From positions 1 through 38,308 of the IMG/VR virus record IMGVR_UViG_3300003691_000029: a stretch of DNA of 38,308 bases; one strand, written 5' to 3'. Positions within the stretch are counted from its first letter, which is position 1, and each line of letters opens with the position of its first letter. This document shows, in pieces, positions 1 through 38,308 of this stretch. Source of the stretch: a virus. Under the pieces are notes generated by a model that worked only from the letters and a program-made list of their open reading frames with translations, had not been told where the DNA came from and did not search any database. The translations under genes and the position numbers were made by a program.

Positions 1-58
1 ACAACTTAGGCGAAGAGTTCTGGTCGTATCTTCAGAGCTTTCACGGATCACTTGAAGG
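1..58. repeat. Left copy of 58-bp terminal direct repeat (circle overlap)
   Basis: Bases 1-58 are identical to bases 38251-38308. A reading frame crosses the joined ends without interruption, so this is best read as the overlap produced when a circular or circularly permuted molecule is assembled. It is too short to resemble typical packaged direct terminal repeats. The unique genome length is then 38,250 bp. Confidence 0.95.
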
Positions 59-179
59 TGGAACGGTTAGGTTTATCGCAGCAGAAATGATGATGAATGA
101 ACTGGGCAAGGCTTTGAAGGTTGCGGTTGATGACAATTTAGAGGCTTATGCTGAGCTTCAGGCCGAAAGGAGTATTTAG
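1..179 (+). CDS. 3' part of junction-spanning hypothetical protein
   Basis: This is the C-terminal part of the gene that begins at 38052. After the circle is joined, the frame (first complete codon here at position 3) runs to a TAG at 177-179 and gives a protein of about 124 residues. The end of the product is acidic and helical-looking, with a run of three Met codons, and finishes AELQAERSI. Its stop lies just before the GTG of the Rad52-like gene, and its last codons contain that gene's Shine-Dalgarno sequence, so the two are very probably co-translated. I do not recognise the family. Its place at the head of the recombination operon suggests an early accessory role, which is inference only. 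Confidence 0.8.
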   Translation, partial: NLGEEFWSYLQSFHGSLEGGTVRFIAAEMMMNELGKALKVAVDDNLEAYAELQAERSI

Positions 180-180
180 G

Positions 181-1092
181 GTGAGTCTTCAAGTTAAAGA
201 AATTCAGCAAGAACTCAGCAAGCCTTTTGAGGCTGAGGAAATTGAGTGGCGCATAAATAGAAAGGGCTTCAATAATGGTCACCCTTGGGCCGTTGCTATT
301 CCGTACATAACAAGCCGAGCAGTTCAAGACCGTCTTGATAGCGTGTTTGGACTTGGTGGATGGCAGAATGAAGTGAGAATGATTACTGATAAAGGCTTTA
401 TCTCCGGCATTAGTATAAAAATCAATGATGAATGGATTACAAAGTGGGATGGCGCTGAAGGAACTACGTCTAACGGTATGGATCTTATTAAGAGCGGAGC
501 CTCAAACGCCCTTAAGCGTGCAGCTGTATTACTTGGTATTGGTCGATACTTGTATGACCTTAAGGAATTTTTTGTTAAGTGCGAAAAAACAACAAGCTAT
601 AACCACGCTTACGGGAATGTCTATAAAGATAAGCAAAATAATAACCAGTTAGTTGCTTGGAAAAATCCAGACTTGCCGGAATGGGCTTTACCTGGTCTTG
701 ATATTGAAAAGTATATCTCTGATATAGACCTTGCTGAAACTGACGAGGATCTTGATAAGGCCTATAAGTTCGCTATGCAGGTTGCTAAAACACACAACAG
801 TAAAAAAATGGCTGATTTAATAAAGGCTTCTGGCCCTAAGCGCAGACAGGAATTGAAAAAGAAGGCCGAGTTAAATATATCAATTGATACAAATACAATA
901 AGCGCATGGCTAACCACTCAAATCGACGCATTCAGCATGGTTCCTTATGAGTCTTCAGTGGTATCTCTTCGTGACACTGTTCTTGAAGAAATTGAGATTA
1001 GAACTAAGGGAACAATGGTTGATTTAACGCCATTAAAAAAACGAATTTCAATCGCTTTTGATGAAGCAGTCAAGGCACTAGGAGAAAAGTAA
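181..1092 (+). CDS. Rad52/Rad22-like single-strand annealing protein
   Basis: The product is about 303 residues. Its N-terminal half matches the Rad52/Rad22 fold family of phage recombinases: an aromatic-rich start (EIEWRINRKG), then WAVAIPYITSRAVQDRLDSV and GLGGWQNEV, followed by SNGMDLIKSGASNALKRAA and LLGIGRYLY. Such proteins form rings that anneal complementary single strands in phage recombination and repair. The C-terminal 150 residues are less conserved and probably contact partners. I chose GTG at 181 because AAAGGAG at 166-172 sits 8 bases upstream. An in-frame ATG at 148 lies inside the preceding gene and has no such site. The stop overlaps the next ATG by one base. The exonuclease at 2371 and the coiled-coil protein at 1092 are likely partners in the same module. 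Confidence 0.85.
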   Translation: MSLQVKEIQQELSKPFEAEEIEWRINRKGFNNGHPWAVAIPYITSRAVQDRLDSVFGLGGWQNEVRMITDKGFISGISIKINDEWITKWDGAEGTTSNGMDLIKSGASNALKRAAVLLGIGRYLYDLKEFFVKCEKTTSYNHAYGNVYKDKQNNNQLVAWKNPDLPEWALPGLDIEKYISDIDLAETDEDLDKAYKFAMQVAKTHNSKKMADLIKASGPKRRQELKKKAELNISIDTNTISAWLTTQIDAFSMVPYESSVVSLRDTVLEEIEIRTKGTMVDLTPLKKRISIAFDEAVKALGEK

Positions 1093-2327
1093 TGGACGAG
1101 ACTAAAAAAGCACCGGCAAAAGTGGAAACTATCACCGTTGAAGGACTTCTTAAAATAAAAAAGAACAGCGTTATTAGTGTATTCAGTGATGAAAAGAAAA
1201 TTCAGCCTTATATTGATAAGGTTAGAAAAGAAGCTCTTGTTGTAGACATAGACCTAAAAACTAAAAAAGGTCGTGATTTGATAGCTGGCGCAGCGTACAA
1301 GGTATCGAAGTTTAAAACAGGTTTAATAAAGCAGGCGATAGACCCTTCAGTTGCAGAGTACAAGGCAGCGATAAAGAGTGTTGCTGGTGGTAAAAAGTTC
1401 TTTAGTGAGTCGATGGATGATCTACGTGATGAGATTAGAGCGCCACTTACTGAGTGGGAAGCAGCTGAAAAAGTTAAAGAAGAAAAGCGCATTAGTGATA
1501 TTAAAGAAAGTATTTCTAATATTATTAGTCTTGGTGATCCAGTAAACCCCAGTGAAGACCTTGAAGACAAAGAATACTTAGCATCAATGCTTGATGCGGT
1601 TGAAAACATTGATTGTACAGATGGCTTTGATGAATTTACTCAAGACGCTCTACAAGCCAAGGCAGCTGCTAAAGAATCTTTATCTAAAGCGCTTAACGGT
1701 CTTATTCAGAAAGAGATTGAAGAAAAGAGCCGCCTTCAATTGCTAGATCAGCAGAAAAAGCTTGATGAAGAAAAAGCGGCTATTGAGCTAAAGACTCAGG
1801 CACAAGCCCGATTGAATAAGCTAATGATGATACCTATCGAGCTAATTGGAAAGTCATCAGAAGATATTCAGTTAAAAATTAACTCTCTTATCAAGTATGA
1901 AGTTCCTAAAAGTGAATTTGGTGACTTGTATGAGCAAGCCTGTGAATCAGTTAAAACGGTTATTACTCAGCTTGAAGGAATGCACCAGCAGCAAACTCTT
2001 GTTGAAGATGCAAAAGCAAAAGATTGCACTAAAGCTCAAGAGCTTGAAGAGGCGAACACTTCAACTCGTCAAGCGATGGATATTCAAAGCCAGCAAGAAT
2101 CTAGTGTTCCAGTTGTAGAGCGGGTTCAGAAATCTGAAGCTGATCCAAGTGTGAAGAAGTTCAAATTACAGGTTGAGTGGTCTGGTTATTCAAGAGGCTA
2201 TTCAATTTATGAGGTTGAGGCTAAAGATGAAGAGTCTGCTAAAAAGTTTTTTTATGAAGGAAAAAAGCTTGATCATGTTGTTGTAAGAGACGATACCGAG
2301 TCACAAGAAGTAAATATCATCAACTAA
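1092..2327 (+). CDS. Coiled-coil protein of recombination operon (DUF1351-like)
   Basis: This 411-residue protein is charged and strongly helical. Residues about 90-300 are rich in Lys/Glu heptads (for example KVKEEKRISDIKESI and LLDQQKKLDEEKAAIELK), which predicts long coiled coils. The last 60 residues (from KKFKLQVEWSGYSRGYSIYEV) look like a small separate alpha/beta domain of the kind found at the C terminus of several phage proteins. Position and general composition resemble the DUF1351 proteins that accompany phage annealing recombinases, but I cannot confirm membership. GGAGA at 1081-1085 precedes the ATG, which overlaps the stop of the Rad52-like gene by one base, so translation is coupled. 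A role as structural partner or modulator of recombination is inferred from context. Confidence 0.6.
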   Translation: MDETKKAPAKVETITVEGLLKIKKNSVISVFSDEKKIQPYIDKVRKEALVVDIDLKTKKGRDLIAGAAYKVSKFKTGLIKQAIDPSVAEYKAAIKSVAGGKKFFSESMDDLRDEIRAPLTEWEAAEKVKEEKRISDIKESISNIISLGDPVNPSEDLEDKEYLASMLDAVENIDCTDGFDEFTQDALQAKAAAKESLSKALNGLIQKEIEEKSRLQLLDQQKKLDEEKAAIELKTQAQARLNKLMMIPIELIGKSSEDIQLKINSLIKYEVPKSEFGDLYEQACESVKTVITQLEGMHQQQTLVEDAKAKDCTKAQELEEANTSTRQAMDIQSQQESSVPVVERVQKSEADPSVKKFKLQVEWSGYSRGYSIYEVEAKDEESAKKFFYEGKKLDHVVVRDDTESQEVNIIN

Positions 2328-2370
2328 TTAACCTGGCGGTGTAATAGCCGGCATAACAAAAGAGATTGTC

Positions 2371-2937
2371 ATGAAATTAATACTCCCATTTGACACAGAA
2401 ACAACAGGTTTACCGAACTGGAAGGTTCCATCTGATAGCGAAGATCAGCCGCACCTAGTTCAGCTTGCCGCCATTCTTTGTGATGAAGAGACAAGGGAAG
2501 TAGTTGAAGAGCTCGACGTTATTATTAAGCCTGATGGGTGGATCATTCCTGATGAAGTTGCAGAGATTCACGGGATAACCACTGAAAGAGCAATGGACGA
2601 AGGCATTCCAGAAGTTGAAGCGCTAGAAAAATTCCTTGGTTTGTACAGTAAGTGCCATCTTCGAGTTGCGCACAATACGGCTTTCGATAACCGTATTATT
2701 CGTATTGCCTTGAAGCGTTACTTGCCAGACCTAATCCCTGATGATGTTTGGAAAGACAAATCAGCTTACTACTGCACATTGATTAATGCTCGCAAGATCA
2801 TGGGTGGGAAAAGTGGCCATACACTTGAAGAAGCTTATCTTCATTTTACCGGAAAAGAGTTGAAAAACGCCCATAATGCTATGGCTGACACCAAGGCATG
2901 TATGGAAATCTATTTTGCTATGCAGTCTCAGCAATAA
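2371..2937 (+). CDS. DnaQ-like DEDDh 3'-5' exonuclease
   Basis: This 188-residue protein has all five catalytic residues of the DEDDh exonuclease superfamily (DnaQ/RNase T type): D8 and E10 in FDTETTGLP (Exo I), D106 in AHNTAFDNR (Exo II), and H168 and D173 in HNAMADTKAC (Exo III). The spacing and length are those of a stand-alone domain with no polymerase attached. It would remove nucleotides from 3' ends using two metal ions. Because it lies three genes into an operon with a Rad52-like annealing protein and no lambda-type or RecE-type exonuclease is visible, it may supply the end-processing nuclease for phage recombination or degrade host DNA. That role is inference. Confidence 0.93.
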   Translation: MKLILPFDTETTGLPNWKVPSDSEDQPHLVQLAAILCDEETREVVEELDVIIKPDGWIIPDEVAEIHGITTERAMDEGIPEVEALEKFLGLYSKCHLRVAHNTAFDNRIIRIALKRYLPDLIPDDVWKDKSAYYCTLINARKIMGGKSGHTLEEAYLHFTGKELKNAHNAMADTKACMEIYFAMQSQQ

Positions 2938-2966
2938 TCTAAACAAACCGACTCAGGAGAGTTGTT

Positions 2967-3332
2967 ATGCCAGATACAGAAGTTAACGAGTTCCTTGGAG
3001 AACTTGACGGAGGTGTGCTAGAGAAAAAGCTTGCGCACATTATCAGTGAAACCGCACTCGCTACCGTAGTTCATGGTGGCGGCAATCGGAAAGGTAAGGT
3101 TACTCTTGAGCTTACATTCCAGCAAGTTGGTGACAATGAGCAGGTTATTGTTTCTCATAAGCTCGCACAGTCAGCGCCTACCAAGCGCGGCAAGCAAATG
3201 ATGGAAGACACAACTGAAACCCCAATGTTTGTTGGTAGGGGTGGTGTTCTTTCAATCTCTCCACCAAAAGAAGATAACAATGGTCAGTACGACCTTAAGC
3301 AAGAAAGAGATGGACTTCGCCAGGTAAAGTAA
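2967..3332 (+). CDS. Conserved phage protein of recombination operons
   Basis: This 121-residue protein begins after a good AGGAG site. The N-terminal NEFLGELDGGVLEKKLAHI, the central beta-rich GKVTLELTFQQVG and the segment SAPTKRGKQMMEDTTETPMF form a pattern I recognise from uncharacterised proteins in recombination regions of many proteobacterial phages. The product has no signal peptide or membrane segment. Its function is unknown. It lies between the DEDDh exonuclease and the YfdQ-family protein, a common order in such phages. The gene is followed by a small hairpin at 3352-3370. Confidence 0.75.
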   Translation: MPDTEVNEFLGELDGGVLEKKLAHIISETALATVVHGGGNRKGKVTLELTFQQVGDNEQVIVSHKLAQSAPTKRGKQMMEDTTETPMFVGRGGVLSISPPKEDNNGQYDLKQERDGLRQVK

Positions 3333-3351
3333 CCTGCCAATGCAAAGGTAA

Positions 3352-3370
3352 GCCCTGGCCTAATCAGGGC
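3352..3370 (+). other. Intergenic hairpin between early genes
   Basis: GCCCTG (3352-3357) and CAGGGC (3365-3370) are perfect 6-bp arms around a 7-base loop. No run of T follows, so it is not a standard terminator. It could act as an RNA processing or stability element in the operon transcript. Confidence 0.45.
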
Positions 3371-3399
3371 ATCAATTTAGCAAACAGAGAGTAATTACT

Positions 3400-4221
3400 A
3401 TGTCTATGGACAAACCAGCAATTCAGCAAATTCAAGAGTCTGCAAATATTCCTGCACTCATTGAGCAGTTAGCCGGAGCCAAAACACAAGTTCCAATATC
3501 AGTAACGCCAGATAGCATGACTATTCACAGTCTAGAAAAATTCATGCCTAAAGCGGCAAGGTATCGTCTTGTATTTGTTACCACAAGTATTGCCGACTTC
3601 ATTGAGTACAATGCGTTGCATGATCAGGACGGTGCTACATGCTTTGTTGATGCTGACAGTATGAGCGCAAAAAGTATCTTTGACCTTGGCACAGTTGAAG
3701 TGCCTGGCCACAAAGAAAATACCGCCAAGCTTAAGCTAAAGAAAACCTCAGCGTTTCAGGCTATTTGCAGAATCAATGGCGATCGTATGGGGCAAAAGCA
3801 AGCCGGAGAGTTTATCGAAGACTGGGCTGATAATCTGATTGCCTTCACAAAAGAAGGTGACACAATGACGCCATTGCAGGCTGCAAGATCACTGCAAGAT
3901 CTTACAATTGAGTCTGCACGCGAAGTGAACAGTAAGGTTGACGATTTTGGTGCAAGCGTTAGCGCCATGGAGCGTATAGAGGCCAAGAATCAATCAATGC
4001 TTCCTGCTGAGATTCAGTTTACTTGTGATCCGTACAGTGGATTAAAAGAGCGCAAATTCAAGCTTCGTGTTGGCATCCTAACTGGTGACGATAAACCAAA
4101 GGTCGTTTTTCGCATTCTTTGTCTAGAGACTACTGAAGAAGAAATTGCTGAAGAGTTCAAGGGTAATCTGGTTGCAGCCTCTGAAGAACTAGAATTAAAA
4201 ACATTTATTGGCGAAGCCTAA
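3400..4221 (+). CDS. YfdQ family protein (DUF2303)
   Basis: This 273-residue protein matches the YfdQ/DUF2303 family known from the E. coli CPS-53 prophage and many phages. Conserved features include the PDSMTIHSLEKFMP motif after about 35 residues, FIEYNALHDQ, CFVDADSMSAKSIFDLGT, and a long helical middle (QAGEFIEDWADNL). The family has no established biochemical function and usually sits beside phage recombination genes, as here. There is no signal peptide or transmembrane segment. A probable terminator follows 15 bases after the stop, so this may be the last gene of the first early transcript, with read-through to the genes beyond. Confidence 0.85.
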   Translation: MSMDKPAIQQIQESANIPALIEQLAGAKTQVPISVTPDSMTIHSLEKFMPKAARYRLVFVTTSIADFIEYNALHDQDGATCFVDADSMSAKSIFDLGTVEVPGHKENTAKLKLKKTSAFQAICRINGDRMGQKQAGEFIEDWADNLIAFTKEGDTMTPLQAARSLQDLTIESAREVNSKVDDFGASVSAMERIEAKNQSMLPAEIQFTCDPYSGLKERKFKLRVGILTGDDKPKVVFRILCLETTEEEIAEEFKGNLVAASEELELKTFIGEA

Positions 4222-4236
4222 TCCTTTAGGCCTTGG

Positions 4237-4263
4237 CGGGGGCAATTAGCCCTCGTCTTTTTT
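4237..4263 (+). terminator. Rho-independent terminator after yfdQ-like gene
   Basis: CGGGGGC (4237-4243) pairs with GCCCTCG (4249-4255) in a 7-bp stem with one G-T pair and a 5-base AATTA loop. The sequence TCTTTTTT follows at once. This is a good intrinsic terminator on the plus strand. Since the downstream genes have no clear promoter of their own, it may act as an attenuator. Confidence 0.7.
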
Positions 4264-4389
4264 AAATGGCCGTTTTTGAACGGTCAGAGCAAATACGCAA
4301 GGCGCATAGGTAAAGGGCTGGAAAGCCTGTACGTTTTAACTGACAAAAACTGAGCCGCAGAAACGGTAGCAATGTACGGGGATTAGCAA
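4264..4389. other. Gene-free leader before PP-loop gene, with one hairpin
   Basis: This stretch has no credible reading frame. It contains a 7-bp hairpin at 4268-4285 (stem GGCCGTT with AACGGTC, loop TTTG) that lacks a T-run, then about 100 bases rich in short G/C blocks. I found no convincing sigma70 promoter and no tRNA cloverleaf. It may be the untranslated leader of the gene at 4390, whose ribosome site is GGGGA at 4378-4382. Confidence 0.4.
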
Positions 4390-5406
4390 ATGAGCAATGT
4401 GAATTTAATAGTTACTTCAAATAAGAGCGAGGAGCTTGTTAAAAACAAGAAACTCCCTCTTGATTTGAAAGTCATGCTCACTCAAAGCCGTATTGAAGAC
4501 TGGTACGAGCACTGGAATGGACATGTTTATTTATCTTTTTCAGGCGGGAAAGACTCAACTGTTTTAGCCGACATTGTTTGGAGTATTTACCCTGACGTAC
4601 CGGCTGTTTTTTCAAACACTGGTTTGGAATACCCAGAGATAGTTCAGTTTGTGAAAAAGAAACTTGCTGAAGGCAGACCGATTGTAATTGTCCGGCCAGA
4701 AAGAACTTTCAGAGATGTAGTTCTTAAAGATGGATTCCCACTGGTTAGCAAGAAAGTGGCTGAGATGGTTTCTCGGATGCAGAAACCACAAACAGACAGG
4801 AACGCCAATACCAGACGACTTTATATGACTGGAGTAAGGCGGGATGGTGTTTACGTTGCAGGCTCAAAGATACCCGAAAAGTGGAAGTCGTTAATAAATG
4901 CGCCATTCAAAATAACGAATACATGCTGTGATGCTTTAAAAAAAGACCCGTTTAAGAAGTATCAAAAGGAAACTGGAAGAATGCCTATCACTGGCGTTAT
5001 GGGTAGCGAAGGTGGACGCAGAGCATTAATGGATACCTGCAACTCCTTTGATGGTAAAGCCCCTCAAAGCCGTCCAATGCTTTTCTGGGACGAAAACGAT
5101 GTATGGGAATACATACGCACCAGGGATATTGATTACTGCGAAGTGTATGACGATAGGGTTATTGATGGCCGCAAAGTTAAAGGCGAGAAGCGTACCGGCT
5201 GCATGTTCTGCGCGTTCGGGGCTCATATGGAGAAAGACACTACCCGCTTTCAGCGAATGGCTATCTCCCACCCTAAGCAGTGGAACTACTGCATAAACAA
5301 GCTGGGCATGGGTAAAGCGCTGGACTTCATAGGTGTTGAATATCACCCATTGCCAGAAGAAGAACAGCTTGAATTGTTTTACGAAGCTGATCAGAAATCA
5401 GCGTAA
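4390..5406 (+). CDS. PP-loop ATPase, PAPS reductase-like protein with CC/CxxC iron-sulfur motif
   Basis: This 338-residue protein has the adenine-nucleotide alpha-hydrolase PP-loop SGGKDS at residues 51-56 and the following SNTGLEYPE strand typical of the PAPS reductase family. Cys179-Cys180 (NTCCDALKKDP) and Cys271-x-x-Cys274 (TGCMFCAFG) give a CC-X90-CxxC pattern like the four ligands of the [4Fe-4S] cluster in APS reductases and like DndC-type proteins. The C-terminal ECGLH active-site tail of true APS/PAPS reductases is absent, since the protein ends DQKSA. I therefore doubt a role in sulfate assimilation. A nucleotide-activating or sulfur-transfer reaction, perhaps on nucleic acid, is possible but not shown. 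It lies after a terminator, in the second half of the early operon. Confidence 0.85.
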   Translation: MSNVNLIVTSNKSEELVKNKKLPLDLKVMLTQSRIEDWYEHWNGHVYLSFSGGKDSTVLADIVWSIYPDVPAVFSNTGLEYPEIVQFVKKKLAEGRPIVIVRPERTFRDVVLKDGFPLVSKKVAEMVSRMQKPQTDRNANTRRLYMTGVRRDGVYVAGSKIPEKWKSLINAPFKITNTCCDALKKDPFKKYQKETGRMPITGVMGSEGGRRALMDTCNSFDGKAPQSRPMLFWDENDVWEYIRTRDIDYCEVYDDRVIDGRKVKGEKRTGCMFCAFGAHMEKDTTRFQRMAISHPKQWNYCINKLGMGKALDFIGVEYHPLPEEEQLELFYEADQKSA

Positions 5407-5427
5407 TTAATTGAAGGTAATCGAGAT

Positions 5428-5691
5428 ATGAAGCACATAAGAAAAGACTACGACCGAATACAAGATCCAGCAGGCTTAATACCTCAAGACGAGCCAGTGT
5501 TCTTAATTAGAGGTCAGGATGTAAACGCCCCAGCAACATTAGAGGCTTGGGCAGCTAACAATGATCTTGTAGGCGGTGATCCTGAGTTATCTGCCGCAGT
5601 ATTACGTCAAGCGGAGAAAATGCGCCAGTGGCAACAATATCATTGCGTAAAAGTGCCTGATTGTGACTTTAATAATATCGACTTTAGCTAA
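5428..5691 (+). CDS. Conserved small phage protein
   Basis: This 87-residue protein starts KHIRKDYDRIQDPAGLIPQDEPVF (first residues MKHIRKDYDR). The elements RIQDP, IPxDEPVFLIRGQD and ATLEAWA recur in unnamed proteins of many tailed phages, which supports it as a real gene. It is soluble, acidic and probably alpha-helical at the C terminus. Its function is unknown. Upstream, GTAATTAATTGAAGGT (5403-5418) carries the previous stop and the ribosome site, and nearly the same 16-mer precedes the next gene. Confidence 0.75.
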   Translation: MKHIRKDYDRIQDPAGLIPQDEPVFLIRGQDVNAPATLEAWAANNDLVGGDPELSAAVLRQAEKMRQWQQYHCVKVPDCDFNNIDFS

Positions 5692-5718
5692 GTAACTAAT
5701 TGAAGGTGAGTGTACGAA

Positions 5719-6012
5719 ATGAAAAGCAATGTTGAATTTGAAGCGGTTATTGCCATTGGTCTGGTTAGTTCCGTTGCAGTGCTGAGCCTAACTGAGACTG
5801 TAGCTACAGATTGTCACGTCAATGCGGGACAAGAAGTTGATTGCGTAAAAAATGACATTATTGATTGCGGCTCTGAAGGGTGGCTTGACTATTTACCAAA
5901 TTATCCGAAAAAGATTGGGCTGTACAAAGTTACTGGCAAGGCTTACTTCACTGAAGATGAAGGCCAATACGATGAAGCAGAATTTAAGCCTCTTGAGAGA
6001 GTAACTAATTGA
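5719..6012 (+). CDS. Hypothetical protein with hydrophobic N-terminal segment
   Basis: The product is 97 residues from ATG 5719. GTG at 5710 is also open, but it overlaps the AAGGTGAG ribosome site (5703-5710), which is correctly spaced for 5719. Residues about 7-24 (FEAVIAIGLVSSVAVLSL) are moderately hydrophobic and may be a buried helix or weak membrane segment. Four Cys residues lie in residues 30-60 (DCHVNAG, DCVKNDIIDCGSEGW). The C-terminal GLYKVTGKAYFTEDEG looks beta-rich. I do not recognise a family. A 14-bp sequence, AGTAACTAATTGAA, precedes it (5691-5704) and is repeated at its end (6000-6013). Confidence 0.65.
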   Translation: MKSNVEFEAVIAIGLVSSVAVLSLTETVATDCHVNAGQEVDCVKNDIIDCGSEGWLDYLPNYPKKIGLYKVTGKAYFTEDEGQYDEAEFKPLERVTN

Positions 6013-6020
6013 ACGTTTTA

Positions 6021-6038
6021 GATCAAATTTAATTGATC
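6021..6038. repeat. Short inverted repeat upstream of gene at 6072
   Basis: GATCAA (6021-6026) and TTGATC (6033-6038) form perfect 6-bp arms around ATTTAA in a gene-free gap. It could be a weak hairpin or a protein-binding site. The arms are short, so chance is possible. Confidence 0.35.
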
Positions 6039-6071
6039 GTACGAAAGCAACTTAAGAGTAATGGTGGAGTA

Positions 6072-6443
6072 ATGGGTAAAATAGCAGATAACGTTGTTGG
6101 TATTATTGGTAAGCTGGCAGGAAAGGCAACTGCTGAAGAAGAAATAACGGCAGTAGGAACGCTTGATACTCTTCAAAAGGAGGCGCGTAAGGCTTTGAGA
6201 GAAAGTGCAACTTGGAATCAAGAGTTTCATGGCAATGAGTTGGCGGCGGTTATTGCTATGCTGATAGCTTCTCGTCAAGTCTTAAGTGATAAAGAGGCTG
6301 CGCTATCAAGAGCAATCATGTTTATTGGTTCTTTCGAGCACGATGATCAATACGGTCAGAAGGCACTTAATGTGCTGGAAGACATTAACCAGCTTCTTGT
6401 TGGTGAAACAATTAGCGAATCCATGAAAAAACAGGTGAAATAA
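6072..6443 (+). CDS. Hypothetical helical protein upstream of the Tad2-like gene
   Basis: The product is about 123 residues from ATG 6072, preceded by GGTGGAG. An upstream TTG (6033) in the same frame lies within an inverted repeat and is a less likely start. The protein is almost entirely helical, with segments such as NVVGIIGKLAGKA near the start, SATWNQEFHGNELAAVIAM in the middle and QKALNVLEDINQLLVGE near the end. There is no signal peptide or catalytic motif that I recognise. It shares a stop/start overlap (TAATG) with the Tad2-like gene, so the two proteins are probably made together and may act in the same process. Confidence 0.65.
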   Translation: MGKIADNVVGIIGKLAGKATAEEEITAVGTLDTLQKEARKALRESATWNQEFHGNELAAVIAMLIASRQVLSDKEAALSRAIMFIGSFEHDDQYGQKALNVLEDINQLLVGETISESMKKQVK

Positions 6444-6934
6444 TGCAGAGTAAATTACATATTGGCACAAAACTTATTTTAGCGCAGGCAATGACTCACT
6501 TGCAGTATAACGAGTATCGAGGCTGGGAATTGCCAGAAGATGAAAACGGTGAAGACGCTGGTTTTCTGGTTGAGTATGTTGATGGTGGTAAGTCGAATCA
6601 TCCAGATCATAAAGGTTATATTTCATGGTCTCCGAAAGAGGTATTTAATAATTTTTACAAATCCTCTGGTGAAATGTCTTTTGGTATGGCTGTTGAGGCA
6701 GCAAGGCAAGGTTATAAAGTTGCGCGTGCTGGCTGGAATGGGGCTGGAATGTTTGCTTATATTGTTCCGGCCAATTCATATCCCGCTCAAACTGAAATGA
6801 TAGAGGGAATATTTGAAAACGATATGGTTCCTTATCGTGAGTATTTGGCGCTTAAAACTGCTCAGAACGATGTTGCTATGTGGTCTCCAAGTGGAAGCGA
6901 CTCATTGGCTAATGATTGGGTTATTGTGGATTAA
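6443..6934 (+). CDS. Tad2-like (DUF2829) candidate anti-Thoeris protein with extra N-terminal domain
   Basis: This 163-residue protein has two parts. Residues about 78-163 fit the DUF2829/Tad2 pattern: MSFGMAVEAARQGYKVARAGWNG, then a beta-rich core, PYREYLALKTAQ, and MWSPSGSDSLANDWVIV at the end. Tad2 proteins of other phages bind cyclic ADP-ribose-type signals and block Thoeris defence. Residues about 5-75 (IGTKLILAQAMTHLQYNEYRGW, EYVDGGKSNHPDHKGYISWSPKEVF) form a separate small domain that is widespread in phage proteins and also occurs without Tad2. The anti-defence role is inferred from the family. Being the last gene before a strong terminator, in an early operon, suits an accessory counter-defence gene. 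Confidence 0.82.
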   Translation: MQSKLHIGTKLILAQAMTHLQYNEYRGWELPEDENGEDAGFLVEYVDGGKSNHPDHKGYISWSPKEVFNNFYKSSGEMSFGMAVEAARQGYKVARAGWNGAGMFAYIVPANSYPAQTEMIEGIFENDMVPYREYLALKTAQNDVAMWSPSGSDSLANDWVIVD

Positions 6935-6960
6935 AATAATCGTCGGTTGCCATTGTCTGC

Positions 6961-6986
6961 AAAAGTCGCTTAATTGCGGCTTTTTT
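6961..6986 (+). terminator. Strong Rho-independent terminator ending the rightward early operon
   Basis: AAAAGTCGC (6961-6969) pairs with GCGGCTTTT (6976-6984) in a 9-bp stem with one G-T pair and a TTAATT loop, followed by further T. It separates the early genes from the lysis and late genes. The 50 bases after it hold only a weak promoter match (TTGCTA, 18-base spacer, GATAAA at 7009). Confidence 0.85.
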
Positions 6987-7039
6987 GCTATTGTTTGTTT
7001 ATTCATTTGATAAATAAAAGCAGTTTTCAGGCGCTGAAG

Positions 7040-7423
7040 ATGGTAGTTAAAACCAAAAATTTCAATCCTAATACAGACACAAAACTTTTGTGTACTTGCG
7101 GCCATGACGATTGTGATAAGCGATCTATAAGGCAGGCAATATTATATAGGGTTCAATTAGTCCGTGATGATGCAAATAGGCCGCTATCAATAACCTCTGG
7201 CGGAAGGTGCGAGCATCATCCTTATGAAGTTAATAAAGATAAGCCAGGCGATCATCAATATTGCGTAGCTGTTGATATAGCCTATAAAACAATATGTGAG
7301 CGTAATGAGTTGATGGTTCTTGCTGGCAGGCATGGAGCCACAGCAGTGGCTTTTGGTAAGAATTTTGTACACATGGCTTGGCGGCTTGTTCCTGATAGTC
7401 GAGTCAGAACGTGGGAGTATTAA
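7040..7423 (+). CDS. M15-family peptidase (endolysin candidate)
   Basis: From ATG 7040 the product is 127 residues, the usual length for a single peptidase M15A domain. The predicted zinc ligands are H72 and D79 in GDHQYCVAVDI and H111 in FVHMAWR. The segment SGGRCEHH precedes them, as in L-Ala-D-Glu and D-Ala-D-Ala peptidases that cut peptidoglycan cross-links. Cys replaces the Gly usually found at the third position after the first His. Six Cys residues, four of them in CTCGHDDC near the N terminus, are unusual for this fold. There is no signal peptide, so export would need a holin. Membrane proteins of holin type follow directly, which supports a lysis role, although the peptidase could be virion-associated instead. 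Confidence 0.8.
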   Translation: MVVKTKNFNPNTDTKLLCTCGHDDCDKRSIRQAILYRVQLVRDDANRPLSITSGGRCEHHPYEVNKDKPGDHQYCVAVDIAYKTICERNELMVLAGRHGATAVAFGKNFVHMAWRLVPDSRVRTWEY

Positions 7424-7424
7424 T

Positions 7425-7850
7425 ATGAGCTTTTCACTTTTAATTGGCCCTATTACAAGCATCATAGACAAGCTTATTCCTGACAAGGTAGCAGCCGAGA
7501 AGGCTAAGTTAAAACTGATTGAGCTTGAGCAGCAGGGCAATCTTGCTGAGCTTGGCGCAATGGTTGAATTGAATAAGGCTCAAGCTGAAATAAATAAGCA
7601 AGAAGCAGCTCATAAATCACTATTTGTTGCAGGGTGGAGGCCATTCATTGGCTGGACTTGCGGTATGGGGGTGTTTTGGCAATTTGTTGGTTATCCATTG
7701 GCATCGTTTTGTGTTGCTACCTTTGCCACAGAATCAGTAGATCTTCCATCTATTCCAACAGAAAACCTCTTTGAGTTGGTACTAGCAATGCTTGGTATGG
7801 GGGGGTTAAGAACCTATGAGAAGCTAAAGGGAAAGGCGAGGGAAATATAA
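7425..7850 (+). CDS. Holin of the 3TM (GTA-release) type
   Basis: The product is 141 residues from ATG 7425, with GTGGGAG at 7411-7417 and the preceding stop 1 base away. The N-terminal 60 residues are amphipathic and charged (AEKAKLKLIELEQQGNLAEL). Then WRPFIGWTCGMGVFWQFVGY forms a membrane segment with a WRP motif, and a second hydrophobic region (ENLFELVLAMLGMGGLRTYE) ends in the G-x-R-T-Y-E signature of the three-TM holin family (PF11351-like). Such proteins permit release of endolysin or of gene-transfer particles. It would work with the M15 peptidase upstream. Confidence 0.8.
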   Translation: MSFSLLIGPITSIIDKLIPDKVAAEKAKLKLIELEQQGNLAELGAMVELNKAQAEINKQEAAHKSLFVAGWRPFIGWTCGMGVFWQFVGYPLASFCVATFATESVDLPSIPTENLFELVLAMLGMGGLRTYEKLKGKAREI

Positions 7851-7851
7851 C

Positions 7852-8253
7852 ATGCCGAATGATTCTCTAAGCTTATTGCAGCGTCTTCAAGAGTACGGAT
7901 TATTAGGCTATGCTTGGTTGCTTCTTCTATCGTTATGGGCTGGAACAGTAAGATATATAACCTCCCTTAATGGAAGTAAGCCTACCTTTTATGGGTGGAT
8001 GACCGAAAATATAGTGAGCGGTTTTGTTGGGGTATTAACTGCTATGATTTGCCAATATTACGGGGTTGATTATCTGTTAACTGCTGCTATAACAGGTATA
8101 TCAGCACATAATGGAACCAGGTCTCTTTACATTCTCGGGCAGTTGTTAAAAAAAAACACTCCGATCCCTGACCAGTTAATGTTTGGGCAGGCTAAGCTTA
8201 AAAAAGAAAATACTAAAACTAAAACTAAGAGTGATAACAATATAAACTCTTAA
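7852..8253 (+). CDS. LydA-like phage holin
   Basis: This 133-residue protein has a membrane segment at about residues 14-30 (YGLLGYAWLLLLSLWAGTV), the motif RYITSLNGSKPTFYGWMTE, and two more hydrophobic stretches (IVSGFVGVLTAMICQYYGV and LTAAITGISAHNGTRSLYI). This pattern is that of the holin superfamily III/LydA group. The tail after residue 110 is very basic and hydrophilic, which is typical for the cytoplasmic end of a holin. It follows the 3TM holin by one base. No spanin pair is visible nearby. Which of the two membrane proteins forms the main hole cannot be decided from sequence. Confidence 0.8.
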   Translation: MPNDSLSLLQRLQEYGLLGYAWLLLLSLWAGTVRYITSLNGSKPTFYGWMTENIVSGFVGVLTAMICQYYGVDYLLTAAITGISAHNGTRSLYILGQLLKKNTPIPDQLMFGQAKLKKENTKTKTKSDNNINS

Positions 8254-8283
8254 AAAACAAGGCACGAAAGGTGGGTAAATAAA

Positions 8284-9495
8284 ATGGTAACTCCGGTTGA
8301 TGTAAATTATTCTGCAGCTAGTGGCGAGGATGTTTACGGGGGTAGGTCTTTCGAAGTATCCCGGCTCGCTGTTATGGCTGGCGACTCGCTAACGGCTGCT
8401 TCTTTTCCATCTGCGGGGTTTAGATGGGGTGAACCATTAGCTAGAAGTCCAGTAACGATGGTTTATAATGCAGGGGTTCCTAACGACACGCTAGACGATT
8501 TGTGGGACAGGTGGCAAGCTGACGTTATAGACAAGCTTCCAAATGGTGGGGTTATCTTTCTACGCATTGGTACGAACAGTGTTGGTGATGCTTCGTTTAA
8601 TACAAAATATCAGCGCTTTATTGATAGTGTATTGGCGTCCAGCATTTTGCGAATGGCGATGTTTGCATTGCCGCCGAAACAGTCGCTTGGTTCAACTATT
8701 ATTGGCCACAATGCCTTCATATCCGGGGCCGTTGCTCAAAATCCAACAAAGTTATCATACATTCAAGACAGTGCCGCGCTAGGCGATGGTAACTACGACT
8801 ACTTGGCGCAGTACTACGTTGACGCTGGTGTGCACATGAATGGCCTGGGGCAGTATACGCAAGGCTTATCTATGGACTCTCAAATAATCGATATTTACGG
8901 GGCTGCACCTGACCCTAGAGTTCAGACAAACGACAGTCTATTAGTTAACCCGAATTCCTTACAGTGGGTCAAGAACCCATTAAACGAGGGGAGCGGAACG
9001 CCCGATAACTGGTCTGTAGGCGCTAACGGTGCTGGAACCTCAGTAACCGGAAGTATAGTGGCCGCTGAAGGTGGTGATGAGAACCAGACTCCTTGGTTTA
9101 GAGGTGACATAACAGGTGTTGGTGGTACTAACCATTTTGTAACTTTTAGTACCACTTTGGCCAACCTTGCAATAACTCAACCGTCCGAAGCCCCCGCAAA
9201 AATGAGGTTAACGGCTGAGATACGACTTAATAACCTAGATATGACGAATACCTCGCAGCTGAGAATTTACGCACAACAGGGGGGTAACGTGTTTATAGAC
9301 GGCTGGGCTATGGAGTCAGAAAATACAGGGATTCACGATGAAACTTTGTTGCTAGACTGGATTCAAGAAATAGATAGTTCGAAAACTTATACAGCAGACG
9401 GTATCCCATTGTTGATAGCTTTAAAAATGGCAGCAGCCGACACGGCTATCGGTAGCCTGGATATTCGCTGTGTATCCTTAACGGAGGTTGAATAA
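8284..9495 (+). CDS. SGNH/GDSL hydrolase with beta-rich C-terminal domain
   Basis: Of 403 residues, about 25-200 form an SGNH hydrolase: block I GDSLTAASF with nucleophile S35, block II Gly in NAGVPNDTL, block III Asn in RIGTNSVG, and block V around D180 and H184 in DAGVHMNGLG. One residue more than usual separates the Asp and His. Residues about 210-403 are beta-rich with no catalytic motif (for example WSVGANGAGTSVTGSI and LRIYAQQGGNVFIDGWAM), resembling carbohydrate-binding or fibre modules. Phage SGNH enzymes often remove acetyl groups from surface polysaccharide. There is no signal peptide, so a virion enzyme acting at adsorption is likely. It heads a block of small beta-rich proteins with overlapping frames. 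Confidence 0.82.
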   Translation: MVTPVDVNYSAASGEDVYGGRSFEVSRLAVMAGDSLTAASFPSAGFRWGEPLARSPVTMVYNAGVPNDTLDDLWDRWQADVIDKLPNGGVIFLRIGTNSVGDASFNTKYQRFIDSVLASSILRMAMFALPPKQSLGSTIIGHNAFISGAVAQNPTKLSYIQDSAALGDGNYDYLAQYYVDAGVHMNGLGQYTQGLSMDSQIIDIYGAAPDPRVQTNDSLLVNPNSLQWVKNPLNEGSGTPDNWSVGANGAGTSVTGSIVAAEGGDENQTPWFRGDITGVGGTNHFVTFSTTLANLAITQPSEAPAKMRLTAEIRLNNLDMTNTSQLRIYAQQGGNVFIDGWAMESENTGIHDETLLLDWIQEIDSSKTYTADGIPLLIALKMAAADTAIGSLDIRCVSLTEVE

Positions 9496-10421
9496 TGCCC
9501 ACCATAGTTGCCGCTGATATGTTTCAGCAACCGTTCAATAACCAAATGGTTGAAAGTTTAACAATTGCTGCTGGGAGTGATTTGGCACTGATTGTTTTCG
9601 TCGGAGATGCTAACACAACAGAGCTATCTTATGATGGGGTTGATCTAACTCTTGTCGGGCATACACCGTCAACAGCTAATGTTGATACAAGCGTATATCA
9701 GATGATAAACCCTCCAGTAGGTACGGCTAACTTACTGTATAACAGTTCGAATGCATTCGCTGAGGCGGTTCTTGCGGTATACACCTTGTCGGGTGTAGAT
9801 CAAACAACGCCGGTTAGAGAGTTGAAAGGAACTGGCGACACAAACATGACAATTCCAAGAGTTACCGCAACGACCTCGGTTTCGGGTGACTTGCTTCTCG
9901 ATGCTTACGTGTTGACCCACTCCGGCGGAACTGCAACAAAAGGAGCGGCGCAGACCGAAGACCCCCCGCAGTACGCAAAGGAGGTGGACGAGCTATACGG
10001 GTGGAGCAATAAGACTGCATCAACTAACGACTCAATGGAGTGGTCGCAGACAGGTGGGTCACAGCATGTGCATACAGTTGCAGTAATTGCACCAGCTGTA
10101 TCGGGAACAATAGTCTCGGCAACACTAGGAGCAACCTCAATAGTAGGGTTAGACGCCACAATAATCGAAGGAACTAACGTAACAATCACTACTGAGCCGC
10201 TAGCAAACAATACCGGCACTTTATTGGCTTCGGTCGGAAGCATAATAGCAGATGTTTACGACATACCGACAGGTGACTTAGTGGTAAGAAAGACAGGCCT
10301 GACAAGTGGTGTCGATGCTGTGGTATCATTTACGGATGCATTATTAATTACAGCTACAGAGTACGATGTAGAGATTATAATAGGGTCTGACATCGGGATT
10401 CAGCGAATAACAACTTCATAG
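9495..10421 (+). CDS. Beta-rich putative virion decoration/fibre protein
   Basis: This 308-residue protein starts at an ATG overlapping the SGNH gene stop. It is rich in Thr, Val, Ser and Gly with almost no long helix. Residues 1-200 form an all-beta domain containing LTIAAGSDLALIVFVGDANTTELSY and VYTLSGVDQTTPVRE, a pattern seen in several phage structural proteins. Residues 209-223 (ATLGATSIVGLDATI) match a short repeat also found twice in the protein at 10921. The last 90 residues look like an Ig- or fibronectin-like domain (GDLVVRKTGLTSGVDAVVSF). No enzyme motif is visible. Virion surface placement is inferred from composition and position. Confidence 0.65.
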   Translation: MPTIVAADMFQQPFNNQMVESLTIAAGSDLALIVFVGDANTTELSYDGVDLTLVGHTPSTANVDTSVYQMINPPVGTANLLYNSSNAFAEAVLAVYTLSGVDQTTPVRELKGTGDTNMTIPRVTATTSVSGDLLLDAYVLTHSGGTATKGAAQTEDPPQYAKEVDELYGWSNKTASTNDSMEWSQTGGSQHVHTVAVIAPAVSGTIVSATLGATSIVGLDATIIEGTNVTITTEPLANNTGTLLASVGSIIADVYDIPTGDLVVRKTGLTSGVDAVVSFTDALLITATEYDVEIIIGSDIGIQRITTS

Positions 10422-10429
10422 GTGAAATC

Positions 10430-10921
10430 ATGGCACAAGGTACAATTACATTATTTAACGAGTTTGCAAAAGCTAAAGGTGATGGTCGGATCAATGTGGC
10501 CACTGATGAATTTAGGGTTGCATTCGTGACGTTGCAGGCTGGTGGCACACCTACAGTAACGGCAGCAGATCCCGTTCCAACTTGGGGCGCAGGCGGAACC
10601 ACTAACCTTGCGGCCAGCGAAGTCGCAGCAGGCGGAAGCTATGCGGCTGGCGGAAAGGTTGTGCCGAATACTACATGGGTGCTTTCTGGTGATAAAGTTA
10701 CGCTTGATGATGACGACTCTAATTTGCTTTGGGCAGAACTTGCTGGGTCTCCTGAAACGATCAAAGTTGGTATCCTGTACTCCAATACAGCAATCAATAA
10801 AGATGCTGTTGGTTTTGTTGATATGACGCCAGACGGAATAACAGCTGTAAGTATGGTTGCGGGGCCTGTCGGTATAAATTGGAATATACTAGGAATTCTA
10901 GCTGAAACGGTTAACGCCTAA
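10430..10921 (+). CDS. Putative small virion (head fibre/decoration) protein
   Basis: This 163-residue protein begins MAQGTITLFNEFAKAKGDG and continues with DEFRVAFVTLQAGGTP and VTAADPVPTWGAGGTTN, then SYAAGGKVVPNTTWVLSGDKVTL. The pattern of an N-terminal helix followed by a beta-sandwich with Gly/Thr turns is one I know from unnamed structural proteins of many tailed phages. No signal peptide, membrane segment or catalytic residue is seen. Its stop overlaps the ATG of the next gene, and it sits in the block of beta-rich proteins beside the SGNH hydrolase. A head-surface or fibre role is a reasonable guess but is not shown by the sequence. Confidence 0.68.
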   Translation: MAQGTITLFNEFAKAKGDGRINVATDEFRVAFVTLQAGGTPTVTAADPVPTWGAGGTTNLAASEVAAGGSYAAGGKVVPNTTWVLSGDKVTLDDDDSNLLWAELAGSPETIKVGILYSNTAINKDAVGFVDMTPDGITAVSMVAGPVGINWNILGILAETVNA

Positions 10922-11460
10922 TGAGCTTGCGAGTCGATAGCACCCCGTTAATACCTAATCGATTTATCGTCGGTGACACAGGTCTCGGCGTGCTTGCTGA
11001 AAACATACCGAGTACAGGAGCTAATGGGCCTGGTTATGTTTACGGCTCGTTAGAATTTCCAGCGGATAACGGGAAAGAGATTATAGGCCGCATAGTAACT
11101 GCGCCTGTCCTTGGTGATTTCTTTGCTTACGAAGATACCAGCTTCGAGTTTCTAAACGCGCCTGATGGTGTTCATACGTTCACGTTTGACATTTACGCTG
11201 ATGGTGTTTTTATACCGCCAACGCGAACTGCTACGATCACGATTGGCACCACAGGAGCGATTGTTGACGCAACGCTTGGCACAACTACGTTAACGGCTTT
11301 CGATGCAGTCATACAGGCAACTTCCAGCGCAATTATTAACGCAGGCTTGGCAACTAGCTCAATAGTCGCATACCGGGCTACTATTATCCCGTCTGCTCCG
11401 GTAAGGAGTCTTGTATCACTAGGCATAAAACAATCAATAAAAAGATCAATCAAGCAGTGA
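10921..11460 (+). CDS. Beta-rich putative virion protein with internal ATLG repeats
   Basis: This 179-residue protein has an Ig-like domain at about residues 50-110 (FLNAPDGVHTFTFDIYADGVF, then TATITIGTTG). Two copies of a 15-residue repeat follow, at residues 117-131 (ATLGTTTLTAFDAVI) and 141-155 (AGLATSSIVAYRATI). The C terminus is short and basic (GIKQSIKRSIKQ). The repeat is shared with the protein at 9495, which ties the two together as parts of one structure. Such repeats are common in phage fibre or decoration proteins. Start and stop overlap or abut the neighbouring genes, so it is co-expressed with them. Confidence 0.65.
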   Translation: MSLRVDSTPLIPNRFIVGDTGLGVLAENIPSTGANGPGYVYGSLEFPADNGKEIIGRIVTAPVLGDFFAYEDTSFEFLNAPDGVHTFTFDIYADGVFIPPTRTATITIGTTGAIVDATLGTTTLTAFDAVIQATSSAIINAGLATSSIVAYRATIIPSAPVRSLVSLGIKQSIKRSIKQ

Positions 11461-11469
11461 GGTTTTAGC

Positions 11470-11706
11470 ATGTTATTGAGTAATGGGGTTCCATTTGATA
11501 CAGACGGGATTGATCAGCTTTATCAGGTGTCTATAGTGTCAGGATCAGCATCCATTCAGATGTCTATTGATGATGCACCATTTGAAGAAATAGAAGGAAT
11601 GAATTTTAGTGCGTCAGCCAATGGTGTTTTAGTGCTTTCAGAAAATTGCAGAATAAAAGCGGTAACAACAGGTGACGCTAAGGTTTACATTGATAGAAAT
11701 CAATAG
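11470..11706 (+). CDS. Small beta-rich hypothetical protein
   Basis: This 78-residue protein consists of alternating short beta strands (LYQVSIVSGSASIQMSIDD, GVLVLSENCRIKAV, GDAKVYIDRNQ). It would form a single small beta-sandwich. I do not recognise the family. The ATG follows the previous stop by 9 bases, within an operon of similar proteins, so it is probably a minor virion component of the same assembly. It is too short for further assignment. Confidence 0.6.
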   Translation: MLLSNGVPFDTDGIDQLYQVSIVSGSASIQMSIDDAPFEEIEGMNFSASANGVLVLSENCRIKAVTTGDAKVYIDRNQ

Positions 11707-11752
11707 ATAGCTGTATTGCGGATAAGGTTAAGTTAACAAAGGGGGTTATAAA

Positions 11753-12253
11753 ATGGCAATTAGAACTGAAAGTTTCAATGAAGGAAAGTTTCTTGATGGT
11801 AAATCGTTTTCGTACATAACAAGCGAGCTTGCTTTGGCGGCTGGTGCTGATCTTAATCTAGTCCTTTGTGTTGGTAATGAGCCTGCTATCATACGATTTA
11901 TAAAGCTTACGTCAGATGCAGATTCGCTATCTTGGCAGGTATTCGCTGGTGTGGATCATGTTGCAGGGTCAGGGGTAAACGTTCCAGCAATAAAGCGTAA
12001 TAGTCTAGCTGACACACATTCTATAGTAACGCTAGAGAAAGGGTCTACTATAAACTCGGTAGGACTTCCGGTATTTGATCCAGCGTCTGAGGTAATTGGG
12101 CAGTCAGCAGCCGGGAACCGTTCTTATATTGATGTTGACCTGCTAACTGATTTATTTACAGCTACAGCAAATATTTGTCTATTGCTACGAATAACAAATA
12201 ATGACTCAGGGCCCAAGCGAGTAAATATAAACGCCGAATCATATAACAACTAA
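11753..12253 (+). CDS. Hypothetical putative virion protein upstream of terminase
   Basis: This 166-residue protein is preceded by a strong AAAGGGGG site. Segments such as SELALAAGADLNLVLCVG, IIRFIKLTSDADSLSWQVFAG and ANICLLLRITNND indicate an all-beta protein. No catalytic or binding motif is apparent and no family name comes to mind. The start of its fold, with LALAAGADLNLVLCVG, is similar in style to LTIAAGSDLALIVFVG of the protein at 9495, which hints at a related domain. It ends 13 bases before the small terminase gene and is most likely another decoration-type protein. Confidence 0.62.
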   Translation: MAIRTESFNEGKFLDGKSFSYITSELALAAGADLNLVLCVGNEPAIIRFIKLTSDADSLSWQVFAGVDHVAGSGVNVPAIKRNSLADTHSIVTLEKGSTINSVGLPVFDPASEVIGQSAAGNRSYIDVDLLTDLFTATANICLLLRITNNDSGPKRVNINAESYNN

Positions 12254-12266
12254 CCAAAGGTATTAC

Positions 12267-12860
12267 ATGAAGACATCACTAAGTATGACGACAGAGCAGG
12301 TTGAACTGGCGTCAAAGCTAACTCCTCTTCAGCGCAAGTTCATCATAGAGCTAATCAAGCCTAAGACTACTCAAAGACAAGCCTACATCAATGCAGGCGG
12401 TTCGGCTAAGACCGAAAAATCACAAGATAACTCAGCAAGCAAGATGTTTACTCAGATTGGGGTTAAGGCTTTCTATGATTCCATGATGGAATCTAAAACA
12501 ATAAGCTCGATTATGGAGCGTGACGAAGCGCTGGCGATACTTTCCAGCAATGCTAGGGTGAAGATGACGGATGTCGCTGATTACAGCTTCATAGAGGTTG
12601 GTAAGGACGATGACGACAATCCCATTATGCAAACAATCTGGTCTATGAAGGATAGTAAAGATATTGATCCTGCCATAATCTCCTGCATTAAGTCTGTCAC
12701 GCTAACCAAGCAAGGGCCAAAGATTGAATTACACGACCAGCAAGGGGCTATTAAGCAATTAACTGAGCTTCAGGGTTGGAATTCTGCTAAGAAGTTTGAA
12801 GTAACTGGAAAAGACGGTGATCCGATAGCAATTACTCAAATTGAACGGAAAATAATTTAG
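12267..12860 (+). CDS. Terminase small subunit
   Basis: This 197-residue protein shows the terminase small subunit pattern: LTPLQRKFIIELIKPKTTQRQAYINAGGSA, a helix-turn-helix-like DNA-binding region near the N terminus, then ERDEALAILSSNARVKMTDVADY and a C-terminal ELQGWNSAKKFEV. The small subunit recognises the packaging start (pac) on phage DNA and stimulates the large subunit. It is immediately upstream of the large terminase, as usual. In P22 the pac site lies within the small subunit gene. I could not identify such a site here by eye. Confidence 0.85.
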   Translation: MKTSLSMTTEQVELASKLTPLQRKFIIELIKPKTTQRQAYINAGGSAKTEKSQDNSASKMFTQIGVKAFYDSMMESKTISSIMERDEALAILSSNARVKMTDVADYSFIEVGKDDDDNPIMQTIWSMKDSKDIDPAIISCIKSVTLTKQGPKIELHDQQGAIKQLTELQGWNSAKKFEVTGKDGDPIAITQIERKII

Positions 12861-12915
12861 CATATAAATCAACAGCTTAGTTGCTACCCTCCCACTACAG
12901 ATATAAAGGTATTTT

Positions 12916-14220
12916 TTGGCAACTCTTCAGATAGAAACAGCAAAGGTATTTGAGCCACTATTACAGCCAAGCAGATACAAAGGGGCATGGGGTGGTCGTG
13001 GTTCTGGTAAGTCACACTTCTTTGCTGGTCTTATGGTTGAAGATCATCTAAGAATACCTGGCTTACGCTCTGTTTGTATTCGTGAAGTGCAAAAAACTCT
13101 TAAGGAATCAGCTAAACGGTTAATTGAAGATAAGATCAATGAATATGGTCTTAGTCAGCAGGGCTTCAGAGTTCTAAACGATAGGATAGAAACACCTGGT
13201 GGTGGTGTAATTATCTTTATGGGCATGGCTGACCATAACGCTGAGTCAATTAAATCGCTTGAGGGCTTTGGTCGGGCTTGGATCGAAGAGGCACAAACTC
13301 TTTCTAAGCGATCACTTCAGTTATTGCGCCCAACTATTCGTGCTAAAGATTCTGAATTATGGTTCTCATGGAATCCTAGTCGTAAGAGTGACGCTGTTGA
13401 TGAACTATTAAGGGCTGAAATACCGCCAAGCAATTCAATTGTTGTTCGTGCTAACTGGAATGATAACCCTTGGTTGCCTGGTGAATTAAATCAAGAGCGC
13501 CTTGATGATGAAGAGGCAAGACCGGATAGTTATGATCATGTATGGAATGGCGGATACATAACAGCTCAAGATGGAGCCTACTTCGCTAAAGTATTGAACA
13601 AAGCTAAATCTGAAGGTCGAATAACTTTTGTTCCACGCGATCCTTTAATGGCTACATATACATTTTGGGATATTGGCGGCACCGGTGCTAAAGCTGATGC
13701 CTGCTCTATATGGGTTGTTCAATTCGTTGGCAAAGAAATACGTGTTCTTGATTATTACGAAGCTCAGGGTCAGGAACTGTCAGAGCATGTTGGATGGTTA
13801 AGAGAAAACGACTATCAGAATGCAGAGGTTTATCTTCCTCATGACGGGGTTAAGCATGACAATGTTTACCGGGTAACTTTTGAATCATCACTTAAACAGG
13901 CTGGCTTCAAGGTCACTATAATGCCTAATGCCGGTGCTGGTGCTGCAAATCAAAGAATAGAAGCGGTTAGGCGTGTATTTCCTCGCGTATGGATAGATAA
14001 AACCAAATGTGAAGGTGGTATTGAAGCGCTTGGCTGGTATCACGAAAAGAAAGATGATCATAGAGATATAGGGCTTGGCCCTTGTCACGATTGGTCAAGT
14101 CATGGATCTGATTCGTTTGGTGCTATGGCGCTTGAGGCTGAAAAAATAGCGAAAGGTAAGGTGAAGAAGAAACCTAAGCGACCACAAAGAAAGGTCTCAT
14201 CAGGCTGGATGAAAGGCTAA
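12916..14220 (+). CDS. terL: Terminase large subunit (packaging ATPase/nuclease)
   Basis: This 434-residue protein has the packaging motor motifs: Walker A GGRGSGKS at residues 26-33, Walker B/catalytic Glu in AWIEEAQ at 121-127, and a C-terminal RNase H-like nuclease with D252 in FWDIGG and D399 in HGSDSFGAMAL. It belongs to the PBSX/terminase_3 type. It threads DNA through the portal and cuts when the head is full. The start must be TTG at 12916, since a stop in frame lies at 12904-12906, AAAGGT is at 12905-12910, and the next in-frame Met lies beyond the Walker A motif. The stop overlaps the next ATG. Confidence 0.95.
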   Translation: MATLQIETAKVFEPLLQPSRYKGAWGGRGSGKSHFFAGLMVEDHLRIPGLRSVCIREVQKTLKESAKRLIEDKINEYGLSQQGFRVLNDRIETPGGGVIIFMGMADHNAESIKSLEGFGRAWIEEAQTLSKRSLQLLRPTIRAKDSELWFSWNPSRKSDAVDELLRAEIPPSNSIVVRANWNDNPWLPGELNQERLDDEEARPDSYDHVWNGGYITAQDGAYFAKVLNKAKSEGRITFVPRDPLMATYTFWDIGGTGAKADACSIWVVQFVGKEIRVLDYYEAQGQELSEHVGWLRENDYQNAEVYLPHDGVKHDNVYRVTFESSLKQAGFKVTIMPNAGAGAANQRIEAVRRVFPRVWIDKTKCEGGIEALGWYHEKKDDHRDIGLGPCHDWSSHGSDSFGAMALEAEKIAKGKVKKKPKRPQRKVSSGWMKG

Positions 14221-14405
14221 TGATAAAGCGATACGGCGAGATTAGCGGCGTTATATTCAGAAATCATGGCTATGATCCGTATAACATGGCTATAAAGTAC
14301 AAGCTTTCATATTGTGGCGAAGTGTATTACGTTTATGTAAATAACTATCTAGAGCTAAAAAAAGAGATAACAAAACTAACGGATAGCCACAATGAAGAAG
14401 ACTAA
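14220..14405 (+). CDS. Small hypothetical protein after terminase
   Basis: This 61-residue frame starts at an ATG overlapping the terminase stop (TAATG) and has a natural Tyr-rich sequence with KYKLSYCGEVYYVYVNNYLEL in its centre (residues about 27-47). This suggests two beta strands followed by a helix. No family is recognised. The coupled start and tight packing favour a real gene, but it is short and there is no other support. Confidence 0.5.
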   Translation: MIKRYGEISGVIFRNHGYDPYNMAIKYKLSYCGEVYYVYVNNYLELKKEITKLTDSHNEED

Positions 14406-14517
14406 ATTTAAGTGTGACAACTGTAAAGTTGCTGTAAAGCGTTCAGCTGGTAAAATGGTTGTATCAAGGGGTAAGCGCTACTGCTCCGAAAACTGCAAAG
14501 GCAAAGACAATGGCTAA
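14392..14517 (+). CDS. Tiny zinc-ribbon protein
   Basis: ATG 14392 opens a 41-residue frame ending at TAA 14515-14517. The product is very basic, with two Cys pairs, CDNC near residues 9-12 and CSENC near 31-35. They are spaced like a treble-clef/zinc-ribbon fold, and the sequence resembles the TRASH/MYM-like C-x2-C...C-x3-C pattern. It overlaps the 61-residue gene by 14 bases and the portal start by 8 bases, which indicates tight translational coupling between terminase and portal genes. A nucleic-acid or protein-binding role is likely for such a fold, but the target is unknown. Confidence 0.65.
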   Translation: MKKTKFKCDNCKVAVKRSAGKMVVSRGKRYCSENCKGKDNG

Positions 14518-16642
14518 GAAGAAATCAAAGGTTGACCAGCTTTACGCTAAGCCTAAAAAGGCAAAGAGTGATAATACAGACGATGCTTTGCTTTCTGAAG
14601 CTAGAGAGCGTGCTCGAGATGGATCTAGTTATTGGCAAGAAAATTGGGAGCTTGCCGAGGATGATTTGAAGTTTATATCTGGTGATCAGTGGCCCGACCA
14701 GGTAAAGAACGAGCGCGAGCTAGAACAAAGACCCTGTTTAACTAATAACGTGCTTCCAACCTTTGTCGAGCAAGTGATAGGTGATCAGCTTCAAAACAAG
14801 CCATCTATAAAAATAAACGCTACTGATGTAACAAGAGTTCCTGACTCTGAAACAGGCGAAGACACAACACTAAAAATAAAAAGCCTTTCTAGTGATAAAG
14901 AATATGAACTAGCTGAAGCTCTTCAGGGAATCATTAAAAACATTGAATACAATTGTGATGCTGAAGACGCTTATGATGTAGCTTTTCAAAGCGCTGTTGA
15001 AGGTGCTTTTGGCTATTTGCGTGTAAGAAGTGATTATTTAGCTGATGATACTTTTGAGCAAGACTTGCTTATTGAGTGTATTGAAAATCAATTCTCTGTG
15101 ATTATAGATCCTTCAGCCAAGAAATCTGACAAGTCAGACATGATGTGGTGTTTCATTGATGACCAGATGCTTAAGGAAGATTTTAAAGCTAAGTATCCTG
15201 ATGCTAGTACAGAGCCAGTTAATACAGATAGTGTTGATAATGTCGGTTCGTGGTTTTCAGAAAATACAGTTCGTATAAGTGAATATTTCACAAGGGAGCC
15301 GGTAACTAAAGAGGTTGCATTGCTTTCTGATGGTCGCTCTATGTATATGGATGACATTGAGGGCGTTGTTGATGAACTGCTTGAGCAAGGTATTAATATT
15401 GTTCGTACTCGCAAAGTAAAAACGTTTAAAACAATCTGGCGCAAGATAACTGGTCGTGATGTTTTAGAGGGGCCGATTGAACTTAAATGCTCAACTATTC
15501 CTGTTATTCCTGTTTACGGTAAATCAACAACCATAAAGAAAAAGAAAATATACCGCTCAGCTATTCGGCATAGTAAAGACGCTCAGAGAATGGCTAACTA
15601 TTGGGATAGTGCAGCAACTGAGTCTGTTGCTCTTGCTCCTAAAGCCCCGTTTAGTGGATCACCCGAGCAAATAGAAGGCTTTGAAGATGAGTGGGAGAGT
15701 GCCAACACAAGCAATTTATCGTTCTTGCCATTTAATCCGCAAACACCAGGTGATAGAGGGCCACAAAGGCAGCAACCAGCAATGATTCCATCTGCTGAAA
15801 TATCTTTATCAATGCAGTCTACCGATAAAATCAAATCTACCATGGGCATGTTCGATGCCTCGGTAGGTGCTCAAGGTAATGAGACTTCAGGTAGAGCCAT
15901 AGTAGCCAGACAGCGAGAGAGTGACACAGGATCTTTCCGATTTATAGATAACTTGTCAAAAGCTATTCGCCGTGTGGGTCGTTTGTTGGTTGAGTTAATA
16001 CCAACTATCTACGATACAGAGCGTGTAGTCAGATTAAAGTTCCCAGATGAGACTGAAGACTTTATAAAGTTAAATGAGCAAATTTTTGACGATGAAAAGA
16101 ACGAGTGGGTAACTATTAGCGATTTGTCCGTTGGTAAATATGATGTAGTTGTTACAACTGGCCCAGCTTATACAACTCAGAGAATGGAGGCGGCTGATGC
16201 AATGATGCAGTTTGCGGCCGCAGTTCCTCAAGCTGGCGCTGTAATGGCTGATCTTATTGCGCAAAATATGGACTGGCCTGGTGCTGATACCATAGCCGAA
16301 CGATTGAAAAAGATTGTTCCACCAAATGTATTGACTACTGAAGAGCGGGAAAAACTAGCAGAAGATATGCCTGAGCAGGAAGAGCCAACACCTGAGCAGC
16401 AAATCCAAATGGCTGAACTGGAAGTTAAAGGCCAAGAAATTGAAGCCGATAAGATGAAGGCACAAGCTGATATTGCTGAAGCTGAAGCTGATATGTTTAA
16501 GGCTCAACTTGAAACAGATGACGCCAAGAAGCAATTAGCAATGATTGAAGATCTTGCTCAAGGTGGTGATGTTATGGCTAAGACAGTTAGAGGATTGGTT
16601 GCTGAGGCCATTGCTGAGATAATGGCAAATCAGCAGCAATAG
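14510..16642 (+). CDS. Portal protein (P22 gp1-like)
   Basis: The product is 710 residues from ATG 14510 (AAAGG at 14497-14501 is well spaced), close to the 725 residues of P22 gp1. P22-type portal landmarks are WQENWELAEDDLKFISGDQWP near the start, the NVLPTFVEQVIGDQ segment, FGYLRVRSDY, ECIENQFSVIIDPSAK, and QGNETSGRAIVARQRESDTG followed by a long helical region. The C-terminal 100 residues are a coiled coil rich in Glu, Ala and Lys (EADMFKAQLETDDAKKQ), matching the barrel of P22-like portals. It forms the dodecameric DNA gate and head-tail junction. It is followed by scaffold and coat genes in P22 order. Confidence 0.92.
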   Translation: MAKKKSKVDQLYAKPKKAKSDNTDDALLSEARERARDGSSYWQENWELAEDDLKFISGDQWPDQVKNERELEQRPCLTNNVLPTFVEQVIGDQLQNKPSIKINATDVTRVPDSETGEDTTLKIKSLSSDKEYELAEALQGIIKNIEYNCDAEDAYDVAFQSAVEGAFGYLRVRSDYLADDTFEQDLLIECIENQFSVIIDPSAKKSDKSDMMWCFIDDQMLKEDFKAKYPDASTEPVNTDSVDNVGSWFSENTVRISEYFTREPVTKEVALLSDGRSMYMDDIEGVVDELLEQGINIVRTRKVKTFKTIWRKITGRDVLEGPIELKCSTIPVIPVYGKSTTIKKKKIYRSAIRHSKDAQRMANYWDSAATESVALAPKAPFSGSPEQIEGFEDEWESANTSNLSFLPFNPQTPGDRGPQRQQPAMIPSAEISLSMQSTDKIKSTMGMFDASVGAQGNETSGRAIVARQRESDTGSFRFIDNLSKAIRRVGRLLVELIPTIYDTERVVRLKFPDETEDFIKLNEQIFDDEKNEWVTISDLSVGKYDVVVTTGPAYTTQRMEAADAMMQFAAAVPQAGAVMADLIAQNMDWPGADTIAERLKKIVPPNVLTTEEREKLAEDMPEQEEPTPEQQIQMAELEVKGQEIEADKMKAQADIAEAEADMFKAQLETDDAKKQLAMIEDLAQGGDVMAKTVRGLVAEAIAEIMANQQQ

Positions 16643-16664
16643 GTTTATTATTAAAACAACCTTA

Positions 16665-16681
16665 CCTATGAGGTACATAGG
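16665..16681 (+). other. Hairpin between portal and scaffold genes
   Basis: CCTATG (16665-16670) and CATAGG (16676-16681) are perfect 6-bp arms around AGGTA, followed by GCTTTAATT. The T-run is too short for an efficient terminator. It may tune the large excess of scaffold and coat mRNA over portal mRNA. Confidence 0.4.
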
Positions 16682-16709
16682 GCTTTAATTCGTATAGGAC
16701 ATATACGCC

Positions 16710-17651
16710 ATGAGTTTAGAAGTAAACCAAGACGAAACAATTGATTTTGTCTGCGAGTCAGAGGACGTTATAGAGGTTGAAGCACCAGCACAGGAAGTTG
16801 AAGTAAAAGAAGAGCAGGCCAGCTCTGAAACTACCAACACTGAAGATGATGCTAGTAAAGAAGTTGAAGCGAAAGCAGAAACTAAAGACGAATCAACCGA
16901 TAAAAAAGAAGCTGATTCTTCCGGCACAGATACCGCCGCCGAGCATGATAAGGAAAAGAAACCTAATCGAGCTCAAAAACGTATCAATGAAGTAGTAAGA
17001 CAGCGTGAAGATGAGAAGCGTAAAAACGAAACTCTTGAAGCGCGTATTAAGGAACTTGAAGGCAATAAAGAAGCAAAAGACAACGGCAAAACTAACGAGC
17101 CAGTTGAATCTGATTTTGATACTTATGATGATTATCTTGATGCTTTAGATAAGCATGACAATTCTAGTCAGAAAGGTGAAAGTGAAGCAGCCCCTGACAA
17201 GAAAGATACTGAATCGAAGGCAGATAATGAATTAACCGACTCACAGAGAACAGCGCTAGTTATTATGCAAGAGCGTGTTGCCTCTGCCGATAAGCCAGAA
17301 GACTTTGAAGCTGTTGCGCTTAATCCTGATATTCCTGTAACTGGCGAAATGCTTGAAGCATTATCTGAGTGTGATGACCCTGTAAAGGTTATGTATCATT
17401 TAGGCCAGAATAAAGATCTTGCTGCGGAAATTGCTGGAAAAAGCCCTGTTCAACAGATGCGGGAAATCGCTAAAATTGATCTGAGCACGGTAAGTAAACC
17501 GGCAAAGCCGACAAAAACAACTAACGCGCCTGATGCTATTGATCCTGTTAGCGGTACAGACTCACAAAAGAAATCTCATAGTGAAATGAGCTTTTCAGAG
17601 TTTGAAGCTGAAGACAGGGTAAGAAATACTCAGCGCAAATCAACTTGGTAA
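16710..17651 (+). CDS. Scaffolding protein (P22 gp8-like)
   Basis: This 313-residue protein is extremely acidic in its first 100 residues (Glu, Asp, Lys, Thr-rich), then has a coiled-coil section (KRINEVVRQREDEKRKNETLE begins near residue 90). The C terminus is basic and helical, with NTQRKSTW as the last residues. This fits phage scaffolding proteins, whose basic C-terminal helix-loop-helix binds coat protein. P22 gp8 is 303 residues. Its place between portal and coat is the P22 order. It would direct procapsid assembly and leave before DNA packaging. The identity rests on composition and synteny, since scaffolds diverge quickly. Confidence 0.85.
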   Translation: MSLEVNQDETIDFVCESEDVIEVEAPAQEVEVKEEQASSETTNTEDDASKEVEAKAETKDESTDKKEADSSGTDTAAEHDKEKKPNRAQKRINEVVRQREDEKRKNETLEARIKELEGNKEAKDNGKTNEPVESDFDTYDDYLDALDKHDNSSQKGESEAAPDKKDTESKADNELTDSQRTALVIMQERVASADKPEDFEAVALNPDIPVTGEMLEALSECDDPVKVMYHLGQNKDLAAEIAGKSPVQQMREIAKIDLSTVSKPAKPTKTTNAPDAIDPVSGTDSQKKSHSEMSFSEFEAEDRVRNTQRKSTW

Positions 17652-17666
17652 CATTGGAGAACAATC

Positions 17667-18923
17667 ATGGCTGCTGAAAAGAATAACATACTAACAGATG
17701 ACGTAATTGCTAAAAAAGCATTAGTCCTGTTGAAAAATAACATGGTAGCGGCACGTTTAGTTTACCGTGACTATGAAAAAACTTTTGGTAAAGTTGGTGA
17801 TACTATTCGCCTTAAATTACCATTCCGTACCAAATCGGCCTCTGGTCGAACATTGGTTAAGCAACCTCTTGTTGATCAAACAATTCCTTTTGCTATTAAC
17901 CGTCAAGAGCATGTAGGCCTTGAATATACGGTTAAAGATAAGACCCTTGATATTGAGCAATTTGCAGAGCGTTATTTGAAGTCTGGCATGATTCAAATGG
18001 CTAACGTCGTTGACCGTTCAATTTTGCTTACGCTAAAGAATGCCTTCTTTACTTCTGGTACACCTGGTGTTCGTCCTGGTGCATTTATCGATTTTGCTAA
18101 TGCAGCCGCCAAGCAAACTACATTTGCAGTTCCTGACGATGGTATGCGTAGAGCGGTCATTGATCCGTTCACTTGTGCTTCTCTATCTGATGAGGTAACC
18201 AAGCTATTCAAGGAAAGCATGGTTGAAGCTGCTTATAAGAAGGGTTACAAGGGGCCAGTTTCAAATTATGAAACGTATGAGTCTCAAAACCTTCCTAAGC
18301 ATACTGTTGGTGATCACGGTGGAACGCCTCTTATTGCTGGTGCCATCACTAATGGTAATACAATCACTACTGACGGGTGGGACATTTCAACAACTGACCT
18401 GCTGTTAACTGGCGATGTATTTACCATTGATGGCGTTTATGGTGTTAACCCTCAGTCTTATGAGACAACTGGCATTCTTCAGGAGTTTGTTGTTCAGGGT
18501 GATGTTGATTCTGATGGTGGCGGCTTGGCTACTATCACGTTTGCACCATCATTAAACGATGGCACATTAACAACCACTAACGATGATGGCGATACTGTTA
18601 GCTTAGGTGCTTACCAAAACGTAACTGCATTACCTGCTGACGATGCTCCTATCACAGTTCTTGGTGCAGCCAATACAACCTATGAGCAAAACTATCTGTT
18701 TCATAGAGACGCTATTGCGCTTTGTGTTGTTAACTTAGAGCTACCTAAGTCGGCAACTGTTAAAGAGCGTGTTTATGATCCTGAATCCGGTTTATCAATC
18801 TTGCTTACCCAGGCGTATGATATTAATGAAATGTCAGAAGTGACACGTATCGATATTGTTTGGGGTGCTCAGTTGATTTATCCAGAATTGGCGATGCGTC
18901 TTTGGGGTGCGGTAAGCGGTTAA
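17667..18923 (+). CDS. Major coat protein (P22 gp5-like)
   Basis: This 418-residue protein compares with 430 in P22 gp5. The N-terminal helix and E-loop region (DDVIAKKALVLLKNNMVAARLV, then GDTIRLKLPFRTKSASG) and the FAINRQEHVGLEYTVKDK segment match P22-type HK97-fold coat proteins. The middle (residues about 220-330, Gly/Thr/Asp-rich, such as TNGNTITTDGWDISTTDLLL) corresponds to the extra Ig-like insertion (I-domain) of P22 coat. It forms the icosahedral shell. GGAG lies just before the ATG, and an intrinsic terminator follows the stop, as expected for a highly expressed gene. Confidence 0.92.
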   Translation: MAAEKNNILTDDVIAKKALVLLKNNMVAARLVYRDYEKTFGKVGDTIRLKLPFRTKSASGRTLVKQPLVDQTIPFAINRQEHVGLEYTVKDKTLDIEQFAERYLKSGMIQMANVVDRSILLTLKNAFFTSGTPGVRPGAFIDFANAAAKQTTFAVPDDGMRRAVIDPFTCASLSDEVTKLFKESMVEAAYKKGYKGPVSNYETYESQNLPKHTVGDHGGTPLIAGAITNGNTITTDGWDISTTDLLLTGDVFTIDGVYGVNPQSYETTGILQEFVVQGDVDSDGGGLATITFAPSLNDGTLTTTNDDGDTVSLGAYQNVTALPADDAPITVLGAANTTYEQNYLFHRDAIALCVVNLELPKSATVKERVYDPESGLSILLTQAYDINEMSEVTRIDIVWGAQLIYPELAMRLWGAVSG

Positions 18924-18940
18924 TCGTTTACTCCTAAGTA

Positions 18941-18968
18941 AAAAAGCCTGGCATCTGCTGGGCTTTTT
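18941..18968. terminator. Bidirectional-type Rho-independent terminator after coat gene
   Basis: AAAAAGCC (18941-18948) pairs with GGCTTTTT (18961-18968) around a 12-base loop. T-runs are present on both strands. It lies 18 bases after the coat stop and would limit transcription into the tail genes. Confidence 0.8.
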
Positions 18969-19003
18969 GGGTGGAAGCTTTCACAAACTTAAAAGGTAAC
19001 GTC

Positions 19004-19567
19004 ATGAAAACAGGTCGCATAGAAAAAGAAATCAACCCTAGATTAAGCATCTATCTATTTAGTAAGGATAAGCCAAGAGGCGAGATTTTTAAATTTGTCG
19101 GCGGCAAAGATTCAGAAGAATATAAGGCAATGCTTGAGAATGGTTATTGTGATAGCCCGGCACAATTGAACCTTCCAAAAGATAATGATGTTGGAATTAC
19201 TGTTGAGCAGGCAGAGAACGCAGACCCAACACACCTTAAGATAATGCTAGAAAAAATTGGCTTTATTGTTTTAACCCCTGAGCAATTAAAGGCTGAAGTA
19301 AATAAGTTTGTTGATACTCATATTGATATTACTGAGTTCACTGATGAGGCTCTAGTTGAAGAGGCTGAGCGTCGAGGCTTAAAGCAGTCATCTGATTGTG
19401 CTGATGAATTAAATCAGTTAACTGATAAGTTTAACGAGTCACCTAAGTCGCTAAATAAAGATGAACTGGTAGCGCTTGGTAACAATGGTTTTTCATTAGG
19501 GTTACGCTCTAACATGAAAGAAGAAACACTTATTGCTAAAATCAAAGAAGCGTTAAGCGCTGAATAA
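19004..19567 (+). CDS. Hypothetical protein between coat and gp4-like gene
   Basis: The product is 187 residues from ATG 19004, chosen because AAAAGG at 18991-18996 is correctly spaced. The N terminus (IEKEINPRLSIYLFSKDKPRG) is followed by acidic helical segments. ITEFTDEALVEEAERRGLK is a motif I know from several phage head-completion or structural proteins. The C-terminal 45 residues (SLNKDELVALGNNGFSLGL, then TLIAKIKEAL) resemble a SAP/HeH-like helix-extended-loop-helix domain that binds nucleic acid or protein. Function is unknown. Position after coat suggests a head or head-tail joining factor. Confidence 0.65.
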   Translation: MKTGRIEKEINPRLSIYLFSKDKPRGEIFKFVGGKDSEEYKAMLENGYCDSPAQLNLPKDNDVGITVEQAENADPTHLKIMLEKIGFIVLTPEQLKAEVNKFVDTHIDITEFTDEALVEEAERRGLKQSSDCADELNQLTDKFNESPKSLNKDELVALGNNGFSLGLRSNMKEETLIAKIKEALSAE

Positions 19568-19578
19568 GGTGCAATGTA

Positions 19579-20328
19579 ATGGCTCAAACAGTTGGTGATT
19601 TAATACGGTCGGCAATGCGTAAGATAGGAGTCCTTGCAGCTGGTGAGCCATTGCCTTCTGATGAGGGCGATGACGCTAAAGTAGTTTTCTCTCAAATGGT
19701 AGATAGCTGGTCGCTGGAATCTCTACTTATACCCGTTGTAAGCGTTGTCACGAAGCAATTGGTTATAGGTGAAGCTGAGTATACTATAGGTATTTATCCA
19801 GACCCTCAGCCGGTGCCATTGCCAGATAACCACATTGAAACGGCAAGGCCTGAAAAGATTTTAGCCGCTTTTATTCGTGACGCTTACGATACCGATTATA
19901 TTCAAGAAATAATCGACGTTAAAACATTCTCTCGAATAAGCCGTAAAACAAACAGCTCAAGACCTTCACGAATATATGTTCGTGAGGGTTGGCCAATGAA
20001 TACAATCTTGTTTGAATCCCTTCCTTATTCTGATGAAACACTTCATTTAGAGGTGATTCAACCTCTCAGTGTTTATTTATCTACTGCAAGCCTGACAGAT
20101 GTTGTTAACTTACCACCAGGCTATGAGCAGGTTTTGATTTATAACTTGGCAGTAACGCTATCTGATGAGTGGGGTAAGCAGGTTTCACCGGCTACGGCAA
20201 CTCTTGCCTCTGAAGGTAAGAAGCGGATTAAGAGAGCTAACTTTAGAAAGCTTGTGCTTGGAATGGATCGGGCTGTATACAATCAGCGAAGGGCAAAGGG
20301 TACCTATATAATCAATGATGGGCCCTAA
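19579..20328 (+). CDS. Tail accessory factor / head completion protein (P22 gp4-like)
   Basis: This 249-residue protein starts QTVGDLIRSAMRKIGVLAAG, the standard opening of the P22 gp4/Tail-4 family. It contains SQMVDSWSLESLLIPV, a YTIG segment, RPEKILAAFIRDA and PPGYEQVLIYNLAVTLSDEWGK. P22 gp4 is 166 residues, so this is a longer member. It binds below the portal ring after packaging and begins the closure of the head. The gp10-like gene follows, as in P22. Confidence 0.88.
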   Translation: MAQTVGDLIRSAMRKIGVLAAGEPLPSDEGDDAKVVFSQMVDSWSLESLLIPVVSVVTKQLVIGEAEYTIGIYPDPQPVPLPDNHIETARPEKILAAFIRDAYDTDYIQEIIDVKTFSRISRKTNSSRPSRIYVREGWPMNTILFESLPYSDETLHLEVIQPLSVYLSTASLTDVVNLPPGYEQVLIYNLAVTLSDEWGKQVSPATATLASEGKKRIKRANFRKLVLGMDRAVYNQRRAKGTYIINDGP

Positions 20329-20388
20329 GTTTATCGATGTTCCTTTATAGAAATATAACTATCACGAGAATCACGGCAGGTTAGAACA

Positions 20389-21774
20389 ATGGGAATACAT
20401 AGCACTCAAACCGAGATACCCCTTGTAACTAATACGGCAGAGCAGGATATTTCCGGTCAAGAGAAGCTGGTGAACGTATACCCTCGCAAGTCTACTGGTG
20501 GCAAATATCAGTTCAATCTAATCAACACACCTGGCTTGGCATTTTTTGCTGAGCTTCCTACCTTTCCAGTTAAAGCATTACATGAGAATGGAGGCAGGGC
20601 TTTTGCTGTTACACCAACAAAACTTTATGAGGTGTTTCAAGACGGAACATTTAAAGAGCTGGGTGATGTAATTATGAATGGCCGTGTTGTTGTTGAAGAT
20701 AACGGCACTCAATTGGTTATGGTTGATGGAATCAAAGGTTACTACTACGATGGCAGCACTGAAGAAGTAAAACAAATAACTGGTGATGGTTGGTCTCCTG
20801 CTAGAACTGTTACATATCAAGATGGTTATTTTATTTTCGACCGTATTGATACTGGTCAGTTTTTTATATCGAACCTTCTTGATATAACCTTTGACCCTTT
20901 GGACTTTGCAACCGCAGAAGGGCAACCAGATCCGTTATTAGCTGTTTTAAGCGATCATCGCGAAGTGTTTATGTTCGGTTCGCAAACAATTGAGGTTTGG
21001 TATAACTCCGGCGCTGCTGACTTTCCTTTTGAGCGTAACCAAGGGGCATTTATTGAAAAGGGTATAGGCGCACCTTATTCAGCAGCTAAGCAAAACAATA
21101 CGGTTTATTTTGTAGGTTCAGATTTGATGGTTTATCAGCTGGCTGGCTATATTCCTCAGAGAATTAGCACGCACATAGTTGAGGAGTCCCTAAAGGGTGT
21201 TGACCTTTCAGATACCTTTGCCTACACAATGCAGGATGAGGGGCACCTATTTTATGTGCTCACAATCCCAAGTAGAGAACTAACATGGCGCTATGACATC
21301 TCAACTCAGTCATGGCACATAATGAAAGACTATCACTTTGGTCGTCATCGTTCAGAGAATGCCATTTTTATAAATAGTAAAACATTGGTCGGTGATTTTC
21401 AGAATGGAAGGATTTATCAGCTTGCGCGTGACCATTACCTTGATGATGATGAGCCAATTGTTCGTGAATTTGTTTTGCCAACCATTAATAACGGGCGCGA
21501 GTTTCTAACTATCGATAGCTTTGAGCTTGATATGTCTGCAGGTATAGGATTAATCACTGGGCAAGGATCAGACCCTTTGGCATGGATACAGTTTAGTAAA
21601 GATAACGGAAAGACTTGGAGTAATTGGAAAGAAACACACCTTGGAAAAATAGGCGAATACCTTAGCAGGGTTAAATGGAACCGTCTTGGAGTTGCAAGAC
21701 AGTTCACTATTAAGGTAAGAATTTCTGATCCGGTGCCCATTGATATTGGTGGCGCATTTATTGAGACAAGGTAA
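20389..21774 (+). CDS. Packaged DNA stabilisation protein (P22 gp10-like tail hub)
   Basis: This 461-residue protein is close to the 472 of P22 gp10. The sequence is beta-rich with propeller-like repeats (AFAVTPTKLYEVFQDGTFKEL, QLVMVDGIKGYYYDG, EVFMFGSQTIEVWYNSG, NTVYFVGSDLMVYQLAGY), and the Q-rich and W-x-Y-D motifs are as in gp10. It forms the hexameric hub to which tailspikes attach and helps hold DNA in the head. It is directly followed, with an overlapping TAATG, by the protein in the needle position. Confidence 0.9.
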   Translation: MGIHSTQTEIPLVTNTAEQDISGQEKLVNVYPRKSTGGKYQFNLINTPGLAFFAELPTFPVKALHENGGRAFAVTPTKLYEVFQDGTFKELGDVIMNGRVVVEDNGTQLVMVDGIKGYYYDGSTEEVKQITGDGWSPARTVTYQDGYFIFDRIDTGQFFISNLLDITFDPLDFATAEGQPDPLLAVLSDHREVFMFGSQTIEVWYNSGAADFPFERNQGAFIEKGIGAPYSAAKQNNTVYFVGSDLMVYQLAGYIPQRISTHIVEESLKGVDLSDTFAYTMQDEGHLFYVLTIPSRELTWRYDISTQSWHIMKDYHFGRHRSENAIFINSKTLVGDFQNGRIYQLARDHYLDDDEPIVREFVLPTINNGREFLTIDSFELDMSAGIGLITGQGSDPLAWIQFSKDNGKTWSNWKETHLGKIGEYLSRVKWNRLGVARQFTIKVRISDPVPIDIGGAFIETR

Positions 21775-22358
21775 TGGCTGATAATCTAGTTTCACAACCA
21801 CCATTAATGGTGCCAGTAGCAGACAATCAAGGGTTAATGAGTAAGGCTTGGTCAATATGGATGCGCGACCTATATAGGCGTACTTCCTATAAGGGTGGTA
21901 ACGCCATTGATGATAACTCAACTATAATTGATGGAACAATAGACACTCTTGAAGAGGTTATTGTTGTTGTTTTAGACCATGAAATAAGAATAACTGCAAA
22001 TAGTGAAGGAATAGTATTAAACGCTTCAAACCTATCAGACCATGAAGCTCTTGAAGAGGCTCACGGTTCAAATGGGGATATAGTTGGCTTTCTAGATTTG
22101 GCTGATGAAACAACCGTTGGTATAGTTAAAAGAATGACTGCAATTACTGACGCTGTAGACACTGGTGTTAACATAGTAACCGCTAATATTGGCGCAGCTC
22201 CGGCAACTTACAGTCAGACATATACCCAGTCTGTCACTGACTTAACCAACGAAAATAAAACAGCAATAAATCAACTTGCGTCTGATCTTAATGATGTTGT
22301 TGCCGTTCTTAACAATCTATTATCTGAGAGCAAAAGCTCTGGACAGATGACACCTTAA
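21774..22358 (+). CDS. Coiled-coil virion protein in tail-needle (gp26) position
   Basis: This 194-residue protein lies where P22 has the tail needle gene 26. The N-terminal 45 residues contain NQGLMSKAWSIWMRDLYRR, a Trp-rich motif that I have seen in unnamed proteins of many short-tailed phages. Regions of heptad repeats follow, notably the last 45 residues (DLTNENKTAINQLASDLNDV and on). Such a trimeric coiled coil could plug the portal channel. Sequence similarity to P22 gp26 is not obvious to me, so the needle assignment rests on gene order, size and coiled-coil character. Confidence 0.6.
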   Translation: MADNLVSQPPLMVPVADNQGLMSKAWSIWMRDLYRRTSYKGGNAIDDNSTIIDGTIDTLEEVIVVVLDHEIRITANSEGIVLNASNLSDHEALEEAHGSNGDIVGFLDLADETTVGIVKRMTAITDAVDTGVNIVTANIGAAPATYSQTYTQSVTDLTNENKTAINQLASDLNDVVAVLNNLLSESKSSGQMTP

Positions 22359-22369
22359 CAGGGGCGAAA

Positions 22370-22930
22370 ATGAAAGAGTCAAATATTGAAATGAGTGAAT
22401 CTAAGTCGATAGAGCTTATTAAGGCTGTGTCTGCTATATCAACAGGTGAGCGTAGGGCTAAAATAGATTTACTAGAGTCTGCAATGATACAGGAGGAGCA
22501 AGTTGATATACCGGTAGAGCATAGATTCTCAGGAGGTATATATGCGCGGGAAATTACCATTCCGAAAGGAACATTATTGACGGGGCGAATACATAAGTTT
22601 GACCATTTTGATATTATGTTAAGTGGTGATGTTACTGTTTCTACTGATAGTGGAGAGGTTAAGCGTCTTACTGGCTTGAATATCATGAAAGGTAGTGCTG
22701 GAAAAAAACGGGCTGGCTATGCTCATGAAGATACGCACTGGATAACTTTTCATTCAGCTGAAGAGCGTGATCCTGAAGAAATGTATGAGTTTTTGACTTG
22801 TGGTTCATTTAAAGAGTTGGATGACTTTAATGTAATGCTTGAAAATGCCATGGCTCAAATAGAGCAAGACGGAAAAATTTTAACCGAATATGCTAAAGGC
22901 GTTATTGCTGAGGGGGAGGTATGTCGGTAG
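22370..22930 (+). CDS. Cupin-like protein in tail region (gp14 position)
   Basis: This 186-residue protein has a beta-barrel section at about residues 48-130 with cupin features: GIYAREITIPKGTLLTGRIHK, DIMLSGDVTVSTDSGEV and AHEDTHWITFHSAE. His residues H67 and H70-like positions and the later H-E-D-x-H might bind metal, but the canonical cupin ligand set is incomplete. Related small cupin-like proteins are frequent in phage structural regions and have no proven role. In gene order it takes the place of P22 gp14, a head assembly protein of similar length. Its 3' end overlaps the next gene by 10 bases. Confidence 0.7.
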   Translation: MKESNIEMSESKSIELIKAVSAISTGERRAKIDLLESAMIQEEQVDIPVEHRFSGGIYAREITIPKGTLLTGRIHKFDHFDIMLSGDVTVSTDSGEVKRLTGLNIMKGSAGKKRAGYAHEDTHWITFHSAEERDPEEMYEFLTCGSFKELDDFNVMLENAMAQIEQDGKILTEYAKGVIAEGEVCR

Positions 22931-23646
22931 TTGCTGTGGCTGTTGTTGGCTCGGCTGTTGTTGGTGCCGGGGCATCTTATGCAGCTGGAAAATCACAAGA
23001 AAAAGGAGCAAAGGCCGGCGCTCAAGCAGAGAGTGAAATATCTGCCGAGAATCTTTTGTTCCAGCGAGAAATGGCAGAACAGCAGCGTTCAGATTTTGCG
23101 CCTTGGCGTGATGTTGGAGAGAAGGCTCTAGACCAGGTGTGGGCCGGTGTTAAATCAGGTGAGTTCGACCCGGGGAAGTTCGACCCATCGCAGATAGACC
23201 TAGAGCAAGACCCTGGTTATAAGTTTAGAATGAAGGAAGGTGTTGAAGCTATTGACGCCTCTGCATCTGCGCGTGGTAGGTTGTTAAGTGGTGCGCAAAA
23301 AAAGGCACTGACTGAATACGGGCAAGACGTTGGTAGTCAGGAATATTCTAATGCTTATGCTCGATATGCTGATGAATACGCTAAAGAGGCTGACAGAAAG
23401 ACTCGGAGGTTCAATATTCTTTCAGGCTTGTCTCAGGGTGGTCAGTCTTCTGCTGCTGGTCAGTCGCAAGCTTCAAGTAATCTTGCCTCGACTGGTGGGA
23501 ATATAATGGCAACTTCAGGCAGATCACAGAATGTTGCACAGCAAAACATAGGATCCGCTAGGGCCGGGGCATATCAAGGCGGTGCTCAGTCTGTTAACCA
23601 AGCGGCTCAAAACTGGATGTTATATAACACTTTGGGGGCTTCATAA
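22921..23646 (+). CDS. DNA transfer/ejection protein (P22 gp7-like)
   Basis: This 241-residue protein begins with a Gly/Ala-rich hydrophobic stretch (VAVAVVGSAVVGAGASYAAG), then charged helices. It has the conserved core of phage DNA-transfer proteins: FAPWRDVGEKALDQV, QDPGYKFRMKEGVEAIDASASA, RGRLLSGAQKKALTEYGQ and YSNAYARYAD. The C terminus is Gln/Ser/Ala-rich and low in complexity. P22 gp7 is an internal head protein that is ejected ahead of the DNA and helps it cross the cell envelope. The glycine-rich N terminus could insert into membrane. Ribosome site GGGGAGG immediately precedes the ATG. Confidence 0.85.
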   Translation: MSVVAVAVVGSAVVGAGASYAAGKSQEKGAKAGAQAESEISAENLLFQREMAEQQRSDFAPWRDVGEKALDQVWAGVKSGEFDPGKFDPSQIDLEQDPGYKFRMKEGVEAIDASASARGRLLSGAQKKALTEYGQDVGSQEYSNAYARYADEYAKEADRKTRRFNILSGLSQGGQSSAAGQSQASSNLASTGGNIMATSGRSQNVAQQNIGSARAGAYQGGAQSVNQAAQNWMLYNTLGAS

Positions 23647-24530
23647 TGCCAGCTAATCAATACGGTATTGACTTGGCCGATGTTTACCGCACAACTGCTG
23701 CAGTAAAAGGTGCCAGAACTCGCAATAAATTATCATCATTGCAGTTAAATGAGGCTGAAAGAGTTGTTGCTGAACGTCCAGAAAAGGAGCGGTTAGCAAA
23801 AGAGCGTAAAAACCTTTTAACTGGGTTGAGGGGGAAAGCTGTTGCTGGTGATTCAGATGCAGCACAGCAATTACTTGCCATTGACCCAGAAGGTGGGCCT
23901 CAGTTTATTGATGCTGTAGGTAAGATGGATGATCGTAAGCGGGAAGCTACAAAGCGAACTGTTGATGAGATTGGGCAGTTATCTGCTTATGTTCTTCAAG
24001 GTAGTAGCCCGGAAGAACAAGCAAGACGATACACCTTAATGAAAAGCAATGTTACACCAGATACAGCTGCAAAACTTCCTGAGCAATATGACCCTGGCTT
24101 TATGGAATTATCTCTATCAAAAGCAACTGCTATGGATAAGCTTCTTGAAGCTCCTACTGTTCGTACTATTGGTAGTGAAGATGTTGCATATCGTGGAGGC
24201 CGTGAGGTTGAGAGAGCAACAAAACCTGTTAAGGGTGGTGCTGGTGGTTCAGGAACTGGTGGCGGTTTAAAGAGTGGTGATGAAAGCTTAATGTATCGAC
24301 AGGCAGCAGAGTTACTTGGTGGTATATTTGATCAAACCGGCAATATCACAAATCTTGATCCTGATGCTAGAAATCGTGTGCAGGCAATTGCTACAGAAGC
24401 TACAAACATATTCGTAAAAGAGGGTAATATAACTCGCTCTGAAGCTGTTAAGCGTGCCGCAAAAGCATACGGCCTTGATGTGAAAGACGTACCAACTGGT
24501 GAGTTAGAAGACCCTCTTGGTATCCGGTAA
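23646..24530 (+). CDS. Putative ejection protein in gp20 position
   Basis: This 294-residue protein is mostly helical and charged in its first 180 residues (ERVVAERPEKERLAKERKNLL, DEIGQLSAYVLQGSSPEEQA), followed by a Gly-rich linker (GGAGGSGTGGGLKSGD) and a short C-terminal helical region. Its start overlaps the gp7-like stop (TAATG) and it precedes the giant protein. In P22 the gp20 ejection protein occupies this place. Similarity to gp20 is not clear to me, but related two-part helical proteins accompany polyvalent ejection proteins in many phages. It is probably carried in the head and ejected. Confidence 0.65.
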   Translation: MPANQYGIDLADVYRTTAAVKGARTRNKLSSLQLNEAERVVAERPEKERLAKERKNLLTGLRGKAVAGDSDAAQQLLAIDPEGGPQFIDAVGKMDDRKREATKRTVDEIGQLSAYVLQGSSPEEQARRYTLMKSNVTPDTAAKLPEQYDPGFMELSLSKATAMDKLLEAPTVRTIGSEDVAYRGGREVERATKPVKGGAGGSGTGGGLKSGDESLMYRQAAELLGGIFDQTGNITNLDPDARNRVQAIATEATNIFVKEGNITRSEAVKRAAKAYGLDVKDVPTGELEDPLGIR

Positions 24531-24554
24531 TAACAATTTAATAGGAGAGCCAGC

Positions 24555-27500
24555 GTGTCTGAGTTCATTAAAAATTTTAGAGTAGAAAACCCTCAGTATA
24601 ATGATATGGCCGATGACCAATTGGTTTCGGCACTTCACAATAAATACTATTCAGACATTCCTGCTGAGCAGTTCAGTCAAAAGATTGGCTATCAGTCAGT
24701 TCCACTTGAGCAAATAACCCCTGCTATTCAGCAACCAATCGTACAGCAAGACCAGCAGATTGATGCTTATACAGGTGCGGCCATGAAGGTTGCGCCTGAA
24801 AAGCCAATGCTTGACCTTATTGGCGAGAAGCTTAAGAACTGGGGGGCTGGTGCTGGTGAGCGATTTGGTGATGTTGGTAGCGCTTTACTTAAAACCATTG
24901 AAACAACGGGCCGAGGTCTAGAGCAAAAGGCACCAATGGGAGGCTTTGTTTGGGGTGATGACGACATTATTCCATCTTATAAATCACCTGAAGAATGGGC
25001 TGAGCGTGACGCTAAACCTATATTATTGAAAGGTGCCAAGGCGCTTGAAGGTATTGATCTTGGTTATCAAGAAAAGGTTGGTTGGGAAGATGTTAAAAAA
25101 TCATTCTCAGAAGGCGGAGCTTTAAGTGGTAGCGCTTATGCTGATGTTCTTGAGTACGGCATTGAACAGGGCGTTAAATCAATTCCTGATATGGTTGCTG
25201 CGGTTTATGCTCTTCCTACATACATTTTTGCACGTTCAGGTGAAATAGGCGAGGAGAGAGCTAAGAATAAAGGTAAGGCACGAGCAGATATTGAAGATGT
25301 TCTTGAGGCTGCGCCATTTGCTGCAGCTTCAGCATTACTTGAGCGTATTGGTGCTAAAGGGATGACCTCTGGCGCCAAAGAGGAACTTGGCAAGGAAATG
25401 CTCAAGGCTGGCTTAAAAGAGTCGGCTAAGCGTTCAGCTAAGGCTGGCGGCAAAGCTCTGAGCAAAGAGGCTGGAACTGAAGCAATTCAAGAGGGAATGC
25501 TTGAATATGTCGGTGAGAGATACGGCACCAATGCAAAAATGGACTTCATGGAAGCGCTTGATCGTGCTGCAGCTGGAGCTGTTGCTGGTGGCGTTATGGG
25601 TGGCACTATTGGCACAGCTTCGTCGGTAGTAAATGAAATTAACTATTCTCCTCAAAAAGAATTAGCTAAAGCTCTGGAGGCTGAGATTGACGCCACGACT
25701 ATCGAAGGTGCTGATCAGGCAGCAATAGACGCACTGAAACCAGAGCGAGGACAAGTCGTAGTAGACCAGCAAGCAAAGCAAGAAGCAGATATTAAGACGG
25801 TACCAGAAACAAAGGCAGAGACCGTACTACCAACCCAATTAACAGCAGATCAGCCGATACCTGACCAGATGCCCCAGCAAGAACCTGTTGCCATTGATAT
25901 TCCTCAGCATGTTGCTGATGTAGTAGTGGATACTGAAAGCGTACCGTCAAAGCGTGCTGATATTGAGCCAGTCTCGGAGGCTCAGCAAGATATTATCTCA
26001 GTCGAAAAGCCAGAGCAAAGGTTGGATCAACCTGTCACAAAGACTGAGCCTATGGTCGATACAAAGGTGAAGCCTGATGCTGCATTAACACCAATGCCAG
26101 AAAAGGTTCATTTTGGTTTTTCAACTTATCAGCCAAAACCGATCACAGGAGACTTATATCGCGAGGCTAGTGTTGAAAGTCTTTCTGATTTGTTGCGTGA
26201 AACGCTTTCAAATAATGTTGAGCGTGGTAGCGCTACTCCTGTTTTTGTTGCAGACAATAAAGATATTGCGCTTGGGCAAGGTAAAAACAAAGGAGTAATG
26301 ATTGAGTTTGATGGAAACCTTGTCTCTGGTGATATTGTTAAAAAGCCTGGCATGATTGAAGGGGTTACAAGTAAAGAATACAAAACAGATTTTGTTGGTC
26401 GTGATGCAATCAAAAGATTTACCTTGCCTAAAGGTGTACGCCTTACTGGTGCTGGAAAAGTAATGGCAAGACATCATTTTGATGTTAAAAAGAATGATAA
26501 CGGAAGTATTACTTACACCAGAAAAGATTTAGCTGGGCAGATAGGCGGTGTTATTGATAAGCCTGCTGCTGAAAAAGATACATTTACTTTCGGAGAAAAT
26601 ACCTTTGTTCGTGGAGATTATGCCAAAGCAGTAAAGAGCGATAGTAAAGGAACTTTCTTTGATGCTGGTGATATCGAAGGTATTTCACAAGCCAAAAAAC
26701 AAGTAAAAATTGGCGGCACATGGCATGACTTCGGTTCGATTGTTAAAGCAGACCGGGCAAAGGAAATAAAACCAAAAACAAAACCATTATCTGAGGTAGT
26801 TGCCAAAGCTGGCAAAGAGGCAGAGGGTGGATTTACTGAAGCAGACAAAGTGCCTGAAGCTAAAGTTGATTATTCTACTGATGCTATTGGCTCGTTGAAC
26901 GATTTTGCTAAGTCGATTGTTGATCAAACAGCTACTGCTGAAGATATTAAGGCGGATGCTGAGCGGGTAATTGCTAGCAAAGATAAAATTATTAAACAGT
27001 TTAGTGAGCGCAAAGTCACCAAGGCTATGCTTCAGAATATTGTGCAGTCACCACGAACCAACTTGAAGAAGCCGCAGCTTGTTAAGCTGGCTTATCAGCA
27101 AATGCTCAGAGCTCATTCTTTTGGTGATGGTGTTGCTTCCACTTTTGATGGCAGTGAGTCATTTGAAGAGCAAACAATTAACCATATACGAAACCAGACG
27201 CAAGGGGATGTAGATAATGATTATGAAAAACAAAGGCAGCTTAGAGCGAAAGAGCAAGAGGGCTCAAAAACAGATGGCGAGGCTGCTGAAGCTTCGGCGG
27301 CAGCTAAAAGAGTTCGCATCCACAGATTTAAAGGAGAAGAGCTGAACGATATTGAAAGTTTGCTGACTTTTGCTGACTTATTGCCAGGGCATCGAGTCCT
27401 TAATATATACACAGGAAAGGGGAGTATAGCTGACAATATTCGTCACACTCAAAATGACACTGATATACATGTCTATGGTGATGATAGTGCAATCAATCAA

Positions 27501-30500
27501 AAGGCATCAGATAAAGGCTACGAAACACCTTCAAAGAAAAACCTAAGTGGATATGATCGAGTTATAGCAACATTTCATGAGAAGGGTGTAGATGGCCTTA
27601 ATATGGCTGTGTCTGCACTTGATATGGTTAGGCCTGGTGGAAAGCTTATTGCCATGCTCGATAACTCTTTATTAAAGACTGGGCAAGCAGCTAAAGATTT
27701 TAAAGTATGGGTTGATAAGTCTGGTCATAGCATTGAAAGGGCTAAGTCAGAAGGTAGCTTTATACTAACTATTGATAAAAACGATAATCAAACTCTGGAT
27801 TATAAGAGCCAAGACAGCAAGATAACTAAGCCTGCTAAGGAAGGCGAGCGGATTTATAACGCCCCAGGGCATAACTTTATTGGTTTATTCAAATCCACTG
27901 GCATTCCTGAACGCCGTGAATTTGTAATGATCGAAGATAGAAAGCTGAAGATACCAGATAAGCCGCAGCGCATTGAGCCAATTATGCGCAAACTTACTCA
28001 GATCATGGGGAGGCGTATTTACTTCGGTAAAATAAAGGGCAAGTCTCAAGAGGGGTTTTATCGTCCTGGTGTTGGTGAGGTTCGTACTCGTCGCAAGAAT
28101 GATGTAGAGGTGCTGGCTCATGAAATGGCTCACTATCTTGATGTTTACTCTAATGTGACACTGCCAAACTTCCAAAATCTTTACAAAGATAGTCGTTATG
28201 TAGATGAAGTTATGGCTCTTAGTTATACCGATGCCACGCCAGATCTTCAGCGCATAGAGGGGTTTGCTGAGTTTGTCCGCCTATGGCTAACAAATGCGCA
28301 AGAAGCTCAGCTTAGAGCACCAGGGTTCTATGATGCATTTACTAGCACATTGGCGCGTGACCGGAAGTTATTAAACCCTATGCGTGATATGCAGGACTTA
28401 ATGCATAAATTTTTCTTTCAGGGGCCTGACAAGCTTGGCCAGGCGCTTATTGGTAATGATCAATCATTCCTTCAAACCTTTGATGAGTGGAAGTACCGCA
28501 GAGACTCACGCATTCGTCAACAGACCATTGATAGATTTCATGCCGCTAGAATAATCGAGCAGGAGCTTACCAGAAAGATAAGCGGGGCCAATGAGTCAGC
28601 ATGGAAGCAGTTCAGGATTGCCAATGGTGGAGCTGAAGGTATTGCTGATTATGTTATGAACTACGGGACTGTAAACTTTGATGAGTCTGGTGATTTAAAG
28701 CGTACAGGTGAAAGCCTTCATGAGGTGCTTCAGCCATTAAAAACAGTTGATCTAAATCAAGAACACAAAGGCGATAAAAAGATTGACCTTTTAATGCGTT
28801 ATTTTGCAGGACGTAGGGCGCTTGAGCTTCACCGGCAGAAACGTGAAAACCTTATACCAAAGGAAACCGCAAAAGAATGGGCTCGCCTTGGCAGTACTTA
28901 CCCTGTATTTGAATCGATTCATAAAAGTTACCAAGCATTTAATCAGCGCTTAATGGATTTCTATGTTGATGCAGGAATGATCACGGCTGATGGTCGCAGA
29001 ACAATGGAGTCAATGAATAAGGACTATGTGCCATTCAACCGAATACGAGAAACATTGACTGATGGAAAGGGGGCCGGTTCTGCAGGACTTCAGCGCCTTA
29101 AGGGGGGAACGGCAAACCTAAATGATATTCTTGTGAATATTCAGGATGGAATAGCTACCAATATTAGATCAGCTCTGAGTAATCACGCTAAGCAGCGTCT
29201 TTATCAGTATATTTCTGGCCACAAGGATGGTGCTATTTTTGCCACCAGAATTGCGCCAGACTCACGAAAGGTGAAGGTATATCAAGATGAAATGGTTCAA
29301 AAGATTGGCAAGGTACTTGAGGCTTCAGGTATTGAGATTGATGGCGAGATTGATTTATCTGATCCAAGCCTTACTGATTTCTGGCAGCATGGCGTTAAGC
29401 CTCAGCTTAATGAGTCTGGCAATATAGTTGATACTGTTATTATTGATGGAAAGAGAAAGTATTACGAGGTGCAAGACCCACTTCTTCAGGAAATGCTCAT
29501 AGGGATGAACCCTGAAAGCTATAGCTCTTTTATGAATGTGATGTTCGGTGCGAAAAACTTCTTCACAAGAATGATCACACTGGGAATTGAATTTACTGGT
29601 GCAAACCTTGTGCGCGACACTATAGGCGCAACGTTTATCAGTAAGAATAACTTCAGGCCGTTCATTGATTCGTTTAAGGGTATGTATTCATTCATTGCCA
29701 GGGATCAGCATTTTCAAGACTTCATGCGCTCAGGTGGTGGATACTCTAGCAGGCTACATGCCACCACAAAAGAAGGCGTAGCTCGTAGAAAAGTATCAGT
29801 CGATGAGTTTGGTGTTACTACTGGCCCAGAGCGTATTCTCAGCGCCATTGATAATATTGCAAGTGCCTTTGAGTACGGAACCCGAATAGGTGAGTTCAGG
29901 CTTGCCAAGAAGAACAACAGATCAGATCTTGATGCTGCCTTTGCAGCAAGAGAAATATCAACAGACTTCAGCGTTCTTGGTGCTAACCACTTTTTAACTG
30001 GCTATATCCGCACAGTTCCATTTTTGAACGCTATGGTTCAATCTCAAGATCGGGTGTTTAGAGAAGCAATTGTTAAGAGGCAGTATGATGGTAACCCATC
30101 AGGTATGGCAATGAAGGCATTTTTAGGTTTAACAATTCCTACATTAATCCTGTATCTGATTAACAAAGATGATGATGATTACAAGCAAATTCCTGATTAT
30201 GAAAAGCGTACCAACTGGCATGTTAAGGTCGGTGATGGTCAATTCATTAAAATACCTCGCCCTTATGATGTTGGCTTTGTGTATGCAACAATGCCAGAGA
30301 TATTTTTCAAATTTTTAGAGGATGAAAAAGGCAAAGAGTTTAGCGATGGCATGCTGTGGACGCTTACTCAAATGTATGGAATTGACGGTACTCCGGCCAT
30401 GATGACAGGGTGGTGGGATCTGGTGCGTAATGAGAAGTGGACAGGCGCACCGGTAGTGCCAAGCTCACTATCAAATGTTTCAGCAACAGAGCAGTACACA

Positions 30501-31130
30501 TCAAATACTAGCGAAACGTTTATTCGCTTGGGTGAAGCTACAGGAATGAGCCCTATCAAGGCAGAGCATATGTTTAAAGCCTATACCGGCTATCTTGGTG
30601 GTTATTTGATGTGGGGAACAGACCACTTGCTATGGGATGAATCTAAGTTTGGAGCTAAGCCAGATAGCAAGGCTTCTGATAATGTTTTCTTGCGCAGGTT
30701 CTTGACGCCAGATGTAAGGCCAAGCAGCTCTGCTATGGAGAAATTTTTCGACCTGAAAGAGAAATCTGACGAGATAGTTTCTACGTTCAAGCAAACCATT
30801 GATGTACGACGAGCAATTAAGGGCAAGCTAGGTAAGGGGAAATTCAAGGACGATAAATTCTTTGGGTTGTCAGGAAAAGAAAAGGAGGTTTTGTTTGCGT
30901 TAAATGACTCAATGAATCAGCTGATAAAAATACTTTATGGTAAGGAAGGCATTAAAACAGCAGAACTTAGTGTAAAGCATGATAAACAATTAACTGGTAA
31001 AGAAAAGCGCCAGAAGCTAGACAACCTATGGCGGGTGCGAAATAAAGCGTTTATGTCATACTACACTAAAGCTAATGAGGCCTTGCAGAAAGCTAAGGTT
31101 GAGTCAGAGAAATTAAATAAGGGGAAATAA
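24555..31130 (+). CDS. Giant polyvalent ejection protein with zincin protease motif
   Basis: This 2191-residue protein has GTG start 24555, chosen from AGGAG at 24543-24547. The N terminus ENPQYNDMADDQLVSALHNK is typical of phage polyvalent/internal virion proteins. Gly/Ala-rich helices (residues about 210-230 and 335-360) may interact with membrane. Residues about 540-640 form an unassigned alpha/beta domain starting GDLYREASVESLSDLLRE. Residues about 930-1060 resemble a Rossmann methyltransferase (HRVLNIYTGKGSIADNI, then VRPGGKLIAMLDNS) without a clear NPPY motif. H1189-E-M-A-H1193, with E1239 in EGFAEFVR, makes a zincin metalloprotease site. The last 700 residues resemble large polyvalent-associated domains (LPD38 type is my best guess). 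It takes the gp16 position and is probably ejected into the host. Confidence 0.82.
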   Translation: MSEFIKNFRVENPQYNDMADDQLVSALHNKYYSDIPAEQFSQKIGYQSVPLEQITPAIQQPIVQQDQQIDAYTGAAMKVAPEKPMLDLIGEKLKNWGAGAGERFGDVGSALLKTIETTGRGLEQKAPMGGFVWGDDDIIPSYKSPEEWAERDAKPILLKGAKALEGIDLGYQEKVGWEDVKKSFSEGGALSGSAYADVLEYGIEQGVKSIPDMVAAVYALPTYIFARSGEIGEERAKNKGKARADIEDVLEAAPFAAASALLERIGAKGMTSGAKEELGKEMLKAGLKESAKRSAKAGGKALSKEAGTEAIQEGMLEYVGERYGTNAKMDFMEALDRAAAGAVAGGVMGGTIGTASSVVNEINYSPQKELAKALEAEIDATTIEGADQAAIDALKPERGQVVVDQQAKQEADIKTVPETKAETVLPTQLTADQPIPDQMPQQEPVAIDIPQHVADVVVDTESVPSKRADIEPVSEAQQDIISVEKPEQRLDQPVTKTEPMVDTKVKPDAALTPMPEKVHFGFSTYQPKPITGDLYREASVESLSDLLRETLSNNVERGSATPVFVADNKDIALGQGKNKGVMIEFDGNLVSGDIVKKPGMIEGVTSKEYKTDFVGRDAIKRFTLPKGVRLTGAGKVMARHHFDVKKNDNGSITYTRKDLAGQIGGVIDKPAAEKDTFTFGENTFVRGDYAKAVKSDSKGTFFDAGDIEGISQAKKQVKIGGTWHDFGSIVKADRAKEIKPKTKPLSEVVAKAGKEAEGGFTEADKVPEAKVDYSTDAIGSLNDFAKSIVDQTATAEDIKADAERVIASKDKIIKQFSERKVTKAMLQNIVQSPRTNLKKPQLVKLAYQQMLRAHSFGDGVASTFDGSESFEEQTINHIRNQTQGDVDNDYEKQRQLRAKEQEGSKTDGEAAEASAAAKRVRIHRFKGEELNDIESLLTFADLLPGHRVLNIYTGKGSIADNIRHTQNDTDIHVYGDDSAINQKASDKGYETPSKKNLSGYDRVIATFHEKGVDGLNMAVSALDMVRPGGKLIAMLDNSLLKTGQAAKDFKVWVDKSGHSIERAKSEGSFILTIDKNDNQTLDYKSQDSKITKPAKEGERIYNAPGHNFIGLFKSTGIPERREFVMIEDRKLKIPDKPQRIEPIMRKLTQIMGRRIYFGKIKGKSQEGFYRPGVGEVRTRRKNDVEVLAHEMAHYLDVYSNVTLPNFQNLYKDSRYVDEVMALSYTDATPDLQRIEGFAEFVRLWLTNAQEAQLRAPGFYDAFTSTLARDRKLLNPMRDMQDLMHKFFFQGPDKLGQALIGNDQSFLQTFDEWKYRRDSRIRQQTIDRFHAARIIEQELTRKISGANESAWKQFRIANGGAEGIADYVMNYGTVNFDESGDLKRTGESLHEVLQPLKTVDLNQEHKGDKKIDLLMRYFAGRRALELHRQKRENLIPKETAKEWARLGSTYPVFESIHKSYQAFNQRLMDFYVDAGMITADGRRTMESMNKDYVPFNRIRETLTDGKGAGSAGLQRLKGGTANLNDILVNIQDGIATNIRSALSNHAKQRLYQYISGHKDGAIFATRIAPDSRKVKVYQDEMVQKIGKVLEASGIEIDGEIDLSDPSLTDFWQHGVKPQLNESGNIVDTVIIDGKRKYYEVQDPLLQEMLIGMNPESYSSFMNVMFGAKNFFTRMITLGIEFTGANLVRDTIGATFISKNNFRPFIDSFKGMYSFIARDQHFQDFMRSGGGYSSRLHATTKEGVARRKVSVDEFGVTTGPERILSAIDNIASAFEYGTRIGEFRLAKKNNRSDLDAAFAAREISTDFSVLGANHFLTGYIRTVPFLNAMVQSQDRVFREAIVKRQYDGNPSGMAMKAFLGLTIPTLILYLINKDDDDYKQIPDYEKRTNWHVKVGDGQFIKIPRPYDVGFVYATMPEIFFKFLEDEKGKEFSDGMLWTLTQMYGIDGTPAMMTGWWDLVRNEKWTGAPVVPSSLSNVSATEQYTSNTSETFIRLGEATGMSPIKAEHMFKAYTGYLGGYLMWGTDHLLWDESKFGAKPDSKASDNVFLRRFLTPDVRPSSSAMEKFFDLKEKSDEIVSTFKQTIDVRRAIKGKLGKGKFKDDKFFGLSGKEKEVLFALNDSMNQLIKILYGKEGIKTAELSVKHDKQLTGKEKRQKLDNLWRVRNKAFMSYYTKANEALQKAKVESEKLNKGK

Positions 31131-31132
31131 CA

Positions 31133-33688
31133 ATGCCAGTATCAATCATAGGGCCAAAGTTCTACGCATGGGATGCAAACGGTGAACCTTTAGCTTTCGG
31201 TAAGGTTTATACTTATCAAGCAAGAACAAATAACCCAAAAGCAACTTATCAATCTGAAGATGGAATTGTAGCTAACACCAATCCTGTTATCTTAAATGGC
31301 GAAGGCTATGCGGATATTTATCTTGATGGCTCGTACAAGATTGTAGTTAAAGATATTGATGATAACGAGCGATGGACAGCGGATCCTGTTACGGCAAATC
31401 AGGCAGACGAGTGGGTAAACTGTGTTCCAGTAACCTATACAAGTTCAACATCATTTACTATCTCAGGTAATTTTGTTGACCAGTATGAGCCTGGCAGACG
31501 GGTTCGTATTGATAACAATGTTTCTGAATTTGCATATTCAACTATTCAAAGCTCCATTCTTTCAGGCCCAAATACTGTTGTCACAGTTTCAGATAGTGTT
31601 GTTTTAACTGGCGTAGTTGGTTCTTGTGTATCTGTTATTGGTGTTGACTCAATACCATCATTGAATTTTGATACAGTTTCCGAATTAGAGGAAAGTAACC
31701 TAAATATAGGATTGAAAGTAAGTACCAATGGTTACGCTGTAGCTGGCGATGGTGGTGGTTCTGAATACCTGACCGCCGCACCACAAGCAGTTGACGAGGA
31801 AGGAAGTTTTACACTGGCCAATGGTAATGTGGCTTTATTGCAGATTAAAGGCGATATTCATGCTATGCAGTTCGGAATATTCCCAGATGTAGTTGACAAT
31901 AAAACGCCTGCAATACTTGCTGCTATTGATGCCACAATAGCACACCAAATATCTCTAAAGTTCGCGCCAGGTGAATACGTTTTTGATGGGATAACAAGAA
32001 CGCTGGACGCTGGAAAAGTGAGTATTGTATGCGATTCAGGGATGGCGATATTCAAAGGTACCGCTGACCTAGTTGCAGCAGGCGGTAGAATGTTTCGGTT
32101 TGAAAACTCGTCTGCACTTTCGTCACCTATAACAGTCACTAGTAGTGTAGAAGTGAGGGAGGATTATATTGAGGTATCTGACACCTCTGAGATTGAGGCT
32201 GGAATGGTGTTTCACATAGCATCAAATATTTTGTGGCCTTATGATAATCGTGGTGCATATTTTAAGGGAGAAAAGCATTTAGTAAAGCGTGTTGATGCTG
32301 GACTAAAAAGGGTTTATTTCTATGACCTGGTAAGGGATAACTACACAATTGCAGAAATTACAACCATACAAGCATGGAATCCTAATCACTACGATTTTAA
32401 AGGCATTAAAGCGGATATGTCTGAGTTTGGGGGAGTGGTAGGATTTCAACTTAACAGGTCAGCATTTGATTGCATAGATAACGTAGAGGCGGCTGGTAAA
32501 GAGGGCGAGTCAAGTACAGCTGGGATTTGGCTGCTAGATTGTATGTCACCCAGAGTTAGTAACTATATAGCTAGAAATATTGGAGGTGGCACAGGTGGGG
32601 GGTATGGCATACAGGATCGTGGTTGTGTAGGTTTGATTTTAGACGGTTTTGAGTCTTATGGCTGTCGTAGGGCATTTGATGCTCATTCACAGTCTGGAAC
32701 TAACAGTTCACCAAGTCGTGATTGTTTGGTTACAAATTTTAAGATCTACGGAGGCGGGGATTACTGGCCAGTTACGGCAGTAGAAAACTACGGTATAGGA
32801 AATCATGGTACATCTGAAAATGTGAGATATGGAAACGGGGAGATACACGATTGCTTAACAGCAATTAATTTCAGAGGGGTTAAGCAAACGCTAAACGATA
32901 TCGATATTTATGGTGCGTGTAACTATCTTGTAGATTTATCTTATGGAGCTGGTGTTGATGCAATAAATGTAAACTACAGGCCTGAAGGGTACCCAAACAA
33001 GGGTGCAACACTTGGTGAATTAACCACATTTTATATGCCTATTTGCCTGCTAAGACTTGGAAGGGCATCAACATCAGACGCTAATGCAGATATGTTACTT
33101 CCTGTAACCTTGAAGGGGTGTGATGTTGTTGGCGTTGTCACTTCTGCTATATTTAGTGACGGGGTAGATCAGCCTGTAAATAATGTGCGCCTTTACGGAA
33201 ATACTATTGAACCAAAGACCTCTGCAACACCATTCTACATGGTCAGCGCAAACGGAAGCTTTTTTGATTGCAGCTTTGAAGGTAATTCAATAATAAGAAG
33301 AACTAGAGACGTTGCACTAGCAAACGTTCCAGTATTTGGAGGCAAAGAGCCTGTTATTGTTGATGGGACATACTACGCATACATTGCAGATCAGAGTGCT
33401 TCAACAGTGGGAACATTCTTAACACCAGATGGTGCAAGGTTAACATTTTCAATAAGTGGAGATACATTAGGGCGTGGTATTTATGAGTTTAGAGCGAATT
33501 CAGCAACTCATACAATTGCGGGTGCAATAACATTCACCAATCTAGAGGCCACGGCGTCACCTGATAGCCTGGATGGCACATTCGGAACTAATGGCAAGTT
33601 CACAATCGGGCTTACGCCTGAAGGTAAACTTGTTGCTGAGAACAGAATAGGAACAAACAAGGTATGGAGGTTTAAATTACTGGCTTAA
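31133..33688 (+). CDS. Tailspike with P22-type head-binding domain and beta-helix
   Basis: This 851-residue protein has at residues about 1-110 the P22 tailspike N-terminal domain pattern: GPKFYAWDANGEPLAFGKVYTY, NPVILNGEGYADIYLDG and YKIVVKDIDDNERW. Residues about 190-620 are a right-handed parallel beta-helix of pectate-lyase type, with the start SNGYAVAGDGGGSEYLTA and repeated coils such as YNIARNIGGGTGG-like and NVRYGNGEIHDCLTAINF. The C-terminal 150 residues form a separate beta domain for trimerisation or receptor binding. Tailspikes cleave or bind host surface polysaccharide and set host range. Catalytic residues cannot be named from sequence alone. Its 3' end overlaps ninG on the other strand by 12 bases. 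Confidence 0.9.
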   Translation: MPVSIIGPKFYAWDANGEPLAFGKVYTYQARTNNPKATYQSEDGIVANTNPVILNGEGYADIYLDGSYKIVVKDIDDNERWTADPVTANQADEWVNCVPVTYTSSTSFTISGNFVDQYEPGRRVRIDNNVSEFAYSTIQSSILSGPNTVVTVSDSVVLTGVVGSCVSVIGVDSIPSLNFDTVSELEESNLNIGLKVSTNGYAVAGDGGGSEYLTAAPQAVDEEGSFTLANGNVALLQIKGDIHAMQFGIFPDVVDNKTPAILAAIDATIAHQISLKFAPGEYVFDGITRTLDAGKVSIVCDSGMAIFKGTADLVAAGGRMFRFENSSALSSPITVTSSVEVREDYIEVSDTSEIEAGMVFHIASNILWPYDNRGAYFKGEKHLVKRVDAGLKRVYFYDLVRDNYTIAEITTIQAWNPNHYDFKGIKADMSEFGGVVGFQLNRSAFDCIDNVEAAGKEGESSTAGIWLLDCMSPRVSNYIARNIGGGTGGGYGIQDRGCVGLILDGFESYGCRRAFDAHSQSGTNSSPSRDCLVTNFKIYGGGDYWPVTAVENYGIGNHGTSENVRYGNGEIHDCLTAINFRGVKQTLNDIDIYGACNYLVDLSYGAGVDAINVNYRPEGYPNKGATLGELTTFYMPICLLRLGRASTSDANADMLLPVTLKGCDVVGVVTSAIFSDGVDQPVNNVRLYGNTIEPKTSATPFYMVSANGSFFDCSFEGNSIIRRTRDVALANVPVFGGKEPVIVDGTYYAYIADQSASTVGTFLTPDGARLTFSISGDTLGRGIYEFRANSATHTIAGAITFTNLEATASPDSLDGTFGTNGKFTIGLTPEGKLVAENRIGTNKVWRFKLLA

Positions 33689-34345
33689 CCGCCTTCTTTT
33701 TGCATAATTCCTAGCGCGTCTTGAAAATATTTTCTTGATGCGCTTTAGGTATTCTATATCGCCTTTCTTTAAGTCAAGTTCGTTGTTATTTTCAAGCCAT
33801 TCAACTTTATCAATACCAATTTTTTCAATTAAATTAATTCGATATTTGGCGTCAACCGTTGCGGCTTTAGCTGAAAACTTACCACCACCTGCATTGCAAG
33901 ATTTGCATTGCTTGTGGACATTAAAAAGAATAAACCTTAATTGACCTTTAGCTCCTCTTGTCATGAAGTGACCAGCATCCCAGCAGCCACCAGTTTTATA
34001 GCCTTGCTCTGCCTCAATAACCTCCCTTGGTTTGCTGCAACTAATACATGGATTGAGGTAATCCCTAAGCCTTATGTACTTGTTGAATGCTGTTTGAGCT
34101 TCTGAAAGCCACTTTGATTTAGGTTTTATACGATCCTTGTCGGCCTTCAGCTTTGACCTCTCGGCTTTGTGCTCTTTCTTGGCGTTAGTATTAGCCTTTG
34201 CCAGTTGTCGCTCTCTTTGCTTCTGTTGCTTTGTATAGGCGTAATTTGTGGCACAATCAAGAGAATGGAACCTGCCAGCAGGGAGGCATAGCATTTTTTC
34301 ACCTTCAAACCTTTCTTTGCAGCCGCAGCACTTATATTTTTTCAT
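33677..34345 (-). CDS. ninG: NinG recombination protein
   Basis: This 222-residue protein has the lambda NinG (Rap) architecture. An N-terminal Cys cluster (CCGCKERF, then FHSLDCATNYA) is followed by a basic coiled-coil section (KQQKQRERQLAKA). The HNH-like core starts AFNKYIRLRDYLNPCISC, includes CWDAGHFMTRGAKGQLRF and ends VHKQCKSCNAGGGK. Lambda Rap is a structure-specific nuclease that cuts D-loops and Holliday-type branched DNA. It is the last gene of the leftward operon. It starts by an ATGA overlap with the winged-helix gene and ends convergently inside the tailspike gene, with no terminator between them. Confidence 0.9.
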   Translation of the reverse strand: MKKYKCCGCKERFEGEKMLCLPAGRFHSLDCATNYAYTKQQKQRERQLAKANTNAKKEHKAERSKLKADKDRIKPKSKWLSEAQTAFNKYIRLRDYLNPCISCSKPREVIEAEQGYKTGGCWDAGHFMTRGAKGQLRFILFNVHKQCKSCNAGGGKFSAKAATVDAKYRINLIEKIGIDKVEWLENNNELDLKKGDIEYLKRIKKIFSRRARNYAKRRRLSQ

Positions 34346-34608
34346 TCTTCACACATTCTATATTTATTATTTCCTGTGATAGTGACGTACTTGCTTCGCT
34401 CAAGTTTAGATAAAACTCTATGAGCGTGAAGCTCACGCATATTTAATTCATCACATATTTCAATGAAACTTTTATCACCTTTAGCCTTTAAATAAACCAG
34501 TATATGACCCGATGCCTTAGATACACTTAGCCTTTGTGCAACTTTTGGAAACTGTAAAGTTAATGCTCTGATTATCCTTGCAGCGTCATCACCTGTAATC
34601 TCACTCAT
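34342..34608 (-). CDS. Small winged-helix-like DNA-binding protein
   Basis: This 88-residue protein has the pattern of a winged helix in its second half: ASGHILVYLKAKGDKSFIEI, then CDELNMRELHAHRVLSKLER as the recognition-helix region, and SKYVTITGNNKYRM as the wing. It could be a transcriptional regulator of the phage or a DNA-binding helper of NinG or of replication. Its stop overlaps the ninG start (ATGA) and its start overlaps the upstream stop, so it is fully embedded in the leftward operon. The family assignment is by fold pattern only. Confidence 0.68.
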   Translation of the reverse strand: MSEITGDDAARIIRALTLQFPKVAQRLSVSKASGHILVYLKAKGDKSFIEICDELNMRELHAHRVLSKLERSKYVTITGNNKYRMCEE

Positions 34609-35009
34609 TAGCTCAAGCCAATGCAGGTTACTTTGAACGCTGTTGTTACATAGGCGTCATCAGATCCATGCTTTCGTATATCTAAATATTGATTATTAGC
34701 AACTTCATCAATTTGATTAATATTGCACACAGCCTCTATCTCTCGTGTTTCTAGCTGTTCGGTGTCGTTCGGATATTGGAATATCCCGGTTATTTCTATT
34801 TTCCACTTAAAAGTCATTTCGTGGAAAATCATCTTACTGTTACCCTTTGTAACGCCTGCAATGTTAATAGCTCGCACAGGATTAATATGTGATACTTTTC
34901 TATCCGCAATGATACTGTCATTACTCATTGGGTCAGGGTCTTTCCAACTTATTACCAAGCCTAAGATTTTTTTTCTGAAATTATCAGTCTTGTTTGTTTT
35001 CTTCTTCAT
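34608..35009 (-). CDS. Hypothetical protein of leftward operon
   Basis: This 133-residue protein has a basic N terminus (KKKTNKTDNFRKKILG) and then alternating beta strands (MIFHEMTFKWKIEITGIFQ, REIEAVCNINQ, TTAFKVTCIGL). There are no membrane segments. I do not recognise a family, and no catalytic motif is visible. It overlaps its downstream neighbour by one base and is preceded by a 47-residue small gene, so it belongs to the same transcript. It may be a small single-domain beta protein of the replication region. Confidence 0.62.
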   Translation of the reverse strand: MKKKTNKTDNFRKKILGLVISWKDPDPMSNDSIIADRKVSHINPVRAINIAGVTKGNSKMIFHEMTFKWKIEITGIFQYPNDTEQLETREIEAVCNINQIDEVANNQYLDIRKHGSDDAYVTTAFKVTCIGLS

Positions 35010-35019
35010 AGTTGCTCAC

Positions 35020-35163
35020 TTATTTATTAAAGCCCTGAAAGCGTTTTCCGAAAATGCTAATACAGCATTTAGCTGCTTGATCTTCAGTTAAACCGCTTAG
35101 GCTGATCATATTTACTGGTATGCCTGATATTATTGGCGTGTAGAGTTTTGTTTTAGACTTCAT
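35020..35163 (-). CDS. Small 47-residue hypothetical protein
   Basis: On the minus strand, ATG at 35163-35161 opens a 47-residue frame to TAA at 35022-35020. The product runs from KSKTKLYTPIISGIPVNMIS to a helical LTEDQAAKCC and a basic end, FGKRFQGFNK. It fills the gap between two co-oriented genes, with 3 bases to the upstream gene and 10 to the downstream one, which supports it as real. No function can be assigned. Confidence 0.5.
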   Translation of the reverse strand: MKSKTKLYTPIISGIPVNMISLSGLTEDQAAKCCISIFGKRFQGFNK

Positions 35164-35166
35164 TGA

Positions 35167-35766
35167 TTAACTCATATCAGTAAGCTGGCAAATAACATTT
35201 TCAACCTGTGCTTCGCTTTCAAATGTACGAGATAAGATAAATTTCCAAACAACAGAAAAGGCTTTCTTATAAAAAACCATGAATTCATCTTGCCCCATCG
35301 AATTAAAGTTAATCGATCGAACTTTTTTCTTAACACCTGAAGGCATTATTACTAAATCATAATAGCCAGTTTGTTCTTTCACCCAATCGTGAAGGTCTTT
35401 CTTGGACTTCTCAGGAGATTCAATTGTTAATGCACGCCTTTCCCTTAACTCAACCAAGAACGCCTTAGCAGCGCCATGTATCGCGCCAGAATTGCCACTC
35501 CTTGCATCAAGCCACTTAGAAAACTTCTTCAGAGTTGCTATTTCACTTGGCGCAAGTAAACCGCCCTTTGGCTCCCAATAGTCCATTGCAAGCTCAAGAA
35601 GGCCACCAAAATACAGCTTATGATGTTTTAATGATCTGGCGCTAACTTGAATCAGCTCAACCCTAAAGGCCTTGCCTGTCTTAACTGATGCAATGGCCTC
35701 TTTATCTGCCTCGGTAGCAGGAACAAGGTTGCCTGCAATTTTCTGGACTGTTAGCTCAATCGGCAT
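35167..35766 (-). CDS. DUF1367 family phage protein
   Basis: The product is 199 residues from ATG at 35766, chosen because AGGAGG sits 9 bases upstream. The ATG at 35784 overlaps that site. The core (FRVELIQVSARSLKHHKLYF, then GGLLELAMDYW) is the DUF1367 pattern found in nin-like regions of lambdoid and other phages. The second half contains DLHDWVKEQTGYYDLVIMPSG, KKKVRSINFNSM and a C-terminal helix. It is probably a DNA-related protein by context (replication and NinG in the same operon), but no biochemical role is established. The SD lies inside the last codons of the upstream gene, indicating coupling. Confidence 0.82.
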   Translation of the reverse strand: MPIELTVQKIAGNLVPATEADKEAIASVKTGKAFRVELIQVSARSLKHHKLYFGGLLELAMDYWEPKGGLLAPSEIATLKKFSKWLDARSGNSGAIHGAAKAFLVELRERRALTIESPEKSKKDLHDWVKEQTGYYDLVIMPSGVKKKVRSINFNSMGQDEFMVFYKKAFSVVWKFILSRTFESEAQVENVICQLTDMS

Positions 35767-35770
35767 TTTT

Positions 35771-36046
35771 TTAGTCCTCCTCATCCTTTACAGCTTGCTC
35801 AATAGCCAATTTCTCAAGAATATAACTAAGCCCGTAAGCTTCATCGTAAAGATTACCGCCAGTGATGCTTATGCCATCAATATCAAAAGGCTTGCACGTT
35901 CCAGAAATGAATACATCAGTTAAATCAACATGAATTTCACCAGGGGCGTATAATTCCTTGGGTGTTGCTGGCGCCACTGTTGCCTTCACTGTCAGCTCAA
36001 CAGACCCACCAAGAAGATAATCAAATACTACGTGTGATTTTTTCAT
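35771..36046 (-). CDS. Hypothetical protein between replication and DUF1367 genes
   Basis: This 91-residue protein starts MKKSHVVFDYLLGGSVEL and continues with beta-rich TVKATVAPATPKELYAPGE. In the middle is VHVDLTDVFISGTCK-like sequence, and the end is the acidic helix LSYILEKLAIEQAVKDEED. No family is recognised. It starts with an ATGA overlap with the helicase-loader-like gene and its last codons encode the DUF1367 ribosome site, so it is a coupled member of the operon. Confidence 0.62.
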   Translation of the reverse strand: MKKSHVVFDYLLGGSVELTVKATVAPATPKELYAPGEIHVDLTDVFISGTCKPFDIDGISITGGNLYDEAYGLSYILEKLAIEQAVKDEED

Positions 36047-36708
36047 GATTTCACCTTGTCACTTGATATACACGTAAGTCGAGCTATTTCATTTTTCACA
36101 CCAGCGTCAACTGATGACGTTTTATCATTCTCATCAGTGAAAGGAGATTCCATTAATTCTAGATGCTTTTTCGATTTAGAAATTGATTCAGCTCTTTCGA
36201 TAAGAAGATAAGAGTTTTCTGGCCCAGACAAACCAAATGCAAACGGTGCTATTGGGCTCACTTCATATTTCAGCATTATGCTTATCTCGTGATCTGAATA
36301 TTCGCCTGAAGATGCTCTATCTTTCCATTGAGGTAAAAGTTGAATACATTCCTCCGCTCTCTGTCGAAGATAGAATGAATCCTGTGTATCAAGATCCCAA
36401 GTGCCTATTTGAATTCTTGCAAGACATCCAAGTGGGGTGTTAGCAAGTTTTGCTGCAGCAATTATCGCGTCAGCAGTAATCTCTCCACCTTCAATATGCC
36501 TGATAAGGTCAGCAGGCTTTGGGAAGAACTGTCCTGACTTTGTATCTGCCAGGTGCTGGCTTGCTGCTTGGCTTACTTGGTCAATAGTGAACTTTTGAAG
36601 TGCGCCAAAATATATTTGCATGGCTATTTTGCCAAACTTATCTTTTTGGTAGCAATCAGACAAACTATCAAGCAGCTCTTTGAATCCTGTTTTGTCAGCG
36701 TCATTCAT
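36043..36708 (-). CDS. Putative helicase-loader-like replication protein (DUF6475-like)
   Basis: This 221-residue protein has an N-terminal helical domain of the kind seen next to phage DUF1376 initiators: FKELLDSLSDCYQKDKFGKI, MQIYFGALQKFTIDQVSQAA, then the GQFFPKPADLIRHIEGG motif near residue 75. FPKPADL is characteristic of lambda P-type and DUF6475-type proteins that help load host DnaB helicase. The C-terminal half is divergent. It overlaps the initiator gene by 8 bases, matching the O-P order of lambdoid replication modules. The loader role is inferred from the domain and position. Confidence 0.72.
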   Translation of the reverse strand: MNDADKTGFKELLDSLSDCYQKDKFGKIAMQIYFGALQKFTIDQVSQAASQHLADTKSGQFFPKPADLIRHIEGGEITADAIIAAAKLANTPLGCLARIQIGTWDLDTQDSFYLRQRAEECIQLLPQWKDRASSGEYSDHEISIMLKYEVSPIAPFAFGLSGPENSYLLIERAESISKSKKHLELMESPFTDENDKTSSVDAGVKNEIARLTCISSDKVKS

Positions 36709-37576
36709 GATCTATCGTCTCCCCGCCAGTGTATGAGCCATCAACACCATTTGCCCAATCCAAAACCTCTTGCTCTCGCTGATCAGATGCATTGACGTTT
36801 TTAGTGTATCCAATGAACATTTCTAGCTTTTCATCACTTCTGCAAATAAGCGTAAGCTCATCATAAATTCTGCACTCTGGATTGCTCTTAGGATCTTTGC
36901 CCATGTGATAGCTAGAACCTGCACAGCCATCAATGGCTAGCTTTATCTGTTCACTACTGTACGACTTCAGTCTTGCTTTGATCTTATCAATACGCCCCTT
37001 GGTTGGCTTAGTGGTTGGCCCCTTGTCCATAACTTCACGCCAATATTCAAAGATAGGATAAACAGGATCAGGAACCGGAGGTGACGTATGTGTTTTATCT
37101 TGGTTCTTGGTTAATGGTTCTTGGTTCTTGGTTAATGGTTCTTGGTTCTTGGTTAATGGTTCTTGGTTAGCTTTGCGTTCGCTTTCTGCTGGGTTAGCTA
37201 AATTAACCGACTGGGTTTTTTTAGCTTTGCGTTCGCTTTCTGCTGGGTTAGCTTTAGCTTTTTTAGGTCTGCCACCTTTCTTCCCGTTAACCCTTGCTGA
37301 CTCTGCCTTTGAGTGGTAGCTAGCTATTTCACTGTCAATGCGATTTTGCTTAAATCCATCTTCAGACTCAATAAAGAAATCTTCCAATACAGTTTGAATT
37401 TCTTCCTTGTTATCCTTCATATTTATAAGTCGAGACAATTTAACAACATCATTAATCAATGGGCGTTCCGTATCGTAATACAATTCAATCAGCCTTCTGT
37501 AAGCAAGATCTTCAGTATTACTTAGGTGTCGAGTTGCCTTAGCATAGTCACCAATATTAAATTGGTAGTAATGCAT
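36701..37576 (-). CDS. DUF1376 (YdaU-like) replication initiation protein
   Basis: Of 291 residues, 1-90 form the DUF1376 domain (MHYYQFNIGDYAKATRHLSN, then EDLAYRRLIELYYDTERPL), a winged-helix fold used by phage replication initiators. A Lys/Glu/Asn-rich linker at residues about 95-165 contains two copies of NPAESERKA and 3.4 copies of the heptad NQEPLTK. The C-terminal 120 residues (YWREVMDKGPTTKPTKGRID, SYHMGKDPKSNPECRIYDEL) resemble the conserved tail domain of such initiators. By analogy with lambda O, the DNA repeats in the linker may be the origin to which this protein binds. It is preceded by the RHH-like gene and followed by the probable helicase loader. Confidence 0.85.
   Translation of the reverse strand: MHYYQFNIGDYAKATRHLSNTEDLAYRRLIELYYDTERPLINDVVKLSRLINMKDNKEEIQTVLEDFFIESEDGFKQNRIDSEIASYHSKAESARVNGKKGGRPKKAKANPAESERKAKKTQSVNLANPAESERKANQEPLTKNQEPLTKNQEPLTKNQDKTHTSPPVPDPVYPIFEYWREVMDKGPTTKPTKGRIDKIKARLKSYSSEQIKLAIDGCAGSSYHMGKDPKSNPECRIYDELTLICRSDEKLEMFIGYTKNVNASDQREQEVLDWANGVDGSYTGGETIDHE
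37097..37168. repeat. 21-bp tandem repeats (3.4 copies), candidate origin iterons
   Basis: Units lie at 37097-37117 (first base differs), 37118-37138, 37139-37159 and a 9-base partial at 37160-37168. Each unit contains TTCTTGGTTCTTGGTTAATG. They encode NQEPLTK repeats in the replication initiator on the minus strand. Perfect conservation at the DNA level, including third codon positions, suggests recent duplication or a DNA function such as iterons of an origin. Confidence 0.85.
37167..37199. repeat. 33-bp direct repeat, copy 1
   Basis: This segment is identical to 37221-37253, with copies 54 bp apart. On the minus strand it encodes NPAESERKA with flanking Ala/Lys. It touches the 21-bp tandem array, which makes a compact repeat cluster in the linker of the DUF1376 initiator. 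Confidence 0.85.
37221..37253. repeat. 33-bp direct repeat, copy 2
   Basis: This is the exact second copy of 37167-37199. The 21 bases between the copies hold an AT-rich stretch (CTGGGTTTTTT), which would suit a DNA unwinding element if this is the replication origin. Confidence 0.85.
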
Positions 37577-37578
37577 GA

Positions 37579-37740
37579 TTATTTAACTTCCTTTTTATGA
37601 GCTGCCTCGATTAATTGTTCGACAATCCCCTGTTTAGTTTTGACAGGCATATGGTTGGCCTCTCTTACTTCAGAAATCTCAATGAGCTTCTTATTGAAAT
37701 GTGGATTTAGATGTAATGTTGTCTTTTTAACTTCTTTCAT
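37579..37740 (-). CDS. Small ribbon-helix-helix-like protein (candidate regulator)
   Basis: ATG at 37740-37738 on the minus strand opens a 53-residue frame to TAA at 37581-37579. The product begins KEVKKTTLHLNPHFNKKLIE, a beta strand followed by a helix. A second helix, TKQGIVEQLIEAAHKK, follows after a short turn. This is the strand-helix-helix order and length of Arc/MetJ/CopG-type repressors. It is the first gene of the leftward operon, 31 bases after the predicted -10 element, so it could repress its own and the divergent promoter. The fold call is by pattern, and DNA binding is not proven. Confidence 0.65.
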   Translation of the reverse strand: MKEVKKTTLHLNPHFNKKLIEISEVREANHMPVKTKQGIVEQLIEAAHKKEVK

Positions 37741-37770
37741 GACTACCTCTATGCGTTTATTTATGACTGA

Positions 37771-37799
37771 AATATAAGCGTTAAGCTTGGTATAGTCAA
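37771..37799 (-). promoter_or_regulatory. Leftward early promoter (sigma70 type)
   Basis: On the minus strand, TTGACT (37799-37794) and TATATT (37776-37771) are separated by exactly 17 bases. This is a near-consensus sigma70 promoter placed to drive the RHH-like and replication genes. An AAGC-GTTAA-GCTT inverted repeat lies in the spacer at 37776-37788. Confidence 0.75.
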
Positions 37800-37851
37800 T
37801 ATATAAAATAATTATAAATAACCATTGATCTAATTTTATATCTATACTATA
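37791..37851. promoter_or_regulatory. Candidate bipartite operator: 19-bp imperfect inverted repeat
   Basis: Left half-site 37791-37809 and the reverse complement of right half-site 37833-37851 share TATAGT, then 4 mostly differing bases, then ATATAAAAT (16 of 19 match). The gap is 23 bases. The left arm covers the -35 of the leftward promoter and the right arm the -10 of the rightward one, so one regulator could control both. Confidence 0.55.
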
Positions 37852-37853
37852 GT
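37825..37853 (+). promoter_or_regulatory. Rightward early promoter (sigma70 type)
   Basis: TTGATC (37825-37830) and TATAGT (37848-37853) are separated by 17 bases. The GTG of the first rightward gene follows 25 bases after the -10. This promoter would drive the recombination operon through the circle junction to the terminator at 6961. Confidence 0.72.
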
Positions 37854-37878
37854 TTCAATCATCAACAAGGAGAAGCAA

Positions 37879-38055
37879 GTGAGTGATACAGCTAAACAGA
37901 TTCTTCTCTGCTTTATTGCGCTATTCATTCTTGGTTTAGTTGGCCAGATGGATTACGAAGAAGCAGAAAGCAAGGTTACTAAGTATTGCCAAATGACTAA
38001 AGAAGGTCACTGGAAAAAGTTTGATAAGTCAATTAAGTGTGAGGCTAGTGAATGA
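37879..38055 (+). CDS. Small membrane-anchored hypothetical protein
   Basis: GTG at 37879, with AAGGAG at 37867-37872, opens a 58-residue frame ending TGA 38053-38055. Residues about 7-23 (QILLCFIALFILGLVGQ) form one hydrophobic segment. The rest (DYEEAESKVTKYCQMTKEGH, then a basic end) is charged and would face one side of the inner membrane. It is the first gene after the rightward promoter. First early genes often act on the host, for example in superinfection exclusion, but there is no direct evidence here. Its stop overlaps the next ATG (ATGA). Confidence 0.65.
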   Translation: MSDTAKQILLCFIALFILGLVGQMDYEEAESKVTKYCQMTKEGHWKKFDKSIKCEASE

Positions 38056-38308
38056 ATTTTATGTCAAAGGATAGTGAAATGATTTGCGTTAATTCTTATC
38101 ACACTGATAAGCATTTAACTGAGCAGGATCAGCAAGAGCAGCGTGAAGTGTGGGTTGAAGGGCACCGTGATGAGTTGTCTGGAAAGCTGGTTAATGGAGC
38201 AAAGGTGAGATTGTCAGGCGGTAATTATATTGATTACTCAGAAGTTACTGACAACTTAGGCGAAGAGTTCTGGTCGTATCTTCAGAGCTTTCACGGATCA
38301 CTTGAAGG
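38052..38308 (+). CDS. 5' part of junction-spanning hypothetical protein
   Basis: ATG 38052 (overlapping the previous stop as ATGA) opens a frame that leaves the window at 38308 and continues at position 1 to a TAG at 177-179 once the 58-bp overlap is collapsed. The first part contains SYHTDKHLTEQDQQEQREVW, then VNGAKVRLSGGNYIDYSEV and NLGEEFWSYLQSFHGSLEGG. ATG 38061 is an alternative start 3 codons in. The total is about 124 residues. No family is recognised. The gene links the small membrane protein to the Rad52-like gene in one operon. Confidence 0.8.
   Translation, partial: MNFMSKDSEMICVNSYHTDKHLTEQDQQEQREVWVEGHRDELSGKLVNGAKVRLSGGNYIDYSEVTDNLGEEFWSYLQSFHGSLE
38251..38308. repeat. Right copy of 58-bp terminal direct repeat (circle overlap)
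   Basis: This is identical to bases 1-58. See the left copy for why it is read as an assembly overlap of a circular map and not as a biological terminal repeat. Confidence 0.95.

Follow-up and report, generated by a model that had tools for sequence, protein, structure and literature searches.

The stretch of DNA analysed here, record IMGVR_UViG_3300003691_000029 in its full length of 38,308 nucleotides (hereafter the window), comes from a BA3-like marine podovirus, with portal, scaffold and head proteins similar to those of Vibrio and Thalassomonas phages. At the locus under study, 2 coupled genes are followed by a hairpin (Table 1). An earlier sequence-only reading had recognised 2 domains in the product of the second gene, and the ATG start, the length of 163 residues and the Pfam and PHROGs matches confirmed a real two-domain ORF. 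Its ATG shares one base with the stop codon that ends the upstream gene (TAATG at 6441-6445), in agreement with the coupling to a helical gene that had been proposed; this upstream gene gave no significant match in Pfam or PHROGs and has homologues in 20 phage records (Vibrio, Thalassomonas, Shewanella). The two-domain gene had also been described as the last one before an early terminator. A terminator-like hairpin does begin 26 bases past its stop, closing the slot described below, but calling it early is a supposition, since the lysis genes (M15 endolysin and holin) come after it on the same strand. Elsewhere in the window, a phosphoadenosine phosphosulfate reductase-like gene (phrog_424; 4390-5406) lies 3 genes upstream of the coupled pair, and positions 24555-31130 encode a protein of 2191 residues that matches, over its C-terminal two thirds, phrog_15406 (annotated as a DNA methyltransferase).

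Table 1. Features of the locus, in window coordinates.
Feature	Position	Strand	Evidence and remarks
Upstream helical gene	6072..6443	+	ATG start at 6072 assigned by inspection; translational coupling to the two-domain gene
Two-domain protein CDS	6443..6934	+	ORF listing; ATG start, 163 aa; phrog_872 whole-chain match, E=9e-57
N module, aa 1-75	6443..6667	+	Uncharacterised beta-alpha-beta-beta-alpha domain; conserved in aligned modules
Tad2 domain, aa 78-162	6674..6928	+	PF11195, 78.7 bits; Foldseek top match ModTad2:His-ADPR (9eib)
Terminator-like hairpin	6961..6984	+	9 pairs, 4 GC pairs, T-rich tail; consensus match only

Pfam placed the Tad2-like family PF11195 on residues 78-162, far above its cutoff of 25 bits and over the entire model (positions 1-73 of 73), as the sole domain of the whole protein, with nothing on the N-terminal part. 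A sequence search of the PDB returned first ModTad2, the anti-Thoeris 2 protein of a Myroides odoratus prophage (9eib, E=3e-27; also 8v3e), with AcrIIA7/HgmTad2 (8kbi) and SPO1 Tad2 (8sme/8smf) ranking lower, and the identity of the Tad2 half was 55-56% to ModTad2 versus 36-38% to the other 2 proteins. AlphaFold modelled the full chain as a monomer with a pLDDT of 94.3 and a pTM of 0.82. Every significant Foldseek match of this model was a Tad2 chain, with ModTad2 carrying His-ADPR on top (9eib, E=5e-10), and the predicted Tad2 fold reached a TM-score of 0.82 against 9eib chain B, by target length. Judged by sequence and predicted fold, the C-terminal half (residues 78-162) is a genuine Tad2 domain, as had been claimed.

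The ligand site of Tad2 is built from the loops beta1-beta2, beta3-beta4 and beta4-alpha3, strand beta4 and helix alpha3 (review, PMC12043709). The motif common to the SPO1, Myroides and Hgm proteins (R..GWNG, W..S..D.L..DW) is present in the window protein; at the level of this motif the pocket-lining residues are intact (GWNG 97-100, W147, S150, D153, L155 and D158-W159), with none of the loss of pocket residues that had been named as counter-evidence, and the motif positions rank among the most conserved across 87 relatives. SPO1 Tad2 and HgmTad2/AcrIIA7 share family, fold and core motif with the window domain but are single-domain proteins with another insert between strands 2 and 5. ModTad2, of the same predicted fold, additionally has in common with it a WxPSxSD-type motif and a Y-R-x-Y-L-A-L-K-T stretch, and differs in having only one domain, about 88 residues long, and no N module.

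ModTad2 has been reported to bind His-ADPR, the type II Thoeris signal (PMC13299392). These likenesses suggest that sequestration of an ADPR-type Thoeris signal is the most likely function of the Tad2 half; our best guess for the ligand is His-ADPR, with an even chance of being right, and a tree of Tad2 domains built for ligand class did not resolve ModTad2 with the window domain. In the mechanism we propose, the domain would very likely oligomerise like known Tad2 proteins, presumably as a tetramer, and would capture the ADPR-type signal made by a TIR protein, so that the suicide effector would stay off.

The N-terminal ~75 residues had been described as a second phage domain with no assigned role, and this description held: the module occurs in 120 phage records and in more than 540 viral-contig stretches and has no Pfam name, although 2 smaller PHROGs families match the N part only. 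Modelled alone, it reached a pLDDT of 95.8 with the secondary structure seen in the full chain, and sequence and model alike indicate a separate compact domain. It had no PDB match by sequence search or by fold (Foldseek, best E 1.7), and its good matches among viral structure models, some of them chains of 65-68 residues, apparently belong to its own family. Profile comparison revealed no relation to Tad2, Acb4 or crAss001_48, with hhalign scores against Tad2 and Acb4 at chance. Among 108 aligned modules with different partners, K10, Y59, S61 and P64 are invariant and 22 further positions are at least 90% constant whatever the partner; the window module deviates at one of these 22 (H19, usually R). 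When 399 genomes were sampled from the phylum of a Pseudomonas carrier, the module matched in the centre genome itself alone, which shows only that it is rare in chromosomes. No open paper on the module or its fusions was found.

To define the company of this module, 154 ORFs bearing it were collected and classified with local models. N-Tad2 accounted for 117 of them, N-crAss001_48 for 23, both partners for 2 and other arrangements for 12, Tad2 being thus carried by 119 of the 154. The fusion, hinted to be unusual, is instead a widespread architecture: phrog_872 (172 positions) consists of the N module and then Tad2, the full-length arrangement of the window protein, whose residues 4-163 align on its positions 14-172, and at least 80% of the window protein is covered in 90 phage records. 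This architecture was therefore already known through phrog_872, a family listed as of unknown function on which no paper was found; what is new is the company of the N module (Tad2, Tad1, Acb4, crAss001_48 and a hairpin). In L105 the module is joined to Tad1 (PF24729 barely above cutoff; E=1e-17 to Tad1 8kbb), and L109 and L125 have a tail like this one by sequence likeness only. Acb4 (PF13876), a family of anti-CBASS sponges (PMC11722364), follows the module in L130 (Pfam), precedes it in L155 (local model), encloses it together with a C-terminal crAss001_48 in L027 (955-1638, Pfam) and falls slightly below cutoff in L149. A phrog_1761/phrog_5120 hairpin lies C-terminal to the module in L026 and L029, the tails of L019, L059 and L071 have weak or no identification, and L153 and L158 are copies almost without a tail. 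The 53 loci from bacterial genomes, a set not reduced to the best 80, carried Tad2, crAss001_48, Tad1, Acb4 or no partner. No known domain outside anti-defence was present among the partners in the 154 collected ORFs. Tad1 and Acb4 belong to other families and do not occur in the window protein, yet are joined to its N module elsewhere. In phage Y3 an N-Tad2 gene and a gene of the Acb4 family overlap by 4 nt, and an Acb4-like ORF lay in the flank examined or in the same ORF at 36 of the 154 loci, a raw count without a background rate.

The identities of the N and Tad2 parts were uncorrelated across pairs (r = 0.00 for ten full-length proteins, 0.21 for 87), as expected if the modules were shuffled; the 87 proteins were selected on the N module, and their higher N conservation may partly reflect this bias. 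Because the near-invariant N residues are the same for all partners and the 2 parts vary independently in identity, a change of signal specificity through the N domain, one of the roles offered previously, is not favoured, and among those roles a second target fits best. The recurrence of the module next to several unrelated signal-soaking phage proteins makes an anti-immunity role probable, but such association is not proof of it, since the frequent partner crAss001_48 lacks a known function.

The strongest functional hint for the window gene came from the comparison of its slot among BA3-like relatives, directly 3' of the conserved upstream helical gene and 5' of the lysis genes. The slot holds N-Tad2 (41E34.2, L168), N-hairpin in Vibrio phages 1.183.O and 1.184.A, Acb3 (PF25187) in BA3 (53.9 bits versus a cutoff of 27, in a short copy spanning positions 2-100 of 245), an Acb4-RyR single protein in Vibrio phage FGH (L163:2877-3545), Acb4-Tad2 in L253, Acb4 alone in L255 and likewise, by sequence, in L254, and small unassigned proteins in L249-L252, while it is empty in 1.211.A. 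Phage RyR-domain proteins (RyDEP) remove Thoeris signals of the ADPR type by degrading or sequestering them (PMC13232231); these proteins, Acb3 and Acb4 are separate families with no part in the window protein. Since the slot genes of known function all act against nucleotide immune signalling, the slot can be regarded as an exchange site for such suppressors, which strongly supports the counter-defence location that had been proposed; this setting and the fusion company of the N module make the window gene very probably a counter-defence gene. In addition, the Tad2 of L253, similar in appearance and joined to Acb4, suggests that the N module and Acb4 are interchangeable N-terminal modules.

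Two further observations concern the occupants themselves. The Acb4-RyR protein of FGH apparently combines, by its sequence, anti-CBASS and anti-Thoeris activity on a single chain, and the small slot proteins at L249:3227-3418 and L251:3239-3637, one of them cysteine-rich, are possible new counter-defence genes.

The best overall explanation, which we consider probable, is a two-module counter-defence protein in which a Tad2 sponge and an interchangeable N module occupy an exchange slot; that the protein acts in counter-defence with a working Tad2 sponge half is highly probable. The interpretation given by the sequence-only reading is partly supported. The N module, joined interchangeably in phages to Tad2, Tad1, Acb4 and helical-hairpin domains, would most likely be a further anti-signalling module, which would either bind a different nucleotide signal itself or make the sponge more avid. 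Whether it binds a signal in its own right we can answer only with a tentative yes, a little short of an even chance. Equally tentatively, it may represent an undescribed sponge family whose "polysponge" combinations with Tad1, Tad2, Acb4 and hairpins disarm several nucleotide-signalling defences.

The module could instead be a scaffold that oligomerises or stabilises its partner and multiplies the binding sites of the sponge with no ligand of its own. The sponges known so far form oligomers whose pockets lie where protomers meet (PMC11722364), the module is joined to sponges with differing ligands and the pTM of the full chain suggests a fairly fixed two-domain arrangement; however, the partner families form tetramers or hexamers by themselves, the conservation of the module is strong for every partner and includes polar and aromatic positions, and nearly tail-less copies (L153 and L158) exist, and we regard the scaffold as unlikely. 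It is improbable, too, that the module recognises a conserved protein of the host or the phage, as another defence target or a localisation factor, with 2 unrelated activities fused in one chain: conservation across partners and host phyla would suit a protein target as well as a small molecule, but no known protein-binding fold was matched and the partners are signal suppressors and uncharacterised helical domains only. As for the Tad2 domain, PF11195 is broad and few of its members have been tested, so that it might have lost sponge activity or have another role, the gene then being no antagonist of Thoeris or CBASS; the 55% identity to ModTad2, the intact signature motif and the slot shared with Acb3, Acb4 and RyR genes render this very unlikely. 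Finally, a degenerate Tad2 duplicate, called to mind by the superficial resemblance of YLVEY...GYISWSP in the N module to YLALK...WSPS in Tad2, was rejected on profile-profile comparison (probability 0.1%) and on Foldseek against Tad2 (at chance, E=7.2), leaving it with a negligible chance.

If a second anti-signalling module is indeed what the N part represents, a widespread uncharacterised phage domain could be assigned to counter-defence from its constant company, phages would assemble immune-signal sponges out of interchangeable parts, and the BA3-like slot would supply a ready-made set of exchangeable suppressors that could be tested directly. crAss001_48 and the phrog_5120 hairpin, both helical families, would also be flagged as further candidates. 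crAss001_48 (PF21825) is repeatedly joined to the N module, Tad2 and Acb4 in varying order (L013:580-1275, L017:3998-4426, L026:2797-3309 and L027:955-1638), and these recurrent fusions make it a candidate counter-defence module. The phrog_5120-type hairpin was considered as an Acb2 or Tad1 hairpin and rejected as such, Pfam, profile searching of the PDB and an hhalign comparison with Tad1 all being negative. This hairpin-like domain of ~57 residues (HLPxxLQxVSKP...LRKLLEAKDCFVRA; phrog_1761/phrog_5120), a candidate for a putative signal sponge, is highly conserved, is found joined to the N module (L164:2877-3299, L165:2802-3224, L026:3363-3788 and L029:2995-3402) and has more than 580 viral-contig relatives.

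Follow-up and report, generated by a model that had tools for sequence, protein, structure and literature searches.

Can an RHH-like protein hold, in another bacterial phage with diverging early promoters, the place that Cro holds in lambda? This question is raised by a 138-base gap (37741-37878) in IMGVR_UViG_3300003691_000029, the record of a marine, BA3-like podophage; the window analyzed here is this whole record of 38,308 bp. A preliminary description of the same DNA had pointed to two promoters facing apart, an inverted repeat embracing them and an RHH-like gene next to them, and had proposed that they form a compact switch. From the analysis below, we consider it probable that the 53-residue protein encoded beside the gap is a Cro-like, self-limiting early repressor of the RHH type, acting on paired half-sites and carried on a cassette that is exchangeable with Cro/C1-type HTH versions.

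Genome organization and divergent promoters

The ends of the record carry an identical 58-bp repeat (1-58 and 38251-38308), and joining them completes a gene of 125 aa. The record is therefore probably a complete circular map. The gap studied here separates the leftward 53-codon gene from the rightward 58-codon gene (Table 1). On the leftward side, the gene for the 53-aa protein is followed by the DUF1376/primosomal gene, then by genes for a weakly helicase-loader-like protein, NinB/Orf and NinG/Rap. On the rightward side, the PHROG 6168 protein is followed, across the joined ends, by an Erf-like annealing protein and an exonuclease. The genes are thus arranged as in the PL and PR operons of lambda.

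Profiles for HTH_3, HTH_26 and Phage_CI_repr gave no match anywhere in the record, in agreement with the earlier statement that no CI/Cro-type gene is present. Profiles for tyrosine integrase and resolvase were also empty across the record. Other features of the genome were recorded along the way. An 88-aa protein of the Nin region (34342-34608, minus strand) has a weak winged-helix (MarR_2) match and might be a second small regulator; a PAPS reductase-like gene (PHROG 424) lies at 4390-5406 (plus strand); and short direct repeats GGTTCTTGGTTAAT within the DUF1376 gene (37107-37165) give a repeated QEPLTKN stretch in the protein linker.

Both promoters of the preliminary description, each with a 17-base spacer and pointing apart, were recovered base for base and are sigma-70-like. 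Promoter-like matches by themselves are not significant in this region (3 observed versus 2.3 expected). The rightward promoter (TTG, 17 bases, TAnAnT, then TTCAATCATCAACA) aligns with its counterpart in 16 related loci, and the alignment shows that this promoter and its leader are kept in all types of the regulator locus described below.

Table 1. Features at and around the divergent early promoters (positions in the 38,308-bp record).
Feature	Position	Strand	Sequence or basis
DUF1376 / primosomal or O-like replication gene	36701..37576	-	homology with phages of all regulator types from its ATG
RHH-like protein of 53 aa and proposed autorepressor; its gene opens the leftward (replication) operon	37579..37740	-	ORF, translation, model, homologues
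Leftward promoter, sigma-70-like	37771..37799	-	TTGACT 37799-37794, 17-base spacer, TATATT 37776-37771
Half-site 1, candidate operator over the leftward -35	37791..37809	+	TATAGTCAATATATAAAAT
Rightward promoter, sigma-70-like	37825..37853	+	TTGATC 37825-37830, 17-base spacer, TATAGT 37848-37853; aligned with relatives
Half-site 2, candidate operator, rightward spacer and start of -10	37833..37851	-	TATAGTATAGATATAAAAT, read 37851-37833
Conserved rightward leader	37855..37874	+	TCAATCATCAACAAGGAG..; in relatives, regulator types are joined on the right within it or slightly ahead of it
58-aa small protein, hydrophobic N-terminal stretch, PHROG 6168	37879..38055	+	first rightward gene; conserved across the group

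Predicted fold of the 53-aa protein

An AlphaFold2 monomer model of the 53-aa protein, built with seven sequences, reached a pLDDT of 85.7. It contains two confident helices (residues 13-28 and 36-52), a low-confidence N-terminal stretch and no formed strand. An RHH monomer is expected to look like this, since its strand pairs only in the dimer; RHH proteins are obligate dimers in which a two-stranded sheet formed between the subunits reads the major groove. When this model was submitted to Foldseek, the first nine PDB matches were MetJ, TraM and ParD-type chains or RHH domains, all below significance (E of about 0.9 or worse). VIA-align returned HicB, TraM and ParD at Z scores of 5.2-6.3, which are not significant alone. 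For the model of a relative of type B (see below), the Foldseek hits were non-specific, and the four best VIA-align rows were TraM, ParD2, MatP and MazE9, which we take to be proteins with RHH or RHH-like DNA-binding parts.

No RHH profile or sequence match to the 53-aa protein was obtained in Pfam, PHROGs, NCBIfam or the PDB sequences, and the PF01402 profile matched nothing in the whole record. Profiles of this fold often miss very short, divergent members. The predicted fold differs from the Cro/C1-type HTH, so the protein does not belong to the Cro family by homology. Altogether, the dominance of RHH neighbors in lists of weak structural matches makes an RHH fold likely, rather than proven. 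The earlier assignment of the first leftward gene to an RHH-like protein thus stands on its fold prediction and on structural neighbors that are almost all RHH, with weak scores and no profile match.

An inverted repeat over both promoters

The half-sites TATAGTCAATATATAAAAT and TATAGTATAGATATAAAAT are identical at 16 of 19 bases, with centers 42 bp apart, or about four helical turns. The left arm holds the entire leftward -35; the right arm is within the rightward spacer and reaches into the -10 as far as its fourth base. This bears out the placement given in the preliminary description, with one half-site on the leftward -35 and the other on the rightward -10. As the arms fall on different elements (a -35 and part of a -10), the repeat is not merely two copies of one promoter element.

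In dinucleotide shuffles of the region, the best 19-mer inverted repeat reached at least 16 matches in 8 cases out of 1000 (about 0.8%). Among roughly 830 windows of 138 bp taken across the record, 16 matches were found in two windows only, both containing this repeat. No third copy of the half-site is present in the record at up to three mismatches. An exact search of IMG/VR for the paired half-sites gave no match in any other phage, and in the nearest RHH relative (58% identical) the best match to the half-site in the promoter region was no better than in shuffled DNA (94/500). The 53-aa protein of this record is the sole member of its subtype among those compared. We infer that the half-sites would serve as operators.

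A regulator slot shared by related phages

DNA similarity of the region points to Thalassomonas phage BA3 and to Vibrio phages 1.183.O and 1.184.A. Homologues of the 53-aa protein, with 31-58% identity, were found in Vibrio phages 1.183.O, 1.211.A, 24E30.2 and 41E34.2 and in IMG/VR contigs. They occupy the same slot: each opens the leftward operon and points away from the PHROG 6168 gene or Erf, except that the IMG/VR contigs behind L091 and L099 have other small genes on the rightward side. In about half of the relatives, including BA3, Shewanella phage X14, 1.184.A, PGA and several contigs, the slot holds a Cro/C1-type HTH gene as identified by Pfam, which strengthens the earlier interpretation of the 53-aa gene. 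None of the loci read had an RHH relative and a Cro/C1-type HTH gene together in one slot. A search of GTDB genomes for the RHH family gave no confirmed relative. In phage VvAW1, an HTH gene at the transcriptional divergence was called a C1 homologue in 2012, and no integrase was found (PMC3558961).

Some loci depart from this scheme. A 64-aa slot protein ahead of DUF1376 (L008:2803-2997, plus strand) has little similarity to the RHH family and no Pfam match, and is possibly a third kind of slot gene. In two type A cassettes, a GIY-YIG nuclease-like gene lies between the RHH gene and DUF1376 (L084:4162-4626 and L005:2534-2998, both plus strand). Its product might be a homing nuclease that helps the cassette to be exchanged.

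Exchange joints of the cassette

When loci of different slot types were compared, the replication-side joint was sharp: in nearly every pair, the DUF1376 ATG (position 501) marks the onset of homology to within a few bases. Phages 1.183.O (RHH) and 1.184.A (HTH) are 95.5% identical from one base before this ATG, and the same edge was found between this record and BA3 or the Vibrio phages. At the rightward joint, homology sets in inside the leader CATCAACACGGAG or slightly ahead of it, with 20-48 bp left to the rightward gene. One pair, L105 (RHH type B) and L103 (HTH), is 96% identical over 1020 bp from this leader on, with no detectable match before it. In same-type comparisons, the slot gene and the promoter region are also conserved.

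The phylogeny of the Erf protein was read against slot type. At least four changes of slot type fall on well-supported branches, the types cluster no more than shuffled labels do, and identical Erf proteins were found beside both RHH and HTH slot genes. The sharp joints, and an Erf tree that does not track the regulator type, indicate that the regulator gene, the operator zone and the leftward promoter were exchanged together. As read from these alignments, this cassette moves as one piece, and its flanks are kept.

A similar leader, TCA[AG]TCAT[AC]AA[CT]AA, opens both early transcripts of this record (37855-37868, plus strand; 37770-37757, minus strand), and the pattern occurs nowhere else in it. 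The right copy CATCAACAC is near-universal in relatives, and the XRE1 type alone has a clear left copy. Since the left copy beats chance only in that type, the shared leader was dropped as a regulatory element of this record.

Type-specific boxes in relatives

The DNA between the -35 hexamers differs by slot type in the related loci. In RHH type B (five distinct genomes), AAAAAAGTATACAAAAA stands three bases before the rightward -35 (AAAAAAGTATACAAAAA-NNN-TTG). This box stays invariant in a locus that encodes a protein of only 73% identity and is otherwise diverged in its promoter DNA. Of 164 loci collected by protein, irrespective of the box, none but the seven type B loci carry its core. The possibility that it is a common motif was discarded: the exact pattern occurs in 7 IMG/VR stretches, 3 of which are type B contigs and the other 4 of which are from unrelated phages (two intergenic, two inside genes). 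Type A loci share a box of their own, AAAAAAGTARAAGTAAAGTTGA, seen in type A only. Both boxes are A-rich and lie at the rightward -35, where proteins of the RHH family may use them as operators. The sites of the relatives differ in sequence and position, and the exact geometry of this record is not conserved.

Discussion

The DNA itself displays the repeat, the slot, the exchange joints and the type-specific boxes of relatives; an RHH fold for the dimer, DNA binding, repression and timing are what we infer. In the proposed mechanism, the leftward promoter would give a first transcript encoding the 53-aa RHH-type repressor, which would accumulate after infection. Bound as dimers to the paired half-sites, it would cover the -35 on the leftward side and the -10 region on the rightward side; after an early burst, this occlusion would damp the replication operon that encodes it and, to the right, the recombination operon. 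The protein would thereby act as Cro does at PL and PR of lambda, except that it has no CI counterpart. Its gene has the Cro-type position, first in the early replication operon and at divergent early promoters, and the candidate half-sites overlap both promoters. Negative autoregulation through promoter occlusion is usual among RHH proteins (PMC5569661).

The switch of the preliminary description, in its bistable sense, did not survive. Only one regulator is present, and a limiter or timer is therefore expected rather than a two-state device; with no second, opposing regulator and no lysogeny gene found in the record, a bistable CI/Cro switch was rejected. A type II toxin-antitoxin module was also rejected, as the adjoining genes are the DUF1376 replication gene and the PHROG 6168 protein gene, neither of them a toxin.

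Two rival readings concern the operator. The repeat might be a chance product of A/T-rich promoter DNA, given the shuffles that reach 16/19 and the lack of conservation of the half-sites in other phages; its standing as a unique maximum over the record, and promoter hexamers that do not explain the repeated bases, make us regard such an origin as rather unlikely, though it deserves serious attention. Alternatively, the slot regulator could bind through the A/T-rich stretch between the -35 hexamers (37800-37824) and not through the half-sites. The type A and B boxes do sit between these hexamers and abut the rightward -35, and the chance level of the repeat in A/T-rich DNA also speaks for this. 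However, the 16/19 repeat is the best of the record and is placed on promoter elements, and binding at the A/T stretch is in our view unlikely.

The role of the protein can be questioned as well. A CI-like master repressor of a temperate phage, silencing the whole early region and conferring immunity, would fit a gene at the transcriptional divergence; such a role was proposed by the VvAW1 authors for the HTH gene that fills the slot there (PMC3558961), and F55, an RHH protein of SSV1, behaves like CI (PMC5569661). But integrase and resolvase were not found in the record, and the scan of cellular genomes gave no relatives. Moreover, the gene leads the replication operon and is read in its direction; this is the position of Cro and implies that the protein would repress itself. 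Thus, we hold a CI-like function to be improbable. Still less credible, and indeed very improbable, is an antitoxin-like or relaxosome-like protein with its main role elsewhere, in toxin neutralization or in DNA-structure work at a replication origin. Its closest structural matches include the antitoxins ParD, HicB and MazE and the relaxosome protein TraM, and its gene heads the replication operon. Yet the next gene encodes a replication protein, no toxin-like neighbor is present, the protein has no extra C-terminal domain for a toxin, and other phages keep Cro/C1-type genes in this slot. A self-limiting RHH repressor remains the reading that we prefer.

This proposed repressor recalls several known systems. 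As with Cro and PL/PR of lambda, two early promoters diverge, the replication operon opens with the gene of a small DNA-binding protein, the recombination genes lie on the opposite side, and regulator and operators travel together between phages. The protein is RHH-like here, unlike the HTH of lambda, and no CI gene, maintenance promoter, integrase or triple operators accompany it in this record. The HTH slot genes of BA3, X14 and 1.184.A (read here) and of VvAW1 (according to PMC3558961) also have the replication gene on one side and the conserved rightward promoter on the other, with the same neighbors, but an unrelated fold and an unrelated operator zone. Arc and Mnt of the P22 immI region are likewise small RHH repressors of a podophage, and Arc is autoregulated (work cited among the references of PMC2629481). 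They control the antirepressor gene in a late-operon insert, however, and not divergent early promoters, and no sequence similarity of the 53-aa protein to Arc or Mnt was found. F55 of SSV1 and SvtR of SIRV1 are viral RHH proteins acting at viral promoters including their own (PMC5569661). They differ in working on archaeal promoters, in the maintenance of lysogeny by F55, and in having no detectable sequence relation to the 53-aa protein.

Thus, Cro-like early repressors, RHH repressors (Arc, Mnt, F55) and the swapping of immunity regions are already known. What appears new is that an RHH-like protein takes the Cro position where early promoters diverge in a bacterial phage with no visible lysogeny module, and that HTH repressors can replace it across precise joints; in the open-access literature, no paper was found on RHH proteins at such promoters. 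Phages without a detectable lysogeny module (a statement that covers the whole of this record and, for relatives, the regions read) could keep interchangeable repressor cassettes built on two unrelated folds, RHH and HTH, so that co-infecting phages are mutually insensitive. Each cassette would have its own operators and would be swapped between fixed joints, one at the rightward leader and the other at the replication gene's start codon. We offer this as a tentative idea, possible although we lean against it. If true, it would mean heteroimmunity among phages that are not known to form lysogens.

These results would suggest a likely function, with predicted DNA sites, for a family of 50-residue "hypothetical" proteins in Vibrio phages 1.183.O, 1.211.A, 24E30.2 and 41E34.2. 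They also raise the question of why phages without a lysogeny module keep swapping repressor specificity. If the cassette works as proposed, an unrelated fold can replace a Cro-like control element with promoters and flanking genes unchanged, and regulator and operator would form one unit of exchange even where lysogeny genes are absent.
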